Made by a program: the position numbers and the translations under genes. 64,000 nt of DNA from an uncultured Dehalococcoidia bacterium. Lineage in GTDB: Bacteria > Chloroflexota > Dehalococcoidia > Lucifugimonadales > GCA-2712585. The stretch covers positions 1,239,141 through 1,303,140 of the forward strand of contig OX638324.1 of assembly GCA_951812825.1 (NCBI GenBank), written 5' to 3'. Positions 1 through 64,000 of this stretch are shown one piece after another; within the stretch, counting starts at the first letter, position 1, and every line of letters begins with the position of its first letter. Under the pieces are notes generated by a model. The model was not told the DNA's origin. It did not search any database and saw only the letters and a program-made list of their open reading frames with translations.

Positions 1-274
1 GGGCACGGGGAACATGGAGCTTCACCTGGACAGGAAGCTGGCGGAGAAGCGCATCTTCCCCGCCATAGACATCGGCCGAAGCAGCACCCGTAGGGAAGAG
101 TTGATGTTCGACGCGAAGATGGTGAAGAACATCTGGCTGCTGCGGCGCATCGTGGGCCTGCTGGTGCACGAGTCGGGCAACTTCACCGACGGCATCGAGC
201 GGATACTGGAACGGCTCTCCCAAAGCAAAAGTAACGCTGAATTCCTGGCGCGGCTGGCCAAGGACCCCAGCTAA
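1..274 (+). CDS. rho: Transcription termination factor Rho, C-terminal part (5' end outside window)
   Basis: The open frame enters at the window edge and ends in TAA at 272-274. The visible residues begin GTGNMELHLDRKLAEKRIFP and continue with IDIGRSSTRREELM. This is the conserved C-terminal segment of the Rho hexameric RNA helicase (Q/R-loop region), which unwinds RNA from RNA polymerase at Rho-dependent terminators. About 90 of roughly 400 or more residues are present. The internal ATG at position 14 is not the start, because coding sequence homologous to Rho precedes it. A small same-strand gene follows after 30 bases and may be cotranscribed. Confidence 0.93.
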   Translation, partial: GTGNMELHLDRKLAEKRIFPAIDIGRSSTRREELMFDAKMVKNIWLLRRIVGLLVHESGNFTDGIERILERLSQSKSNAEFLARLAKDPS

Positions 275-304
275 CGCGCACAGGTCTTTGGAGGCATTTA
301 CGGG

Positions 305-571
305 ATGACACTGGAAACGAATCACGGAGTTAACGTGGTAACCGGGGAAGGCAACACCAGGGTGTTGCTGGGCTGCACGCACCAGCGGGGGCTCGTCTAC
401 ATGGTGCCGGCGGAGAAGAGCTGGGTATGCACGGAGGAGATGCTGCCGGGCCACGCGCTGGCGGGATTCCTGGGAGAACTTACTGCCCGCGGAGACCCGG
501 ATGTGGAAGAGATGATGCAGAGGTGGGGCATCTACTTTAGGCAGATGCCGCTGGACGAGTCCCAGGGCTAA
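305..571 (+). CDS. Small conserved-looking hypothetical protein (88 aa)
   Basis: An ATG at 305 follows a GGAGG-like site (TTTGGAGGC, about 290-297), which supports translation. The product has no signal peptide or membrane segment. It contains two cysteines, in LLGCTHQRG and SWVCTEEM, and an acidic C-terminal half ending DESQG. I do not recognise the family. It lies 30 bases downstream of rho on the same strand and converges with ftsH, whose stop lies at 596. Codon use looks like that of its neighbours. Calling it a gene rests on the Shine-Dalgarno site, codon use and tight spacing only. Confidence 0.6.
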   Translation: MTLETNHGVNVVTGEGNTRVLLGCTHQRGLVYMVPAEKSWVCTEEMLPGHALAGFLGELTARGDPDVEEMMQRWGIYFRQMPLDESQG

Positions 572-595
572 GGAACCAGAGGGGGGAAGGCGCGG

Positions 596-2515
<1,920 letters not shown>

Positions 2516-2539
2516 ATCAGCGCTAATCCGTTCGTCGGT

Positions 2540-2556
2540 TTGGGAAAGTTTCCCAA
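2540..2556. promoter_or_regulatory. Perfect palindrome upstream of ftsH, candidate operator
   Basis: The sequence TTGGGAAAGTTTCCCAA is an 8-base inverted repeat around one central base, about 25 bases before the ftsH start codon. It is not the CIRCE heat-shock operator (TTAGCACTC-N9-GAGTGCTAA), and there is no T-run beside it, so a terminator is unlikely. It could bind a dimeric regulator or form a hairpin in the ftsH leader. Confidence 0.4.
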
Positions 2557-2755
2557 GGTAAACATTCGAAGCCGCGGGGGTTTTATCCGTATATTCATAC
2601 TACGTTAAAACGGCCAAAAAAGCAAAGTTGGACCAGTTTATATTTATACCAGAACAGGCGCGTATTTACCCCACGAACCTCTTGATGCAGGGCCGTAAAG
2701 CGAATCAGGAGCGGTTGAGTTTCACTTAGAGAGGCGCAGAACACCGTCTCTGCGC

Positions 2756-4192
2756 TTAGCATACGGGCCTGGCCAGCGCTCCGGGAGCGACCTTGCGTTT
2801 CAGCCAGCGTCCATCGTAGGAACTGCCCTGCAAGACGCCGTTCTCAACCATCACCTTGCCCCGGAGCATGGTCATAACCGGGTAGCCTTCGCATTCGAAG
2901 CCTTCCCAGATGCTGTAGTCGGAATCGGCGTGCAGGTCGTCGAGGGTGAGGGTCTTACGGACGGAAGGGTCTATTAGGACAAGGTCGGCGTCGCTTCCGG
3001 GGGCAATGACGCCCTTTTGGGGATAGAGGCCCAGGATCTTCGCCGCATTGGTGGCGATAACGTCGGCGAATCTGGTCAGGGACATGCCGCCCTGGGAGAC
3101 GAACTTGGTGAAGGACACGGGCACCCTGGTCTCGATGCCGTTGTGACCCCCACATACGGATTCGATAGTCTTGCCCCAGAACTTCACGTCCTTATAGGTA
3201 GTGTATTCGTCGGTGGCCGTAGTGGAGATCCGGCCATCCTCAAGGCCGAGCTTGAGGGTGTCTCTATCGGAAGCGTACTTGATGGCGGGGTAGGTGTGGA
3301 TCTTGGTGCCGTTGGGCTTCCTGTAGTCGTCGCAGGTGAATTCCAGGTAGTTGTGGAGAGCCTCGCCGTAGACAGGAAGGCCACGGCTTCTGGCCTCTCC
3401 GACGGCGACGACGCCTTCCTTGGCGGTGACGTGGACGAAGTAGATGCCCACCTCGGCGTGCTCCGCCATGCGGATGACTTTACGGAAGGAAACATCTTCA
3501 GAGATGTTGCTGTGGACGAGGTGAAGATTGTAGCCCTGGTCCCTTCCTTCCCGTTTCAGCTTTTCTTCCATATAAGTAACCATATCGTCGTCTTCTGCGT
3601 GGACGGCCATGATACCGCCCTGCTTCCCAACTTCCTGGAAGATGGCCTGCAGGTGACCGTAAGGGACGCGCCCCGCGAAGGTGGTGAAAATCTTGAAGCT
3701 GGCCTGACCTGCCTGCACAGCCTCACCGATTTCGCCGATGGTCTTGGGGCTGACCTCGCCCGCCAATATATGATGGTAGGCGAAGTCGGTGTAGCTGTGT
3801 CCGAGGAAGGCCTGCTTCCGGGACTCCAGCTGATTCATGATGGAGTCGTTGGACGCGATTTCTTCAGGCGAGTTGGGCAGGGAGCCGGAGAAATCGAGGA
3901 GAGTGGTTACACCGCCGAAGGCTGCGGCGCGGGTGGCCGCTTCCGGGGGCTGGGTGAACACTTCCGGATGGCCCGCCCATCGTTCGGGGACGGGGATGCC
4001 GATGTGGGTGTGGGGTTCGATGCCGCCGGGGAGGACTATCTTGCCGGAAGCGTCGATGACGCGGGCGGCATCGTCCGTCAGCAGGCCTGGATGAGAGAGA
4101 GCAGCGATTTTGCCGTCTTGGATGGCGAGATCCATGACGGCGGCGCCCTGGGGCGTAACCACCGTGCCACCTTTTATGATTGCGTCTAGCAT
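2756..4192 (-). CDS. Dihydropyrimidinase / D-hydantoinase family amidohydrolase
   Basis: This 478-residue cyclic amidohydrolase hydrolyses dihydropyrimidine or hydantoin rings. Near the N-terminus lies PGGIEPHTHIGIP, with the HxH metal pair. SFKIFTTFAG carries the lysine expected to be carbamylated, AVHAED and YFVHVTAKEG hold further His ligands, and STTATDEYTT holds the catalytic Asp. The C-terminal HMDVYEGF-like region reads SDYSIWEGFECEGYPVMTM, typical of the family. The ATG at 4192 follows a strong site (GGAGGTGGCG). In the usual family the Asp motif is TDHCPF, while here it is TDEYTT, so substrate range may differ. Whether it prefers pyrimidines, hydantoins or another imide cannot be told. 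Confidence 0.9.
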   Translation of the reverse strand: MLDAIIKGGTVVTPQGAAVMDLAIQDGKIAALSHPGLLTDDAARVIDASGKIVLPGGIEPHTHIGIPVPERWAGHPEVFTQPPEAATRAAAFGGVTTLLDFSGSLPNSPEEIASNDSIMNQLESRKQAFLGHSYTDFAYHHILAGEVSPKTIGEIGEAVQAGQASFKIFTTFAGRVPYGHLQAIFQEVGKQGGIMAVHAEDDDMVTYMEEKLKREGRDQGYNLHLVHSNISEDVSFRKVIRMAEHAEVGIYFVHVTAKEGVVAVGEARSRGLPVYGEALHNYLEFTCDDYRKPNGTKIHTYPAIKYASDRDTLKLGLEDGRISTTATDEYTTYKDVKFWGKTIESVCGGHNGIETRVPVSFTKFVSQGGMSLTRFADVIATNAAKILGLYPQKGVIAPGSDADLVLIDPSVRKTLTLDDLHADSDYSIWEGFECEGYPVMTMLRGKVMVENGVLQGSSYDGRWLKRKVAPGALARPVC

Positions 4193-4320
4193 ATCGCCAC
4201 CTCCAAAGCAAGTTTGAGGGAATTATAGCAGGCGTTGCCAGCAAGGCCATTCCATCGTCACCAATCGGCGGGCTTTTGAATCACACCAACATCGTCCTAA
4301 AGGGAATCCGGGAATTGACT

Positions 4321-4886
4321 TCACAGTAGGTGGCTCTTCCAGAGACGGCGGATGTAGGTGGCGGCGTTGGACAGGTCCTTCGGACTGGATCTTCTACGGT
4401 CGGGATTGATGAGGGAGACCTTGAGGCCGAGGGAATCCCGGACGTAGCGCATGGCGCCTGCGAAATCAGCGTCGTTGGAGATGATTACCGCCCGTTCATA
4501 TTCGCCGTTGAAGCCATCCACCAGGAGGCAGGTGGCCAGATTGACGTCGGAGCCCTTTTCTTGGGAATCGAGGACGAGGACACGGCTTGGCAGGCCTTCT
4601 ACAGGTTCGGCAAGTGGGCGGCGAATAACGCCGGACCGGAAGGTGCTGTAGTAGATTTAAAGGTCGGCAAGGGTAGCCAACACACGGAGATAGATTAGTT
4701 GACGCTCAGTAAGACCTAGATTTTCGGAGCGGGGATTCACGAGGGCTCTGCAATGGCAGTTTTGGTGGATGGCGTCCTTGAGAAAGAACCCTTGGTACAG
4801 CTTATGCAAGTAAAGCCACCTAAATGCGAATCCTTCAAGGCGCGATAATAGAGATTGAAACCGTCAATATAGATGTTGGTTATCAA
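4321..4886 (-). pseudogene. NYN-domain (PIN-like nuclease) gene broken by a frameshift and a stop
   Basis: Read on the minus strand, three pieces of one NYN (LabA/DUF88-like) protein appear in order. The first is ITNIYIDGFNLYYRALKDS (from about 4886, possible TTG start). After a one-base frame change near 4828-4832 comes FRWLYLHKLYQGFF...ALVNPRSENLGLTERQLIYL. Then, past an in-frame TAA at 4657-4659 where a lysine codon is expected, comes IYYSTFRSG...EKGSDVNLATCLL...AVIISNDADF, ending at 4321. The conserved acidic sites (IDGFN, KGSDVNLA, SNDADF) are all recognisable. One inserted base and one TAA-to-AAA change would restore a protein of about 188 residues. Two independent lesions argue for decay more than for a sequencing error. 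Confidence 0.75.
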
Positions 4887-5070
4887 GCGGAAGTTCCTAA
4901 CTAAAGACAGAGACCGCCTTTGAGGGACGGTCTCGACCCTACCGTCGAATCGATAGAGGGTCTGGGGAGAATATAGCATAGAAACGCCCGTACGCCAACT
5001 GGTCTGTTTCCTTATAGCTCGTGTATAGCTTCTTCGGATTAAACGGCGGTCATCCTTAGGGTGGTTTATC

Positions 5071-5099
5071 TTGACACTGAACATTGGCCTCATTACCAT
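5071..5099 (+). promoter_or_regulatory. Sigma-70-like promoter for the tRNA pair
   Basis: A consensus -35 TTGACA (5071-5076) is followed after 17 bases by TACCAT (5094-5099). The predicted start, near 5106, lies about five bases before the first tRNA, as expected for a tRNA operon. Confidence 0.6.
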
Positions 5100-5110
5100 T
5101 AAGTGTCCAA

Positions 5111-5185
<75 letters not shown>

Positions 5186-5206
5186 CGGGACGTAACCCGT
5201 TTGCAG

Positions 5207-5281
5207 GCGGAAGTGGCTCAGTGGTAGAGCATCTCCTTGCCAAGGAGAGGGTCGTGGGTTCGAATCCCATCTTCCGCTCCA
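5207..5281 (+). tRNA. tRNA-Gly (anticodon GCC), CCA encoded
   Basis: The acceptor arms GCGGAAG / CTTCCGC pair fully. The anticodon stem TCTCC/GGAGA surrounds loop TTGCCAA, with anticodon GCC at 5239-5241. The T arm reads GTGGG TTCGAAT CCCAT, which closes with one G-T pair. Discriminator T is followed by encoded CCA (5279-5281). It is the second gene of the Phe-Gly tRNA pair. Confidence 0.97.
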
Positions 5282-5314
5282 TCCTTCATTACGTATTCCG
5301 TTCAGCATGAATTG

Positions 5315-5347
5315 TTGACATACCTAACCTCAATGGTTAGTCTTTTT
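5315..5347 (+). promoter_or_regulatory. Promoter-like site overlapping an inverted repeat, between tRNA-Gly and the next gene
   Basis: TTGACA (5315-5320) with 17-base spacing to TAGTCT (5338-5343) could be the promoter of the downstream cyclodeaminase-like gene. The spacer contains CTAACC-TCAAT-GGTTAG (5324-5340), followed by TCTTTTT, which could instead be a weak intrinsic terminator for the tRNA operon or an operator. The sequence alone does not decide between these. Confidence 0.4.
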
Positions 5348-5398
5348 GCCCAAGTACGACATTCCAGATAATCGGATGTATGGCGAAGGAGGCAATTG

Positions 5399-6361
5399 AT
5401 GCCGTTACTTCTCACGGACCGGGAAGTTAACCAGTTGATGACCATGCAGGACTGCGTGGGAGTCATGGAAGACATGCTGGACCAGGCCCACCGGGGCATG
5501 GCGTGGCTGCAGCCCCGTTCCCACATCCGAACGCCGCAGGGATACCATCACATTATGCCCGGAGCCATTCTCGACACCGGCGTAGTCGGTTTGAAGGTCT
5601 ACACCGCCCGCTTTCCGGGCGGTTCTCGCTTTTTGACGGTGCTGCACGACAGCGAGACGGGGGACCTGCTGGCGCTGGTGCAGGGCGGGCGCTGCTCCCA
5701 GCTCCGCACGGGCGCCATCAGCGGCGTGGCCACCAGGCACATGGCCCGCGAGGGCGCATCGGTAGTCGGCATCATCGGCACGGGGGCCCAGGCCCGTGCC
5801 CAGCTGGAAGGGACCTGCGCCGTGCGTAACATCACGTCGGTCAGGGCCTTCGACATCATCCCTGAGAAGGCGGAAGAATTCGCCGCCCAGATGTCGGACC
5901 TGCTGGACATAGAAGTGACGGCGGCGGAGAGTGCCCAGGCCTGTGTGGAGGGAGCAGACATAGCAATTACCATGACCACTTCGCCCAACCCGGTGCTTTT
6001 TGGCGAGTGGCTGGAGCCGGGGATGCACCTCAGCATCATGGGTTCCAACCACTGGACGCGCCGCGAGGTGGACAACGACGTTATCAGCCGCGTGGATACC
6101 ATTGTGGTAGACAACCTGGAAGAGGCGAAGAGGTACAGCGGCGACCTTCTTTTCAGCATCGACCAGGGTCTGGTCAGGTGGGAGCAGGTGCACGAACTGG
6201 CACCGGTCGCCGCCGGCCAGACGGCGGGGCGGCCTTCCGAAGACAGTGTTACCATGTTCAAGTCCCACGGTATCGGCGTGAGTGACGTGGCGGCCGCCGC
6301 CTTCGTCTACAAGCGAGCCAAAGAGGAGGGTCTGGGCTCAGAGCTTCCATTGAATGCATAA
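5399..6361 (+). CDS. Ornithine cyclodeaminase / mu-crystallin family NAD(P)-dependent enzyme
   Basis: The 320-residue protein begins MPLLLTDREVNQLM and has the Rossmann motif VVGIIGTGAQARAQLEG in the middle, with the conserved RTGAISGVATRHMARE before it and IAITMTTSPNPVLFGEWLEPGMHL after it. Members convert ornithine to proline with loss of ammonia, or reduce cyclic imines or act as amino acid dehydrogenases, so the exact substrate is open. The ATG at 5399 sits 6 bases after AAGGAGG (5386-5392), which decides it over an upstream in-frame TTG. It stands as a single gene between the tRNAs and the PEPCK-like gene. Confidence 0.85.
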   Translation: MPLLLTDREVNQLMTMQDCVGVMEDMLDQAHRGMAWLQPRSHIRTPQGYHHIMPGAILDTGVVGLKVYTARFPGGSRFLTVLHDSETGDLLALVQGGRCSQLRTGAISGVATRHMAREGASVVGIIGTGAQARAQLEGTCAVRNITSVRAFDIIPEKAEEFAAQMSDLLDIEVTAAESAQACVEGADIAITMTTSPNPVLFGEWLEPGMHLSIMGSNHWTRREVDNDVISRVDTIVVDNLEEAKRYSGDLLFSIDQGLVRWEQVHELAPVAAGQTAGRPSEDSVTMFKSHGIGVSDVAAAAFVYKRAKEEGLGSELPLNA

Positions 6362-6386
6362 TCCATACGGCAATCGTTTTCTCTTG

Positions 6387-6406
6387 ACGTGAAGCATTTA
6401 TCACGT
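6387..6406. promoter_or_regulatory. Inverted repeat upstream of the PEPCK-like gene
   Basis: ACGTGA (6387-6392) and TCACGT (6401-6406) form a perfect inverted repeat with an 8-base spacer. The left arm overlaps a possible -35 hexamer TTGACG (6384-6389). No good -10 is seen at the matching distance. Half-site symmetry and spacing fit a dimeric transcription factor site. Confidence 0.35.
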
Positions 6407-6465
6407 GAACACCGGCATCCAGTTCCTTAGTCTGCATTTCTACTTAATATGTTTGGAGAAGACTC

Positions 6466-8757
6466 GTGAACAGTGACTCGTCCCCGAGGGACGGGGGGCC
6501 TTCCATTGCCCTTCCCGGCCCGGTAATCAATCCCGCATTTAACAGTCAGTTGGACCGACTCGTAGCCCTTGGCAGGCAGGGGCAAAGCTCAGACAGCCCC
6601 CTCTTCAATCCTTCCGAACAGTGGCTCATCGAGAATATCCGCGTCTTTCAGGACCTGCCCGCCGACGAGCGGAAGGGGCTGATGGAGGAAGTGGCCAAGG
6701 TGGTGCAGCAGGGGGAGGAAGCCAACTCCCAGGGCAAGGCCGCCGCGAAGGTTTGGCCTGAGACTGTGGTAAGGCTGGACAACGGCGGGCTGGCGTTCTT
6801 CAGCCAGCTTGGAGTGGCCAGACGGCCGGACCTGACCCAGTATTTCATCGACGGTTTCTCGCGCAACCGGGATGCGCTCGCCTTCACGGAAGAGAGCCAG
6901 GCGCTGTTTACGGAAGTGCTGGAAATTATCGTCGACGAGATGGGCCGCCGGTTCGAATCGGGAGACGGGATTTTGCAGACGGACAGGCGCATCTGCGACG
7001 CGCCGGGTCGGTCGTTCCACGCCCGCCAGATACTGTTCGGGGCCCGATACCTGCAGCTTCCCCTGATGTGGCGACAGCTGACCTTTGACCTTCCGCAGGA
7101 GGAGATGACGGAGGAACCGGACATCCTTGAGGTGTCCATCCCCAACTGGCTGGAAGACCTGAACCTGCCCGAAGAGTTGAAGGACCGCGTGAAGGCAGCA
7201 GGACTGACTCAGCTTGTATTCAAGGCCCCCACAAAGGGGCTTTCTCTTCATCTGGGATTCGACTACGTGGGCGAGCACAAGATGGGCCCGCTCTCCATTG
7301 CCATGTTCAAGGTCAAACAGGCGCAGGGACTGGCGATTCAGGCGGCGCTCAGCATGGTGCGCATACGCACACTGGGCGACACGATGACCAACTCCGCCAT
7401 AATTACGCTGGGCCCGTCCCTGCACGGCAAGAGCACCCTTACGATAATGATAGAACTCGCAAACAGCGAGATGGCTTCCCTTCTGGGCCTGTCCGCGGAC
7501 CCGGAGGAAGGCGTCTACCCGATGAACGACGATATTGTGTTGCTGCAACAGCTGCCGGAACCCGTCGTCACCGAGCGGAACGGCAAAGGGGTCGAGATTC
7601 CCTACGGCATCGACGGTACGGAGAACAATCTGTACGCCGTGCCCTTCGGTCTCACCCGTGAAGACGATCCGATAACCTACGACGTACTGCGGGGATCGCC
7701 GGACTTCCCCAACCCGCTGGAGCTGCTTGAGAACGTGCCGGTGGACCACGAAAGCGCGGTCCCGAAGTATGATGAGAACCCCGTTCGCAACATGCGGATG
7801 ATACTCTCCCGCCAGCGGCTGCTGGACAGGAAGGGAGCCCGCAACGTGCTGCAGAACATCACCGGCGGCGAGGCTACGGACTCCGTGCACGTTCCAATGG
7901 AGCACACGGACCGGGTCTTCTGGCAGGCTGTAATGCGCCAGAACACGGTAGTCGCGCCTCTGCGAAAGCTGAAGCTGGAGCAGTATATTCGCGTGCTGAT
8001 GTATGGCGAGGCGGTGCAGATGGGGGCGGCCACGGGCGCCATCGGCAGGCCCTACGTGGAGTACTTCTCGGACCCGTTCATCATCGGGTTGGAAGACGAG
8101 AACGCAAATATCATGTATCAGGTGCTCAAGCAGATGGCCGACGGCGGGCTGCCCCAGTACTACTACGTGTTCAACACGGGTGGAGTGGGTGCCGATTCCA
8201 ATGATGAGGCCAGCGGCAAGAACTACAAGAAGATCCCCAGGTCTCTAACGCTGATGCTCCAGGAAGCGCTGCTGAGGGACGCGGTGAAGTTCGAGTACGA
8301 CCCGATCATCGGTTCCGACACAGCCGTGGCCATCGTCAACGCCGATGGCGAAGAGGTACTCGACCTCCGGAAGGAGTGGCTTCCCCGTTCGATCTACGGC
8401 GAGGAGGAGTATGACCGCCGGATTGTGGAGCTTCGCAAGCGGCGCTTCTACGGCCGGGACGAGAACGACAAGGCGGGTATTCTCCGCTATACAAAGGTGA
8501 TAGACGCGCTAATCGACCTTCGCGAGATTCCGACGCCTACCAACGAGCGAGAGCTGGCCTGGCTCCTCTCCTACTGCTGGCACGTAGACCGGGCCTACAG
8601 CACTCTGACGGAGTTTATGGACCATCGGGCCGAAGGCGCCCGACCTGCGGACGTTACGCTGCGCGCCCTGGGGGAGAAGTACCGGGACGGCCTGAGGCAG
8701 GGTCTTGAGTTCAATACGGAGGCTGACAAACTTGTGAGGGAGCTGGGTATTTACTAA
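6466..8757 (+). CDS. Phosphoenolpyruvate carboxykinase (ATP)-like P-loop protein, divergent, 763 aa
   Basis: The central part holds a P-loop-like motif GPSLHGKSTLT (residues 316-326). It is followed by a short acidic stretch YPMNDDIVLL that resembles the metal-binding D-D region of ATP-type PEP carboxykinases. Further on, VEYFSDPFIIG and YYYVFNTGGVG resemble the late nucleotide-site segments of that family (compare the LVNTGW-type motif). An N-terminal extension of about 250 residues and a C-terminal tail of about 100 make it much longer than the usual 530-residue enzyme. The start at 6466 is a GTG following TTTGGAGAAGA. Function as a PEP carboxykinase is inferred and could be wrong; another kinase of the same fold is possible. 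Confidence 0.5.
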   Translation: MNSDSSPRDGGPSIALPGPVINPAFNSQLDRLVALGRQGQSSDSPLFNPSEQWLIENIRVFQDLPADERKGLMEEVAKVVQQGEEANSQGKAAAKVWPETVVRLDNGGLAFFSQLGVARRPDLTQYFIDGFSRNRDALAFTEESQALFTEVLEIIVDEMGRRFESGDGILQTDRRICDAPGRSFHARQILFGARYLQLPLMWRQLTFDLPQEEMTEEPDILEVSIPNWLEDLNLPEELKDRVKAAGLTQLVFKAPTKGLSLHLGFDYVGEHKMGPLSIAMFKVKQAQGLAIQAALSMVRIRTLGDTMTNSAIITLGPSLHGKSTLTIMIELANSEMASLLGLSADPEEGVYPMNDDIVLLQQLPEPVVTERNGKGVEIPYGIDGTENNLYAVPFGLTREDDPITYDVLRGSPDFPNPLELLENVPVDHESAVPKYDENPVRNMRMILSRQRLLDRKGARNVLQNITGGEATDSVHVPMEHTDRVFWQAVMRQNTVVAPLRKLKLEQYIRVLMYGEAVQMGAATGAIGRPYVEYFSDPFIIGLEDENANIMYQVLKQMADGGLPQYYYVFNTGGVGADSNDEASGKNYKKIPRSLTLMLQEALLRDAVKFEYDPIIGSDTAVAIVNADGEEVLDLRKEWLPRSIYGEEEYDRRIVELRKRRFYGRDENDKAGILRYTKVIDALIDLREIPTPTNERELAWLLSYCWHVDRAYSTLTEFMDHRAEGARPADVTLRALGEKYRDGLRQGLEFNTEADKLVRELGIY

Positions 8758-8844
8758 GGATGGACCACTCTCTCCCGAACTCAGATCTTAACTCCCGCAA
8801 CAAACACGCTAACGCCGCGATTTCCTGACCAACGAGGTGACTCT

Positions 8845-9570
8845 GTGACTAAACTTGAGCCAATTTCCGACGAAACCCTGGAGGTCCTGCGGCAGATTCC
8901 CACCCAGACCCTGATCGACGGGTTGTGGGTGAAGGAATGGCCTATGTCCTTCATCCACGGAGCCAAGCCCCTTCAGCTGGGGCAGCGGATGGCGGGACGG
9001 GCGGTGACGCTACGCTTTGTGCCCCACCGTCCTGACCTGGCAGCGGATAAGCCCAAGAAAGAGCAGTCGGCGGAATACGTGGCCTTCGAGCTGTGCGGCC
9101 CCGGCGAGGTGCTGGTGATTGACGCCATGGGTTGGGAGTTCAGCTCCGTGGGCGGAGACATCAAGTTCCTGCGGCTGAGGCAGCGGAATATCGGCGGGCT
9201 GGTTACGGACGGGGCGGTGCGGGACACGGTGGCGCTGAGGGAGTACGGCTTCCCGGTCTATTCCGCCAACAGCACCGCCAAGCAGGGGCCTGCGGAGTTC
9301 TGGCCCTGGCAGGTTAACGACGCCATCCAGTGCGGCCGGGTGCTTGTGCGGCCGGGGGACGCCATTGTGGGAGACGACGACGGGGTGGTTGTGGTTCCTC
9401 ACAGCGTGGTGGACGAGGTAATTGCCATCGCCCACCAGAGGGAAGAAGTGGAAGAGGTAATCAAGGAGCAGCTAATAGCTGAGCAATGCTCCCCGGGCAA
9501 GTATTACCCCTTCAACGATGCCACCTGGAAGCTGTACGAGGAGAAGACGGGGAAGAAGCCGCCCATCTAG
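8845..9570 (+). CDS. RraA family protein (HMG aldolase / demethylmenaquinone-methyltransferase-like fold)
   Basis: The 241-residue protein shows the family core: GPGEVLVIDAMG, then VGGDIKFLRLRQRNIGGLVTDGAVRD, with the catalytic Arg-Asp pair in DGAVRD, and finally RPGDAIVGDDDGVVVVP. Class II pyruvate aldolases of this family cleave 4-hydroxy-4-methyl-2-oxoglutarate or related oxaloacetate-type substrates with a divalent metal; true RraA lacks catalysis and inhibits RNase E. The retained Arg and Asp favour an enzyme. A GTG start at 8845 follows GAGGTG. It converges with the racemase-family gene on the other strand, overlapping at their stops (9567-9570). Confidence 0.8.
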   Translation: MTKLEPISDETLEVLRQIPTQTLIDGLWVKEWPMSFIHGAKPLQLGQRMAGRAVTLRFVPHRPDLAADKPKKEQSAEYVAFELCGPGEVLVIDAMGWEFSSVGGDIKFLRLRQRNIGGLVTDGAVRDTVALREYGFPVYSANSTAKQGPAEFWPWQVNDAIQCGRVLVRPGDAIVGDDDGVVVVPHSVVDEVIAIAHQREEVEEVIKEQLIAEQCSPGKYYPFNDATWKLYEEKTGKKPPI

Positions 9571-10316
9571 CTCCCATTTTCCATCAGGCGACCGTAGCCC
9601 TTCAGCGGGGACCAGAGGTCCAGCTTGCGCAGCACGGCCCAGATGGTCGCCTGGTTTACGGTTATCACCGGTCGCCCCAGGCGGTTCTCCATCTGCTGGA
9701 CCACCTCCAGTGCGCGCCACGCCGTACCGGGGATAAACACGGCGTCTGAATCGTCGTCCACCGTATCGCAGACGAAGTTGGCTATGTGCTCCGGATCCTG
9801 GTCTCCGATGGTGGCGTCCATTGTGCGGTGCTGCATGCCGGTTTCGCCCAGGGCCGAAACGACTTCGAATCCCTGGCTCTCCAGCAGGGGGGTCAGACGC
9901 TCCCTGAGGAGGAAGTTGCCATAGGGACCGACGATGCTGATACGGAGGGCGCCCACGTGGCGAAGGGCCTCCAAGGAGGCGGCAACGGCCGTTACGGCGG
10001 GCAGGCCGCTGGCATCGGTGATGCGATTGGACAGCTCTGCGTCGTATTCCAGGTTGCCGGCGTGGTAGGTGCCGCTGGTGCAGCAGTAGGCGATAACGTC
10101 CAGGTTGGCGCTGGCGAGATAGCGGACACCGCGATCGAGGTCGTCGTTCATCTTCAGCAGGTAGGAACCGTCGCCACCGCCTTCAGGGGTGGCGGCCCCG
10201 TTCCAGAGACGCTCGGTATGGAAGGTGACACCGGGTGGCGTGAGGGCGGCGAAGTCCGGTTCGACCACCTGGTTGGTGGAGGGCACGAGGACTCCGATGC
10301 GGACGGGTCTGGGCAT
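9567..10316 (-). CDS. Asp/Glu racemase superfamily protein (maleate isomerase / arylmalonate decarboxylase-like)
   Basis: The 249-residue protein begins MPRPVRIGVLVPSTNQVVEPDF, which is typical of maleate cis-trans isomerase-like proteins. The first catalytic cysteine is present in YCCTSGTYHAG (C78/C79). At the position of the second cysteine, usually CT in the motif after a buried strand, the protein has IPGTAW (G197). It may therefore be a one-cysteine decarboxylase-like or otherwise altered enzyme. The ATG at 10316 follows AGGAGGGA, which decides it over a longer frame. It is the last gene of a run starting at trkH and lies 35 bases after pheA. Confidence 0.75.
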   Translation of the reverse strand: MPRPVRIGVLVPSTNQVVEPDFAALTPPGVTFHTERLWNGAATPEGGGDGSYLLKMNDDLDRGVRYLASANLDVIAYCCTSGTYHAGNLEYDAELSNRITDASGLPAVTAVAASLEALRHVGALRISIVGPYGNFLLRERLTPLLESQGFEVVSALGETGMQHRTMDATIGDQDPEHIANFVCDTVDDDSDAVFIPGTAWRALEVVQQMENRLGRPVITVNQATIWAVLRKLDLWSPLKGYGRLMENGS

Positions 10317-10351
10317 GGGCGTCCCTCCTGAAGAAGCCTTGAAAGTGGGAT

Positions 10352-11206
10352 TCAGGACTGGGGGTGGGCAGGGGCCTCCGGGTCGTTCCAGCGTGGGTAG
10401 GAGCCGAAGACGCGGAACATGGAACATCGCCTTTGTAATGCGTCTATGGCTTTTTTCACGTGCGGGTCTTCTCGGTGCCCGTCAACGTCCACAAGGAAGA
10501 TGTACTCGCCCAGGTGGTGCTTGGAGGGGCGGGACTCCACCTTGGCGAGGTTCACGTTGCGGCGGACGAACTCTCCAAAGGCCTCGTAGAGCAGGCCGGG
10601 TTTGTCTTCGGCGAAGGAGAAGCAGAGGGAAGTCTTGTCCCATCCCGTGGGTTTGCTGTCCCGGTCTGCCAGGACGACGAAGCGGGTGACGTTGGAGTCG
10701 TTGTCCTGGATATTCTTGGCCATGACGCGGACGTTGTTGAGGGCCGCAGCGCCGTAGGGTGCGATGGCGGCGGAGGCGTGATTGCTCTCCTTCATGTCTG
10801 CCACGGCCGCGGAGGTGCTCAGAGAGGCGACAAGCTGGGCCTTGGGAAAGCAGCGCTCCAGGAACTCTCGGCACTGCGCAAGAGCCTGGGGGTGGGAATA
10901 GACGACCTCGATGTCCGACATCTGGGTATCGGGCGTCACCAGCAGGCAGTGTTCGATAGGCAGGACAAGCTCCCTGCGGATAGAGAGTCCGGTCTGGCTG
11001 ATGAGGATGTCCAGGGTCTCGTTCACGGAACCTTGAAGGCTATTCTCAATGGGGACAACACCTTCGTCGGTGATGCCGGACACTACGGCGAGGGCCACTC
11101 CGTGAATGCTGGTGAAGGAGTGTAGAATAGCGTCGGGCTTGTACAGGTGAACTGCCTGCTCAGTGAAGGTGCCCGCGGGGCCCAGATATGCGACGGAGCC
11201 GGCCAC
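10352..11206 (-). CDS. pheA: Prephenate dehydratase
   Basis: The 284-residue monofunctional enzyme converts prephenate to phenylpyruvate in phenylalanine synthesis. It starts VAYLGPAGTFTEQA. It carries EGVVPIENSLQGSV, then NVTRFVVLADRD with the catalytic TRF, then a C-terminal ACT domain with the Phe-binding ESRPSKHHLGEYIFLVD motif, so feedback inhibition by Phe is expected. No chorismate mutase domain is present. The start is GTG at 11206, overlapping the stop of the upstream trkA by one base, which implies translational coupling. Confidence 0.96.
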   Translation of the reverse strand: MAGSVAYLGPAGTFTEQAVHLYKPDAILHSFTSIHGVALAVVSGITDEGVVPIENSLQGSVNETLDILISQTGLSIRRELVLPIEHCLLVTPDTQMSDIEVVYSHPQALAQCREFLERCFPKAQLVASLSTSAAVADMKESNHASAAIAPYGAAALNNVRVMAKNIQDNDSNVTRFVVLADRDSKPTGWDKTSLCFSFAEDKPGLLYEAFGEFVRRNVNLAKVESRPSKHHLGEYIFLVDVDGHREDPHVKKAIDALQRRCSMFRVFGSYPRWNDPEAPAHPQS

Positions 11207-11868
11207 TACGTGGCACCGGTGAGGGTTTCGTAGAGGGCCTGCTCTTCCTCCAGGACGGTTACGGCGATAACCTCGTCACCCGCCTGGAGGACCAGGTCCT
11301 CCTCTGGGAGCCTGGGACCAGCCTGTTTGACGACAAGAGTGATGAAACTGTTGGGAGGCATTTCCACGTTGCCGATGGTCCTTCCGACGACGGAGGCGTC
11401 TTCCGGGATAGACAGGGCTACTATGTCCATGCCGTAGGTCTGGAGGTTCAATAGGTGCATGAACGCACGGCTGGGAACGGCCTCCTCAATGTTTGAAAGG
11501 ATGAGGTGGGTGCTGTTGATTACCCTATCCACGCCCAGAAGTCGGAACAGTCCGGCGTGGGAAGGATGTTTGGTGAGGCCGATGGCGGTGGGGGTGCTGA
11601 ATAGGTGCTTGGACATCTGGCACACGGCCAGGTTTGCAGCATCGTCGCCGGTGACGCCGATTACCAGATCGGCTCTTTCGGCGCCCGCCTCTCGCAGAAC
11701 GTCGGGGGAGGAACCGTCACCCTGGACGAAGGCCGCAGTAATTTCGTGGGACACGCTCTCCAGGGCCAGCGGGTCCTGGTCGATGACGGTGATTTCGTGC
11801 CCTACAGTCAGCAGGGCACGGGTCAGGTTGAAGCCGACTCGGCCACATCCAACCACGATTATATACAT
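11206..11868 (-). CDS. TrkA-type K+ uptake regulatory subunit (RCK N and C domains)
   Basis: The 220-residue protein begins MYIIVVGCGRVGFNLTRALL, a Rossmann NAD(H)-binding motif, continues with GDGSSPDVLREAGAERADLVIGVTGDD, and ends with an RCK_C domain (about residues 135-220). Such proteins form rings gating TrkH/KtrB potassium channels in response to nucleotides. It directly follows a second, shorter TrkA gene (ATG at 11868 overlaps that gene's stop) in the trkH operon, in a CeoB/CeoC-like arrangement. Confidence 0.9.
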   Translation of the reverse strand: MYIIVVGCGRVGFNLTRALLTVGHEITVIDQDPLALESVSHEITAAFVQGDGSSPDVLREAGAERADLVIGVTGDDAANLAVCQMSKHLFSTPTAIGLTKHPSHAGLFRLLGVDRVINSTHLILSNIEEAVPSRAFMHLLNLQTYGMDIVALSIPEDASVVGRTIGNVEMPPNSFITLVVKQAGPRLPEEDLVLQAGDEVIAVTVLEEEQALYETLTGAT

Positions 11869-12272
11869 CAGCCTGCGTCCTCCTCGCCATCCAGCACGGC
11901 GTCGGTCAGGGCATGGGTGGAGCTGAGTACGTTAACTCCCAGCTCCCTGTAGACCTGCGCCTTGGACACCTCTCCAACGTGGCAGAGGGCGCGGGGCACG
12001 TTGAATATGTTGGAAGCAATCTGGGCGGCCATGGCGTTCCGGTTATCGTCAAAGGAGAGACCAATGACCAGATCGGCGCGTTCCACGCCCCCCCTACGCA
12101 TGTCTTCCATGAGATTATCCCCGCCGGAGAGCACGTATCCCGGGAGGTTCGGGTTTTGAAGGTAGGGACACCGCTCGTGTTCGTCTACCACAACCACCTC
12201 ATGCCCCTGTCTGGCCATGGTGGCGGCCACGTGGCGAACCAGATTGCCGCCGCCCAGTATCAGCACGTGCAA
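11868..12272 (-). CDS. Short TrkA-N (RCK N-domain only) protein
   Basis: This 134-residue protein consists of one Rossmann RCK_N domain (LHVLILGGGNLVRHVAATMA, GGDNLMEDMRRGGVERADLVIG) and lacks the RCK_C domain of its two neighbours. The TTG start at 12272 is chosen because GGGAGG lies about 8 bases upstream and because it begins right after the stop of the upstream usp gene (12277). The longer frame would overlap usp by 77 bases. It probably pairs with the adjacent full-length TrkA in regulating the K+ channel. Confidence 0.75.
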   Translation of the reverse strand: MHVLILGGGNLVRHVAATMARQGHEVVVVDEHERCPYLQNPNLPGYVLSGGDNLMEDMRRGGVERADLVIGLSFDDNRNAMAAQIASNIFNVPRALCHVGEVSKAQVYRELGVNVLSSTHALTDAVLDGEEDAG

Positions 12273-12276
12273 GTCT

Positions 12277-12726
12277 CTATCCTCCCGAAAGCGTCGAAGA
12301 ATGGGTGCCGCTGCGCCAAAGAATAACGGGACATAGGGCATTCCGCAGCACATAGTCGGCGGTGGTGCTCATGCGAAAGCCAACGGGGTCGTTTCCGTAA
12401 TCGACGCCCATAATTATCATAGTTGCGGGGATGTTTGCCGCCTCCTGAACAATGGCAGGCCCGGCCTGGCGGGCCTGCACAATTTCACCCTGCAGAGAAA
12501 GCCTTGCCGACAGGGAGAGATGCTCGATTTCAGCCAGGGCTTCTTCGCCCCTCAAGATCTCCTCACCCACTTCGGCGTCCAGCGGATACTTCAACTGCAT
12601 CTCAATCACGTATATGGCGTGGATTCTCCCACGACCTCCCTGTATATAGGAGCGAGCCAATTCCAACACGCCCTCATAGCCGTGAGCCCGGTTGACAGGG
12701 AGAAGAATTCTATGCTCGTCTTCCAA
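12277..12726 (-). CDS. Universal stress protein (UspA) domain protein
   Basis: The 149-residue protein starts MEDEHRILLPVNRAHGYEGVLELA and ends with IIMGVDYGNDPVGFRMSTTADYVLRNALCPVILW. This matches the UspA fold, where the usual nucleotide loop is G-x2-G-x9-G-S/T; here the loop glycines are only partly kept (GVDYGNDPVG). The only plausible start is TTG at 12726. It lies between trkA genes, suggesting a nucleotide-sensing accessory to K+ transport, as Usp domains do in KdpD and some transporters. That link is inferred from position. Confidence 0.75.
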   Translation of the reverse strand: MEDEHRILLPVNRAHGYEGVLELARSYIQGGRGRIHAIYVIEMQLKYPLDAEVGEEILRGEEALAEIEHLSLSARLSLQGEIVQARQAGPAIVQEAANIPATMIIMGVDYGNDPVGFRMSTTADYVLRNALCPVILWRSGTHSSTLSGG

Positions 12727-12791
12727 GGCTAGTATCGTCCGGTGACGGGAGTGGAGTTCGCTTCAACTGCTGGCATTGATTCCCTCTGCCG

Positions 12792-13457
12792 CTACCGGGT
12801 GGCGAGGTGGAATTTGCCCACCTGCTCGGCGTTGCCCGCGACCACGAGAATGTCGCCGGGCATGATGGCTTCGTCCTTGGAGGGAACCAAAACACACTCC
12901 CTGCCCCTTCTGATGGCGAGGACCGCCAGGCCGTACTTGTCTCTGGGCCCGCTAAGGCCGGCCTCTTCCAGAGTCCCCTTAATGATGTTGTCGGGGGGCC
13001 TCATCTGGGTTATGCCGTAGTCGGAGGCGATAAACATGTAGTCGATAACGCCGTCGTGGAACTCCAGGTGGGCCATGCGGCGGCCCGTCTCTTCTTCGGG
13101 GTGAACCACCCTGTCGGCGCCGATGCGCTCGAGGGTGTCGCCGTGAATCTGGTTGGCGGAGCGGGCAATGATGAAGGGAATCTGAAGGCTTTTCAGGAGC
13201 ACGGTGACTAGAATGCTGGCCTGCACGTCAGAACCTATGGAGACCACGGCAACGTCGGAGTTCTGGACGCCCAGCTCCTCCAGAAGGGCCCTGTTGGTGG
13301 CGTCGCCTCGCACGGCGTAGGTAACGCGGCCCATGCTGTCCTGAACGGCCTGCTCGTCCTGGTCTATGGCCAGAACGTCGTGGCCGGCCTGGTAGAGCTC
13401 CTGGGCCATGCTGGAGCCGAAGCGTCCCAACCCGATAACAACGGCCTGTTTCTTCAT
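12792..13457 (-). CDS. TrkA/KtrA K+ channel regulatory subunit
   Basis: This 221-residue RCK protein begins MKKQAVVIGLGRFGSSMAQEL, the hallmark of KtrA, with DQDEQAVQD closing the NAD/ATP pocket and VRGDATNRALLEELGVQNSDVAVV following. The C-terminal part carries an RCK_C domain (about 135-221). It begins one base after the trkH stop, so it is the cognate gating ring of that transporter. Two further TrkA-like genes and a Usp gene follow in the same run. Confidence 0.93.
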   Translation of the reverse strand: MKKQAVVIGLGRFGSSMAQELYQAGHDVLAIDQDEQAVQDSMGRVTYAVRGDATNRALLEELGVQNSDVAVVSIGSDVQASILVTVLLKSLQIPFIIARSANQIHGDTLERIGADRVVHPEEETGRRMAHLEFHDGVIDYMFIASDYGITQMRPPDNIIKGTLEEAGLSGPRDKYGLAVLAIRRGRECVLVPSKDEAIMPGDILVVAGNAEQVGKFHLATR

Positions 13458-14894
13458 CTAGCCAATCCTGATGCCTTCCTTGGCGTAACGGTAAACGGTG
13501 CCCTCCTTCTGAGGAGTAAGGGCAAGGGCAAGGGCAAGGGGGCCGAGGCGACCCAAGACCATTACAGCCATGAGCAGTATTTTACCCCATACGGTCAACA
13601 GAGGCACTATGCCCATGGAGAGGCCGGTGGTGCCGAAGGCGGACACGGTATCGAATAGTATGTCCAGGAAGGGGAATTGGGACGAACCCTCGGTCAACTC
13701 CAGGGCCAGGGAGGTGGCGAAGATGACGCCGCCGCCCAAGGCGACCACCGTAATTGCCCGGTATACCACGAAGCGGGGAATCTCGCGTCCGAAGGCCTCC
13801 GTATGCTGCCTGCCGCGGATGGAGGAGAGCACGGTGGCCACGATTACGGCGAAGGTGCCTACCTTGATGCCGCCGGCCACGGAACCTGCGGCGCCGCCTA
13901 TGAACATCATGGTGATGAAGAAGAGCTTTGTGAGGTCGGTGATGCCCGTGATGTTCAGGGCGGTAAATCCCGCCGTTCGTGCGCTGATGGCCTCGAAGAT
14001 GCTTACGCCGACCTTGTCGGCGACGGAGCGCGCGCCGATGGTCGCTTCGTTGGAATATTCACTGAGAAGAAAGACGGAGGTGGCGGCAAGCCAGAGAAAC
14101 AGGCTGGTTACGACTATCATCTTGGTGTCCAGGTTGAACCGTTTGAAGCTGTGCCGCCGGAACACGTCGACGGTGACCGCCCAGCCAATGCCGCCGAGCA
14201 TAATGAGGCCGCCGACGAAGAAGAGGATGGGTATCTTTGAGTTCAGGCCCTCCAGGCTGGCCGACCCCGGGACGATGGTCAAACCCGCGTTGTTGAAGCT
14301 GGAGACGGCGAGGAAGGCGGATTGCCACAATGCCTCACCCATGGGGAAGAAGGAGATCATCTGCCAGAAGATGAGGACCATGCCCAGCGCGTAGATGACC
14401 ATGACAACTATGACGATACGACGCAATAACCGGACGACGCCGCCAATCCTGTCGCCGCCCAGGGTGTCCCGAATGAGCATCCGGTCCGAAATGCCGAGGC
14501 GCTGCCCGATGACGGTGAGAAGAAAGGTGGCGAAAACCATGAATCCGAGGCCACCCAACAGCATTAACACGAAGATTACCCCCTGGCCAAAGGAGCTCCA
14601 GTGGGACGCCGTGTTCACGACGGTCAGACCGGTAACTGTCACCGCCGAGGTGGAGGTGAAGAAGGCGTTGACCCATGGGGTGTGGGTGTTGTCGACGGAG
14701 GCGATGGGCAGGGCGAGGAGAATGCCGCCGGCGGCGATGAGGATGGCAAATCCGTAGAGGAGGATGAGGGGCGAGGCGAAGATGCGCGGGGAGGGCCGGC
14801 GTATTCTAAAGCGGAACACCCGGGGCCGCATGTCTCGCAGACGGGGGCGTCTAATTATGCGTTGGTTAATCCGGCCTGGACCTTCGGTCGCCAA
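13458..14894 (-). CDS. TrkH/KtrB family K+ uptake transporter subunit
   Basis: The 478-residue protein is polytopic. A basic cytoplasmic N-terminus (about 35 residues rich in Arg) precedes repeated membrane-pore-membrane units with the filter-like segments TSTSAVTVTGLTVVNT, SSFNNAGLTIVPG, ISARTAGFTALNIT and VSAFGTTGLSMGI. Each contains the conserved filter glycine. These features define the SKT superfamily of K+ (Na+) transporters. The start is TTG at 14894 behind AGAAGGA; an in-frame ATG 21 codons later is an alternative. It heads the run trkH-trkA-usp-trkA-trkA-pheA. Confidence 0.93.
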   Translation of the reverse strand: MATEGPGRINQRIIRRPRLRDMRPRVFRFRIRRPSPRIFASPLILLYGFAILIAAGGILLALPIASVDNTHTPWVNAFFTSTSAVTVTGLTVVNTASHWSSFGQGVIFVLMLLGGLGFMVFATFLLTVIGQRLGISDRMLIRDTLGGDRIGGVVRLLRRIVIVVMVIYALGMVLIFWQMISFFPMGEALWQSAFLAVSSFNNAGLTIVPGSASLEGLNSKIPILFFVGGLIMLGGIGWAVTVDVFRRHSFKRFNLDTKMIVVTSLFLWLAATSVFLLSEYSNEATIGARSVADKVGVSIFEAISARTAGFTALNITGITDLTKLFFITMMFIGGAAGSVAGGIKVGTFAVIVATVLSSIRGRQHTEAFGREIPRFVVYRAITVVALGGGVIFATSLALELTEGSSQFPFLDILFDTVSAFGTTGLSMGIVPLLTVWGKILLMAVMVLGRLGPLALALALTPQKEGTVYRYAKEGIRIG

Positions 14895-15089
14895 ATCATT
14901 CCTTCTGGGTAAAACCTCTCAAGCGCCGAAATTCGGATGTGAACAGGGGCGCCATCTACCTAAATCAGGCAAGAATCCAACGAAATTCTATGGCCCGCTA
15001 GACGCAGTGTCAACCGCAGGGATGCTGAATCGCGACATTGTGGGGCGACATTTCTGAGTGGGCAGAGCGACGTTCGCGGCGAGGCGTGA

Positions 15090-15845
15090 CTAGCGAAAGA
15101 GGTCATGCTCGGCGGGGCGGATTACTTCGGATATGGAAGCCTCGGCACGGTCGAAGCGACAGCCCTTCAATAGGACAGCGGGCACCCTGTCCAGCTTGCC
15201 CATGACGAGTCCGGCGGCGGCGGCCAGTTCGTCGGCAACGGCGATGGTGGTGGTGCGCAGCTCGCGTCCCTGGGGGTCTTCGAGGCCCCGGTAGTCCAGC
15301 ATGGGGTGGATGCCGGCGACGCCGATGGCCACGTTGACGGCGCCTTCCCTCCAGGGACGGCCGAAGGTGTCCGAGATGATGATAGCGACCTCCACTCCCA
15401 GGGTCTGTTTGATTCGTTTCGCCAGCCGACGGGCGGAGGTGTCGGGGTCCAGGGGGAGCAGGACAACAGTATCGCCGCCGGGGGCGTTGGAAGCATCTAC
15501 CCCCGCATTGGCGCAGCGGAAGCCGTGCCTGGTCTCGGCGATGATTACGCCGCGGTCCATGCGGACGATTCTCCGGCACTCCCGCAGAACGACCTCCGTA
15601 TGGCGGGGGTCACGATCGTGGAGGGAGGCTATTTCGACGGCCAGAGGGGAAGGGGTCACGTCTTCGAGGTCTACCAGCCTACCCTCGGCCTTGGAGACGA
15701 CTTTCTGAGCGACCACGAGTACGTCGCCATCGTCCAAAATTACGCCTTGGGCGGTGACGGCGTCAGCAATGAAGCCGCCGAGGTCGTCGCAGGGGTTAAC
15801 TTCAGGCAAACCCTGGATGCCGATGATGCGAATTTCAGGAACCAT
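15090..15845 (-). CDS. cofE: Coenzyme F420-0:L-glutamate ligase
   Basis: The 251-residue protein starts MVPEIRIIGIQGLPEVNPCDDL and carries DGDVLVVAQKVVSKAEGR, VIIAETRHGFRCANAGVDASN and IISDTFGRPWREGAVNVAIG. These are signature segments of CofE, which adds glutamate to F420-0 using GTP and divalent cations. Its presence indicates that the organism makes coenzyme F420; a PPOX protein of an F420-type subfamily is at 21.3 kb. It is divergent from the corrinoid adenosyltransferase gene. The FMN-binding FbiB-type C-terminal domain is absent. Confidence 0.95.
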   Translation of the reverse strand: MVPEIRIIGIQGLPEVNPCDDLGGFIADAVTAQGVILDDGDVLVVAQKVVSKAEGRLVDLEDVTPSPLAVEIASLHDRDPRHTEVVLRECRRIVRMDRGVIIAETRHGFRCANAGVDASNAPGGDTVVLLPLDPDTSARRLAKRIKQTLGVEVAIIISDTFGRPWREGAVNVAIGVAGIHPMLDYRGLEDPQGRELRTTTIAVADELAAAAGLVMGKLDRVPAVLLKGCRFDRAEASISEVIRPAEHDLFR

Positions 15846-15857
15846 GACGCCCGGTAG

Positions 15858-15863
15858 TATAAT
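15858..15863 (+). promoter_or_regulatory. -10 element TATAAT between cofE and the adenosyltransferase gene
   Basis: A perfect TATAAT lies on the plus strand in the cofE / adenosyltransferase gap. No convincing -35 is seen at 16-18 bases (best TTCAGG-like). Transcription from it would start near 15870, upstream of the TTG start proposed for the adenosyltransferase. Confidence 0.35.
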
Positions 15864-15918
15864 GGGTGGCGAACCACGGCGTCACGTTAAACTTGGCAAA
15901 GAAGGAGCAACGAAGGAC

Positions 15919-16485
15919 TTGGTTGAAGGCAGGCGTCTATACACGAAGTATGGCGACGAAGGGGAGACCAGCCTGCTCTACGGCGGTAGGGTGTCGAAGG
16001 CCGACGTTCACTGCGAGGCCTACGGGGCCACGGACGAGACGGTCTCGGCCCTGGGGCTTGCCCGCGCCCTGTCCCAGGACGAGCGGGTGCGGAGCACGCT
16101 GCTGGAGCTTGAGCGGGAGCTCTTCACCGTCGGCGCGGAGCTGGCGACAGCCCCCACCCGTTACGAGACGTTCAAGCAGCATTTCACGCCCCTTTCCGAG
16201 GAGATGACGGCACGGCTGGAGGGGATCATCGACGACCTGCAGGCGGAGGTGACGCTGCCGCGGTCCTTCATACTGCCCGGAGCGTCTCCGGCGTCGGCGG
16301 CCATGGACCTGGCGCGGACGAGCGTCCGGCGGGCGGAGCGGGAGGTGGTGCGGCTGAAGGACGCGGGCGGGCTGGCCAACGTGGAGATATTGAAGTACCT
16401 GAACCGGGTGAGCGATCTGCTGTTCATCCTGGCCCGCTACGAAGACAGGGAACTGCCGCTGGAGAAGCTGACAGGGGATGAGTAG
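15919..16485 (+). CDS. Cob(I)yrinic acid a,c-diamide adenosyltransferase (PduO/CobO2 type)
   Basis: The enzyme transfers the adenosyl group of ATP to cob(I)alamin. YTKYGDEGETSLLYGG near the N-terminus is the PduO ATP-binding motif. SFILPGASPASAAMDLARTSVRRAEREVV and ILKYLNRVSDLLFILARY are the conserved C-terminal segments. A start at TTG 15919, behind GAAGGAG, gives 188 residues, the usual length. An ATG at 15862 gives a longer protein but overlaps the -10 box, so it is less likely. The stop overlaps the hisH start by 8 bases. Confidence 0.92.
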   Translation: MVEGRRLYTKYGDEGETSLLYGGRVSKADVHCEAYGATDETVSALGLARALSQDERVRSTLLELERELFTVGAELATAPTRYETFKQHFTPLSEEMTARLEGIIDDLQAEVTLPRSFILPGASPASAAMDLARTSVRRAEREVVRLKDAGGLANVEILKYLNRVSDLLFILARYEDRELPLEKLTGDE

Positions 16486-17122
16486 CCGGAACGGGGAGAG
16501 CTTCGCCGGGTTGAAGGTGACGCTGGTGGACTACGGCTACGGGAACATTCGCAGCGTGGCGCGGGCATTGACGAAGGCGGGTGTTTCGCCCGTGATTTCG
16601 GGGGACCCCCAGGAGCTTGTGAACGCAGACGCCGCCGTGGTGCCGGGGGTGGGGGCCGCCGATTCCGCGATGAAGTCGCTAGAGCGGCTGGGACTGGTCC
16701 CCGCGCTAAGACGTTTCATTGAGACGGGGCGGCCTCTGCTTGGGGTGTGCCTGGGACAGCAGCTGCTGATGGACTGGACGGAGGAGGGGGACATGCCCTG
16801 CTTGGGAGTAGTCTCAGGGACGGCGAAACGCCTGCCCACCGGGCAGAAGGTGCCGCACATGGGATGGAATAGCGTGGAAATCGTCAACCCACACCCCCTG
16901 CTGGAAGGCATACCCAGCCTTTCCTACTTCTATTTCGTCCACAGCTACTATGCCCAGCCGGATGAGGCATCGACTGAGGTAGGGATTACGGAGTACGGGG
17001 TGAGGTTTTGCAGCATGCTGGCGAAGGGAAACGTGGCGGCGACCCAGTTTCACCCGGAGAAGAGCGGGCCGCTGGGTCTGCGAATATACGAGAACTTCGT
17101 GCGGCTGGCGGCAGGAGGGTAG
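16478..17122 (+). CDS. hisH: Imidazole glycerol phosphate synthase, glutamine amidotransferase subunit
   Basis: The 214-residue class I glutaminase supplies ammonia to HisF in histidine synthesis. VTLVDYGYGNIRSVARAL opens the domain, LLGVCLGQQLL contains the nucleophilic Cys, VPHMGWNSV is the HisH signature and AATQFHPEKSG holds the catalytic His-Glu. The first dozen residues before LKVTLVDYG look non-conserved, and a later start is possible. It overlaps the adenosyltransferase stop and is followed by hisA after six bases. Its partner hisF lies at 56 kb on the other strand. Confidence 0.96.
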   Translation: MSSRNGESFAGLKVTLVDYGYGNIRSVARALTKAGVSPVISGDPQELVNADAAVVPGVGAADSAMKSLERLGLVPALRRFIETGRPLLGVCLGQQLLMDWTEEGDMPCLGVVSGTAKRLPTGQKVPHMGWNSVEIVNPHPLLEGIPSLSYFYFVHSYYAQPDEASTEVGITEYGVRFCSMLAKGNVAATQFHPEKSGPLGLRIYENFVRLAAGG

Positions 17123-17128
17123 GCTGAC

Positions 17129-17851
17129 GTGGAGGTGATTCCGGCCATCGACCTTAAGGGCGGCGCCTGTGTGCGGTTATACCAGGGCGACTTTGAGCAG
17201 ACAACGGTCTTCTCGACGAACCCTGCGGAAACGGCGCTGCGGTGGGAGCGAGCCGGTGCGTCCCGCATTCACGTGGTGGACCTGGAGGGATCACGCTTCG
17301 GCATTCCGACGAATCTGGAGGCCATAAGGGCCATTGTGGACGCGGCGTCCATCCCTGTGCAGGTGGGCGGGGGGATCCGCAACGCTGAAACGGCGCGGGC
17401 GCTGCTGGAGGCGGGGGTGGAGCGGGTGGTGCTGGGCACGGCGGTGGTGGAGGACCCGGAGCTGGTGAGGGAGATATGCCGCCGGTGGGGCGCGGAGCGG
17501 GTGGTTATCGCCGTCGACGCGCGGCAGGGACGGGTGGCGACCTGGGGCTGGACGGAGGATACGTCGGTGCACGCCACTGAGTTGGTGAAAGAGATGGCGG
17601 CGCTGGGGCCTCGCCGGTTCCTGTACACGGACATCAGCCGGGACGGAACGATGACCTCGCCCAACTTCGACGCAACATCTGCACTGGTTAAGAATACCGG
17701 CATGTCAATCATCGCCTCCGGGGGAGTTTCAAGGCTCAACGACATAAGTATGGTGGTCCAGACGGGGGCGGAGGCCGTCATTGTGGGTCGTGCGCTTTAT
17801 GAGGGTTCAGTGGACTTGGCGGAGGCTATTGAAGTAGCTGCAGGGGGTTGA
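17129..17851 (+). CDS. hisA: Phosphoribosylformimino-5-aminoimidazole carboxamide ribotide isomerase
   Basis: The 240-residue TIM barrel begins VIPAIDLKGGACVRLYQGDF, with the first catalytic Asp in AIDLKGG. VGGGIRN and YTDISRDGTMTSPNF (second Asp) follow, then IIASGGVSRLNDI. It catalyses the Amadori isomerisation before the HisHF step. The start is GTG at 17129 behind AGGAGGGT within the end of hisH, so the two are translated together. Confidence 0.96.
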   Translation: MEVIPAIDLKGGACVRLYQGDFEQTTVFSTNPAETALRWERAGASRIHVVDLEGSRFGIPTNLEAIRAIVDAASIPVQVGGGIRNAETARALLEAGVERVVLGTAVVEDPELVREICRRWGAERVVIAVDARQGRVATWGWTEDTSVHATELVKEMAALGPRRFLYTDISRDGTMTSPNFDATSALVKNTGMSIIASGGVSRLNDISMVVQTGAEAVIVGRALYEGSVDLAEAIEVAAGG

Positions 17852-17883
17852 GGTTTTTCACGTCGTTGAGGGGAGGAAGAGTT

Positions 17884-17910
17884 GGCCGCCGCATCCGCGA
17901 GGGCACCGGG
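17884..17910. repeat. Dispersed GC-rich repeat, copy 1 of 2
   Basis: This 27-base segment downstream of hisA matches 59161-59187 at 24 of 27 positions, with the shared core TCCGCGAGGGCAC. It lies in the hisA-pcrA gap just before a hairpin repeat. Both copies are intergenic. Confidence 0.5.
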
Positions 17911-17934
17911 CGGTGGGCGTCGACCGTCGGCGAG

Positions 17935-17966
17935 ACCCTTCGACTCCGCTTCGCTCCGCTCAGGGT
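17935..17966. repeat. REP-like hairpin repeat, copy 1 of 2
   Basis: Arms ACCCT (17935-17939) and AGGGT (17962-17966) enclose TCGACTCCGCTTCGCTCCGC plus TC. A related copy at 42516-42547 keeps 18 of 21 core bases (excluding the T after the left arm) but has the arms ATTCT/AGAAT. The pairing is conserved while the sequence changes. Confidence 0.6.
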
Positions 17967-18048
17967 GACATGTTGGTAGAGGGGGAAGAGAGGACGCTGC
18001 GGTGGCTGGGGATGATAGACACGGGGCTGTGTTAGAATCGGATCTGCC

Positions 18049-20355
18049 ATGAGTGTCGATATACTTGAGGGGCTGAACGAGGCCCAGCGAACGGCCGTCA
18101 CAATCACGGAAGGGCCGCTTCTTATCATCGCAGGACCGGGGTCCGGCAAGACGCGCGTAATCACCCACCGGATTGCTTACCTTGTCAGAGAAATGGACGT
18201 GCCACCCTGGAGAATTATGGCCGTCACGTTTACCAACAAGGCGGCAAATGAGATGCGGCAACGCTTGTTTGGCAAGAGTGACGAGGACCCTTCAGCACCG
18301 CTATTCGATCAGAGGAGCAGAGCTCAGGAACTCACGGTGCGCACCTTTCACGCCTTTTGCGCAACGGTGCTGCGACGGTTTGGGCACTACATTGGGCTTG
18401 ACCAGGGATTCAGCATCTTCGACACGGACGACCAGCTTACGCTTGTCAAGGCGGCGATGGAGGAGGAGGGGCTTGATCCCAAGTATTTCCCGCCAAGGGC
18501 CATACTCGGGGTCATATCCAGGGCCAAGAGCAACCTGAAGGACGCGCAGTCCCTCTTGCTCGGCGCCGACAACGCCTTCGAGGAAGGGGCGGGGCGAGTC
18601 TACGAACGCTACCAGGAACTGCTGCACCTGAACGGGGCGGTGGACTTCGACGACCTGCTGATGCGCACCGTCGAGCTCTTCCAGCGATCACCGGATACGC
18701 TGGAATACTACCAAGAACGTTTCCTGCACCTACTGGTGGACGAGTTTCAGGACACAAATGTGGCGCAGTACGAACTGTCCAAGCAGATTTCTGACTTACA
18801 CAAGAATATATGCGTTGTGGGCGACCCGGACCAGTCGATCTACTCGTGGCGCAGCGCAGACGTGCGGAACATTCTGGACTTCAAGAAGGACTATCCCGAC
18901 GCCAGGGTGGTGAATCTGGAGATCAACTACCGGTCGACGGGGAAAATCATCAAGGCGGCCAAGAGCGTCATCGCCTCAAACAGGCACCGCCCGGATAAGG
19001 ATATCCGAGCCTCGCGAGACGAGGGGAAGCCCCTGGTGGTGTACGAGACCTACGACACGGAAGAAGAGGCGTATTTCGCAGTGACGCAGATTTCGAACCT
19101 GCTTCGTAGGAAGGACTTCAATCTTTCCGACTGCGCCGTCATGTACCGAACTAACGCTCAGTCCCGCGCAATGGAAGAAGCATGCCTCCATCGCGGAATG
19201 CCCTACCACGTGGTGGGAGGCATCAAGTTCTACCATCGCGCGGAGGTGCGGGACATCATCGCCTACCTTCGTCTCATCAATAACCCGGGGGATGACGTCA
19301 GCCTGCAGCGCATCATAAATAAGCCCCGCCGGGGCATCGGAAACAAGTCACTGGACATGTTGCAGGACTTGGGCAGGGAGCACGAGTCGCCCATCTATCC
19401 CCTTTTGCGGCCCCTGGGAAAGCGGAAGAAGGGGGAGCCAGTGCCTTATGGGCTGTCGTCACGGCTGGTGAAGCCGCTTACCAGTTTCGTCAACCTTATG
19501 GAGGACCTGAGGGACGGAGCGGCTGAAATGGGCACGGTGAAGCTGCTGGACAAACTACTGCGGGGCATCAACTACCAGGAGTTTCTGCGGGCCGCGGGCG
19601 AGGACTGGGAGGACAAGTGGGAGAACGTGAGGGAGCTCCGCCGGGCGGCAGGGGAGTACGACGGGATGGAGGTTGGGGAAGGCCTGACGGCATTCCTAGA
19701 GCATCTGGCGCTGGTGGCGGAGGTGGACTCACTGGATGAAACGACGGACGCCATCACCCTGATAACCCTGCACCAGGCGAAGGGACTGGAGTTCCCGGTG
19801 GTGTTCATCATCGGACTGCAGGAAGGGCTTCTGCCTCATATGCGTTCCATGGACGACCCGGAGCAGCTGGAAGAGGAACGGCGGCTATTCTACGTGGGAA
19901 TCACCCGCTGCATGGACCGGCTGTTTCTGACGCGGGCCTTTCGTCAGCGGGGCTACAGAGGCGAGGGCGGCGTCGGGATTCCTTCACGATTCCTGCGAGA
20001 CGTGCCCAGCGAGCTGGTGGCGGAGGTGCCGCAGATAGTAGGCAGCAGATACGGCGGGCAGAGCTTCCCGGACTTTTCGTCAGGGGAAGCGAGCGTTGCG
20101 CGGAGGCAACGGGCCACGTCAGCCGTCAGGGTCGGCAGCGCCGGAGTCAACGGCGCAGGGACGGGGCCGGACAAAGATGGCGAAGCTCCGGCGTTTAAGG
20201 AAGGCGATCGAGTGCGGCACGGAGTCTTCGGCGAGGGGTTAGTGCTAAAGACGGCAGGCCAAGCGTCGGATAGGGAAGTGACGGTGGTGTTCAGGGAAGC
20301 CGGTGTGAAGAGGCTGTTGCTTTCCTTCGCTAACCTGAAGAAGGTGGAAAGCTAG
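18049..20355 (+). CDS. pcrA: ATP-dependent DNA helicase, UvrD/PcrA family (SF1A)
   Basis: The 768-residue protein has all SF1A motifs: Q-motif LNEAQRTAV, Walker A AGPGSGKTR, TFTNKAANEM (Ia), LLVDEFQDTN (II), VGDPDQSIYSWRSAD (III), INYRST (IV), ITLHQAKGLEFPVVFI (V) and EERRLFYVGITR (VI). After about residue 660 comes a low-complexity linker, then FKEGDRVRHGVFGEGLV, the small Tudor-like C-terminal domain typical of PcrA that contacts RNA polymerase. The enzyme acts in nucleotide-excision repair and replication restart. A weak TAGAAT box lies at 18033-18038. It converges with the PAC2 gene, leaving 15 bases. Confidence 0.95.
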   Translation: MSVDILEGLNEAQRTAVTITEGPLLIIAGPGSGKTRVITHRIAYLVREMDVPPWRIMAVTFTNKAANEMRQRLFGKSDEDPSAPLFDQRSRAQELTVRTFHAFCATVLRRFGHYIGLDQGFSIFDTDDQLTLVKAAMEEEGLDPKYFPPRAILGVISRAKSNLKDAQSLLLGADNAFEEGAGRVYERYQELLHLNGAVDFDDLLMRTVELFQRSPDTLEYYQERFLHLLVDEFQDTNVAQYELSKQISDLHKNICVVGDPDQSIYSWRSADVRNILDFKKDYPDARVVNLEINYRSTGKIIKAAKSVIASNRHRPDKDIRASRDEGKPLVVYETYDTEEEAYFAVTQISNLLRRKDFNLSDCAVMYRTNAQSRAMEEACLHRGMPYHVVGGIKFYHRAEVRDIIAYLRLINNPGDDVSLQRIINKPRRGIGNKSLDMLQDLGREHESPIYPLLRPLGKRKKGEPVPYGLSSRLVKPLTSFVNLMEDLRDGAAEMGTVKLLDKLLRGINYQEFLRAAGEDWEDKWENVRELRRAAGEYDGMEVGEGLTAFLEHLALVAEVDSLDETTDAITLITLHQAKGLEFPVVFIIGLQEGLLPHMRSMDDPEQLEEERRLFYVGITRCMDRLFLTRAFRQRGYRGEGGVGIPSRFLRDVPSELVAEVPQIVGSRYGGQSFPDFSSGEASVARRQRATSAVRVGSAGVNGAGTGPDKDGEAPAFKEGDRVRHGVFGEGLVLKTAGQASDREVTVVFREAGVKRLLLSFANLKKVES

Positions 20356-20370
20356 CCGAAACAAACGGCG

Positions 20371-21255
20371 TTAGCTTTCGAAACGCTCTCCCATCTCTTT
20401 GAGGAACTTTTCGACTTCAGGGGAGAGTTTCGTGCCCTCTTCGGCCTGTGCGGAGCGCTTGGCGGCACGGGAGTCGTAGTGAACCTCCAGCCGCTCGATG
20501 AGGGCCTTCAATCCCTTGTTGCGTAGGACTTCGTTGTTCACTTCCAGGTACTGACGCCTGCCCCGCTCGGGGTCTGCCAGGTCCTTGGAGAGGTTGTAAA
20601 CGGAGCAGAGCACTTCCAACAGGCGGGACGCGCCGGCGTAGTCCTCCTCCAGCTGAACGTACTGGGGTAGGTGTACCATGACACTGATGGCCTCGATGTT
20701 GCGCTCGCTGACGCCGTCGGCAACCAGGTTAACGATGGACGTGGGGCCTTGGTAGCTGCTGGGTCGGAGCTGCAGGGAACTGCCGTACTTAGTGGCCGCT
20801 TCGTCGCTGCTGGAACCGGTCACCAGCAGAGGCCGAGTGTGGGGCACGGCATCATACATGCCGCCGATGCGAACGTACTGCTTGACGTCCAGCCTGTCCA
20901 CGATGTCCAGGATGGCGTCGGTGTAATCTTCGCCGAAGGACTGGGGTTCCAAGAGATGGAAGAATAGAAGGTCCGGCGGCTCTTCGCGGATTGCGTAGTT
21001 GATGATGGTGTTGGGGATGTTGAGGACGCGACTGCCCTCCACGGTGCGCATGATGGGCCGGTAGCGGGTGAAGTCGTAGAAGTTGCCCGGACGGGTCAGG
21101 CGGCCCAACTCCTTCGCGCCGAAGAAGCGTTCCAGCTTTCTCAGAGCAATAGTCCCCACGCTGCCCACGTCGATCCACGGACGAAGCATGGCAATAACGT
21201 GGGGATCCTTCAACTCGGGAAGGGGGTCTGCTAGCGTAAAAGCTCCCTCTTTCAT
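20371..21255 (-). CDS. PAC2 family protein (proteasome-assembly-chaperone-like)
   Basis: The protein (294 residues from ATG 21255; an in-frame TTG at 21282 is nine codons upstream) contains the PAC2 core: HVIAMLRPWIDVGSVGTIALRKLE, PPDLLFFHLLEPQSFGEDYTDAILDIV, YVRIGGMYDAVPHTRPLLVTGSSSD and EAISVMVHLPQYVQLEEDYAGASRLLEVL. Archaeal and actinobacterial relatives have been linked to proteasome biology, but bacterial function is not established. The C-terminal tail (about 60 residues) is charged and helical. It follows the PPOX gene on the same strand with a short gap, and no proteasome gene is visible in this window. Confidence 0.85.
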   Translation of the reverse strand: MKEGAFTLADPLPELKDPHVIAMLRPWIDVGSVGTIALRKLERFFGAKELGRLTRPGNFYDFTRYRPIMRTVEGSRVLNIPNTIINYAIREEPPDLLFFHLLEPQSFGEDYTDAILDIVDRLDVKQYVRIGGMYDAVPHTRPLLVTGSSSDEAATKYGSSLQLRPSSYQGPTSIVNLVADGVSERNIEAISVMVHLPQYVQLEEDYAGASRLLEVLCSVYNLSKDLADPERGRRQYLEVNNEVLRNKGLKALIERLEVHYDSRAAKRSAQAEEGTKLSPEVEKFLKEMGERFES

Positions 21256-21292
21256 TCTGTAATCTTGCCAGAGGAACCCCAAATGCGCAAGT

Positions 21293-21721
21293 CTAACGGC
21301 CCGGATTTCCCCACGTCACTGCCTGAAATACCCGTATGCGGATAACCGGTCTATCTTCCAGAGTCATGGCGGAATACTGGGGGTATTTCTGGCGAAGGAG
21401 GGTCAGCGCCCAACGGTGCTCCGGGCCACGGTGAATGACCGAAGCGACGCCCCGGAGCAGGACGTACCATAGGCGGGTCCAGTCTTCGTCGTAGTGGTCA
21501 AGGAGGAGGGCGACCTGGGGGTTGGCAAGAATGTTGCGGACTCGGCGAAGATTGATAGTCTTGGCACGCTTGGGCTTCTGGTCTATGACGGAATACAGGG
21601 TTTCGCCGTCGAGGAAGTAGCAGAGCGGGATGAGGTGAGGCGCGCCGGTTGGGTCTGCGGTGGCGAGGCGGACGACGGGGCTTTCGGCAAGGACTCGGTG
21701 GATTTCGGGTGTGAGGGGCAA
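21293..21721 (-). CDS. PPOX-class oxidoreductase, Rv0121-like (probable F420-dependent)
   Basis: The 142-residue split-barrel protein contains VVRLATADPTGAPHLIPLCYFLDGETLYSVIDQKPKR and NPQVALLLDHYDEDWTRLWYVLLRG. The DHYD-DW-xLWxV segment is characteristic of the Rv0121 branch of PPOX proteins, predicted to use F420 rather than FMN. The cofE gene about 5.5 kb away supports cofactor availability. The substrate is unknown. It precedes PAC2 and follows the decayed vapBC pair. Confidence 0.82.
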   Translation of the reverse strand: MPLTPEIHRVLAESPVVRLATADPTGAPHLIPLCYFLDGETLYSVIDQKPKRAKTINLRRVRNILANPQVALLLDHYDEDWTRLWYVLLRGVASVIHRGPEHRWALTLLRQKYPQYSAMTLEDRPVIRIRVFQAVTWGNPGR

Positions 21722-21738
21722 GGGGGATTTAGGGCAGA

Positions 21739-22131
21739 CTAATCAGCCCAGGGGTTGATGACTTCGATGCCTGCGTCGAGAAAGTCTCCCACGTCTCTGG
21801 TGGCGCCGGATGCGCCGTAGACGTGTGGAATCGCCGCAATCATGCAGTCGGCAACTGTGACCGAAAGCCCCGCCGTTCGACGGGCGGCGGCACTGTCGAA
21901 AGGGAGAATGCGATTGTGAAAATGTCCCCGTAGTATCGTTTCTGCTACTTCGATCAACCCATCACGCCTCTTGCCAGCCGGAAGTATCTCAACGCCATAG
22001 CGCAATTCAGCCTCGGAAATGGTAGTGGTAAATATACTTACGAGTTCCTGGCGGGCAAACCAAATCCCAACTTTCGGATTGGGATTCGAACGCATCAACT
22101 CCGAGATAACGTTGGTGTCCACGATGATCAT
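21739..22131 (-). CDS. VapC/FitB-like PIN-domain toxin, probably with an internal deletion
   Basis: The 130-residue protein begins MIIVDTNVISELMRSNPNPK. It keeps the four PIN acidic positions: D5, E40/E42 (ISEAELRYG), D95 (VTVADCMIAA) and D113/D116 (ATRDVGDF). FitB-like toxins normally have a longer helix between the FDxxAA and the RAGxPIS(V/M)AD segments. Here FDSAAARRTAGLSVTVAD runs them together, about ten residues short. Toxin activity is therefore doubtful. The start overlaps the stop of the antitoxin frame by four bases (ATGA), the usual vapBC layout. Confidence 0.8.
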   Translation of the reverse strand: MIIVDTNVISELMRSNPNPKVGIWFARQELVSIFTTTISEAELRYGVEILPAGKRRDGLIEVAETILRGHFHNRILPFDSAAARRTAGLSVTVADCMIAAIPHVYGASGATRDVGDFLDAGIEVINPWAD

Positions 22132-22406
22132 TCTGGACGACGGTCAAGGCAATGAGGGCATTCTATAGGCATCCTCGGGAGGACATCCAACTCAATGCCG
22201 CCAAAGGGCTCAACCATTTTGCGAATTCCTTCCACATATTCCTTTCCCGTCATAGGCTTCTCCAGCGTCGGCAGTGGGTCTTCGGTGAGGGCCTCTTTCA
22301 GAATGTCGCAGGCCGCATCTGCCACGGAGCCTCCATTCTTTGCTGCCCGTGCTCACAGTCGAAGATAGACATCTTCTCCCAGCTTCAGATCGACAACTCT
22401 AACCAT
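22128..22406 (-). pseudogene. VapB/FitA-like antitoxin interrupted by an in-frame TGA
   Basis: From an ATG at 22406 with an excellent Shine-Dalgarno (GATGGAGGTG), the frame reads MVRVVDLKLGEDVYLRL, then TGA (22353-22355), then ARAAKNGGSVADAACDILKEAL to the stop at 22128. In FitA-like antitoxins the interrupted position is an Arg in LRxRAAxNG, so a single CGA-to-TGA change explains it. Downstream, GGAGG lies four bases before an in-frame GTG (22325), so a 65-residue C-terminal fragment could still be made. That fragment would have the toxin-binding part but no ribbon-helix-helix DNA-binding strand. Confidence 0.75.
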
Positions 22407-22487
22407 CGCTACACCTCCATCTGAAGGGTAATTCAATCATATCATCAACAAGCTGTCCCTCCAATCCAACAGCGCATCAACGCCTCT

Positions 22488-23141
22488 TCAGCCTTCGACC
22501 GTCGTTGTGGTCCTGAAGACCCAGAGCTGGTGAAGAACCTCCGGCTCACCCTTGGGGAGGGCTTGCACCGGCTCTCCCATAAACGCCAGCTCCCAACGAT
22601 CTGCGGATTCCAACCCTTCACGCGTTTCCCTGAATCCGGCACTCTCGTAGAGGTCGGGGCGCAGGGTGAAGATGACGTAGCCTCCGGGTTTCGTCACACG
22701 GACCATCTCGTCAAGGGAACGGGCGGGAGCGTGGCCCAAAGTCAACACGCCGATGCTGACCACGGCGTCGAAAGCATCATCTGGGAAGTCCAGCTTTTCT
22801 CCCAGTACCATGCGGTGCAATTCGCGGTAGACGCCCTTGGCACGGGCTTCTTCCAGCATCCCCGGGGACATGTCTATGGCGGTGAGGTCCCGGTATCCGG
22901 CCTCGGATAGAAACTTGCCTACGAGCCCCGTCCCAGCGCCTGCGTCCAATATGCGGGCTTCTGTCGATACGTGCTGCTTGCAAGCCTCAAGGGCCAAGGC
23001 GGGACCCAACCAGCCGAAGTCCTTGTCCAGGTCCTCGTCGTAGCTCTTGGCCCAGCTATTGTAACGCTCCTCCAACTCCTGGTTGTTGCGGGCACCGTAG
23101 ACCCACTGCACAAGGTTCTGATTCTCGTCCATATCAGGCAT
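22488..23141 (-). CDS. SAM-dependent methyltransferase (class I, DREV/Ubi-type)
   Basis: The 217-residue protein contains motif I ARILDAGAGTGLVGKFLSEAG, post-I LTAIDMSPGML, motif II-III FDAVVSIGVLTLGH and LDEMVRVTKPGGYVIFTLRPDLYE. The N-terminal helix YNSWAKSYDEDLDKDFGWLGP resembles Williams-Beuren-type (METTL27-like) methyltransferases. The substrate is not known. The ATG at 23141 follows AAAAGGAAGG; MDENQ three codons later is an alternative. It is divergent from the aminotransferase gene. Confidence 0.85.
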   Translation of the reverse strand: MPDMDENQNLVQWVYGARNNQELEERYNSWAKSYDEDLDKDFGWLGPALALEACKQHVSTEARILDAGAGTGLVGKFLSEAGYRDLTAIDMSPGMLEEARAKGVYRELHRMVLGEKLDFPDDAFDAVVSIGVLTLGHAPARSLDEMVRVTKPGGYVIFTLRPDLYESAGFRETREGLESADRWELAFMGEPVQALPKGEPEVLHQLWVFRTTTTVEG

Positions 23142-23244
23142 TCATTTCGGCCTTCCTTTTCATTGAAGTTTGCCATATCAATGTTAGGGAGTTCGACTGC
23201 CCACCGCAAATTTGGGTGGTGGCGAGGGGGTGTTGGGAGGCAAT

Positions 23245-23273
23245 TTGACCGACTCTGGCGGCGGTGCTAGCAT
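23245..23273 (+). promoter_or_regulatory. Promoter of the aminotransferase gene
   Basis: TTGACC (23245-23250) and TAGCAT (23268-23273) are separated by 17 bases. Transcription would begin near 23280, which rules out the longer upstream reading-frame start and supports the ATG at 23314. Confidence 0.55.
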
Positions 23274-23313
23274 GAATCGTCGAATCACGGCAGGAATATA
23301 TATTGGAGGGGAT

Positions 23314-24546
23314 ATGACCTCAGGCAAGACTTTTGATTACAGTAATCTCTTCGCAAAGGGGCTTCCATCGGCGATTGCTTCCGGAGATATGCCCCAGCCG
23401 AAGTACAACTTCATCCTGGGCCACACCAACGCGGAAACGATTCCGGTGGAGGGGTTGATTGAGGCCACCGCAGCGGCCATGCGGAAGGACGGGCCGGGCC
23501 TTTCCATCAACCTTCACAACGGCGGACTTCTCGGATATCTGCCCCTTAGGGAGTTCCTCGTCCACAAGCTTTCCAACTATCGAGGCGTAGACGTAACGGC
23601 GGACGAGATTCTGATCACCTCCGGATCGCAGACCGCCGCCATGCTAATCAACACGGCGCTGTTGGAGCCGGGGGATACGGTGGTAGCGGAGAATTGGTCC
23701 TATGTGGGGATGTTGGGGGACCTTCGGATGCGAGGGGTCAACGTCGTAGGGGTGCCGGTGGACGAAGACGGGATGCGGTTAGACGCCCTGGCGGACACGC
23801 TTTCGGAACTGGAAGATGAGGGCGTTCGGCCCAAGTACATTTACACTATCCCGACGGTGCAGAATCCGACGGGGGCCATCATGCCCATCGAACGACGGCA
23901 GGAGATGCTGCAGCTGAGCGAGGAGTACGGCGTGCCGATTCTGGAGGACGACTGCTACGCCGACCTGGTCTACGAAGGGGAGTCGGTCAACGCCATCCGC
24001 TCGATGGACGACTCCGACCGGGTGATCCACATGGGGTCCTTCTCCAAAAACCTGGCGCCGGGGATGAGACTGGGATACGTAGTGGCTTCCTGGCAGATTT
24101 TGGGACAGCTTCTACCTCTGAAGGGCGACATCGGTACATCCAACTTCGGGCAGATGGTGACGGCGGAGTTCTTCAACAACCACTATGAGGAGCACGTGGA
24201 GATCCTCCGGACTGCGCTTCGTAGGAAGCGGGACACGATGACAGCCGCCATCAGCGAGCACTTCGGCCCAATGGTGAAGCCGAACCATCCGCGGGGCGGC
24301 ATCTACCTGTGGGTGACGTTCCCCGAGGACGTGGACACGCGTAAGGCGCTGGCCGCAGCGCGGGAGATGGGCATCGGCTACAACCCCGGCTCCGACTGGG
24401 CGGTCTATCCCGCTGACGACGAACGAAACGGCAACAACTGCATCCGGTTCTGCTATGCGCTGCCCACGGAGGAGGAGATCTGGGAAGGGATTGAGCTGCT
24501 GGCGCGGGTTTTCCAGCGTGAGTTGGGCTTCCCGAAGGAGCGCTAG
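23314..24546 (+). CDS. PLP-dependent aminotransferase, class I/II (MocR/2-aminoadipate type)
   Basis: The 410-residue protein has fold type I features: ITSGSQTAAMLIN (cofactor phosphate loop), YTIPTVQNPTG (Asn that holds the PLP ring), VPILEDDCYADL (Asp that bonds the pyridine) and GSFSKNLAPGMRLGY with the Schiff-base Lys (K245). ISNPRGGIYLWV-like HPRGGIYLWVTFPE precedes the C-terminal Arg region NCIRFCYALP. It resembles LysN/2-aminoadipate aminotransferases; the donor and acceptor are not defined. The ATG at 23314 follows GGAGGGG. A hydratase gene starts four bases after its stop. Confidence 0.9.
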   Translation: MTSGKTFDYSNLFAKGLPSAIASGDMPQPKYNFILGHTNAETIPVEGLIEATAAAMRKDGPGLSINLHNGGLLGYLPLREFLVHKLSNYRGVDVTADEILITSGSQTAAMLINTALLEPGDTVVAENWSYVGMLGDLRMRGVNVVGVPVDEDGMRLDALADTLSELEDEGVRPKYIYTIPTVQNPTGAIMPIERRQEMLQLSEEYGVPILEDDCYADLVYEGESVNAIRSMDDSDRVIHMGSFSKNLAPGMRLGYVVASWQILGQLLPLKGDIGTSNFGQMVTAEFFNNHYEEHVEILRTALRRKRDTMTAAISEHFGPMVKPNHPRGGIYLWVTFPEDVDTRKALAAAREMGIGYNPGSDWAVYPADDERNGNNCIRFCYALPTEEEIWEGIELLARVFQRELGFPKER

Positions 24547-24549
24547 GCT

Positions 24550-25335
24550 ATGGACGCACAGGAACGGCTGGCGGGCCTACTTCACCAGGCAGCCATGGAT
24601 GGCAGTGTCGTGCATCGTTCGGAGGGGGACTGCCTGAAGTCCGTCGAGGCTGCGTACGCCGTGCAGCGGATTGCGTCAGGGATGGCGGGACTGCCCAAAG
24701 TCGGCTGGAAGGTAGGAGCAACGAGCGTTGAACCTCAGCGGCTGTTGGGAGCGAATGAGCCGGCGACTGCGCCCATGTTCAGGCCCAACTGCATGACAAG
24801 CCCGGCGACGGTGACAGTCTTTCCCAATCAATCGCCATGCATCGAAGGAGAATTTGCCTTCAGATTTTCCGGCTCGTTACCTCCACGGAGTGAGACGTAT
24901 ACGATGGAGGAGGTGCTGGAAGCCGTCGAGTCGGTGCTGCCCGCAATCGAGGTGGTGGGCTGTCGATTCGAGGGCGGGTTCGACGGTTTGGGCGCGCTGC
25001 GGCTGGTGGCGGACGCTACCGCCCACACGGCCTTCGTCTCGGGAAGTGACTCAGACGAGTGGCGCAGCATGGACTTGAAATCTCACGGGGTCGCGATGTT
25101 TCGAAACGGTGAAAAGATTTCGGAAGGCACGGGAGCCAACGTGCTGGACGGGCCGCTTTCCGTTCTGCTCTGGACGGCGAACCACCTGTCACGGCTCGGT
25201 GACAGCATCGAGGCGGGGGAAGTAATCACCACGGGAACCTGCACGGGCATTACGTCGGTAAAACCCGGGGACGTTGCCTTTGCAGATTTCGGCAGCCTGG
25301 GCAAGGTGGAACTACGGATATCCTCCCGATGTTAG
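24550..25335 (+). CDS. 2-keto-4-pentenoate hydratase-like protein (FAH superfamily, MhpD type)
   Basis: The 261-residue protein contains GWKVGATSVEPQRLLG, CIEGEFAFRFSG with the metal-binding Glu pair, and VLPAIEVVGCRF, then TANHLSRLGDSIEAGEVITTGTCTGITSVKPGDVAFADFGSLGKVEL. This is the pattern of MhpD-type hydratases and 4-oxalocrotonate decarboxylases that process products of aromatic ring cleavage. It starts four bases after the aminotransferase stop, so the two are probably cotranscribed. No ring-cleavage genes are nearby, so the pathway is unknown. Confidence 0.85.
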   Translation: MDAQERLAGLLHQAAMDGSVVHRSEGDCLKSVEAAYAVQRIASGMAGLPKVGWKVGATSVEPQRLLGANEPATAPMFRPNCMTSPATVTVFPNQSPCIEGEFAFRFSGSLPPRSETYTMEEVLEAVESVLPAIEVVGCRFEGGFDGLGALRLVADATAHTAFVSGSDSDEWRSMDLKSHGVAMFRNGEKISEGTGANVLDGPLSVLLWTANHLSRLGDSIEAGEVITTGTCTGITSVKPGDVAFADFGSLGKVELRISSRC

Positions 25336-25345
25336 CACCTGCCCA

Positions 25346-26473
25346 CTAGGTCAGGTCGTAAAGCCTGGCGGCGTTCCCTCCGACAATCATCGCCTGTTCG
25401 TCCTCCGGCACACCCTCCAGAATCTCGTCCAGAATCCTCTGGGACTCGGGGAAGGTGGACTCGGCATGGGGGTAGTCCGACCCCCAGAGCAGCTTGTCCA
25501 CGCCGATGATATCCCTGTCGCGGACGCCCAGACCGTCTTCCTGGAAGCTGTGATAGACGTTGCTGCGCATGTAGTCGCTGGGGAGCGCGTCGCTCTTGTA
25601 GCGGTAGGGCGACTGGGTGACGCGCTCGACGTAGGTGGTGTCCATGCGGTTGTTGAAGAAGGGTATCCATGCCAGGTCGTGCTCGACTTCGACGACGTTC
25701 AGCTTGGGATAGCGCTCGAAGACGCCGGAGAGAACGATCTGGGCCAGAGACATGCGGACCCAGAATTCAGCGTTGACTCGGCTGGCGCCGGACTGGGTGA
25801 TTCCGCCCGCAGTGGCCTCCTTGGCCAAAGAAGGGCGCTCGGTGCCAGTGTGGAGGCTCAAGGGCAGGCCCACCTGCTCGGCCTCACGCCAGAAGGGTTC
25901 GTACATGGGGTGGTCGTAAGAGTGCTCCGGCTTGGGGAACACGCTGATCATAACGCCGGCGAAGCCAGCGTCGGCGGCCTTGTGCAGGTCGGATATGCCC
26001 GCTTCGATTTCATCGTCGACCAGGAGCATGGCGATGCCCTTCAGCTTGTCGGGGTGGGCGGAACAGAAATTGGAGAGCCAGTCGTTGTAAGCAGCGAAAA
26101 TGTCGCGGAGGATTGTCGTGTCGGGAACGCTGAACATCTCCAAGCCGATGGAGGGATAGAGGATGTTGGCGTGAACGCCATCGAGCTCCATGTCCTTGAC
26201 ATGGGCGTGGGGATCATAGCCGCCGAGGAGGATGTCCGCCATTCGCCCTTCCCGCTTGATGTCGCCGGGCCGCTCGAAGCGCATGCCGGCGGAGGCGCCG
26301 AAGCTACCCAAGACACCCATCCGCTTATGGTCGGAGTACCAGTAGTCGTTTTCGTCTTCGTGGACGAGGTGGGGGATTCGGTCACCATATCTCGCGGCGT
26401 CCATCCTATCGACGAACAGCTCAGGGGGTTCCACGATGTGGGAATCTGAGGAAACGACGAATTTCTTTTCCAC
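25346..26473 (-). CDS. Amidohydrolase-2 family metal-dependent hydrolase
   Basis: The 375-residue TIM-barrel protein begins at GTG 26473 (MEKKFVVSSDSHIVEPPELF), chosen over a longer frame because GGAGAAG precedes it by about seven bases. Segments typical of the ACMSD-like/amidohydrolase-2 group are DSHIVEP (metal site), LPLSLHTGT (His ligand), KLNVVEVEHDLAWIPFFNNRMD and LLWGSDYPHAEST (catalytic Asp), ending NAARLYDL. Members are decarboxylases or hydrolases acting on aromatic acids or heterocycles. Convergent with the hydratase gene. Confidence 0.88.
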   Translation of the reverse strand: MEKKFVVSSDSHIVEPPELFVDRMDAARYGDRIPHLVHEDENDYWYSDHKRMGVLGSFGASAGMRFERPGDIKREGRMADILLGGYDPHAHVKDMELDGVHANILYPSIGLEMFSVPDTTILRDIFAAYNDWLSNFCSAHPDKLKGIAMLLVDDEIEAGISDLHKAADAGFAGVMISVFPKPEHSYDHPMYEPFWREAEQVGLPLSLHTGTERPSLAKEATAGGITQSGASRVNAEFWVRMSLAQIVLSGVFERYPKLNVVEVEHDLAWIPFFNNRMDTTYVERVTQSPYRYKSDALPSDYMRSNVYHSFQEDGLGVRDRDIIGVDKLLWGSDYPHAESTFPESQRILDEILEGVPEDEQAMIVGGNAARLYDLT

Positions 26474-26662
26474 GTTATCTTCTCCAACAGGTATTGACGG
26501 GCGAGAGGCGTACCGTCCGCCCGCCAAGACTAAAGGTTTCGCAAATTCTAAACCCATCCTTGGGCAAATTCAACGAGTATGACGAGGTGCAGGCAGTGTA
26601 CCTCGCTTACGACTAGTGTGGGCGTGTGAGGGGGCGGCCTTGCCTGAAGGTATGTCTTGAGG

Positions 26663-28414
26663 TTAGGGAGCTTTCGCCTCTGCAGACAGGTCTTCGGCCA
26701 GCTTGGCGACGGGGGTTGCGCCCTGGTTGCCCTTGTCGCGGCTGCGGATGGACGCTGTTTCGGCCTCTGCCTCGCGGTCGCCGACGACCAGCATGTAGGG
26801 GATCTTTTGCAGCTGGGCTTCGCGGATCTTGAGGTTCATGCGCTCGTTTCTGGAGTCTACTTCCACACGCAGTCCCTTTCCTCTGAGGCTGGTGGCCACG
26901 TCTTCGGCGTAGTCGACGTGGCGGTCGGCGATGGGGATGACGGTTGCCTGCACTGGGGCAAGCCAGAGAGGGAAAGCGCCGCCGTAGTGCTCGATGAGAA
27001 CGCCCATGAAGCGCTCGATTGCGCCCAGCATGGCTCTATGCAGGACTACGGGACGCTGGTGGGAGCCGTCTTCGGCGACGAATTGGAGATCGAAACGCTC
27101 CGGCAGGGAGAAGTCCAGCTGGATGGTGCCAAGCTGCCACTCCCGACCGAGGGCGTCGGGGACGAAGAAGTCGATTTTGGGGCCGTAGAAGGCCCCTTCA
27201 CCCGGCTCCGGCCTGTAGTCCAGGCCGCTTTCAGCCAGAACGTCGGTCAGGGCTGTTTCGGCTTTGTCCCACATTTCGTCGGAGCCGATGCGCTTCTCCG
27301 GGCGAAGGGAGAGGACGACGGTGGGGTCGTTGAAGCCAAAGGCGCGGTAGGACTCCGTCAACATGCCGATGAACCCCTGCACCTCCTGGGCTATCTGGTC
27401 CTGGGTGCAGAAGATGTGGGCGTCGTCCTGGGAGAAGGAGCGAACGCGGGTGAGGCCGTGGGTGACGCCGGAGCGTTCAAAGCGGTGAAGACGGCCGAAA
27501 TCGGCAAGACGGAGGGGGAGCTCCCGGTATGAGTGGAGGCGGGAGGCGTAGATGAGGGCGTGGGCGGGACAGTTCATGGGCTTCACGCCGTACTCCCGCT
27601 CGCCCATGTCGATGAGGTACATGTTCTCCAGGTAGTTGTCGTAGTGCCCGGAGCGCTTCCATAGATCGGTGGAGAAGATCTCCGGAGTGATGACTTCCTG
27701 GTAGTCGTAGCGCTTGTACAGCCCACGAACGTAGTCCACCAGCATGGTGTAGAGTTCAGCGCCCTTGGGGAGAAAGAAGGGGCTGGCAGGAGCGAGGGGA
27801 TCGAAGATAAAGAGCTCCAACTCCCTGCCCAATCGGCGGTGGTCCCGCTTTTCGGCCTCTTCCAGACGCCGCAGATGCTGCCGTAGGGCCTTGCGGTTTT
27901 CGAAGGCGGTCCCATAGATGCGCTGCAGCATGGGGCGGTTTTCGTTGCCGCGCCAGTAGGCCCCCGCGACGGAGAGCAGCTTGAAGGCGGGAATCTTGCC
28001 GGTGGAGGCCACGTGGGGACCCTGGCACAGGTCGGTGAAACCGTCGTGGGTGTAGGTGGTCAGCTCCTCATCGTCGGGAATCTCGTCAATAAGCTCCAGC
28101 TTGTAGGGCTGGTCCTGGTTGAGACGCTTGATTTCCTCCCTTTCGTGGGCCTGGAGGACGAAGGGGAAGTCCTCGGCGATGGTCTCCTCCATGACGGCGG
28201 TAATCTTATCCAGGTCCTCGGGCGTGAAGGGGCGGGCGACTTCCAGATCGTAGTAGAAGCCGTCCTCGGTGGGAGGGCCGATGCCCAGCTTGGCTTCGGG
28301 GAATAGGCGGGTTACGGCGTCGGCCATCAGGTGAGCGGTGGAGTGGCGAATTCGCTCTCGAAGCTCCTGAATACTCTGTGCCGGACCCGCCGATTCTTCA
28401 TTATTTTTTGCCAT
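26663..28414 (-). CDS. thrS: Threonyl-tRNA synthetase without TGS domain
   Basis: The 583-residue class II synthetase begins almost directly in the editing (SAD) domain: IRHSTAHLMADAVTRLFPEAK, then TDLCQGPHVASTGKI. The core follows with motif 1, MNCPAHALIYASRLHSYRELPLRLADFGRLHRFERSG (motif 2, Cys zinc ligand) and VLHRAMLGAIERFMGVLIEHYGGAFPLW (motif 3), plus the anticodon-binding domain. Usual bacterial enzymes are about 640 residues because of an N-terminal TGS domain, absent here. The ATG at 28414 leaves a 150-base divergent gap to the VOC gene. No T-box leader is visible. Confidence 0.96.
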   Translation of the reverse strand: MAKNNEESAGPAQSIQELRERIRHSTAHLMADAVTRLFPEAKLGIGPPTEDGFYYDLEVARPFTPEDLDKITAVMEETIAEDFPFVLQAHEREEIKRLNQDQPYKLELIDEIPDDEELTTYTHDGFTDLCQGPHVASTGKIPAFKLLSVAGAYWRGNENRPMLQRIYGTAFENRKALRQHLRRLEEAEKRDHRRLGRELELFIFDPLAPASPFFLPKGAELYTMLVDYVRGLYKRYDYQEVITPEIFSTDLWKRSGHYDNYLENMYLIDMGEREYGVKPMNCPAHALIYASRLHSYRELPLRLADFGRLHRFERSGVTHGLTRVRSFSQDDAHIFCTQDQIAQEVQGFIGMLTESYRAFGFNDPTVVLSLRPEKRIGSDEMWDKAETALTDVLAESGLDYRPEPGEGAFYGPKIDFFVPDALGREWQLGTIQLDFSLPERFDLQFVAEDGSHQRPVVLHRAMLGAIERFMGVLIEHYGGAFPLWLAPVQATVIPIADRHVDYAEDVATSLRGKGLRVEVDSRNERMNLKIREAQLQKIPYMLVVGDREAEAETASIRSRDKGNQGATPVAKLAEDLSAEAKAP

Positions 28415-28447
28415 TGTATTCCTTAGTAGGCGTAATTTTCATATCAA

Positions 28448-28477
28448 AGTATAAGTCATCGCACCGGACGGCTACAA
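28448..28477 (-). promoter_or_regulatory. Possible thrS promoter
   Basis: On the minus strand, TTGTAG (28472-28477) and TATACT (28448-28453) are 18 bases apart, 34 bases before the thrS start codon. The -35 match is weak; the -10 is good. Confidence 0.35.
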
Positions 28478-28501
28478 CGAAGAAGTGTCAGTGGGCCTGC
28501 G

Positions 28502-28530
28502 TTGACAGGGTTTTACGCCGACCCTAGACT
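28502..28530 (+). promoter_or_regulatory. Promoter of the VOC gene
   Basis: TTGACA (28502-28507) is followed after 17 bases by TAGACT (28525-28530), giving a start near 28537. An AGGAGGG site (28549-28555) and an ATG at 28565 follow in good order. Confidence 0.6.
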
Positions 28531-28564
28531 GAGCTTACCCCGCAAGGCAGGAGGGAAACACCCG

Positions 28565-28948
28565 ATGACGATCAACGCCCCAACCATCAAGCTGAACCAC
28601 GTAAACCACGTGGTATATCTGGTGAAGGACACGCAACGGAGCATGGAGTTCTATAACGAGTTTCTGGGCATCAAGCAGATTCCCAGCCAGGTGGACAACC
28701 CCAATATCACGTGGCTGCAGCTACCCAGCGGGGTGATGCTTCATCTAATCGAGACGGAGGACGCCCCCTGCCCGGAAGAGAGTCACATCGCCTTCGAGGT
28801 GGAGGACTTCGACGCTGCCATGGAGGCGGTGAAGGCCAAGGGGCTGGAGATCAGCCGCAGCGGGGTGCGCAACGACGGGCAGCGATTCCTGTTCACCCAC
28901 GACCCGGACGGAAACCGGGTGGAGCTGTGCACAAAGTCGGGATTCTAA
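28565..28948 (+). CDS. VOC (glyoxalase/bleomycin-resistance/dioxygenase) family protein
   Basis: The 127-residue protein is a single vicinal-oxygen-chelate unit: LNHVNHVVYLVKDTQRSMEFYNEFLGIKQ, MLHLIETEDAPCPEESHIAFEVEDFDAAMEAVKAKG and DPDGNRVELCT. Candidate metal ligands are the His of LNHVNHVVY, the His of ESHIAF and the Glu of RVELCT. Substrate unknown; relatives include lactoylglutathione lyases and extradiol-type enzymes. The ATG at 28565 is chosen for the AGGAGGG site nine bases before it and the promoter just upstream. Confidence 0.88.
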   Translation: MTINAPTIKLNHVNHVVYLVKDTQRSMEFYNEFLGIKQIPSQVDNPNITWLQLPSGVMLHLIETEDAPCPEESHIAFEVEDFDAAMEAVKAKGLEISRSGVRNDGQRFLFTHDPDGNRVELCTKSGF

Positions 28949-28954
28949 GTCTCG

Positions 28955-30481
28955 TTACGCCTTGGACCGATGGGGCAGGCGAGATTCTTCGGTGTCTCCG
29001 CTGCCTTCGCTGGTCGATAAGCTCTTGGAAATCCAAAGGCTGGGGATGATGCCTATCAGCATAAGCCCGGCGGCCACACGGTAGAAGTTCTGGAACAGGG
29101 AAACTCCCACCTGGTTGAGGTTCTCGCTGTACTCGTCAATCCGCAGCTGGAGCGCTTCGCTGGTCTCGCCCGCCTCAGGCAAGGGTACCTGAAGCCCCGA
29201 GATCTGGGCCTGGAACTGCTCCATGCCCCAGGCTGCCAGGGCGGCAAGCCCAAAGGCCATGCCTATCATTCGCGCAACGGTGACCATGGAAGCGGCGGTG
29301 GCCTGATATTCCTGGCCGCCCGTTTCCATGGCGGTAACGAATAAGGGCGCAATGACGAGGCCGAATCCCGCGCCTGCCAAGCCAAGATGCAGGAATAATT
29401 GGGCTTCCGTTACGTTCTGGCCCCAACCGCTCATGAGCCATAAGCCAAGGGCCGCCAAGGCCATGCCGGCCACGGACACCGCTCTCGGTCCGATGCGATA
29501 GGTGAGGTATCCGCCAAGCAATGCGGCTATGGGTATGGCTCCGGTGAGCCTCATCAGGCGCAGACCTCCACCAAAGGCCGACTGCCCATGAACGGTATCG
29601 GCCATTAGAGGCACCGTGACGAGGGCGATGACAAGGGCGGCGCCCACCAACAGCTTGGCCCCTACTGCGGAGAGGGCCTCCGCGGAAGCGAAGAATCTGG
29701 GATCCATGAGGGGATACCTCAGCTTAATCTGGGTCGACACGAAGATTGCGACCAAAAGCAAGCCCGAGGCGCCGAGGATGTAAGCCAGGGGCGCGGCTCC
29801 CGTAAATAGGCCTCGCTGGGACAGGGCTATTACCAAGAGGACCAACCCGACGGTGAGCAACAGGCCGCCCATATAGTCCACTTTCGAACGGGACGTTACG
29901 CGATTTGGAATGAGGCCGATGGCAACGAGGATTATCACGGCCTGGGGGATATCCAGCCAGAAGAGCCAGCGCCAGCCGAGGGCCGCGGTGATCCCGCCGC
30001 CGTAGAGGGGGCCCAAGACAACGCCAATCTCCGCCGCCGCGCCGACGATTCCTACGGCGATTGCCTTGCGGCGGTCCGGCAGATACTGGGCAGCAATGGC
30101 CATGCCGATGGGTATGATTGCGCCGCCGCCTATGGCCTGAATTACCCGGCTGCCAACCAGAAGGGGCAGGTTGGGGGACAGGGCAACCAGGGCGGAGCCT
30201 AGGGCGAAGACGAGCAGGGAGACGCGCAGCACCATGCTGTGGCCGTAAACGTCGGCCATGCGAGCGACAAGGGGGATGGCCACGGTGTAGCCCAGCAGGT
30301 AGCCCGTTACAATCCAGGAGGCGTGGTCAAGCTCGTTTACGCCGATCTCCAGGTCAACCATCATCTCCGGCAGCACCGTGACTACGACGGTCTGGTCGAG
30401 GGCCGTGAAGATAGCACCTAGGGATACGAGGCCTACCATGACCCACCCAGACCGGGTTATCTTGTCGGTTCGAGACGCCAT
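28955..30481 (-). CDS. DHA2-family major facilitator superfamily exporter (EmrB/P55-like)
   Basis: The 508-residue protein has about 14 predicted membrane segments. It begins with the family pattern LGAIFTALDQTVVVTVLPEMM. WIVTGYLLGYTVAIPLVARMADVYG (motif A-like) and VLGPLYGGGITAALGWRWLFWLDIP (motif C) follow. Such proteins export drugs or lipids with a proton gradient. The start lies seven bases after the stop of an LppX/LprG-type lipoprotein gene. That is the same order as lprG-Rv1410c (P55) of mycobacteria, where the pair moves triacylglycerides and glycolipids. A shared task here is inferred from the arrangement. Confidence 0.9.
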   Translation of the reverse strand: MASRTDKITRSGWVMVGLVSLGAIFTALDQTVVVTVLPEMMVDLEIGVNELDHASWIVTGYLLGYTVAIPLVARMADVYGHSMVLRVSLLVFALGSALVALSPNLPLLVGSRVIQAIGGGAIIPIGMAIAAQYLPDRRKAIAVGIVGAAAEIGVVLGPLYGGGITAALGWRWLFWLDIPQAVIILVAIGLIPNRVTSRSKVDYMGGLLLTVGLVLLVIALSQRGLFTGAAPLAYILGASGLLLVAIFVSTQIKLRYPLMDPRFFASAEALSAVGAKLLVGAALVIALVTVPLMADTVHGQSAFGGGLRLMRLTGAIPIAALLGGYLTYRIGPRAVSVAGMALAALGLWLMSGWGQNVTEAQLFLHLGLAGAGFGLVIAPLFVTAMETGGQEYQATAASMVTVARMIGMAFGLAALAAWGMEQFQAQISGLQVPLPEAGETSEALQLRIDEYSENLNQVGVSLFQNFYRVAAGLMLIGIIPSLWISKSLSTSEGSGDTEESRLPHRSKA

Positions 30482-30488
30482 TTATCTG

Positions 30489-31223
30489 TTAGATGGGCGG
30501 CTTTTCGATGGTAACGGGTTCGTTGAAGCCGCCAAGGGTAAGTATTCGCACGTAATTCTCTGCATCGGTATCGACTACCCGGCCCTGAATGCGAGACTTC
30601 TCAGGCATAAGACCGATACCATCGATATTGCGAATCCATACCTCCAGCCCCACCTCGTGGTCCTGGCCTGCGTTGTAAATGATGCCGCTAATCTCCTGGG
30701 AAAGCACCTTGCCGGTGATTCGCCACGAGTCTTCGCCATAGCCACCCTCTGCGTAGGCCGCGTCCGTCATGGCTTTCATGATATTGCCAACGTTGATGCC
30801 GACGTTGGTCAGGTCGAAGGGCACTGCGCTCTCGTCGACTATTCGCCATTCCCCCGTCAGCGGGTCGGTGAGGTAGTATATGCCCTCCTTGCGAACGACG
30901 GAAAGCTCAAGATAGGCGCGGAATACGTCCACCTCTCCTTTGATTTTGACGCTTACCTCGTCCGGCATATCAACGACGCCGGAAATTTCGTTTGCGACGA
31001 CGCCTGTCATCAAAGGAATGTTTCCAGACTCGTTGCTAAGGGCGAAGGTCAGGGTTTCCAGGCCAAGCAACGCCTCCGCGGACTGGTTCAGGATCTCCGT
31101 GGGTGGGCGAGGCGGGGGCGTCGGGGTCTCGTCGCCCGGACCACAGGCCGCCGCAAAGAGCAACAGCAACGCTGCAAACGGCAAGGCCAGCTTCATTGAG
31201 GCCAATCGTCGGAAGTCCCTCAC
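30489..31223 (-). CDS. LppX/LprAFG-family lipoprotein
   Basis: The 244-residue protein has a signal peptide with lipobox (LLFAAAC, Cys27), a Pro/Thr linker (PTPPPRPPTE), and a body matching the LppX_LprAFG lipid-binding fold. That body includes ILNQSAEALLGLETLTFALSNESG near the start, IPLMTGVVANEISGVVDMPDEVSVKIKGEV and DPLTGEWRIVDESAVPFDLTNV. Mycobacterial members hold acylated lipids in a hydrophobic cavity. The start is GTG at 31223 behind AAGGTGA; an ATG nine codons later lacks a ribosome site. It is followed after seven bases by the DHA2 exporter. Confidence 0.78.
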   Translation of the reverse strand: MRDFRRLASMKLALPFAALLLLFAAACGPGDETPTPPPRPPTEILNQSAEALLGLETLTFALSNESGNIPLMTGVVANEISGVVDMPDEVSVKIKGEVDVFRAYLELSVVRKEGIYYLTDPLTGEWRIVDESAVPFDLTNVGINVGNIMKAMTDAAYAEGGYGEDSWRITGKVLSQEISGIIYNAGQDHEVGLEVWIRNIDGIGLMPEKSRIQGRVVDTDAENYVRILTLGGFNEPVTIEKPPI

Positions 31224-31266
31224 TACTCTTCACCTTCCAAGTGCTTTGGCTCAATTGTACCCCATC

Positions 31267-32610
31267 TCAGTTCCATGACCAAAAGGCAAGAGTGCCGCTT
31301 GCGATGCGCCTGGGCAAGGACCCAGGCTCGGTGTTGATTACGTATACGGACCCCCGGTCGGGGGCAGAGCCGTTGCTCTCGTCGGTTCTTTGCCCTGTCT
31401 GACCGGCGAACACGAGACTCGTGCCGTCCGGCGACCAGAGGGAATGGGAGTGGGCATACTGGTCAAAGAAGGAAAGGGCCGTAAGCATACCCTGAGAGGG
31501 GATGAAGCTTGTCAGATCCCAAGGCTCTCCACCAGCCGTCGGAACCACCTTCCAGACCAGCCTGCGGGTCTCCACGTCGATGGCAACGTAGGCGATGTGA
31601 TCGCCGTCAGGTGACCAGTAGAAGGCAGCCATGGGTTCTTCCACGAGGGTGACAGGTTCGGCGCCGTTGGGGTCAATCAGCCGCAGCCGGCGGTATCCCG
31701 GGGAGCCGGTGCGGGCGCCATCGGCGACGGCGATAACGTCCTTCACGGGCGACCAGAGGAGGGCTGACGGAGCTTGCACAGTCACAAGCTGTTGGAAGGC
31801 CTGCGAGCCGTCCGCATTGCCCGCCAGAAGAGCGCTTCCCTGCTCTACTTCGGTTATGTAGGCTAGAGTCTGGCCGTCCGCCGAAAGGTCCGGAGCCCTG
31901 AAGACGGGGGCCATGTCCCCAAGCTGAGCGGCTGGGACGTCGAAGGGTGCGACGGCCCGCGTCAGCTTGTTCTGGGAGTGGATGACCATAGATCCCCCGT
32001 CACCGGCCCACTTGAAATAGAGGGGGCCTTGGCTGCTCACCACGGCGTTTTCGGTACCATCGTTGACGAAGAGCACCAGGGCAACGGTGGTGGGCGCGAT
32101 GAAAGCCAGCTTCCCACCGTCGGGAGACCAGTACATATAGTGGGGCACGGCATCGGCGATGAGGGGACTAGCACCAGGTTCGTTTCCATAGATTCTGTTG
32201 AGGGATCCGGTGTCAGCGTCGATTATGAAGAGAGACACCTGCGGCTCCTCACCTTCCAGCACCACACGGGAAACGGCGATCCTGGAGCCGTCCGGAGACC
32301 ATGTGGGCCAGGAGTGCATCACGTTACTCTGGCCGTAGGGGCTGGCCAGAATGCTTCCCATGGAGCGCGCGGTGGTAGACCCGGTCAGCCTCTTGGAATC
32401 GGACCCGTCCGGGTTGATGGTGAATATATTTTCATCTACGCCCACATAGACAATCCGGTCCACAATTACCTCCGCCTCGGCAGTTTCCCCGGCGGGAGTC
32501 GTCACCGGTCTGGGCCCGCAGGCAGTGGAAGCGATCAGGAGGAGTAGGGCGAGTCCAACCCCGAGGGCAATGCAAATTTGTTTGGCTGCAAAAGGCCAGT
32601 TTAAGGCGAT
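31267..32610 (-). CDS. TolB-like beta-propeller lipoprotein; start codon unclear
   Basis: WD40/PD40-type repeats are clear: NPDGSDSKRLTG, SWPTWSPDGSRIAVSR, MYWSPDGGKLAFI, ALLWSPVKDVIAVA, FYWSPDGDHIAYVAID and SLWSPDGTSLVFAGQTG. The first ordinary start in frame is GTG at 32505, but the same frame upstream encodes a lipoprotein signal (GVGLALLLLIASTAC, Cys codon 32518-32520) with no ATG, GTG or TTG before the guaB3 stop. A GGAGGG site precedes ATC at 32608-32610, which I use provisionally. It would be a secreted, lipid-anchored propeller of about 447 residues. It follows guaB3 on the same strand. Confidence 0.75.
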   Translation of the reverse strand: MALNWPFAAKQICIALGVGLALLLLIASTACGPRPVTTPAGETAEAEVIVDRIVYVGVDENIFTINPDGSDSKRLTGSTTARSMGSILASPYGQSNVMHSWPTWSPDGSRIAVSRVVLEGEEPQVSLFIIDADTGSLNRIYGNEPGASPLIADAVPHYMYWSPDGGKLAFIAPTTVALVLFVNDGTENAVVSSQGPLYFKWAGDGGSMVIHSQNKLTRAVAPFDVPAAQLGDMAPVFRAPDLSADGQTLAYITEVEQGSALLAGNADGSQAFQQLVTVQAPSALLWSPVKDVIAVADGARTGSPGYRRLRLIDPNGAEPVTLVEEPMAAFYWSPDGDHIAYVAIDVETRRLVWKVVPTAGGEPWDLTSFIPSQGMLTALSFFDQYAHSHSLWSPDGTSLVFAGQTGQRTDESNGSAPDRGSVYVINTEPGSLPRRIASGTLAFWSWN

Positions 32611-32643
32611 CGGACCCTCCAGACTCCAGCGGCTCAGACGCCG

Positions 32644-33783
32644 CTAGTCGCGGGCCAACTGGAATATCTTGCCTTCCGTCTTGATGGACGGGGCGATTAT
32701 CATCTCCGCCTTCTGAAACTCCGGCACGTTCATAGCCCCGCACATGCCGAGGGCGACCTTCAAGGCGCCCACCAGGTTCTGGGTGCCGTCGGTGACGGAG
32801 GTAGGCCCGTAGAGAATCTCCTTCAACGTGCCCTTGGTGCCTACGTCGATGCGGGTGCCGCGGGGCAGTTCCGGGTGGGGGTTGGCCATGCCCCAGTTGT
32901 ATCCGCCGCCGGGGGCTTCCTGAGTCTGGGCGAAGGGAGTGCCGATCATGACGCCATCGGCGCCGGAGGCCAGGGCTTTGCACAGATCGCCGCCGGTGCG
33001 GATTCCGCCGTCGGTAATGACGGTCACGCGCTTGCCAGTCCTGTTGTAGTACTCCTCCCGGGCCGCGGCGCAGTCCAAAGTGGCCGTCACCTGGGGAACG
33101 CCGACGCCCACCACCTCGCGGGTGGTGCAGGCGGCGCCGGGGCCGACGCCCACCAGCAGGCCGCTGATGCCCGTTTCCATGAGCTCCAGGGCGGTGTTGT
33201 AGCCGACGCAGTTACCCACCACTACGGGCACGCTCACCTGGTCGACAAGCTCGGAGAAGATGAGGCCGCGGTAGCTTCTGGAGATGTGGCGGGCGGTGGT
33301 GACCGTGGACTGAACGAAGAGCAGGTCCGCTCCGGCCTCTACGGCCACGGGGGAAAGCCGCTTGGTGTTCTGGGGGGTGACTGCAACGGCGCAGGTGGCC
33401 CCGGACTTCTTCACGCTCTCGACGCAGTCGCCGACCATCTCATCCCGGATGGGCTCGGAGTAGACCCGCTGCAGCAGAGAGGTAACCTCCTGGAGGGGGG
33501 CCGATGCTATCTCCTCCAGCACCAAGTAGGGGTCGGGATAGCGGGTGTAGACGCCCTCCAGGTTGAGGACCCCTAAGCCGCCCTTGCGGTGCATGAGGGA
33601 TGCGAAGGAGGGGGATACGACGGCGTCCATGGATGAGGCGAGGATGGGAATGTCCAACACGTGGTGGCCTATGGACATCTGGGTGGAGGTCATGTCTGGA
33701 TTCACGGTGACCTGACCGGGGACGATGGCCACTTCATCGAATCCATAGGCCCTTCGGAGTTCCTTAAAATTGGGTACGGCCAT
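32644..33783 (-). CDS. guaB3: IMP dehydrogenase family protein GuaB3
   Basis: The 379-residue TIM-barrel protein lacks the CBS pair found in standard GuaB. It contains [31 protein letters not shown], the catalytic loop [20 protein letters not shown] (nucleophilic Cys) and [30 protein letters not shown] (phosphate site). The C-terminal segment [32 protein letters not shown] is typical of the GuaB3 branch known from actinobacteria and cyanobacteria. It belongs to GMP synthesis or purine salvage. The ATG at 33783 follows GAGGTG and a good promoter (33828-33856). Confidence 0.92.
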
Positions 33784-33827
33784 CCATCACACCTCGCGGG
33801 GGAAAGAGCCTGAAAAGGCTTTGGCAG

Positions 33828-33856
33828 ACTGTAGCAAAGGGTTATGGTTAAGTCAA
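33828..33856 (-). promoter_or_regulatory. guaB3 promoter
   Basis: On the minus strand, TTGACT (33851-33856) and TACAGT (33828-33833) are separated by 17 bases; transcription would start near 33821, about 38 bases before the guaB3 start codon. Confidence 0.65.
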
Positions 33857-33880
33857 CACCGCGCCATTTGGCTACCTTAA

Positions 33881-33909
33881 TTGACTTGCAAAATTGGCCG
33901 TGTTAGAGT
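33881..33909 (+). promoter_or_regulatory. infC operon promoter
   Basis: TTGACT (33881-33886) and TAGAGT (33904-33909) are 17 bases apart, giving a start near 33916 and a leader of about 35 bases. It is back-to-back with the guaB3 promoter. Confidence 0.65.
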
Positions 33910-33950
33910 TTTAATTCCATTTGCACCCAATACAAGGAGGCAACCCCGCC

Positions 33951-34502
33951 ATAGTTCGCGAATATCGAGTAAACCAGTTCATCAGGTCTCCAAACGTGCG
34001 CGTCATCGACAGCGATGGCGCACAGAAGGGCATCATGTCCGTTCAGGATGCCCTTGAGATGGCACGGATGAAGAACCTGGACCTGGTGGAGGTTTCGGCG
34101 ACAGCGAAGCCGCCGGTCTGCCGGATTCTGGACTACGGCAAGCTGCGATATCTCCACGCCAAGAAGGTGAGGGAGTCCAAGAAATCACAGAAATCCAACA
34201 TCATGCGAGAGGTGCGGTTCCGACCCAACATCGGCGCCCACGACCTGGAGGCCAAGACGCGCAAGGTGAAGAAGCTACTGGGCGACGGCACCAAGGTACG
34301 GGTGGCGGTGTTCTTCCGTGGTCGGGAGGTGACCCATCCGGAGCTTGGCATGGCCCTTCTCCGACGGGTTGCCGACCAGCTGAAGGACGAGGCCAAGCTG
34401 GAGCGCCCGCCGACGATGGAAGGCCGGGCACTGGCCATCATCCTGACGCCCAACTCCGGGGTGAAGACGAGCAAGAAGCCCGCAGAGGTAAAGAATGCCT
34501 AA
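33951..34502 (+). CDS. infC: Translation initiation factor IF-3, with a probable AUA start codon
   Basis: IF-3 binds the 30S subunit, blocks 50S joining and checks start codons. The protein reads VREYRVNQFIRSPNVRVID (N-domain), a helical basic linker, then MREVRFRPNIGAHDLEAKTRKVKKLLGDGTKVRVAVFFRGRE (C-domain). It begins in the usual place only if ATA at 33951 is the start: AAGGAGG (33934-33940) lies ten bases before it, and the only common codon in frame upstream (TTG at 33921) precedes the ribosome site. Rare start codons are a known autoregulatory device in infC. It overlaps rpmI by eight bases. Confidence 0.93.
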   Translation: MVREYRVNQFIRSPNVRVIDSDGAQKGIMSVQDALEMARMKNLDLVEVSATAKPPVCRILDYGKLRYLHAKKVRESKKSQKSNIMREVRFRPNIGAHDLEAKTRKVKKLLGDGTKVRVAVFFRGREVTHPELGMALLRRVADQLKDEAKLERPPTMEGRALAIILTPNSGVKTSKKPAEVKNA

Positions 34503-34695
34503 ACTGAAAACACACAAGGGCGCGAGAGCCCGATTTCACGTAACCGGCACCGGTAAGCTGATGCGTCGGAAGGGGATGAGCAGCCACCTTCGGCGGAAGA
34601 AGCCGAAGAGGGTGCGTCGGACCTACGACAAGAAGCTGCACGCCGCCAAAAGCACGGTCAAAAACCTGAAGAGGTTGATGCCCAACAGCCTCTGA
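34495..34695 (+). CDS. rpmI: 50S ribosomal protein L35
   Basis: The 66-residue basic protein starts MPKLKTHKGARARFHVTGTGKLMRR and contains HLRRKKPKRVRRTYDKKLHAAKSTVKNLKRLMP, which matches L35 in length and sequence. It overlaps the end of infC by eight bases and is followed by rplT, the conserved infC-rpmI-rplT operon. Confidence 0.97.
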   Translation: MPKLKTHKGARARFHVTGTGKLMRRKGMSSHLRRKKPKRVRRTYDKKLHAAKSTVKNLKRLMPNSL

Positions 34696-34784
34696 GCTCG
34701 CTTCGCCGGTTAGTCCATATCCCGCCCCAGATGGCGCGTGTGCGCCAACAATTCTGAAAAACCATAACGCATTAGGACGTAACA

Positions 34785-35147
34785 TTGACCAGGGTTAAAC
34801 GAGGAGTTACCAAGCACCGAAGACACAAGAAGGTCCTGGCCCTGACAAAGGGGTACCAGAACTCCCAGAGTCGCCATTTCAGGCGGGCGAAGGAAGCGCT
34901 GATCCACGCGTGGAGCCACGCGTACCGGCACCGTCGGGAGCGGAAGCGAGAATTTCGGCGGTTGTGGATACTGCGGATCAACGCCGCGGCACGCGCGCTG
35001 GGGCTGAACTACGGCCAGTTCATCCACGGCCTGAAGCTGGCCAACGTAGACCTGGACAGGAAGGTGCTGGCGGACACGGCGGTGAGGGACCCGGAGGCTT
35101 TCGCGCAGCTGGTGGACATCGCCAAGGAGGGCTTGGCGGCGGCTTAG
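34785..35147 (+). CDS. rplT: 50S ribosomal protein L20
   Basis: The 120-residue protein starts [39 protein letters not shown] and continues [21 protein letters not shown], diagnostic of L20, which acts early in 50S assembly. The start is TTG at 34785 behind AGGA. An 89-base gap separates it from rpmI, with no obvious terminator; L20 can bind its own mRNA leader in other bacteria, but I see no clear mimic structure. Confidence 0.97.
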
Positions 35148-35230
35148 GAGGCTTGGGTCACAACTCTCTTCCTCCCTTAAGGCACACCCGTGAACCTGTT
35201 TTCACTTGATCTTTACCACAAAGGGGAAAC

Positions 35231-35674
35231 ATTGCGAATCATTGTGGTCTGGCAGTTATTCTTTCACTTATCATTGTATTGAGTTGCGGAGGAGGAGATA
35301 CATCAGAGCCAGCCTCAACTTCCGTACCTCAAGCCACTCCTACCCCAAGTCAGCCGCCAGAACCAATACATATCTCTGGAACGGGAACAGCAGTCGAGAC
35401 AATTTCGCTACTATCGGAAGGCATATGGATAGTTGATATTGCCGTGAGTGGCAACGAAGATTGCAGCCTAGGTTCCTGCTCAGAGGACAACTTCATTGTT
35501 ACCATAGAATCCGCTGATGGCTCCAGCTTCGAAAGTCCCGCAAATGAAATAGTAAAGGATTGGTCCGGGGAAGTGACAGTATCTGTAGGTGGGCTTTTCA
35601 GGCTAACAGCAGAGACGCAAGTGGTTAGCGTCGATGCTTCTGGGGATTGGACCATTACTTTCACCAAAGCGTAG
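35231..35674 (+). CDS. Putative small lipoprotein, base composition unlike neighbours
   Basis: The frame ending at 35674 encodes a hydrophobic signal and lipobox (LSLIIVLSC), a Ser/Thr/Pro linker with QATPTPSQPPEP, and a compact beta-rich domain (HISGTGTAVETISLLSEGIWIVDIAVSG, EDCSLGSC, WTITFTKA). The fold resembles small extracellular beta-sandwich modules; no family recognised. The first common in-frame start (TTG 35279) would lose most of the signal. ATT at 35231 sits four bases after AAAGGGG and is used provisionally. A/T-rich codons set it apart from the surrounding genes and suggest transfer. Confidence 0.55.
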   Translation: MANHCGLAVILSLIIVLSCGGGDTSEPASTSVPQATPTPSQPPEPIHISGTGTAVETISLLSEGIWIVDIAVSGNEDCSLGSCSEDNFIVTIESADGSSFESPANEIVKDWSGEVTVSVGGLFRLTAETQVVSVDASGDWTITFTKA

Positions 35675-35704
35675 GTGCTCATCCGCGGGATACCGCCGGA
35701 GGCT

Positions 35705-36601
35705 CTAAGGAAGCCTCCGCACCTTCGCAGTAGTGAAGGGAATCAGCGTTGCCGCAACGAGGGCGGCCCAGGTGGCGGTGGCTAGGGCGACGTGGAGGGC
35801 GCGGAGGGCGGTGGGGAGGCCCCACCAGACGGTGAGGGCGCCGACGAGAACTTGGGCGGCGAAGAGTGTCAGGGCGAGGAGGATCATGAGCCGCATGTCG
35901 GGGCGGGTTGGGGGGCGGAATGCCGTCCAAGCCGCAACTCCTAGGAGGGCGAGGGCGATGATGGAGGCGATGCGGTGGGCGACGTGGATGAGGGGGAGTT
36001 CAGACACCACCCACAGCTTTCCGCCCTGGCAGAGGGGCCACTGGTTGCAGGCCCCGGCCGCGCCCGTCAGCGCCACGTAGGAGCCGGACAGAATCAGCAG
36101 CAGAATTCCCAAGGCCGCCACTGCCGGAAGCAAAACTTGTCCATCGAGCCGGCGGCCTGCCACGGAGAAGCCGCGCCAGGCGTCGATAGAAATCAGGATG
36201 AAGCAGGCGAGAAGGGCCTGGGCCATGGCCATGTGAATCATGACCACGTAGGTCTCCAACTCGGTGAGGACGGCGGCGCCTCCCAGCCCGCTCTGACCGA
36301 TGACCAGCACCAACCCAACCAGGGCAGGCCAGAATATCCACGCCCGGGAGCGGTAGCGTCGCCAGGCTACCACCAGCGTCGCCAGCACCAGCAGTCCGAG
36401 GGTGGCCGCCACCAGCCGGTGGGAGTATTCGATGAGGGTCGCGACGTCGAAGGGCGGGATTATCTTCCCGTGGCAGAGGGGCCAGTCGGGGCAGCCCAGG
36501 CCAGAGTCGGTGATGCGGACCACGCCGCCCAGGACGATGAGGGCGAAGGTGCCCAGCAGGGTAGCGAGGGTGAGGTAGCGGAAGTGCGGGCCTGTATTCA
36601 C
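35705..36601 (-). CDS. ctaA: Heme A synthase (COX15/CtaA family)
   Basis: The 298-residue polytopic protein has about eight membrane segments. Conserved pieces are GGVVRITDSGLGCPDWPLCHGKIIPP, EYSHRLVAATLGLLVL, YVVMIHMAMAQALLAC and LIHVAHRIASIIALALLG, which supply the His ligands for heme B/O. It hydroxylates heme O to heme A for cytochrome oxidase. Both Cys of CPDWPLC are kept. A second loop carries CNQWPLCQGGKLW. It is the last gene of the oxidase cluster. Confidence 0.94.
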   Translation of the reverse strand: MNTGPHFRYLTLATLLGTFALIVLGGVVRITDSGLGCPDWPLCHGKIIPPFDVATLIEYSHRLVAATLGLLVLATLVVAWRRYRSRAWIFWPALVGLVLVIGQSGLGGAAVLTELETYVVMIHMAMAQALLACFILISIDAWRGFSVAGRRLDGQVLLPAVAALGILLLILSGSYVALTGAAGACNQWPLCQGGKLWVVSELPLIHVAHRIASIIALALLGVAAWTAFRPPTRPDMRLMILLALTLFAAQVLVGALTVWWGLPTALRALHVALATATWAALVAATLIPFTTAKVRRLP

Positions 36602-36645
36602 ACAGCCCCCTAACTTATGCTGCAGCGGTTATGCCGACGAAGGGC

Positions 36646-37332
36646 CTACTGGAGGGTGAGGAGATACTCCACGAGTATGTCGAACTCTTCGTCCGTCATC
36701 ATTCCACGCAGAGGCTGCATCACATTGTCGTAGCCTTCGACGATAAAGGCTTCGGGCATTTCGACAGACTGGCGGATGTAGTCCTCGTCGCTCAAGCCAG
36801 CCACTCGCGTGCCCGCCCTTGAACCTATACCGGTCATCTCCGGACCAATTACGCCAACTGCTCCGGCAAGGCCTTCGACGACGTGACAGCCGCCGCAGCC
36901 GCGGCTGACGAAGATGGACGGACCGTCGGTTCCCGCTGGTGCGGCGCCCTCCTGAGTGGGGGCAGGCACAACAACCACCTCAGGTGGAGGCGTGGCTGCT
37001 GAGGCCGGCGGTGGGTTGCCGATGTCGAAGTTGTCAAACAGGGTTATCAGTCCCAGCACCACGCCGATGGCCAGCACCAGGCCGCCGGTAAAGAATGTGC
37101 TGAACAGCTTGTGGTCGTAGCGCAGGTGCATGAAGAATGCGACAACCATCCAGAACTTCATCAGCGAAAGGACGATGAGGCTCGTGACGATTACCCAGAC
37201 GGGGATGGGCCAGTAGAAGGCCCACACCTCGATGGCGGTGACAACCGTCAGAATAAAGCCGACGAGGATGTATACCGAAACACGCGGGAGGGGCTTCTCC
37301 TCGGGATGACGGTCGTGTTGCATGGCGTCCAT
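36646..37332 (-). CDS. Cytochrome c oxidase subunit IV fused to a class I cytochrome c
   Basis: Residues 15-105 are a prokaryotic subunit IV (COX4_pro) domain with three membrane segments (YILVGFILTVVTAIEVWAFYW, VIVTSLIVLSLMKFWMVVAFFMHL, GGLVLAIGVVLGLITLF). A Pro-rich linker (107-135) leads to a c-type cytochrome: RGCGGCH (Cys146, Cys149, His150), a GPEMTGIGSRAG loop, and a possible Met ligand in DNVMQPLRGMM. Ordinary subunit IV is about 100 residues without heme. The fusion would place a second cytochrome c on the outer face beside the one on subunit II. The start overlaps the ctaE stop. Confidence 0.85.
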   Translation of the reverse strand: MDAMQHDRHPEEKPLPRVSVYILVGFILTVVTAIEVWAFYWPIPVWVIVTSLIVLSLMKFWMVVAFFMHLRYDHKLFSTFFTGGLVLAIGVVLGLITLFDNFDIGNPPPASAATPPPEVVVVPAPTQEGAAPAGTDGPSIFVSRGCGGCHVVEGLAGAVGVIGPEMTGIGSRAGTRVAGLSDEDYIRQSVEMPEAFIVEGYDNVMQPLRGMMTDEEFDILVEYLLTLQ

Positions 37333-37964
37333 CAGAGACCCACCTCAGTGCATGTGAGACCGATGGCCCCCACCAGGTAGACCACGGTGAAGATGACGAT
37401 CCAGACGATGTCAACGAAGTGCCAGTACAGACCGGCGATATCCACGTTCAGGGGGTTGCCCACCAGCAGGTCATTGCGCTTGTAACTGGTAACGAGCAGG
37501 GAGAGAAGCCAAATAACGCCGAGGGTGACGTGGGCGCCGTGGAAGCCCGTCAGGATGAAGAAGGTCGAACCGAAGAGGTTGGTGCCTATGGTAAGGCCCT
37601 CGTTAACAAAGGCCTGGAATTCGTAGACCTGGAAGAGGAGGAAAATGATGCCTAGAACCGCCGTGGCGAGGATCCAGATCCGCATCTGCTTGACATCGGC
37701 CCGCTCGGCGGCAGCGACGCCAAGGACCATGGCCACGCTGCTCATTAGCAGCACGAAAGTGCTAACAGAAGTTATGGGTATGTCCAGGATGCAGGAGGGG
37801 GGAAGGTCGTGGATGAAGGCCGCCTTGTTGCGGTTGATCATGTGGTTGGCAATTAGAGTGCCGAAGAAGAGGCACTCCGACCCCAGGAAGGTCCACATGA
37901 GGAGCTTCCGGTGGTTCAGCCCAGTGGAGGTGTGGTGTTCCGGTGGATGCGTGTTGGCGGCCAT
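37332..37964 (-). CDS. ctaE: Cytochrome c oxidase subunit III
   Basis: The 210-residue protein has five membrane segments and the short bacterial form of subunit III: KLLMWTFLGSECLFFGTLIANHMI (with the conserved Glu), SVAMVLGVAAAERAD, STFFILTGFHGAHVTLGVIWLLSL and GLYWHFVDIVWIVIFTVVYLVG. It lies between ctaD (five bases upstream) and the subunit IV fusion, all on the minus strand. Confidence 0.95.
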   Translation of the reverse strand: MAANTHPPEHHTSTGLNHRKLLMWTFLGSECLFFGTLIANHMINRNKAAFIHDLPPSCILDIPITSVSTFVLLMSSVAMVLGVAAAERADVKQMRIWILATAVLGIIFLLFQVYEFQAFVNEGLTIGTNLFGSTFFILTGFHGAHVTLGVIWLLSLLVTSYKRNDLLVGNPLNVDIAGLYWHFVDIVWIVIFTVVYLVGAIGLTCTEVGL

Positions 37965-37969
37965 GGAGG

Positions 37970-39868
37970 TTAGTAGGCCCCCTCTTTCTCGGACGATGCC
38001 GGAGCGTCGGGAGCCGTGGCCGGTTCGAAGGCCCAGCTGTAGACGGCGAACAGGGCCAGGATTCCACCGATGATGCTGACGGACAGGTGGGAGACCAGCC
38101 CGCCGGCGATGAGAGTTATGCCGACGGAAAGCAAGACGGGATAGTAGGAGGGCGTGGGCATGTGGATGTTGTGCTCCTTCTCCTTCACCGCCACCTCTGC
38201 GGCGCCCTGCACCTTGGGAATGGGCCGCCCGTCGGGGCCCTGGCTGTACTTCTCGTCCCAGAAAGCGTCCTTGTCCTTAACCGTCGGGATTTCGACGAAG
38301 TTGTATTCCGGCGGCGGCGAGGAGATGGACCACTCCAGCGTCCGGGCGTCCCACGGGTCGTTGCCGGCCTTCTTGCCGTTGCGGGCGGTGTAGATGACGT
38401 TGTGGATGAAGACCACTATGCTGAGACCGATGAGGAAGACACCCGCGGTGGAGAAGGCGTTCCAGAACTCCCAGCCCGACTCGCCAGCGTAGGTGACGAT
38501 GCGGCGGGGCATTCCGTCCATGCCCAGGAAGTGCATGGGGAAGAAGGTGATGTTCATGCCGATGAAGAAGAGCCAGAACTGCACCTTGCCCAGAAGCTCG
38601 CTCATCATCTTGCCGGTAATCTTGGGCCACCAGTAGTATATGCCGGCGAAGAGGCCGAAGATGCTGCCGCCGAAGAGGACGTAGTGCAGGTGCGCCACGA
38701 TGAAATAGGTGTCGCTCTGCTGGGTGTCGGAGGGGGCGACGGCGTGCATGACGCCGCTCAGGCCGCCGATGATGAACATGGTAATGAACCCGATGGCGAA
38801 AAGCATGGGGGTCGAGAACTTGATAGACCCGCCCCACATGGTGGCAATCCAGTTGAATATCTTGATGCCCGTGGGGACGGCGATGAACATGGTTATGAGG
38901 GCGAAGGCGGAGTTGGCGATGGGGCCAAGGCCCACGGTGAACATGTGGTGGCTCCAGACGCCCCAGCCCATGAATCCGATGAGCACGCCGGAGAAGACCA
39001 CGACGGTATAGCCGAAGAGGGGTTTCTTGGAGAAGACGGGCAGGACTTCCGACACGATGCCCATGGCGGGCAGGATGAGGATGTACACCTCGGGATGTCC
39101 GAAAGCCCAGAAGAAGTGCTGCCAGATGAGGGGATTGGCGCCGGCGGAAACGTCGAAGAAGGTAGTGCCGAAAAGCCGGTCGAAGAGCAGCAGGGTTATG
39201 GCCACGGTAAGCACCGGGAAGGCCAGCACCAGCAGGAAGGAGACTATGAGGGTCATCCAGGCGAAGACGGGGAGCTTCATCATGCTCATGCCCGGGGCGC
39301 GCATGTTTACGATGGTAACGATGAAGTTGAAGGCGGCAGCCAGGGAGGAGACGCCCAACACCTGCAGTCCGAGGATCCAGTAGTCGACGCCGGAGCCGCC
39401 GGAGTAGATGTTGTCCGTCAGGGGAGAGTAACCGAACCAGCCCACGTTAGGCGCGCCGCCCGTGAGGAAGCTGATGTTCAGCAGGATTGCGCCAAAGAGG
39501 AAGGTCCAGTAGCTGAAGGCGTTGAGTCGGGGGAAGGCGACGTCCCTGGCCCCGATCATCAACGGGATGACAAAGTTGAAAAAGGCGGCCCCCATGGGCA
39601 TGACCACCAGGAAGATCATGGTGGTGCCGTGCATGGTAAACATCTGGTTGTAGACTTCCGGCGAGACCAGGGAGGAGTCGGCGGAGGCTAGCTGGATGCG
39701 CATGAGGAAGGCTTCGATGCCGCCTAGGATGAAGAAGATGAAGGCGGTGACGCCGTACAGGATGCCGATACGCTTGTGGTCGATGGTGGTAATCCAGCCG
39801 ACCACGCCCGTGGGGGCCACGGGACGCTTGGCGAGAACACCACCTATGAGTTCGTTAGCAGCTACCAT
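37970..39868 (-). CDS. ctaD: Cytochrome c oxidase subunit I (caa3 type)
   Basis: The 632-residue heme-copper oxidase core has 12 main membrane segments plus C-terminal extensions. Heme a ligand region MFTMHGTTMIFLV, CuB site FWAFGHPEVYILILP (His and cross-linked Tyr), VWSHHMFTVG, and VAHLHYVLFGGSIFGLFAG (heme a3 and a His) are all intact. The PEVYI motif and E of the D-channel region fit the A-type family. It reduces O2 to water and pumps protons. A TATAAT (minus strand, 39943-39948) lies in the gap after ctaC and could be a secondary promoter. Confidence 0.97.
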   Translation of the reverse strand: MVAANELIGGVLAKRPVAPTGVVGWITTIDHKRIGILYGVTAFIFFILGGIEAFLMRIQLASADSSLVSPEVYNQMFTMHGTTMIFLVVMPMGAAFFNFVIPLMIGARDVAFPRLNAFSYWTFLFGAILLNISFLTGGAPNVGWFGYSPLTDNIYSGGSGVDYWILGLQVLGVSSLAAAFNFIVTIVNMRAPGMSMMKLPVFAWMTLIVSFLLVLAFPVLTVAITLLLFDRLFGTTFFDVSAGANPLIWQHFFWAFGHPEVYILILPAMGIVSEVLPVFSKKPLFGYTVVVFSGVLIGFMGWGVWSHHMFTVGLGPIANSAFALITMFIAVPTGIKIFNWIATMWGGSIKFSTPMLFAIGFITMFIIGGLSGVMHAVAPSDTQQSDTYFIVAHLHYVLFGGSIFGLFAGIYYWWPKITGKMMSELLGKVQFWLFFIGMNITFFPMHFLGMDGMPRRIVTYAGESGWEFWNAFSTAGVFLIGLSIVVFIHNVIYTARNGKKAGNDPWDARTLEWSISSPPPEYNFVEIPTVKDKDAFWDEKYSQGPDGRPIPKVQGAAEVAVKEKEHNIHMPTPSYYPVLLSVGITLIAGGLVSHLSVSIIGGILALFAVYSWAFEPATAPDAPASSEKEGAY

Positions 39869-39968
39869 AGAACGCCACCTGCCAAATTCATCGGAGCCTT
39901 AATCCGGGGCGCGGTTATAGGTTCCGGCCCCGGGGGCTTTGCATTATACATTCTGTAATGGCCGTATT

Positions 39969-41060
39969 TCATTGCAAGCTCTGCAAGTAGGCCACGAGGG
40001 CCTCGATGTCGCTTTCGGATAGGGCCATGTCCGGGTTGTTGAAGGCGTCGGCCAAGCGGGCCATGCGGTTGCCGGGCTTGACACCCTCGGGGTCTCTGAG
40101 CCAGGCGGCAAGATTCTCGTCGGTGTTCTCAAACATGGAACCGGCGAAGGAGCCGCGGCTGGCGAAGTGGGCGAGGTTGGGGGCGTGGACCAGGTTCTGG
40201 CCGCCTAGGAAGGAAGCGGTCCTAGAGTCCCGCATGGCGGCGGAATCCGGCCCCGCGACGGTGTGGCACGTGATGCAGCCCTTGGTGTTGAAGACGAGGG
40301 AACCTTCGGAAGCCAGGCCTTCGGTGGCGAACCTGGCGGGGGCCTGCTGACCGGCCACCCACTCTAGGAACTCGTCCTCATGCTGGGCTACGACGCGGAA
40401 CTTCATAAAGGCGTGGGCGATGCCGCAGAACTCGGCGCACTGGCCGTAGTAGAGTCCCGGTTCGGAGGCGCTGAACCAGGTGTTGTTGGTGACGTTGGGG
40501 ATGATGTCTATCTTGCCGCGAAGCTTGGGCACCCAGAAGCTGTGGATCACGTCGCGCGAGTCCACCTTGAAGGCCACATCGCGGCCCACGGGCACGTTGA
40601 CTTCGTTGGCGGTGGTGACGTTGTATTCGGGATAGTAAAACTCGAACCACCACTGGTGGGCGATTACCTCCACCTGGAGGGGGTCGTCCTGACTGGGAGA
40701 GTCGAGGGCGAAGAGGGTCTGGACGGTAATGACAGCCAAGGCTATGAGCAGGAGTGAGGGGGCGACGGTCCAGGCGATTTCCAGCTTGCGGTTGCCGTGG
40801 GTCTGGAAGGGAAGGGCCGTACCGGGCTTCTCGCGGAAGCGGAAGAGGGTGAAGAGGAGGGCGCCCACCACGACGATGAAGATGGCGAGAGACATCCAGA
40901 AGAGAATCCAGAATAGGTTGAGCTGACTCTTGGCTACGGGGCCGGCGGCTTCAAAGGTGGACTGGGGATGTTCGGGGGTACAAGCTATGAGCAGAACAAC
41001 CAGAGAAATCAAGCCGAGGACAGGGAGCCATCGGCTGGATAATAGCCTCTTGGGCATCAT
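39969..41060 (-). CDS. ctaC: Cytochrome c oxidase subunit II with C-terminal cytochrome c (caa3 type)
   Basis: The 363-residue protein starts with a lipoprotein signal (SLVVLLIAC, Cys27), followed by two membrane segments (about 46-72 and 96-118). The CuA domain is complete: VIHSFWVP (His173), YYGQCAEFCGIAHAFM (Cys208, Glu210, Cys212, His216, Met219). After about residue 235 comes a c-type cytochrome with GCITCH (Cys262, Cys265, His266), and NRMARL is a possible Met ligand. It takes electrons from cytochrome c. It heads the oxidase operon, preceded by a small open frame and a promoter at 41359-41387. Confidence 0.96.
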   Translation of the reverse strand: MMPKRLLSSRWLPVLGLISLVVLLIACTPEHPQSTFEAAGPVAKSQLNLFWILFWMSLAIFIVVVGALLFTLFRFREKPGTALPFQTHGNRKLEIAWTVAPSLLLIALAVITVQTLFALDSPSQDDPLQVEVIAHQWWFEFYYPEYNVTTANEVNVPVGRDVAFKVDSRDVIHSFWVPKLRGKIDIIPNVTNNTWFSASEPGLYYGQCAEFCGIAHAFMKFRVVAQHEDEFLEWVAGQQAPARFATEGLASEGSLVFNTKGCITCHTVAGPDSAAMRDSRTASFLGGQNLVHAPNLAHFASRGSFAGSMFENTDENLAAWLRDPEGVKPGNRMARLADAFNNPDMALSESDIEALVAYLQSLQ

Positions 41061-41149
41061 TATCTGCTATCTATCTTCAAAGGGGATTGGGGCAGAAATT
41101 CGTGTGTAAAAAATTTCACTAACTACTGTACCAACAGCCCATGTCATAG

Positions 41150-41299
41150 TCAATAAGGCAGAGGAGGCAGATTGCCACCCGCCTGGGATCTTCGGGACGG
41201 CTCAACAGATGGGGGGTGCTGCTGAGGACTAGGCATCCACAGGGCTGCGGCTGCTATGCAGAGCGTGAGGGCCATTGTTTGTCGGTTGATTGTTTTCAT
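41150..41299 (-). CDS. Possible 49-aa secreted/membrane peptide upstream of ctaC
   Basis: An ATG at 41299 follows AGAAGGTG at a good distance. The frame reads MKTINRQTMALTLCIAAAAL, a basic start plus hydrophobic core like a signal peptide, then a short Pro/Ser/Gln-rich tail ending PPLPY before TGA at 41150. A good promoter lies 60 bases upstream. No homology is recognised, and this could simply be a leader segment of the ctaC mRNA. The rest of the 41061-41519 gap shows no other coding signal. Confidence 0.35.
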   Translation of the reverse strand: MKTINRQTMALTLCIAAAALWMPSPQQHPPSVEPSRRSQAGGNLPPLPY

Positions 41300-41358
41300 G
41301 GGTGGCACCTTCTCTTGTTGGCGAGATTAGTTGAGCTTCTCGTGCTCTTTACGTGCAC

Positions 41359-41387
41359 AAGATAGTATATGTGTTCGCAGTAGTCAA
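41359..41387 (-). promoter_or_regulatory. Promoter of the oxidase operon
   Basis: On the minus strand TTGACT (41382-41387) and TATCTT (41359-41364) are separated by 17 bases. Transcription would start near 41352, ahead of the 49-codon frame and ctaC. Confidence 0.55.
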
Positions 41388-41519
41388 GGCAGATGTGCCA
41401 CTTTTGGTCTAAGGACTAAGCGGGGAAGGGTTGAGGGGACGGAGTGGCAGCGGGTTGTGGGATGAGGTGTTGAATCAGTTGACGGGTGTTTCAACAACAC
41501 CCATCAGTCCGGCAATTAG

Positions 41520-42452
41520 CTAAGGGCTCTCCTTGGTTATGCTCGCCAGGTGCTTGCGGCGGGCCTCTTCCATCTCCTGAAGCCGCTTCGCCCGTCGCTC
41601 CTCCTGCTCCAGCCAGGTGAAGAAGAGGAGGGCGAGGGCTGTGAAGTACATCATGGTGCCGGGAATCCACATCAGGACGCCGCCAAGCTGCTGGTCAAGC
41701 TCGCCGTCTATGCCCCAGTGGTCGGGGGTGGCCTCGTAATAAGAGTAGACGGGGCCCTGGGCGAAGGTGAGGATGGCCCCCAGGAGGATGTTCTGGAAGA
41801 GGGCGAGGAAGAGGTAGAGAAAGCGCAAGGGATGGGGCATGCGGGAGCGCACGGGCGCGGGGCCGATAACGGGCCACCAGAAGATGAGGGCCGCGCCGAA
41901 CATGGTGAGGTGCTCCAGCACGTGAACACTCTCGGAGGCGAGGGCAGCGTTGTAGGTCGCCGGGGTGTGCCAGACCCAGATGGTGACGACGAAGATCAGC
42001 CAGGCAATGACCGGGACGGAGACGCCCTGGATGGCCAGCCGGAGGACGCCGGCGTTGTTCAGCGTTCCGCCGATGCGCCGTCGGACGCCCCTGGGGAAGG
42101 CCCACAGGATGCGCGACATGGGGTTGGCGAGCTGGAGGAGAGGCGGGGCTATCATCATCAGCAGGAGATGCTGGACCATGTGCATAAAGAATAGGTCGCC
42201 GGCGTAGACGTCGATGGGTGAGAGGAGGGCCAACACCAATGCCAGTATGCCCGCGAGGTAGAGGAGGTCGCGGGACTTTCGGGGTGGAGCGTACCGGGCG
42301 CGCCGGCCCAGTCGCCAGCGGCCTATCAGGTATAGGGCAGCCATCAAGGCGATAGGTATGACGATATAGAGAGCCGAATCCCAGTAGGCGAGGAAGTCGG
42401 CAAAGTTGCTCGCCAGGGGCAGATGCTCGTGGCCGGTGTGGAGGAGTATCAT
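41520..42452 (-). CDS. ctaG: Cytochrome c oxidase assembly protein CtaG (caa3_CtaG family)
   Basis: The 310-residue polytopic protein contains DLLYLAGILALVLALLSPIDVYAGDLFFMHMVQHLLLMMIAPPLLQLANP, WVWHTPATYNAALASESVHVLEHLTMFGAALIFWWPV and HWGIDGELDQQLGGVLMWIPGTMMYFTAL. These are conserved parts of Bacillus-type CtaG, required for caa3 oxidase formation, probably by copper handling through the His/Met-rich segments. It lies upstream of the oxidase operon on the same strand but is separated by a 459-base gap with its own promoter. Confidence 0.93.
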   Translation of the reverse strand: MILLHTGHEHLPLASNFADFLAYWDSALYIVIPIALMAALYLIGRWRLGRRARYAPPRKSRDLLYLAGILALVLALLSPIDVYAGDLFFMHMVQHLLLMMIAPPLLQLANPMSRILWAFPRGVRRRIGGTLNNAGVLRLAIQGVSVPVIAWLIFVVTIWVWHTPATYNAALASESVHVLEHLTMFGAALIFWWPVIGPAPVRSRMPHPLRFLYLFLALFQNILLGAILTFAQGPVYSYYEATPDHWGIDGELDQQLGGVLMWIPGTMMYFTALALLFFTWLEQEERRAKRLQEMEEARRKHLASITKESP

Positions 42453-42515
42453 TCTCGGCGGCGTCCGGTGGGATCAGGCGGGTTCAGGGGAAGTGGGCCA
42501 TCCGCGTTCGACAAG

Positions 42516-42547
42516 ATTCTTCGGCTCCGTTTCGCTGCGCTCAGAAT
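42516..42547. repeat. REP-like hairpin repeat, copy 2 of 2
   Basis: Arms ATTCT (42516-42520) and AGAAT (42543-42547) surround a core that matches the 17935-17966 element at 18 of 21 positions. The flanks CAAGAT and ATCTTG extend the pairing with a three-base bulge. It lies in the 42453-42688 gap between ctaG and the unknown gene at the end of the phe-moeA run. Confidence 0.6.
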
Positions 42548-42591
42548 GAAATCTTGGGAGAGTACTGCGCACTGGATGATGTGTGGGGAAC

Positions 42592-42615
42592 GGGCGCCCA
42601 CAAAGGACGCCCCTA
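42592..42615. repeat. GC-rich inverted repeat of a dispersed intergenic type
   Basis: GGGCGCCCACAAAGGACGCCC followed by CTAC shows 5-base outer arms GGGCG/CGCCC. It resembles the short GGGCGacc...CGCCCCTAC elements scattered in many environmental bacterial genomes. Only this copy was seen in the window. Confidence 0.4.
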
Positions 42616-42688
42616 CGGAAGAGATGAGAGGGGCGAGGGAAGATAGGTCTCCGCCTCCGCGGGGAAAAAGGAAGGGGGCCGGATGGGT

Positions 42689-43165
42689 TCATCTGGTCTT
42701 GCGCCGCGCCCTCTTCCGCGACCGTTCCCGGGCCTTGCTGGTCGACTCCTTGAAACAGTAGAAGTTGTCCGAGTCCAGAATCCGTTTCATCACTTCCATG
42801 GAAATGCTCATGGGATGGGTGGGGGCGGCCCACTCTTCCGTAACGTCCCAGTGGAGGTCCCGGAGGCTGGTGGCCTTGTTGGAATTCTTCAGCAACAGCC
42901 TGAAGACTATCTCCTTGAGGGGCATGGTGGGAGAGATGAAGTCCTCCGCCTGGGCGCAGCAGCGGGACATGTCCCGTATCTGCTTCCTGACGGTAGGGGG
43001 CTTCTTCTCGTTCAACACCCGCTCCACACAGCTGGGGCAACGTCGACCTAACAGCAACGAGGACATATCGCGCTGCTGGGCTTCCGCCATCTTCGGATCA
43101 ATTACGTAATAGGCCTTGGATATATCGTGCGCAGGCCGGTCCTGCTCCGCGACTTTCTGTACCAT
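42689..43165 (-). CDS. Hypothetical protein with CxxC and basic tail, end of pheST-moeA run
   Basis: The 158-residue protein has no recognised family. Visible features are ISKAYYVIDPKMAEAQQRDM near the start, a possible zinc pair CPSC (RRCPSCVERVL) with a second Cys pair in MSRCCAQAEDF, a middle segment LKEIVFRLLLKNSNKATSLRDLHWDV, and a very basic C-terminus (KARERSRKRARRKTR). The ATG at 43165 follows GGAGGG. It starts one base after the moeA stop, so it belongs to the phe-moeA transcript. The basic tail and cysteines suggest nucleic acid or ribosome contact, but that is only a guess. Confidence 0.75.
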   Translation of the reverse strand: MVQKVAEQDRPAHDISKAYYVIDPKMAEAQQRDMSSLLLGRRCPSCVERVLNEKKPPTVRKQIRDMSRCCAQAEDFISPTMPLKEIVFRLLLKNSNKATSLRDLHWDVTEEWAAPTHPMSISMEVMKRILDSDNFYCFKESTSKARERSRKRARRKTR

Positions 43166-43166
43166 C

Positions 43167-44492
43167 TCACCCTCCTACCTCTTCATTCCAATCGAGCATT
43201 TTCACATCCACAATCTGACCCTCCTCCATACGGGGCAGATCCTCGGGACAGATGGCCAGCCCGTTGGCCCGCGCCATGGAGGTGAGGATGTTCGAACCCT
43301 GGGGGCCCGTGGGCGTGGCGTAATAGCTGCCGTTGCGCCTTGTCACCCGCACCCGGGCGAAGACGCGACGGCCGTCGAAGTTGACTATCGGCCCCTTGAG
43401 CTCGGCGCGGATGGTGGGCTTCGCCAGGTCCGTGCGGCCCAGCATCCGGAGGATGGCGGGGCGGGCGAACTCTTCGAAGGCGACCATGGCGCTGACGGGG
43501 TTGCCGGGCAGACCAAGATGGGGGACCGTGCGGCCGTCTTCGTCGCGGAGCATGCCCCAGGCCAGGGGCTTGGCGGGACGCATCCGCACGGACCAGAAGT
43601 TGACCTTTCCACGCTCCGCGAGAACGTCCTTGACGATGTCGTAATCGCCCTTGGACACGCCGGCCGAGGTGAGGAGCAGGTCTGCCGTCAGCCCCTCGTT
43701 CAGCTTCAGGTGCATGTCTTCCAGGTTGTCGCGGGCGATGCCGAGCATCTGTGGGACACCGCCGTAGCGCCGCACGGAGGCGGCCAGGCCGTAGCTGTTG
43801 CTGTCGTAGATGCGTCCGGGCTGGGGCGTTTCCCCTGGCTCCTGGAGTTCGTCTCCGGTGGCGAGGATCGCAATCCTGGGGCGGCGAATCACCGGCACCC
43901 GCTCGATGCCGAGGGAGGCCAGCACGCCTATCTCCGAGGGTCTTAGGACGGTGCCCCGCTCCAGGACTTTTTCGCCGGCCTTCACGTCTTCGCCTGCGGG
44001 CCGGACGTGGGTGCCGAGGGGCTGGTCGACGAGGATGGCGATTTCGTCCATTGAGTCGCCGCGAGCCTTCCGCTCCACCTCGTCCGTCTCCTCGAAGGGA
44101 ACAATGGTATCGCAGCCCTCGGGGGTGGGCGCGCCAGTCATTATGCGGAGGGAGGTCCTGGGTTCCACGGCGCGGTCGGGGACCTGGCCAGCAGCTATGA
44201 GACCGATTACCCGGAGGACGACGGGGTTTTCGGGGGAAGCGCCCTTCAAGTCCTCGTGTCGCAGGGCGTAGCCGTCCATAGCGGAGTTGTCGGACGGGGG
44301 AATGTTAAGGGGAGAAAAAACATCTTCGGCGAGGGTCTGGCCCAGGGCTTCAAGGATGGGCCTGGTCTCCGGCTCCAAGGGGCTGAAGGCGGCGATGATG
44401 CGGTCGAAGGCCTCTTCGACGCTAAGCATATCGGCGTGGTAGTGACCGCGCCGAGGGCTGTGGTGACGCTTGCCGTGGCGGTGCTCCTTCAT
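43167..44492 (-). CDS. moeA: Molybdopterin molybdenumtransferase MoeA with His-rich N-terminus
   Basis: The 441-residue protein inserts molybdate into adenylylated molybdopterin. It shows PPSDNSAMDGYALRHED, RIMTGAPTPEGCDTIVPFEETDE, ILATGDELQEPGE, SAGVSKGDYD and HLGLPGNPVSAMVAFEEFA, the standard MoeA motifs. Unusually, the first 22 residues are Arg/His-rich (MKEHRHGKRHHSPRRGHYHA), with seven His. The start at 44492 is supported by GGGAG eight bases upstream and by the ATGA overlap with the pheT stop; the later Met at residue 22 has no ribosome site. A metal-binding role for the tail is possible. Confidence 0.95.
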   Translation of the reverse strand: MKEHRHGKRHHSPRRGHYHADMLSVEEAFDRIIAAFSPLEPETRPILEALGQTLAEDVFSPLNIPPSDNSAMDGYALRHEDLKGASPENPVVLRVIGLIAAGQVPDRAVEPRTSLRIMTGAPTPEGCDTIVPFEETDEVERKARGDSMDEIAILVDQPLGTHVRPAGEDVKAGEKVLERGTVLRPSEIGVLASLGIERVPVIRRPRIAILATGDELQEPGETPQPGRIYDSNSYGLAASVRRYGGVPQMLGIARDNLEDMHLKLNEGLTADLLLTSAGVSKGDYDIVKDVLAERGKVNFWSVRMRPAKPLAWGMLRDEDGRTVPHLGLPGNPVSAMVAFEEFARPAILRMLGRTDLAKPTIRAELKGPIVNFDGRRVFARVRVTRRNGSYYATPTGPQGSNILTSMARANGLAICPEDLPRMEEGQIVDVKMLDWNEEVGG

Positions 44493-46909
44493 GCGACGTC
44501 TCCCTCTCCGGCGCCCCGCTGCACCGCTCCCACTTCCCTTTCGAGCAGGGAGAGAACGCGGGCCAGGCTTCGATTAACGTCGCGCGCAGACAGGGTGCGG
44601 TTGGGTGCTCGGAAGTGGATGCGGTATCCGAGGGAGACCTGACCGGGGGGCGCTTCATCGCCCTCGTAAACGTCGAAGAGGACGGCGCGCTCCACCAGGG
44701 GCTGACCGTCGATAATCTGCTGGATGCGGGCGGCGGGAACGTCCCGGCCCACGAGGATGGAAATGTCGCGTAGGGAGGCGGGGAAGCGGTAGAGGGGCTT
44801 GACCGACTGCCGCGCCTGGGGCATGGCCTCGAACAGGCGGGTAACATTGATTTCGAAGAATACGACGGTGCCATCCACCTCGAAGGCTTCCGCGGTCAAG
44901 GGGTGCACCTCGCCAACGCTGCCGACGACGGCTCCATTGACGGAGACGGCGGCCGCCTTTCCTGGGTGGAGGAAGTCGTCTGCGAGGGGGCGGAATTCGC
45001 CTTCTACGCCCAGCCGCCCAAGCAAGGACTCAACGATTCCCTTGGCGTCGTAGAAATCATAGCTGGCCGGGGCGGAGAGCCATCCCTCGCCCGTGCGCTG
45101 CCCGTGCAGAAGGCCGGCGGCGATTTCCGGTTCCTGGGGCAGGTCTTCGCCCTGTTTCAGATATATTCGGCCCATTTCAAAGATTGCGACGGCCCGCGCG
45201 TCCCTGGCCACGTTGTAGGAGAGGGTGTTCATGAGGCTGGCGCGGAGGGTGGGCCGCATGTACTTGAACTCGCGGCTCATGGGGTTGGACACGGTCAGAA
45301 GGTCATCATCGGTATCCGCAATTCGGGCTTTGCGCAGCAGGTCCAGGCCGACGGCAGAGTAGCTGATGATCTCCTGCAGGCCCTGACGGACGAGGAGGTC
45401 GCGCACCCTTTCGCGGAAGGCGCGAAGTTCCTGGCCATCGTGGTAGGGGATGGCGGTTTCGAGCATCTCCGTGGGGATGGAGTCGTAGCCGACTATCCGG
45501 GCGACTTCTTCCACCAGGTCATCCTCGATGATAATGTCGCTGCGCCACGGGGGGGCCGTAGCCCGTAAGGTTTCATCGTTCTCCACCGCCGCGTCGAAAC
45601 CCAACGACCTGAGGACGGATGCAGCCTGCTCCATGGAATGCTCCATGCCCAGTACCTGCTTCATGCGGGCGGTGGTCAGGAGCATGGGGCGCGGCTTTTC
45701 TCGCTCCGGATACACGTCGATGATGCCTCGAGCCACGGTGCCGCCTGCCACCTGCTGTATGAGCTGGGTGGCGCGTCGAAGGGCGAGGGGCGGCAGGTCG
45801 GGGCGGAGACCCTTTTCGAAGCGGACAGTGGCTTCCGTGCGTAGGCTGAAGTCCGCGGCGGTGCGGCGGTTGTTGGAGGGGTCGAAGCTGGCGGATTCCA
45901 GGACAACGTCGGTTGTCGCTTCCGTGATGCCGCTGTCTAGGCCGCCGATTACGCCTCCCAGGGCCCGCGCGTCCCGGTCATCGGCGATGACGAGGTGGTC
46001 GGAGCCGAGGGGGATTTCGATTTCGTCCAGGGTGGTCATGGTCTCGCCGGTGTAGGCGCGGCGGACATGGATGCGCTGCCGGAGGAGGGTCTCGTAGTCG
46101 AAGGCGTGGAGAGGCTGCCCGTACTCCAGCATCACGTAGTTGGTAACGTCCACCACGTTGTTGATGGGGCGAACGTCGCACTGCTCCAGCCGCTTTTGCA
46201 GCCAACGGGGGGATGGGCCGACGCGGATGCCGCGGATGAGGCTGGCGGTGTAACGGGGGCAGAGGTCGGCATCCTGGATGTTCACGGAAAGGAGGTTGCG
46301 GATCTCCTGGCCTTCTTCTGTATAGAGCACCTCCGGCGGTCGGACCCGGTTGCCGGTGAGGGCCGCGACCTCGTAGGCCACGCCCAGGACGGAGAGCCAG
46401 TCGGAGCGGTTGGGGGTCGGTTCCAGGTCGAGAATAGTGTCGCCTAGATAGTCATCGAGGGCCATGCCCAGAGGGGCGTCCGACGGAAGCACCAGAATGC
46501 CGTCGTGGTCTTCGCCGAGGCCAAGCTCTCGCTCCGAACAAACCATGCCGCGGGAGACGACGCCGCGGATCTTGGCGGGCTTCAGCTTCGACAGCTTGCC
46601 GTTCCGGGCGTCGATGAGGCTTGCGCCCACCTGGGCGAAGGCGATTTTCTGTCCCTGGGCCACGTTGGGGGCGCCGCAGACGACCTGGTGGGGGGCGTCT
46701 TCGCCCAGGTCCACGGTGCAGAGGACGAGCCTGTCGGCGTTGGGGTGCCGCTCGACCCTTTCGACGAAGCCGACGGAGCAGTTCTCCCAACCGCCGACGA
46801 CGATGACGTCGCCCACTTCAAGGCCGGCCATGGTCAGGCCGTGGGCGATGTCTTCGGCGGGAATGTCGAAGTCCACCAGTTCTCTCAGCCAGGAAAGGGG
46901 GATTTTCAT
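44489..46909 (-). CDS. pheT: Phenylalanyl-tRNA synthetase beta subunit
   Basis: The 806-residue protein has the full bacterial layout. First is MKIPLSWLRELVDFDIP, with a tRNA-binding EMAP-like domain (GFVERVERHPNADRLVLCTVDLG), then B3/B4 editing domain, B5 domain (PNRSDWLSVLGVAYEVAALTG in the early part), catalytic-like core, and the C-terminal ferredoxin-fold anticodon domain (YRFPASLRDISILVGRDVPAARIQQII). With PheS it charges tRNA-Phe, and a tRNA-Phe gene lies at 5.1 kb. It follows pheS by 21 bases and overlaps moeA by four. Confidence 0.97.
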   Translation of the reverse strand: MKIPLSWLRELVDFDIPAEDIAHGLTMAGLEVGDVIVVGGWENCSVGFVERVERHPNADRLVLCTVDLGEDAPHQVVCGAPNVAQGQKIAFAQVGASLIDARNGKLSKLKPAKIRGVVSRGMVCSERELGLGEDHDGILVLPSDAPLGMALDDYLGDTILDLEPTPNRSDWLSVLGVAYEVAALTGNRVRPPEVLYTEEGQEIRNLLSVNIQDADLCPRYTASLIRGIRVGPSPRWLQKRLEQCDVRPINNVVDVTNYVMLEYGQPLHAFDYETLLRQRIHVRRAYTGETMTTLDEIEIPLGSDHLVIADDRDARALGGVIGGLDSGITEATTDVVLESASFDPSNNRRTAADFSLRTEATVRFEKGLRPDLPPLALRRATQLIQQVAGGTVARGIIDVYPEREKPRPMLLTTARMKQVLGMEHSMEQAASVLRSLGFDAAVENDETLRATAPPWRSDIIIEDDLVEEVARIVGYDSIPTEMLETAIPYHDGQELRAFRERVRDLLVRQGLQEIISYSAVGLDLLRKARIADTDDDLLTVSNPMSREFKYMRPTLRASLMNTLSYNVARDARAVAIFEMGRIYLKQGEDLPQEPEIAAGLLHGQRTGEGWLSAPASYDFYDAKGIVESLLGRLGVEGEFRPLADDFLHPGKAAAVSVNGAVVGSVGEVHPLTAEAFEVDGTVVFFEINVTRLFEAMPQARQSVKPLYRFPASLRDISILVGRDVPAARIQQIIDGQPLVERAVLFDVYEGDEAPPGQVSLGYRIHFRAPNRTLSARDVNRSLARVLSLLEREVGAVQRGAGEGDVA

Positions 46910-46930
46910 GGGGCTAGCGTTGCAATCTCC

Positions 46931-48010
46931 CTAAAACTGGCCGAGGAACCGGAGGTCGTTGGAATAGAAGAGGCGGATGTCCTCGATGCCGTACTTGAGC
47001 ATGGCGACACGGTCGGGGCCGATGCCGAAGGCGAAACCGGTGTAGATTGCAGGGTCGTAGCCAACGTCGGACAAGACCTTCGGATGGACCATGCCCGCGC
47101 CGAGAATCTCTATCCATCCGGCCTCGCGGCAGACGGTGCACGGGGAGCCGTTGACGCTGCCCTGACCTTCGCAGACGAAGCAGTCGATGGACATGTCCAC
47201 GCCGGGTTCGACGAAGGGGAAGTAGTCGCAGCGAAAGCGGACTTTGCGCTCTGGGCCAAAGACCCGGCGGGCGAACTCGTAGAGGGTCCCCTTCAGGTGG
47301 GCCATGGTGATGCCCTTGTCGACGGCGAGACCCTCTATCTGGTGGAAGTGCCACTCGTGGGTAGCGTCGGTGGCCTCGTAGCGGTAGACCTTGCCGGGAA
47401 CAACAACTCGCACAGGCGGGTCGGTCTTCTCCATGGTGCGGGCCTGCATGGGCGAGGTGTGGGTGCGGAGAAGCATGGACTGGCGGCCTTCCGCGTCCTT
47501 GTGGTCAATCCAGAGGGTGTTGAACATGTCCCTGGCCGGGTGGTCCGAGGGGATGTTCAGCATCTCGAAATTGTAGTGGTCCCACTCCACCTCCGGGCCT
47601 TCAATGACCTGGAAGCCCATGGAGACGAAGGCGTCGCACATCTCCCGGATAATCTGGGTGAGGGGGTGGTAGCGGCCAACGGTCGCGGGACGGCCGGGCC
47701 GGGTGACGTCGATCTGCTCCTGCTCGGCGAGAAGGGCGAACCGACCTTCGCGAACGCGGCGGCGGGCGGCGCCCAGTTCCTCCTCTAAGAGGGTCTTCGT
47801 GCGATTGGCTTCCTGCCCGGCTGCCCGGCGATCCTCGGGGGGCAGCGAACCGAGGGTGCGCAGAACGGTGGTGAGTCGTCCACGACGGCCCAGGAATTTT
47901 ACTCGCCACTCTTCGAGGGACTCCTCGGAGGTCAGGCCCTGGAGTTCATCCAGGGCTTCACTCTGCACCCCGCCGAGATCCTCGATCAGCTGCGCAGAGG
48001 TCATGGACAT
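46931..48010 (-). CDS. pheS: Phenylalanyl-tRNA synthetase alpha subunit
   Basis: The 359-residue class II core starts with a coiled-coil N-terminus and contains HPLTQIIREMCDAFVSMGFQVIEGPEVEWDHYNFEMLNIPSDHPARDMFNTLW (motif 1), TRTHTSPMQARTM, YRYEATDATHEWHFHQIEGLAVD (motif 2) and GIGPDRVAMLKYGIEDIRLFYSNDLRFL (motif 3). The ATG at 48010 is used; MTSAQ two codons on is possible. The promoter at 48127-48155 gives a leader of about 110 bases with no T-box or leader peptide visible. Confidence 0.97.
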   Translation of the reverse strand: MSMTSAQLIEDLGGVQSEALDELQGLTSEESLEEWRVKFLGRRGRLTTVLRTLGSLPPEDRRAAGQEANRTKTLLEEELGAARRRVREGRFALLAEQEQIDVTRPGRPATVGRYHPLTQIIREMCDAFVSMGFQVIEGPEVEWDHYNFEMLNIPSDHPARDMFNTLWIDHKDAEGRQSMLLRTHTSPMQARTMEKTDPPVRVVVPGKVYRYEATDATHEWHFHQIEGLAVDKGITMAHLKGTLYEFARRVFGPERKVRFRCDYFPFVEPGVDMSIDCFVCEGQGSVNGSPCTVCREAGWIEILGAGMVHPKVLSDVGYDPAIYTGFAFGIGPDRVAMLKYGIEDIRLFYSNDLRFLGQF

Positions 48011-48126
48011 CGGGGGTGCCTGCGAGACGGGGCTGTTGAGGTAAGGTGGGTTGGGGAAAGACGGGCGAGGCGTCGAAGCTCGCCGCTTGGCGGATGCGTG
48101 GTTAGTGGGTTAGGCATTTGGAGCCA

Positions 48127-48155
48127 ATTATAGAATTGGGCGTGCAAAGGGTCAA
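48127..48155 (-). promoter_or_regulatory. Strong promoter of the pheS-pheT-moeA operon
   Basis: On the minus strand, TTGACC (48150-48155) is followed after exactly 17 bases by TATAAT (48127-48132). Transcription would start near 48120 and run through pheS, pheT, moeA and the unknown 158-residue gene. It is the best sigma-70-like promoter in the window. Confidence 0.75.
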
Positions 48156-48233
48156 GAAACAGGACGTGGCGACTAGACTCGCAGTCGGACGACGTTCAAC
48201 CGTCGCAAAGAAGTCCGATCCGCCGAGAGATTG

Positions 48234-51200
48234 TCATTCGCAGAAGGGCAACCCGCCCAAATTGCTAGAGCTATACAATTGCCATTCCAGGCTGGCCGGC
48301 ACACAGCCGCTCAACCGATTCTCGCTGAGGTTCAGCTCCCGCAGGTTGGCGAGGTTGCCCAACTCCATAGGTATCTCCCCGCTTAGCTCGTTCGCGTGGA
48401 GGTACAGCCATTCCAGGTTGGCCAGGTTGCCCAACTCCGCCGGTATCTCACCGCTCAGCTGGTTCCCGTCTAGGTCCAGCCTTTCCAGGTTGGCCAGGTT
48501 GCCCAACTCCGCCGGTATCTCACCGCTCAGCTGGTTAGAGCCTAATGCCAGCCCATTCAAACTCGTGAGGTTGCCCAACTCCATAGGTATCTCACCGCTT
48601 AGCTCGTTCGCGTGGAGGTACAGCCATCTCAGGTTGGCCAAGTTGCCCAACTCCGCCGGTATCTCTCCGCTAAGCTGGTTCCCGTAGAGACGCAGTGTTA
48701 GCAGATTAACCAGGTTGCCTAACTCTACCGGTATCTCCCCGCTTAGCTGGTTCTCGTAGAGACGCAGTGTTAGCAGATTAACCAGGTTGCCTAACTCTAC
48801 CGGTATCTTCCCGGTTAGCTCGTTCTCGTTGAGAAACAGTACTTCCAGGTTGGCCTGGTTGCCCAACGCCATCGGTATCTCTCCGCTCAGCTCGTTCTCG
48901 TGGAGGTCCAGCCATCTCAGGTTGGCCAGGTTGCCCAACTCCATAGGTATCTCCCCGCTAAGCTGGTTCCCGTCAAGCCTCAGCATGTCCAGATTAGCGA
49001 GGTTGCCTAACTCGACTGGTATCTCCCCGCTTAGCTCGTTCTCGTGGAGTTCCAGTTCTAACAGGTTGGCCAGGTTGCCCAACTCCATAGGTATCTCCCC
49101 GCTTAGCTGGTTCCCGTCAAGCCTCAGCCATATCAGGTTGGCGAGGTTGCCCAACTCTGCCGGTATCTCCCCGATTAGCTGGTTCCCGCCGAGGGACAGT
49201 GATCTCAGTTTGGCCAAGTTGGCCAACTCCGCCGGTATCTCCCCGCTTAGCTCGTTCGCGTGGAGGTACAGTGATCCCAGGTTGGCCAGGTTGGCCAACT
49301 CCGCCGGTATCTCCCCGATTAGCTGGTTCCCGCCGAGGGACAGTGATCCCAGGTTGGCCAGGTTGGCCAACTCCGCCGGTATCTCCCCGATTAGCTGGTT
49401 CCCGCCGAGGGACAGTGATCTCAGTTTGGCCAGGTTGGCCAACTCCGCCGGTATCTCCCCACTCAGCTCGTTCGCGTGGAGGTACAGTAATCCCAGGTTG
49501 GCCAGGTTGGCCAACTCCGCCGGTATCTCCCCACTCAGCTCGTTCCCGTGGAGGTACAGTGATCCCAGGTTGGCCAGGTTGGCCAACTCCGCCGGTATCT
49601 CTCCACTCAGCTCGTTCCTACCGAGGAACAGTGATTGCAGGTTGGCCAGGTTGCCCAACGCCGCCGGAATCTCCCCGCTTAAATTATTCAGTCTAAGGTC
49701 CAGCTTAACTACGCGGCTTTCAAAATCGGTGGTAACGCTGTACCATACACTCAACGGCTCATCGGTCAGCCAGTTGGTGTTGTTATGCCAGGTCTCGCCA
49801 CCGGTGGCGTGGTATAGGGCCACGAGAGCATCCCTTTCGGCCTCGAGAGTAGTGATCAACGTGGTCAAAGCACCGCAGAAGGGCAACCCGCCCAAATTGC
49901 TAGAGCTATACAATTGCCCTTGCAGGCTTGCCGGCACGCAGCCGGTCAACTGGTTCTCGTGGAGGAACAGTCTTCGCAGGTTGGCCAGGTTGCCCAACGC
50001 CACCGGTATATCCCCGCTTAGCTGGTTCTCGTGGAGGTGCAGTATTCGCAGGTTGGCCAGGTTGCCCAACTCCGCCGGTATCTCTCCGCTCAGCTCGTTC
50101 CAGCTGAGGTGCAGCCATATCAGGTTGGCCAGGTTGCCCAACGCCGCCGGTATATCCCCGCTTAGCTGGTTCTCGTGGAGGTGCAGTATTCGCAGGTTGG
50201 CCAGGTTGCCCAACTCCGCCGGTATCTCTCCGCTCAAATTATTCCGTCTAAGGTCCAGCTCAACTACGCGGCCTTCCGAATCGGTGGTAACGCCGTACCA
50301 TACACCCAACGGCTCATCGGTCAGCCAGTTGCTCTGGATCTCCCAAGACTTGCTACCGGTAGCATTGTACAGAGCCACGAGAGCATCCCTTTCGGCCTCG
50401 AGAGTAGTGATCAACGTGGTCAAAGCACCGCAGAAGGGCAACCCGCCCAAATTGCTAAAGCTATCGAACTGCTCTTCCAGGACATCCGGCACACATCCGC
50501 TCAGCTGGTTCCCGTTGAGGTTCAGTGATTCCAAGTTGGGAAGATTACCCAACTCCCACGGTATCTCTCCACTTAGCTGGTTATTACTGAGAAACAGGTG
50601 TGCCAGATTAACCAGGTTGGCCAACTCCATAGGTATCTCCCCGCTTAGCTGGTTCCCGTTGAGGTCCAGCCATTCCAGGTTGGCCAGGTTGCCCAACTCC
50701 ATAGGTATCTCCCCACTCAGCTCGTTATAGCTGAGCAGCAGTGTTCGCATGTTGACCAGATTACCCAACTCCGCCGGTATCTCCCCACTCAGCTCGTTCC
50801 CGCGGAGGTCCAGTTCTGTCAAGTTGCCCAGATTGCCCAACTCCGCCGGTATCTCTCCGCTCAGCTCGTTCCCGCGGAGGTTCAGCCAATTCAAGCTGGC
50901 CAGGTTGCCTAACTCTACCGGTATCTCCCCGCTTAGCTGGTTAGAGCCTAATGCCAGCCCATTCAAACTCGTGAGATTGCCCAACGCCGCCGGTATCTCC
51001 CCGCTTAGCTGGTTAGAGCCTAATCCCAGCAAATTCAAGCTGGTGAGGTTGCCCAACTCTGCCGGTATCTCTCCTCTTAGCTGGTTAGAGCCTAATACCA
51101 GCACATTCAAGCTGGTGAGATTGCCCAACTCCGCCGGTATCTCCCCGCTTAGCTGGTTAGAGTTGAGGTACAGTAATCGCAGGTTGGCCAGGTTGCCCAA

Positions 51201-52265
51201 CTCCGCCGGTATCTCCCCACTTAGCTGGTTCCCACCCAGGTGCAGTTCTGACAGGTTGGCCAGGTTGCCCAACTCCGCCGGTATCTCTGCGCTCAGCTGG
51301 TTAGAGCTGAGGTACAGTAATCGCAGGTTGGCCAGGTTGCCCAACTCCGCCGGTATCTCCCCACTTAGCTGGTTCTTGCTGAGGCGCAGTGATTGCAGGT
51401 TGACCAGGTTGCCCAACTCTGCCGGTATCTCTCCGCTCAGCTGGTTACCGTTGAGGTGAAGCCCTAGCAAGTTGACCAGATTGCCCAACTCTGCCGGTAT
51501 CTCCCCGCTTAGCTCGTTCCAGCTGAGGTACAGTGTTAGCAGGTTGGCCAGGTTGCCCAACTCCGCCGGTATTTCTCCGCTCAAATTATTCTGTCCAAGG
51601 TCCAGCTCAACTACGCGGCCTTCCGAATCGGTGGTAACGCCGTACCATACACCCAACGGCTCATCGGTCAGCCAGTTGGTGTTGTCATACCAGGTCACGC
51701 CACCGGTGGCGTGGTATAGGGCCACGAGAGCATCCCTGTCTATGTCGCTGCCGTTGACCTCATCCAGCGCAGTTTCATCCGTGGCAGCGACATCTATACA
51801 GTCGGCCTCCACCAATCGCTGTCGAATGTCCTCAGGCATTCTTTCGACGATCTCCCGTATCTTCGCGCCCCCTGCTTCCACAGCCTCGAAGATGACTTGC
51901 AATGCGAGTGAGTCAATCTGATCGTCCTTGGGATACGAGTCAACGTATGCCTTGGTTATCTCAGAAGATATGAGGTTTGCATGGTGCCATTCGGCGGCCT
52001 CGGCGGGAGGAACCATAGCCGACATTCTGTCTATAGTCGCCGCCATATGAGCCGAAAACTCACCATAGGTCTTGGGTTCTACTCCCAGTAACGAGGCACA
52101 GTCCAACTTCGCCAGGTAATCATCAAGGGACAGCATTTCAATAGGAACGACTGTGTATGTCGGCGTGGGCGCCCCATCTCCTTCGCAGGACGCCAGCGCA
52201 AAGACAATCAGCGCGGCTAGAACTACGATGACAGCAGCGAAACGGAGATGTAGTGGATGAAGCAA
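48234..52265 (-). CDS. Giant leucine-rich-repeat lipoprotein (1343 aa, 41 LRRs in three blocks)
   Basis: A TTG start behind AAGG gives a signal peptide with lipobox (LIVFALASC, Cys27), then a helical region (about 45-170). Three LRR blocks follow, of 16 (from residue 218), 5 (from 667) and 20 (from 852) 24-residue units of plant-type consensus LxxLxLxxNxLSGEIPxELGNLxN. Each block has an N-cap ERDALVALYxATGxxxW...NWLTDEPLGVWYGVTTDSEGR and closes with LSGCVPxxL plus SNLGGLPFC, a pair of Cys per cap. The repeats would form a surface solenoid for binding proteins or glycans. It lies alone between pheS and a small unknown gene on the plus strand. Confidence 0.9.
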   Translation of the reverse strand: MLHPLHLRFAAVIVVLAALIVFALASCEGDGAPTPTYTVVPIEMLSLDDYLAKLDCASLLGVEPKTYGEFSAHMAATIDRMSAMVPPAEAAEWHHANLISSEITKAYVDSYPKDDQIDSLALQVIFEAVEAGGAKIREIVERMPEDIRQRLVEADCIDVAATDETALDEVNGSDIDRDALVALYHATGGVTWYDNTNWLTDEPLGVWYGVTTDSEGRVVELDLGQNNLSGEIPAELGNLANLLTLYLSWNELSGEIPAELGNLVNLLGLHLNGNQLSGEIPAELGNLVNLQSLRLSKNQLSGEIPAELGNLANLRLLYLSSNQLSAEIPAELGNLANLSELHLGGNQLSGEIPAELGNLANLRLLYLNSNQLSGEIPAELGNLTSLNVLVLGSNQLRGEIPAELGNLTSLNLLGLGSNQLSGEIPAALGNLTSLNGLALGSNQLSGEIPVELGNLASLNWLNLRGNELSGEIPAELGNLGNLTELDLRGNELSGEIPAELGNLVNMRTLLLSYNELSGEIPMELGNLANLEWLDLNGNQLSGEIPMELANLVNLAHLFLSNNQLSGEIPWELGNLPNLESLNLNGNQLSGCVPDVLEEQFDSFSNLGGLPFCGALTTLITTLEAERDALVALYNATGSKSWEIQSNWLTDEPLGVWYGVTTDSEGRVVELDLRRNNLSGEIPAELGNLANLRILHLHENQLSGDIPAALGNLANLIWLHLSWNELSGEIPAELGNLANLRILHLHENQLSGDIPVALGNLANLRRLFLHENQLTGCVPASLQGQLYSSSNLGGLPFCGALTTLITTLEAERDALVALYHATGGETWHNNTNWLTDEPLSVWYSVTTDFESRVVKLDLRLNNLSGEIPAALGNLANLQSLFLGRNELSGEIPAELANLANLGSLYLHGNELSGEIPAELANLANLGLLYLHANELSGEIPAELANLAKLRSLSLGGNQLIGEIPAELANLANLGSLSLGGNQLIGEIPAELANLANLGSLYLHANELSGEIPAELANLAKLRSLSLGGNQLIGEIPAELGNLANLIWLRLDGNQLSGEIPMELGNLANLLELELHENELSGEIPVELGNLANLDMLRLDGNQLSGEIPMELGNLANLRWLDLHENELSGEIPMALGNQANLEVLFLNENELTGKIPVELGNLVNLLTLRLYENQLSGEIPVELGNLVNLLTLRLYGNQLSGEIPAELGNLANLRWLYLHANELSGEIPMELGNLTSLNGLALGSNQLSGEIPAELGNLANLERLDLDGNQLSGEIPAELGNLANLEWLYLHANELSGEIPMELGNLANLRELNLSENRLSGCVPASLEWQLYSSSNLGGLPFCE
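48273..51614. repeat. 72-base tandem repeats encoding the LRRs (three arrays)
   Basis: Arrays at about 50463-51614, 49908-50267 and 48273-49712 consist of 72-base units. Non-repeat cap segments between them are near-identical in DNA: the 40-odd bases at 48237-48280, 49873-49916 and part of 50433-50456 match exactly. Identity above protein constraint implies recent duplication or gene conversion. The units have no spacer-repeat pattern, so this is not a CRISPR. Confidence 0.85.
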
Positions 52266-52399
52266 GTGAATACCTTAACACAACAGGTGGTGCAACTGCT
52301 TAAGGCAGGTCAAGCGCCACACAAGCTACGACATGGTTTATAGTAGCATCAATCATCCAAAACCAACCCAATCCTCATCAAGAAGAAGGAGGTTAGCAG

Positions 52400-52711
52400 A
52401 TGGGCGCAGGGAAAGAGATCATGCCGAGGGAACTATCACTCAAAATCACCGTTGTGACTTCGAATGGTCAAGTAGATGAACATGTAATTTCCTTGCCGTT
52501 CTCTACAGAACAGTCACACGCCATCATGTCCAATATCTTCAATATGATACAGGGAGTAATGGCAGGAAAGTTGACGGCTTTGGTCCTCCCAAATCCGGCG
52601 TCGTGGTACAAATCCAGCTACGTTGTAAAAGTTACAATAGAATCGTCATCGGAGCTAGAAAGCGATCTTCAAAGCCAGACGCTGGGCTTTCTTAGAGACA
52701 GAACCAACTAG
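52400..52711 (+). CDS. Hypothetical protein (103 aa), A/T-richer than neighbours
   Basis: An ATG at 52400 with AAGGAGG seven bases before it starts a soluble protein without signal or membrane segment. The sequence LSLKITVVTSNGQVDEHVISLPFSTEQSHAIMSNIFNMIQGVMAGK suggests a small alpha/beta fold; the C-terminal part is Ser/Glu-rich. I do not recognise the family. Codons are richer in A/T than those of flanking genes, like the lipoprotein at 35.2 kb. It is divergent from the LRR gene (134-base gap) and 129 bases before rplU. Confidence 0.65.
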   Translation: MGAGKEIMPRELSLKITVVTSNGQVDEHVISLPFSTEQSHAIMSNIFNMIQGVMAGKLTALVLPNPASWYKSSYVVKVTIESSSELESDLQSQTLGFLRDRTN

Positions 52712-52801
52712 TAGTCCATTAGCGCGGCCAGATGTATGAATCTCTAACCATTGAACGTTTACACTGCAATTTTCACCGGACGACAACATCTCCTAATGCC
52801 A

Positions 52802-52831
52802 TTGACACCCCAACCCCGCTGGCCATAGAAT
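52802..52831 (+). promoter_or_regulatory. rplU promoter, possibly giving a leaderless mRNA
   Basis: TTGACA (52802-52807) and TAGAAT (52826-52831) are 18 bases apart. The expected start (about 52838) is only some three bases before the rplU ATG at 52841, and no Shine-Dalgarno sequence precedes that ATG. Confidence 0.5.
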
Positions 52832-52840
52832 TTATTGGTT

Positions 52841-53179
52841 ATGGAATACGCAATTTTCAAAACGGGCGGCAAGCAGTACCGGGTTTCGCCCGGGGACGTT
52901 ATCGACGTGGACAAGCTGGCCGTGGAGCCCGGCGCGGAGATTGAGCTTGACGAGGTTCTCGCCATCTGCAAGGACGGCGAGGTCAGCATCGGCAGGCCCC
53001 TCCTCGACGGAGCGAAGGTGATCGCCCACGTGCAGCAGCAGTACAGAGATAAAAAAATTCGGGTGTTCAAGTACAAGCCGAAGACTCGCTATCGCAAGAT
53101 GCGAGGGCATCGTCAGCCCTACACGCGGCTGCAGATAGTCGAGGTAGCCCAAGACCAGGAGGACTCCGATGGCTCATAA
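52841..53179 (+). CDS. rplU: 50S ribosomal protein L21
   Basis: The 112-residue protein starts [19 protein letters not shown] and carries [29 protein letters not shown], the L21 signature. The C-terminus is slightly acidic and longer than the usual 103. The ATG at 52841 is used. It overlaps rpmA by eleven bases, and the usual rplU-rpmA order is kept. Translation may begin on a leaderless transcript. Confidence 0.97.
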
Positions 53180-53432
53180 GAAAGCGGGCGGAAGCTCCCG
53201 CAACGGTCGTAACAGCCCAGGCCAGCGTTTGGGCGTCAAGAAGTTTGGCGGGGAGAGAGTCATCGCCGGCAACATCATCATGCGCCAGCGGGGCACCAAG
53301 ATAATGCCGGGCCGCAACGTGGGTATGGGCAAGGACCACACCCTCTTTTCCCTCATTGAAGGCGCAGTCAAGTATGAGTGGGCCTCCAAGGGAAAGCGGC
53401 GCGCCAGCGTCTACCCCCTGGAAGTCGCATAG
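53169..53432 (+). CDS. rpmA: 50S ribosomal protein L27
   Basis: The 87-residue protein starts [31 protein letters not shown], so no N-terminal propeptide needing cleavage is present, unlike in Firmicutes. [30 protein letters not shown] follows. The N-terminal tail reaches the peptidyl-transferase centre. It starts inside the end of rplU and is followed by rpmE after nine bases. Confidence 0.97.
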
Positions 53433-53441
53433 GTCAAGGCC

Positions 53442-53648
53442 ATGAAAAAGGACATTCACCCCACCTTCTACCACGACACCGTGGTTACCTGCTCCTGTGG
53501 AAACGTGTTCACCACTGGCGCCACCAAGCAGGCCCTTCGGGTGGAGCTTTGCAACAAGTGCCACCCCTTCTACACGGGCGAGCAGCGCATTGTGGACACG
53601 GAGGGTCGCGTTGAGCGGCTCCGACGTCGGTTTGGCCTCAAGGCCTAG
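53442..53648 (+). CDS. rpmE: 50S ribosomal protein L31, zinc-binding type
   Basis: The 68-residue protein starts [23 protein letters not shown] and has two Cys pairs (CSCG and CNKC), the C+ zinc-ribbon form. [25 protein letters not shown] completes the match. It follows rpmA closely and precedes a DUF1385 gene, a pairing also seen near rpmE in other Gram-positive-like genomes. Confidence 0.97.
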
Positions 53649-53701
53649 CGCAACGCCGCCGACCATTTCCGAAGCAGGTCAACACACCAGCGAGTCGAGC
53701 C

Positions 53702-54673
53702 TTGGCTGAGCCACGTCACGTATACGGCGGACAGGCCGTCATAGAGGGCGTGATGATTCGCGGCCAGCGGTTCTTCAGCCTGGCAGTCCGCCGGCTGGAC
53801 GGGACTATCTATCGCACCGCCGAACCCTTGAGCACGTTCTATACGGGAAAGCTGCGCAGCATACCCCTGCTCCGAGGCGTGGTTGTGCTGGCCGAGACGC
53901 TGGTGCTTGGGATGAAAGTGCTCAGCCGGTCCGCCAACATCGCCGTGGAAGACCAGACCGAGGGGGAGCAGAAGGAACTGGGCGGCTGGGTGCTGTTCCT
54001 GTCCCTGGGGATCTCGATGGTTGTAGGCGTCGGGATATTCTTCCTGATGCCCCTCTTCGCCGCCCGATCGCTGGATATCTGGATTGCTCCCGGGGCGCTG
54101 GGCGATTTCGTCAGCAACATCGTGGAAGGGCTGCTGCGTCTGGGGCTGCTGGTGGGGTATATCGCCGCCATTGGGTTGATGAAGGACATCAAGCGGGTGT
54201 TTGCCTACCACGGGGCGGAGCACATGACGATTCACGCCTACGAACGGGGCCTGCCGCTGAACGTGGACAACATACGGCCGTTTTCGACGGCCCATCCCCG
54301 GTGCGGCACCGCCTTTCTACTGACGGTTGCGGTGGTGGCGATATTTGTTTTTTCCCTATTGGGGCGTCCCGAAATACAGTGGGCGATTCTATCGCGAATA
54401 CTGCTGATTCCCGTGATTGCAGGGGCGAGCTACGAAGTCATTCGGTTTGCGGGGCTGCGACAGGGCAACCCCATTTCAACCATTCTGTCGGCGCCGGGAA
54501 TGGCGCTGCAGAGGCTTACGACGCGGCGTCCCGACGACGACCAGATTGAGGTGGCCATAGAGGCGATGAACGCGGCCCTAGAGGCCGACGAGGGGAGGGA
54601 AGTTGAACCCACGTCGGATGGGGAAGAAGATGGGTTCAAGCCTTCGCAGGAAGAACGGGAAGAAAAAGCTTAG
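53702..54673 (+). CDS. DUF1385 family membrane protein
   Basis: The 323-residue protein has the DUF1385 hallmark YGGQAVIEGVMIRGQRFFSLAVRR near the N-terminus and DIKRVFAYHGAEHMTIHAYERG with PFSTAHPRCGTAFLL in the middle, where His and Glu could bind a metal. Five or so hydrophobic segments follow the first 90 residues, and the C-terminus is acidic (about 50 residues). Function is not established. The TTG start at 53702 lacks a clear ribosome site. It follows rpmE on the same strand and overlaps the hisIE stop at its end. Confidence 0.85.
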   Translation: MAEPRHVYGGQAVIEGVMIRGQRFFSLAVRRLDGTIYRTAEPLSTFYTGKLRSIPLLRGVVVLAETLVLGMKVLSRSANIAVEDQTEGEQKELGGWVLFLSLGISMVVGVGIFFLMPLFAARSLDIWIAPGALGDFVSNIVEGLLRLGLLVGYIAAIGLMKDIKRVFAYHGAEHMTIHAYERGLPLNVDNIRPFSTAHPRCGTAFLLTVAVVAIFVFSLLGRPEIQWAILSRILLIPVIAGASYEVIRFAGLRQGNPISTILSAPGMALQRLTTRRPDDDQIEVAIEAMNAALEADEGREVEPTSDGEEDGFKPSQEEREEKA

Positions 54674-55296
54674 CCCCGGCGCTTTCTGAGAACATCCCAG
54701 ACCTGCTGGGGCTTGACGTCGGAGGCCGCCATGAGCACCAGGGTGTGGTAGAGCAGGTCGGCAACTTCTTCGGGGAGGTTTTCCACATTGCCCTGGGCGG
54801 CGGCGATGGCCGTCTCTCCAGCCTCCTCCGTCACCTTCTGGGCCACCCTTCCGATGCCTTCCGCGAGCAGTTCAGCGGTGTAGCTGCCCTCCGGCATCTT
54901 CTGCTTCCTGTCCTGGATGACGGCGTAGAGCTCGTCGAGGACGCCCGATCCGGGGTCGGTGCGGGTAAATTCGGCGGGATCAGGGACGCCTTCCAGGGGG
55001 GTGAAGAAGCAGGAGTCATTTTGAGTGTGGCACGTGGGGCCGTCGGGCACGACCTTCAGCAGAAGGGTGTCGCCGTCGCAGTCCACCCAGGCCTCCCTGA
55101 GGTTCAGATAGTTGCCGGAGACCTCGCCCTTGTGCCACAGGTCCTCCCGGCTGCGGCTGTAGAACCAGACCTGGATGCCCTCCACGGTTCGCTTGAGGGA
55201 GCCGGGGTTCATGTAGCCGAGCATGAGCACCTTGCCGGTGTTGATGTCCTGGGCTATGGCGGGTATAAGCCCCTGTTTGTCTAGTTTGAGAGTCAT
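54670..55296 (-). CDS. hisIE: Bifunctional phosphoribosyl-AMP cyclohydrolase / phosphoribosyl-ATP pyrophosphatase
   Basis: The 208-residue protein has a HisI half (GLIPAIAQDINTGKVLMLGYMNPGSLKRT, WFYSRSREDLWHKGEVSGNYL, DCDGDTLLLKVVPDGPTCHT with Zn ligands) and a HisE half (LDELYAVIQDRK, RVAQKVTEEAGETAIAAAQ, EEVADLLYHTLVLMAA). It catalyses steps 2 and 3 of histidine synthesis. The ATG at 55296 follows GGAGG at about eight bases; longer frames upstream are not conserved. It lies after a HAD gene in a run with hisF. Confidence 0.96.
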   Translation of the reverse strand: MTLKLDKQGLIPAIAQDINTGKVLMLGYMNPGSLKRTVEGIQVWFYSRSREDLWHKGEVSGNYLNLREAWVDCDGDTLLLKVVPDGPTCHTQNDSCFFTPLEGVPDPAEFTRTDPGSGVLDELYAVIQDRKQKMPEGSYTAELLAEGIGRVAQKVTEEAGETAIAAAQGNVENLPEEVADLLYHTLVLMAASDVKPQQVWDVLRKRRG

Positions 55297-55328
55297 TTGT
55301 TTACCTCCGGGTGATACTTCTGTCGCCT

Positions 55329-56045
55329 TTATTCCCAGCTTTCCAGGATTGAAGGCAGCTGGGCGAGGCTGGTTATCTGGTGATCGGGCTGGGGCTGGTC
55401 TTCGTCGATGGTCTTGCCGTCGCGGTTGATCCATACGGCGTTCATGCCCACGCTTTTGGCCCCTAGAACGTCGTCGAAGGGATTGTCGCCCACGTAGACG
55501 GCCTCTTGGGGCTCGAGGTCCAGCGCCTTCAGGACGCGGCGGAAGGGGAGGGGGTGGGGCTTGTACGCGCCGATCATCTCCGAGGAGAGGACGACGGGAA
55601 AGGTTAGGCCGATGCGTGCCAGTTGAGGCAGCAGATAATCGTCGTCCGCGTTGGAGAGGATCGCCGTGGTCCAACGCTGCTGGAGGGCGGCGATGGTTTC
55701 GGCGACTTCCGGATAGGCATCACGTTTGCCCATGGAAAAGATTGATTCCCTTCCGGCGAGGTATGCGTCGCCGTCGAGGCCCCGATGGGCGAACACGGCG
55801 GCGAAGCAGTCGCGCCACGCTTCCTCATAGCTCTTGAAGGGCGGGCTGTTGTAGGGGTCCTCCATGTTCAGCCGGTCCTTGCGGAACCGTACCTCCAGGG
55901 CCTTCCACTCGTGGTAGAGCGTATGGGGGTCGATGGGCAGATTCTGGGAGCGGCAGACCCCTTCGAAAACGTCCATCCAACCTTCGATGGGGTTGGAGAC
56001 GAGGGTCTCGTACATGTCGAAAACGACGGCCTTTATCTTGGCCAA
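55329..56045 (-). CDS. HAD-superfamily hydrolase, dehalogenase-like subtype
   Basis: The 238-residue protein starts MAKIKAVVFDMYETLVSN. The motif DMYET has the nucleophile Asp but Tyr in place of the usual second Asp, as in 2-haloacid dehalogenases and related members. Then come TTAILSNADDDYL (motif II), GAYKPHPLPFRRVLKALDL (motif III Lys) and VYVGDNPFDDVLGAKSVGMNAVWINR (motif IV). It sits between hisF and hisIE, which could point to the missing histidinol-phosphatase step, but the DxY motif argues against an ordinary phosphatase. Both options are open. Confidence 0.85.
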   Translation of the reverse strand: MAKIKAVVFDMYETLVSNPIEGWMDVFEGVCRSQNLPIDPHTLYHEWKALEVRFRKDRLNMEDPYNSPPFKSYEEAWRDCFAAVFAHRGLDGDAYLAGRESIFSMGKRDAYPEVAETIAALQQRWTTAILSNADDDYLLPQLARIGLTFPVVLSSEMIGAYKPHPLPFRRVLKALDLEPQEAVYVGDNPFDDVLGAKSVGMNAVWINRDGKTIDEDQPQPDHQITSLAQLPSILESWE

Positions 56046-56055
56046 ATTTCTCTCC

Positions 56056-56850
56056 TTATGCTTGATTTGGGGTCACGGGTCTGACGGGAACGCCCCGACC
56101 GGCGAGATACTCCTTGACGTGGGCGATGGAGTAGGTGCCGAAGTGAAATATGCTGGCGGCGAGTACGGCGTCGGCCTTGCCCTGATGGATAGCGTCGTAT
56201 AGGTGCTCCGGGGTCCCGGCGCCGCCGCTGGCGACGACGGGTACGGACGCGGCCTCCGAGATGGCGCGGTTGAGTTCCAGGTCGTAGCCGCCCTGGGTAC
56301 CGTCGCTATCCATGCTGTTGACGACAATCTCGCCCGCGCCGAGCTCGGTTGCGCGGACGGCCCACTCGATGGCGTCGAGGCCTGCGTCGTCACCGCCGTC
56401 GCGGCCGGTGCGGACGCGGACCTTCCAGCGGGGCGGGGAGCTGCCGGGGACGCGGAGGGCGTCGAGGCCGAGGACGATGCACTGGCTGCCGAAGGCCCAG
56501 GCGCCATCGGAGATGAGGCGGGGATTTTCGACGGCGGCGGTGTTGATGGAGACCTTATCCGCTCCCGCCTTGAGCATGAGCCGCATATCTTCGACGGTGC
56601 GGAGGCCGCCACCGACGGTCAGGGGTATGAAGACCTGGTCGGCGGTGCGGGAGACAACGTTCAGCATGATGCTGCGGCCCTCCGCCGAGGCGGTGATGTC
56701 GTAGAAGACAAGCTCGTCGGCGCCCTCGGCATCGTAGAACGCGGCAAGAGCGACGGGGTCGCCCGCGTCGACGTGGTCGAGGAACTTGACGCCCTTGACC
56801 ACGCGTCCCGCTTTAACGTCGAGGCAGGGGATGATGCGCTTGGTCAGCAT
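56056..56850 (-). CDS. hisF: Imidazole glycerol phosphate synthase, cyclase subunit
   Basis: The 264-residue barrel starts [23 protein letters not shown], with the catalytic Asp in [49 protein letters not shown] (second Asp) and [18 protein letters not shown] follow. A longer insert ([27 protein letters not shown]) sits in the middle. It receives ammonia from HisH, whose gene is about 39 kb away with hisA, so histidine genes are split between at least two sites. Confidence 0.97.
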
Positions 56851-56856
56851 CGGAAT

Positions 56857-57408
56857 TCAGGGCCGCCTCTTGAACAGGAGCATGTATTGGGAGCCGGGCA
56901 GTTCCCACCGGCGCTGAAACTGGAAGCCAGCGTTTCTGGCGAGGGCCATCATCTCGTCGGGTTCGATGCGCTTTTCCAGGGGCGGCCCGTGCTCCGTTTC
57001 GACGCGGTACCACTCCAGAACACAGCACCAGCCAGAGGGCTTGAGGGCCGCTGCCGCCGTTCTCAGAAAGGCGTCCCTGTCGTCGGGGTAATGGACCACG
57101 TAGGCGAGGAGCATCCCGTCGAGGGAGCGGGGGGCGAGGCCGAGGTCAACGCCGTCTGTCTTGATGGCCTCGACGTTGCCGAGGGGCACGGCGTCTACGC
57201 GGCGTTTGAGGGCCTCCAACATCTCGTCGTCCACGTCCAGGGCGTAGAGGCGGCCATGTGACAGGTACTTGGCCAACGGGAGGGAAAAATAACCGGGGCC
57301 GCAGCCCACGTCGGCCACGTGGTGGTATGGGTCGATGGGGAGGCGGGTCAGAAGCTCATAGGGGTCGGGGCGCTCTGACGAAAGGAGGGCCCGGATGAAA
57401 TCCTGCAT
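56857..57408 (-). CDS. Class I SAM-dependent methyltransferase
   Basis: The protein reads MQDFIRALLSSERPDPYELL and then HHVADVGCGPGYFSLPLAKYL (motif I), LYALDVDDEML, GNVEAIKTDGVDLGLAPRSLDGMLLAYVVHY and LEWYRVETEHGPPLEKRI. Substrate unknown. The ATG at 57408 gives 183 residues and no overlap with mscS. A TTG at 57483 with AGGGA upstream gives 208 residues and a 65-base overlap, so the start is unsettled. Position between mscS and hisF is probably by chance. Confidence 0.85.
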   Translation of the reverse strand: MQDFIRALLSSERPDPYELLTRLPIDPYHHVADVGCGPGYFSLPLAKYLSHGRLYALDVDDEMLEALKRRVDAVPLGNVEAIKTDGVDLGLAPRSLDGMLLAYVVHYPDDRDAFLRTAAAALKPSGWCCVLEWYRVETEHGPPLEKRIEPDEMMALARNAGFQFQRRWELPGSQYMLLFKRRP

Positions 57409-57418
57409 GGAATCCGGA

Positions 57419-58660
57419 TTATTCTCCAACGCCGTCTCCGTCGCCGGGACCTCCCGTGTCGGAGGCGCCTGTTCTTTCGGCAACTGAATTTCCCTGCTGG
57501 GCGGCCGTCTTCTGTGGAACGGGCCTGCGGTAGCCGGGATTCTCGCCCGGCCCCCAGTAGACGGTCATGTGAGGGAAGGGTATCTCTATTCCTTCGTCGT
57601 CGAAAACCCGCTTGATGCGACGTCGGAACTCGCCCGCGACGGCCCACTGCTCCATGGGCACGGTTTCGCCCATGACCTTGATGGCGATGCCGGAAGCGCC
57701 GAATTCCTGCACCCGAACTGCCTTCAGCGGGTCGGTAATCCTCGGCGCCCATTCGGAGTCGGCGGAAATCTCGGCGCCCACCCGGTTGATTATCACCATC
57801 ACCTCGTCCAGGTCCTCCTTGTAGGCGACCTCGATGTCCAGGTTTACGCGGGACTTCTCCTTGGTGAAGTTGCTGGCAATGCCAATCTCGCCGTTGGGGA
57901 TGATGTGCTGGTTCATGTGGAAGTCCCGAAGGGTGGTGCGTCGAAGGTTGATGTCTTCGATTATGCCCACAACGCCGGCGAGCTGGGCCACGTCTCCGAC
58001 GCGAAACTGGTCCTCCATCATGATGAAGACGCCGGCGAAGATGTCCTTGATGATGTTTTGCGCGCCAAAGCCGATGGCGATGCCGGCCACGCCGGCCCCG
58101 GCGATGAGAGGCGCGATGTTTACTCCCAGTTCCGAAAGAACCATAAAGAAGGCCATGGCAAAGATAATGGACGAGAGGGTGTTGGAAACTACGCTCTGCA
58201 GTGTCTGGGTGCGGCGCTGCACCTCGTCGGACTCCTTGTCTTCGTGAACGCGATGGGCGAGGTACTGCTCGATGATGGGGGAGGTGAGGCGGCTGACGAA
58301 CCGGATGGCCAGGAAGGCGACGATTACGATAATGGTTACGGTGAAGGTCTTGCCGAGGAGCCAACGGCCCACGGCAGCGCCGCCCGTTTCCGCGTTGTCG
58401 AGGACGCCGCTCATGTCGGCTCCCAGCTGGCTGGCGACGGTGAAGGCGGCGGCGGTGACGATGATGAGGCCAAGTACCACCTCTACGAACCGCGCTATAG
58501 GTTTCACGAGGCTGGACTGGTCTGCGGGGATGATGTCGTCCATCCACTGCAGGAAGCCCAGCAGGTAGCGGGGTACGACGAAATGGGAAACGGCGAGAGC
58601 AACCATCGTCAGGACGAGGGTGGCTATGATGACGTATAGGCCTTGGTTTGAGATGTCCAT
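57419..58660 (-). CDS. MscS-family mechanosensitive channel
   Basis: The 413-residue protein has about four N-terminal membrane segments (one near 10-30, others at 60-85, 108-128 and 175-200). The pore helix and beta-domain are conserved: LIAGAGVAGIAIGFGAQNIIKDIFAGVFIMMEDQFRVGDVAQLAGVVGIIEDINLRRTTLRDFHMNQHIIPNGEI, and WAVAGEFRRRIKRVFDDEGIEIPFPH near the end. It opens on membrane tension to release osmolytes. A variable Gly/Asp-rich tail follows. It heads the run mscS-methyltransferase-hisF-HAD-hisIE. Confidence 0.93.
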   Translation of the reverse strand: MDISNQGLYVIIATLVLTMVALAVSHFVVPRYLLGFLQWMDDIIPADQSSLVKPIARFVEVVLGLIIVTAAAFTVASQLGADMSGVLDNAETGGAAVGRWLLGKTFTVTIIVIVAFLAIRFVSRLTSPIIEQYLAHRVHEDKESDEVQRRTQTLQSVVSNTLSSIIFAMAFFMVLSELGVNIAPLIAGAGVAGIAIGFGAQNIIKDIFAGVFIMMEDQFRVGDVAQLAGVVGIIEDINLRRTTLRDFHMNQHIIPNGEIGIASNFTKEKSRVNLDIEVAYKEDLDEVMVIINRVGAEISADSEWAPRITDPLKAVRVQEFGASGIAIKVMGETVPMEQWAVAGEFRRRIKRVFDDEGIEIPFPHMTVYWGPGENPGYRRPVPQKTAAQQGNSVAERTGASDTGGPGDGDGVGE

Positions 58661-59239
58661 GTTGTACCAGCTTGGAAGGGATGCCAGGGAAGGAGTTCAG
58701 GTCAATTCTAACAGCGTTGGGGCGGAGGCGTCACCCGCGGTTATTTTGGGCCTATGCTCCAAGCCCGCCCCGTTACCGAATCGCGAATCTTTGGGCTGGG
58801 GATGGGAGGGGCATAATTGTGCGACGCATTATCCAAGACGAGTGGGAAAACGAGTGACTCGTTCCTGAATGAGCAGGCGTAGGGTTGACTCGTTTTGGAG
58901 AACGAGTGTTGGGGAGTTGGGCGCTGTGCAGGCGTGGAATTGGCTGATTTGGGGGGTAGACTCGTTTTTCGCAATTCTGGGGGGAATTTTGATGCCGAAG
59001 TGCGAGCATGTATCATGTTGTGCCGGCGTGCCGCGTGGTGGCGATAGGATGTTTTGTTCATGGGTGGATGTTAGCAGGGGAGGGGGACTGGCGGCAATGG
59101 GCGAAATGTCAGTTTGGGGAGGGCGTGAGAGGGCGCTTTTGGGCGGAGGGGTGAAGGGTGGGCCCCCGCGTCCGCGAGGGCACGGGGTTGAGTCGGGCGC
59201 TGGGGATGGGGTGGGTAGAAGGATGTGTACACCTTCACT
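58661..59239. other. Long non-coding gap with clustered ACTCGT hexamers
   Basis: No credible gene is seen in these 579 bases; frames lack ribosome sites and show low-complexity Gly/Arg products. Six ACTCGT/ACGAGT hexamers lie within 58838-58965. Two pairs form inverted repeats, including ACGAGT-G-ACTCGT at 58850-58862. Further on is the second copy of a dispersed GC-rich repeat (59161-59187). Confidence 0.55.
59161..59187. repeat. Dispersed GC-rich repeat, copy 2 of 2
   Basis: This segment matches 17884-17910 at 24 of 27 bases, and lies about 50 bases beyond the stop codon of the antitoxin-like gene. Confidence 0.5.
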
Positions 59240-59563
59240 TCAAGCCGATACGGCTTCCTTCTCCTCCACTTCGGCCCGACGCCTCAGCATCAGCTCAAAT
59301 CCTAGAGCCCGTATGATCCGCAACACAATGGAGAATCCCGGACGCTTCCCTTCAGACAGGGTCTTGTACAAGGCGTCCCGGCTTATTCCGGCTTCCCGCG
59401 CAAGTCGGCTCATGTTGCGCTTGCGAGCTATGGCGCTCAGCCCCACCAATATCAACCGTCCGTCCCCCTCGTCCTCGTCGATGCATGCTTCCAGATAGAA
59501 CATTGCATCTTCCTCAGTCTTTAGTGAATCCGCTGCATCCCACTTCGCAAATGTCTCTCCCAT
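59240..59563 (-). CDS. HigA-like antitoxin (HI1420-type, XRE helix-turn-helix)
   Basis: The 107-residue protein contains DAMFYLEACIDEDEGDGRLILVGLSAIARKRNMSRLAREAGISRDALYKTLSEGKRPGFSIVLRIIRALGFEL. This is the pattern of the addiction-module antidote proteins encoded just after HI1419-type toxins: an N-terminal helical part and a HTH (LAREAGISRDALYKTL). The C-terminus is acidic. It lies four bases after the remnant of the toxin frame and appears complete. Confidence 0.85.
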   Translation of the reverse strand: MGETFAKWDAADSLKTEEDAMFYLEACIDEDEGDGRLILVGLSAIARKRNMSRLAREAGISRDALYKTLSEGKRPGFSIVLRIIRALGFELMLRRRAEVEEKEAVSA

Positions 59564-59567
59564 ATGG

Positions 59568-59732
59568 CTATCTCCTTTCCCTTGCTATACGTTTCGCCAA
59601 CCGGATGTCTCGTGATTGGGTGCCCTTATCGCCTCCATAAAGCAGGACAACAACGTATCCGCCCTCACGCATGAAATAGAGCCGATATCCAGGCCCATAT
59701 TCAATGCGCATTTCGCTCACACCGTCCCCCAC
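59568..59732 (-). pseudogene. RelE/HigB-like (HI1419-type) toxin, N-terminal half missing
   Basis: The recognisable part starts GDGVSEMRIEYGPGYRLYFM and continues VVLLYGGDKGTQSRDIRLAKRIA, the C-terminal half of phage-type RelE toxins of about 100 residues. Upstream, instead of the expected N-terminal half (including the conserved W/F-rich start and the KPVGxGVxELR lead-in), there is low-complexity sequence related to intergenic DNA, then the stop of the RraA-like gene at 59758. A fragment of about 54 residues is unlikely to fold as an RNase. Confidence 0.75.
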
Positions 59733-59757
59733 CGACGGGGAGAGAGGGGCGAGGGGA

Positions 59758-60444
59758 CTAGCGGCGGATGGTGCCAATAACCATTTTAGTCATGGGGTCG
59801 GGGCGTTCGGCGCGGCACTGGGAGATCGTCCGTCCCTTGGCGATTTCGCCACGGACCCATTCCTCCCAGGCTTCCTTTTCCTGGACGAAAGCCAGGTGCT
59901 GCCTGGCTTCTTCCGGGGCGGCGATGAGGACGCCGTCTTCGTCGCCGAAGACCATGTCGCCGGGGTTGACGACCACTCCGCCAACATTGACGGGCACGTT
60001 AACCCCACCCCACTCGATGCCCCAGCCGCCGGTCTTGCCGGTCATGGCCACGGAGCCGCGGGAGAAGACGGGAAACTGCATCCGCTCAATGGCGACTCGG
60101 TCAGCGATGGGGCCGTCGGTGACAAGTCCGGCGATGCCGACCTCCATGAAGCCAAGGCTGCCAATCTCGCCGGTGGTGGCGTGTCGATGCTCGTCGCCGC
60201 GGGAGATTACGAGGACGTCGCCGGGTCGGGCGATTTTGATGGCCTCGGCGACAGCGGAGGTTATCTGGGGGTAGGTCAGGACGGTCAAGGCCGTGCCCAC
60301 CAGCTTGATGGGCCTGTAGACGGGCTCAATGGCAGACTCCATGGCGGTGTCGAGGACGTGGCCCAGGGTGGCGGGGGCGAGTTTCTGGTAGGCGGCCACC
60401 AGGTCCGGATCAACGGGGGCCGGCGAGGGGTTGACGGTTATCAT
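59758..60444 (-). CDS. RraA family protein, second copy, lacking the catalytic Arg
   Basis: The 228-residue protein has the RraA core ARPGDVLVISRGDEHRHATTGEIGSLGFMEVGIAGLVTDGPIADRV and VVVNPGDMVFGDEDGVLIAAP. In the motif corresponding to DGAVRD in the family member at 8.8 kb, this one has DGPIAD, so the active-site Arg is replaced by Ala while the Asp stays. It may act on another substrate or be non-catalytic. The ATG at 60444 follows AGGAG at eight bases; a longer upstream frame is not supported. Confidence 0.8.
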   Translation of the reverse strand: MITVNPSPAPVDPDLVAAYQKLAPATLGHVLDTAMESAIEPVYRPIKLVGTALTVLTYPQITSAVAEAIKIARPGDVLVISRGDEHRHATTGEIGSLGFMEVGIAGLVTDGPIADRVAIERMQFPVFSRGSVAMTGKTGGWGIEWGGVNVPVNVGGVVVNPGDMVFGDEDGVLIAAPEEARQHLAFVQEKEAWEEWVRGEIAKGRTISQCRAERPDPMTKMVIGTIRR

Positions 60445-60659
60445 GCGATTCTCCTGTCTTGGCGAATATGGGGTTCTGGGCGGAATAATAACATCATCGG
60501 GGATGAGGGTGGGGGAGTGGGGAGTCACCCCCCATCCAAACCTTACCCCGTCGAGGGGGAGGCATAAGATGGGAGGGCCGGCTCTGGGTCCTTCGTGTTT
60601 ACTAAGGTGGGGCTTTGTGTTAAAAATTCTGCAAGTCCATCCAACGCCGGAGGTTTCCC

Positions 60660-62615
60660 ATGGCCGAAATCAGCCCCAGCATCGAAGCCCTTCTCAGCGA
60701 GGAACGGCGCTTTCCGCCTTCCCAGGAATTCATCGACCAGGCGAACGTCAACGACCCCGCCGTTTACGAACGGGCCGACGCCGACTATGAGGGGTTCTGG
60801 GAAAGCTGGGCGGAGGAGCTTCACTGGTTCGAGAAGTGGGACAGGGTGCTCCAGTGGGACCCGCCCTTCGCCCAGTGGTTCATTGGCGGGAAGACTAACA
60901 TCTCCTACAACTGCCTGGACCGTCACCTCACAGGCGCGCGCCGGAACAAGGCAGCCATCGTCTGGGAGGGGGAGCCGGGGGACTGGCAAGTGTACACCTA
61001 CGCAGACCTGCACCGGGAGGTGTGCCGCTTCGCCAACGGGCTGAAGAGCCTGGGGGTGAAGAAGGGCGACAGGATAACACTCTATATGCCGATGATACCG
61101 GAGCTTGCCATCGCCATGCTTGCCTGCGCCCGCATCGGCGCGCCCCACAGCATCGTCTTCGGAGGGTTCAGCCCGGAGTCGCTGCGGGACCGGATCAACG
61201 ACTGTGAGGGGACGGTGGTCATCACCGCCGACGGAGGCTACCGACGGGGAGGCATAATCCCCCTGAAGCAGAATACGGACGAGGCGCTGGAAGGCACTCC
61301 CACCGTGGAGAAGGTGGTGGTTGTGCAGCGGGTGGGGGACAAGTTCGAAGGTTCGATGAAAGAGGGCCGCGACATCTGGTGGCACGACCTGGTGGAGGGG
61401 CAGTCGCGGGTGTGCCCCGCCGAACCGATGGACAGCGAGGACATGTTGTTCATCCTCTACACCAGCGGAACCACGGGCAAGCCCAAGGGCGTTGTCCACA
61501 CCACGGGCGGTTACATGGTCGGGACCTACGCCACGGTGAAGTGGGTGTTCGACATGAAGGAGGAGGACGTCTACTGGTGCACGGCGGACATCGGCTGGGT
61601 CACGGGCCACAGCTACATCGTGTACGGGCCGCTGGCCAACGGCGCGACGTCGGTGATGTACGAAGGCGCGCCGGACTACCCGGACCGGGACCGGTTCTGG
61701 GACATCGTGGAGAAGTACCGCGCGACCATCGTCTACACCGCGCCGACAGCCATCCGCGCCTGCATGAGGTGGGGGGAAGAGCATCCGAAGAAGCACGACC
61801 TGTCGTCGGTGCGGCTGCTGGGGACAGTGGGAGAGCCCATCAATCCTGAAGCGTGGATGTGGTACCGGAAAAACATCGGCGGCGACCGAGTTCCAATCGT
61901 AGATACCTGGTGGCAGACGGAGACGGGCAGCATCCTGATTACGCCGCTGCCCGGCATCACCACCACAACCCCCGGCTCGGCCACGAAACCCTTCCCCGGC
62001 ATCCAGGCTGAAATCGTCGACGAGAAGGGAGCCCCGGTGGGGCCTGGACAGGGGGGCTACCTGGTGCTGAAGCGTCCATGGCCTTCCATGCTGCGGACAA
62101 TCTACGGCGACCCGGACAGGTACGTGGAGCAGTACTGGAGCCGCTATCCCAACATCTACTTCACCGGCGACGGGGCGAAGATGGACGAGAACGGCTTCTT
62201 CTGGATTCTGGGCCGGGTGGACGACGTGATCAACGTGGCGGGGCATCGCATCAGCACCATGGAGGTGGAGAGCGCGCTTGTCGACCACAACGCGGTGGCG
62301 GAGGCGGCGTCCATCGGCAAGAGCCACGAGGTGAAGGGACAGGGTGTGGTGGCCTTCGTGACCCTCAAAGAGGGCATCGACACGTCGGCGGAGATGGAGC
62401 AGGTGCTGAAGCAGCACGTGAGGACGAAGATTGGCGCGATTGCCCGTCCCGACGAGATCTACTTCACGGCGGATTTACCGAAGACTCGGAGCGGGAAGAT
62501 CATGCGGCGGCTGCTGCGGGACATCGCCGAGGGGCGGGTGCTGGGGGATACGACGACGCTGGCGGACCCGGCGGTGGTGGAAATGCTGAAGCAGCAGTAC
62601 GAGGATGAGGAGTAG
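60660..62615 (+). CDS. acsA: Acetyl-CoA synthetase (AMP-forming)
   Basis: The 651-residue protein makes acetyl-CoA from acetate, CoA and ATP. It shows [17 protein letters not shown], the phosphate loop [88 protein letters not shown] and the C-terminal [12 protein letters not shown], whose Lys is the acetylation-regulated residue. Length and order fit Acs. It and a methyltransferase are on the plus strand, next to citrate synthase on the other strand, which uses the acetyl-CoA. Confidence 0.95.
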
Positions 62616-62629
62616 GGGAAGGCTTCGGG

Positions 62630-63445
62630 ATGTCAGACGACGATGGAGGGAAAAGAAGCTCCCACTGGACGCGACGGCTGTTTGTAGATAACGCCGAGGT
62701 GTACCTGCCATTTCTGGAGGCGGCCAAGCCACGGGCGGAGGCGGAGGTGGTGGTGATTGTTGAGCAGCTTAACGAGCTTGGGGTTACCGACGGCGCTAGG
62801 GTGTTGGACGCAGGGTGTGGGATTGGGCGTCACAGCATTGCGTTGGCGTCGAAGGGGTATGAGGTGGTGGGGTTGGACATTTCGCCGTTGTACCTGGAGG
62901 AGGGGCGTAAGGCGGCGAATGAAGCGGGGGTGGACGTGAAATTCGTACAGGGAGATATGCGGGATGTTGGGGGTACGCTAGAAGATGAAGCCCCGTTTCA
63001 GGCCGTGGTCAACATGTTCACGTCTCACGGCTACTATCAGGGGGACGACGACCTCCAGTTTTTCCGCGATCTGCACGGTCTGACGGCTCCGGGGGCGGCG
63101 CTGGTTATCGAGACGCTGAACCGGGACTACATCCTGCGCAATTTCACGCCCATCGGGCACGAGGAAGCGGGAGAGATTTGCAAGTATGACCATCGCAGCT
63201 TCGACCTGGAAACGTCGTCGATTCACAGCGAGTGGAGCTTCTACGAGAAGCGCGGGGGAGACCTGAATCTACTGCTGAGAGTTGACCTGGAGCTGCGGGC
63301 GTACAGCCTGCACGAGATGAAGGAACTGCTTGCGAGGGCGGGGTGGGAGACGGTCAACAGCTTTACCCTGGACGGGGACGGGACACAGACGCTGCCGGTG
63401 GGGCCGGACTCTTTCCGGATGTGGTTGGCGGCGCGGCGGGTTTAG
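62630..63445 (+). CDS. Class I SAM-dependent methyltransferase
   Basis: The 271-residue protein has DGARVLDAGCGIGRHSIALASKGYEVVGLDISPLYLEEGRKAA (motifs I and post-I), FQAVVNMFTSHGYYQGDDDLQFFRDLHGLTAPGAALVIETLNRDYI, and a C-terminal beta-rich region ending DSFRMWLAARRV. The arrangement resembles methyltransferases with Methyltransf_25 domains and an extra C-terminal cap. The substrate is unknown. It starts 14 bases after acsA. Confidence 0.85.
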   Translation: MSDDDGGKRSSHWTRRLFVDNAEVYLPFLEAAKPRAEAEVVVIVEQLNELGVTDGARVLDAGCGIGRHSIALASKGYEVVGLDISPLYLEEGRKAANEAGVDVKFVQGDMRDVGGTLEDEAPFQAVVNMFTSHGYYQGDDDLQFFRDLHGLTAPGAALVIETLNRDYILRNFTPIGHEEAGEICKYDHRSFDLETSSIHSEWSFYEKRGGDLNLLLRVDLELRAYSLHEMKELLARAGWETVNSFTLDGDGTQTLPVGPDSFRMWLAARRV

Positions 63446-63453
63446 GGGAGGGG

Positions 63454-64000
63454 TTAGCCGCGGTCTTCGATGGGGACGTACTCCAGGTCCATGGGGCCGA
63501 CGTACTCGGTGAGGGGACGGATGATTATGTTGTCCTCGTACTGCTCCATGCACTGAAGGGTCCAACCGGGAATGCGTCCCACGGCGAATATGGGGACGAA
63601 CAGGTCGTCCGGGATGCCGAGGAGATAGTAGATGGAGCCGGCCCAGAAGTCCACGTTGACGTAGATTCCCTTAGCCTGGTAGGGGCGCATGACTTCTCGC
63701 TCCAGGTGGGAGAGGATCTGGAACCACTGGGGCTGGCCCTTCTGCCTGCTGAGACTCTCGGAACGGTCGCGCATGTGGCCCGCCCTGGGGTCTTCGGCCT
63801 TGTAGACACGGTGTCCGAAGCCCATGATGCGGCCGCCGTTGTCGATGATGTTGCGGGCGTAGGCCTCGGCGTTTTCGGGGGTGCCGATGTCGAGGGCCAT
63901 CTTCATTACGGCCTCGGCGGCGCCGCCGTGCCATGGGCCTTTGAGGACGCCAACGCCGGTGACGACGGCGGAGTGCAGGTCGGAGACCGTTGAAGCCGCC
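63454..64000 (-). CDS. Citrate synthase family protein, C-terminal part (5' end outside window)
   Basis: The minus-strand frame enters from the right edge with SDLHSAVVTGVGVLKGPWHGGAAEAVMKM. It continues IMGFGHRVYKAEDPRA (catalytic His), VNVDFWAGSIYYLLGIPDDLFVPIFAVGRIPGWTLQCMEQ (catalytic Asp) and NIIIRPLTEYVGP (citrate-binding Arg). The match is to citrate/2-methylcitrate synthases of the short bacterial type; which acyl-CoA it uses cannot be decided from the fragment. It converges with the methyltransferase gene. Confidence 0.93.
   Translation of the reverse strand, partial: AASTVSDLHSAVVTGVGVLKGPWHGGAAEAVMKMALDIGTPENAEAYARNIIDNGGRIMGFGHRVYKAEDPRAGHMRDRSESLSRQKGQPQWFQILSHLEREVMRPYQAKGIYVNVDFWAGSIYYLLGIPDDLFVPIFAVGRIPGWTLQCMEQYEDNIIIRPLTEYVGPMDLEYVPIEDRG

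What the first reader, a model, noticed from the sequence alone, without database searches (positions are those of the whole stretch)
21739..22406. vapBC module with a stop in the antitoxin and a shortened toxin
The antitoxin frame is perfect except for TGA at 22353-22355 in place of an expected Arg codon (CGA), after 17 codons with a strong ribosome site. A GGAGG-GTG restart just downstream could still make the toxin-binding C-terminus without the DNA-binding strand. The toxin lacks about ten residues between the FDSAAA and VAD segments. Either the toxin was disabled first, which made antitoxin loss harmless, or the system now runs on a truncated, non-autoregulating antitoxin.
Basis: partly seen in the sequence, partly recalled or inferred. 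Interest (0 to 1): 0.6.

Follow-up and report, generated by a model that had tools for sequence, protein, structure and literature searches.

The report
Broken FitAB-type toxin-antitoxin gene pair
A two-gene toxin-antitoxin unit of a well-known type carries an early stop in its antitoxin and a nine-residue hole in its toxin, so it is most likely a recently disabled relic, although a shortened antitoxin could in principle still be made.

Summary
On the minus strand an antitoxin frame (22406-22128) has an in-frame TGA at codon 18 (22355-22353), where 44 of 49 relatives have Arg and none has a stop. It overlaps a PIN toxin gene (22131-21739). The toxin is a FitB homologue (about 40% identical to Neisseria FitB). 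It lacks exactly 9 residues that FitB and all 64 relatives with the standard spacing keep. AlphaFold2 shows the affected helix cut from 16 to 7 residues, with confidence falling mainly there. All four acidic active-site residues remain.

The antitoxin frame is not "perfect except for TGA". Its DNA-binding strand and second helix are the most divergent of 45 family members, and the usual FitA-type operator is not recognisable. The hairpin between stop and restart, and the toxin-binding C-terminus with its conserved Arg, are normal. The toxin is as conserved as intact relatives. So both lesions look recent, added to a module that had already changed or lost its operator.

Most likely it is a recently inactivated FitAB/VapBC module. 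A restart at GTG 22325 (best internal ribosome site of 50 homologues) making a neutraliser without DNA-binding domain is the live rival. Same-genus genomes lack the module. Interest is low.

The parts
22128..22406 (-). Antitoxin frame (FitA-like ribbon-helix-helix), ATG start, own stop TGA at 22130-22128 overlapping the toxin ATG
   Evidence: PF22513 E 2e-4 with X at the stop, below gathering cut-off; family antitoxins of the class found with it, E down to 1e-10
22353..22355 (-). In-frame TGA, codon 18; Arg in 44 of 49 relatives, a stop in none
22414..22418 (-). GGAGG ribosome site of the antitoxin ATG (duplex energy -10.6 kcal/mol)
22330..22334 (-). Internal GGAGG, 4 nt before GTG 22325; strongest internal site at this position among 50 homologues; about 3% of internal in-frame starts in long ORFs of the window have one as strong
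22128..22325 (-). Possible restart product from GTG: 65 aa, helix 2 plus toxin-binding C-terminus with the conserved Arg (LPR)
   Evidence: translation not shown
21739..22131 (-). PIN-domain toxin, FitB-like, 130 aa, D5/E42/D95/D113 retained; no Shine-Dalgarno of its own
21882..21883 (-). Junction of the missing 9 residues (27 bp) between FDSAAA and RR
22432..22439 (-). TGATTGAA, the only near-match to the family operator half-site TGATWGCA; no paired half-site, no better than chance

Best explanation
This is a chromosomal, probably laterally acquired FitAB-type (VapBC superfamily) toxin-antitoxin module that has recently been inactivated. In FitAB the antitoxin binds its operator with a ribbon-helix-helix domain and blocks the PIN nuclease with its C-terminal tail. 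Here the DNA-binding part first diverged together with loss or change of the operator, while the frame and the toxin stayed under constraint. Then two lesions arose: a nonsense codon at antitoxin codon 18 and a 27-bp in-frame deletion that halves a toxin helix just before the catalytic D95. Because the toxin start overlaps the antitoxin end (ATGA) and has no ribosome site of its own, stopping translation at codon 18 should also cut toxin translation, so loss of the antitoxin need not be lethal. The most likely present state is a silent relic. Shown: the lesions, homology, predicted fold, conservation pattern, absence from sister genomes. Inferred: coupling, loss of activity, recency.
For: The stop and the deletion are unique among relatives. 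The AlphaFold2 model of the window toxin has pLDDT 67-70 over residues 81-100 against 86-96 elsewhere; the 58%-identical relative L060 has 92-99 throughout, and its helix 80-95 becomes 80-86 here. No Shine-Dalgarno at the toxin start (+0.7 kcal/mol) and an ATGA overlap, implying coupling. The toxin differs at only 3 of 43 conserved columns, two of them inside the deletion, and the antitoxin has no frameshift although neutral drift of this extent would be expected to give about 3-8, so the lesions look recent. The module is absent from both same-genus genomes and from the orthologous PNPOx-PAC2-UvrD neighbourhood of one of them. Decayed siblings occur in the family: L053, L054, L057, L058 (toxin), L040 (antitoxin). 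Degeneration of chromosomal TA modules is described in the literature (PMC7354431).
Against: All four acidic active-site residues are kept and the rest of the toxin fold is predicted with good confidence (VIA Z 20.0 to FitB, rmsd 1.5 over 129 residues), so the toxin might still be folded and active. A strong internal ribosome site sits at the first start codon after the stop. No reads were available to exclude a base error at the TGA. Relaxed selection could not be measured directly for want of a close homologue (best 59-60% identity).
Confidence: 0.62

Rival explanations
1. Working module with a split or truncated antitoxin: the first 17 codons act as a leader, ribosomes restart at GTG 22325 and make a 65-aa neutraliser without DNA-binding domain, and the same ribosomes translate the toxin by coupling at ATGA. 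The system is not autoregulated and the toxin is a weakened PIN nuclease.
For: Internal GGAGG (-9.3 kcal/mol) is stronger than at the same place in all 49 relatives (best -6.6); about 3% of internal starts are as strong. The C-terminal part (0.36 against 0.47, sd 0.11) with the active-site Arg is within the family range, while strand and helix 2 are outside it (0.26 against 0.59; 0.34 against 0.60). Operator not recognisable. Toxin otherwise conserved.
Against: The hairpin between stop and restart (residues 19-27), which would be untranslated, is normally conserved (0.59 against 0.71, sd 0.09), so the truncation is unlikely to be old. GGAGG is only 4 nt from the GTG, shorter than ideal. No precedent found in the papers searched.
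Confidence: 0.2
2. Toxin disabled first: the 27-bp deletion destroyed toxin activity, after which the antitoxin was free to pick up a stop. A special case of the relic reading (its probability is contained in that one) that fixes the order.
For: Deletion halves a core helix; antitoxin is more eroded than toxin.
Against: The antitoxin divergence is confined to the DNA-binding strand and helix 2 and free of frameshifts, which is not what general decay after toxin loss would look like; order not resolvable from one genome.
Confidence: 0.3
3. Base-calling or assembly error at the TGA in an otherwise open antitoxin frame.
For: A single base change would suffice; no reads were seen.
Against: No sign of general frame problems in the neighbouring genes; substitution errors are less common than indels in long-read assemblies (general knowledge; the sequencing method is not known here); the toxin deletion would remain unexplained.
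Confidence: 0.1
4. TGA is read through (recoding) and the full antitoxin is made.
For: Frame stays open after the stop.
Against: The antitoxin's own stop and that of the neighbouring methyltransferase are TGA; no Rfam element in 20000-24500.
Confidence: 0.03

Closest known systems
FitAB of Neisseria gonorrhoeae (PDB 2BSQ, 2H1C, 2H1O)
   Same: Toxin homologous over its whole length (phmmer 2.9e-20; VIA Z 20.0, 43% identity; Foldseek 3e-11), antitoxin of the same architecture (RHH plus C-terminal tail with Arg); relatives of the window antitoxin match FitA (1e-13 by profile)
   Different: Nine toxin helix residues missing; antitoxin interrupted at codon 18; DNA-binding strand diverged; window antitoxin alone does not match FitA by phmmer
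Intact FitAB-like modules of Chloroflexota, e.g. L060, L036, L044, L062
   Same: 57-59% toxin identity, same order, similar spacing
   Different: Full-length toxin (139-140 aa) and antitoxin (81-93 aa); L060, L036 and L044 have a paired TGATWGCA-type operator with 0-1 mismatch
Caulobacter VapBC1 (PDB 5K8J)
   Same: PIN toxin fold (Foldseek 7.6e-6, VIA Z 16.8)
   Different: Only 27-28% identical; intact
Degenerated chromosomal TA modules such as E. coli ccdAB (described in PMC7354431)
   Same: Chromosomal module losing function by mutation
   Different: Other toxin family; here both partners carry a lesion

Membership tests
FitB/VapC PIN toxin | PIN domain with conserved acidic residues | tested here: met
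   PF01850 E 9.7e-11 over the cut-off; D5, E42, D95 conserved, D113 present
FitB/VapC PIN toxin | Complete PIN fold including the helix before the catalytic Asp | tested here: not met
   9 residues missing; helix 80-95 cut to 80-86; spacing 15 against 24 in 64 relatives and FitB, 19-20 in six more distant PIN toxins
FitB/VapC PIN toxin | RNase activity and toxicity | not testable with these tools
   needs expression
FitA antitoxin | Ribbon-helix-helix domain in one open frame | tested here: not met
   TGA at codon 18; PF22513 only 21.8 bits against cut-off 27 with X at the stop
FitA antitoxin | C-terminal tail with Arg for the toxin active site (FitAB Arg68, PMC3384007) | tested here: met
   Arg kept at a column that is Arg in 42 of 49; equivalence to Arg68 is inferred from its position after GGVELE
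FitAB module | Antitoxin directly upstream of toxin, overlapping or close | tested here: met
   ATGA overlap
FitAB module | Inverted-repeat operator of the family upstream | tested here: not met
   best pair 3 mismatches, reached in 31% of shuffles; 28 of 50 relatives have 0-1 mismatch
FitAB module | Autoregulation by the complex | not testable with these tools
   needs DNA-binding assay

The most novel reading that the evidence does not exclude
A type II module that has shed its DNA-binding domain by a nonsense codon and now runs on a restarted, tail-only antitoxin translated in tandem with a toxin weakened by a helix deletion: two matched lesions, each making the other tolerable.
Probability: 0.12. 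Interest if true: 0.5.

Novelty: new member of a known kind. Interest (0 to 1): 0.2.

Why it matters
If it is a relic, it is one clean snapshot of how a toxin-antitoxin pair is dismantled, with translational coupling making antitoxin loss survivable. If the restart works, it would show that the neutralising tail alone can sustain a PIN toxin module without autoregulation, which is easy to test with a 65-residue peptide.

Tried and rejected
Antitoxin frameshift near the C-terminus: considered because the tail PIECPHCLD looks unlike relatives; alignment shows it is in frame throughout. Decay judged by low GC at third codon positions (0.52-0.59 against 0.72-0.78 in neighbours): dropped, because other PIN genes of this genome are also low, 0.53-0.67. 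Direct-repeat slippage as origin of the 27-bp gap: GCC-rich codons lie on both sides in relatives, but the ancestral sequence is unknown, so not claimed. Rescue by a paralogous antitoxin: two other FitA-like RHH genes exist in the genome, each beside another PIN gene; L112 is not similar beyond the domain, L113 was not read. Closer homologues on plasmids: 987 records, all under 60%. NCBIfam and PADLOC gave no named family over cut-off. Antitoxin of the window against PDB alone: nothing relevant. Papers on truncated or restarted antitoxins: none found. Rfam: nothing. Promoter scan uninformative.

Full report
What is there. The window lies in a 2.47-Mb single-contig genome; named genomes that carry related modules include Chloroflexota metagenome genomes, and one of these (L044) has the same toxin and antitoxin as a genome of the window's own class (L061). 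On the minus strand, between a methyltransferase gene (23141-22488) and a pyridoxamine-phosphate-oxidase-like gene (21721-21293), are an antitoxin frame (22406-22128) and a toxin gene (22131-21739) overlapping by ATGA. The antitoxin frame is 92 codons with TGA at codon 18 (22355-22353). The toxin is 130 aa and a PIN domain (PF01850, E 9.7e-11).

Family. The toxin is a FitB homologue: phmmer 2.9e-20 to 2H1C, Foldseek 3.2e-11 and VIA Z 20.0, rmsd 1.5 over 129 residues, 43% identity. Relatives' antitoxins match FitA at 1e-13 with a small profile. Read with X at the stop, the window antitoxin finds the family antitoxins of its class (down to 1e-10) and PF22513 FitA-like_RHH at 2e-4, under its cut-off.

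The stop. In 49 aligned relatives the column is Arg in 44 and otherwise Gln, Leu, His, Lys or Ala, never a stop.

The toxin gap. Between the FD motif and the catalytic Asp the window toxin has 15 residues; 64 relatives and FitB have 24, one has 25, six more distant PIN toxins have 19-20. AlphaFold2 with a 43-sequence alignment gives mean pLDDT 89, falling to 67-70 over residues 81-100, and helix 80-95 of the relative L060 (mean pLDDT 97) becomes 80-86. The acidic residues D5, E42, D95 and D113 are kept. In Shigella VapC the helices alpha4-alpha6 form an interface between VapC molecules (PMC3384007), so folding, assembly or both may suffer; activity is not shown either way.

Not only the stop is unusual. 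Over columns at least 80% conserved, the antitoxin departs at 11 of 24, the highest of 50; the toxin departs at 3 of 43, of which two are inside the gap. Mean identity to the family, relative to that of the paired toxin, is 0.74 for the DNA-binding domain against 1.30 (sd 0.12) in relatives, and 0.68 for the C-terminus against 0.94 (sd 0.16). By segment: residues 1-17, 0.26 against 0.59 (lowest of 45); residues 19-27, 0.59 against 0.71 (normal); residues 28-40, 0.34 against 0.60 (lowest); C-terminus, 0.36 against 0.47 (normal). Uniform decay would not spare 19-27, and an old truncation starting at GTG 22325 would leave 19-27 untranslated and free to drift. The stop is therefore probably younger than the divergence of the DNA-binding surfaces; with nine residues in that segment this is an indication, not proof. 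A simulation of neutral drift to the same extent needs about 66 substitutions and gives 1.2 stops on average, so one stop alone is unremarkable; but about 3-8 frameshifts would be expected for indel-to-substitution ratios of 0.05-0.15 and there are none. These rates are assumptions.

Operator. Most relatives carry TGATWGCA-type half-sites in inverted pairs upstream: 28 of 50 with 0-1 mismatch. The window's best pair has 3 mismatches, reached in 31% of shuffles. The four intact relatives with the lowest ratio for the DNA-binding domain (L034, L066, L078, L079) also lack it, which suggests that divergence of this domain goes with a changed operator rather than with decay. This was noticed after the fact and rests on four cases, two of which are close to each other.

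Translation. Duplex energy with the anti-Shine-Dalgarno is -10.6 for ATG 22406, -9.3 for GTG 22325 and +0.7 for the toxin ATG. Thus the toxin probably depends on coupling to the antitoxin; several relatives with the same overlap also have weak toxin sites. The internal site is the strongest of 50 homologues at that place; 35 of 1067 internal in-frame starts in long ORFs of the window are as strong. This is mild evidence for restart, not proof.

Context. Neither same-genus genome has a match to the toxin. In G002 the PNPOx-PAC2-UvrD order is kept with a HEAT-repeat-like gene in place of methyltransferase and module; in G001 the stretch before PAC2 is filled with repeats and lacks PNPOx. So the module is probably a local gain in this lineage.

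Verdict. A FitAB-type module, most likely inactivated recently by two lesions, with a tail-only antitoxin as a testable alternative. Degeneration of chromosomal modules is known (PMC7354431), and the family itself contains other broken members (L040, L053, L054, L057, L058). The interest is low.

Noticed in passing
L034, L066, L078, L079 upstream regions: Intact FitA-like antitoxins whose DNA-contacting strand differs (R/N changed to H/D/N) also lack the common TGATWGCA inverted repeat, suggesting operator switching within the family.
   Followed up: partly
L027 900-1500 (G001): Dense palindromic repeats (attcccgcgcaggcgggaa type) in front of the PAC2 gene in a same-genus genome, where the window has PNPOx and the toxin-antitoxin module.
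   Followed up: no
L040 antitoxin, L053/L054/L058 toxins: Other decayed FitAB-like modules: antitoxin lacking about 22 residues, toxins with internal stop, deletion or lost N-terminus.
   Followed up: partly
L073 and L076 antitoxins: Antitoxins with a duplicated toxin-binding tail (two GG(V/I)DLELP segments in tandem) in front of single PIN toxins.
   Followed up: no
genome G000, 15 places: Fifteen PIN-domain matches in a 2.47-Mb genome, and two other FitA-like RHH antitoxins, so the cell is rich in VapBC-type modules.
   Followed up: partly
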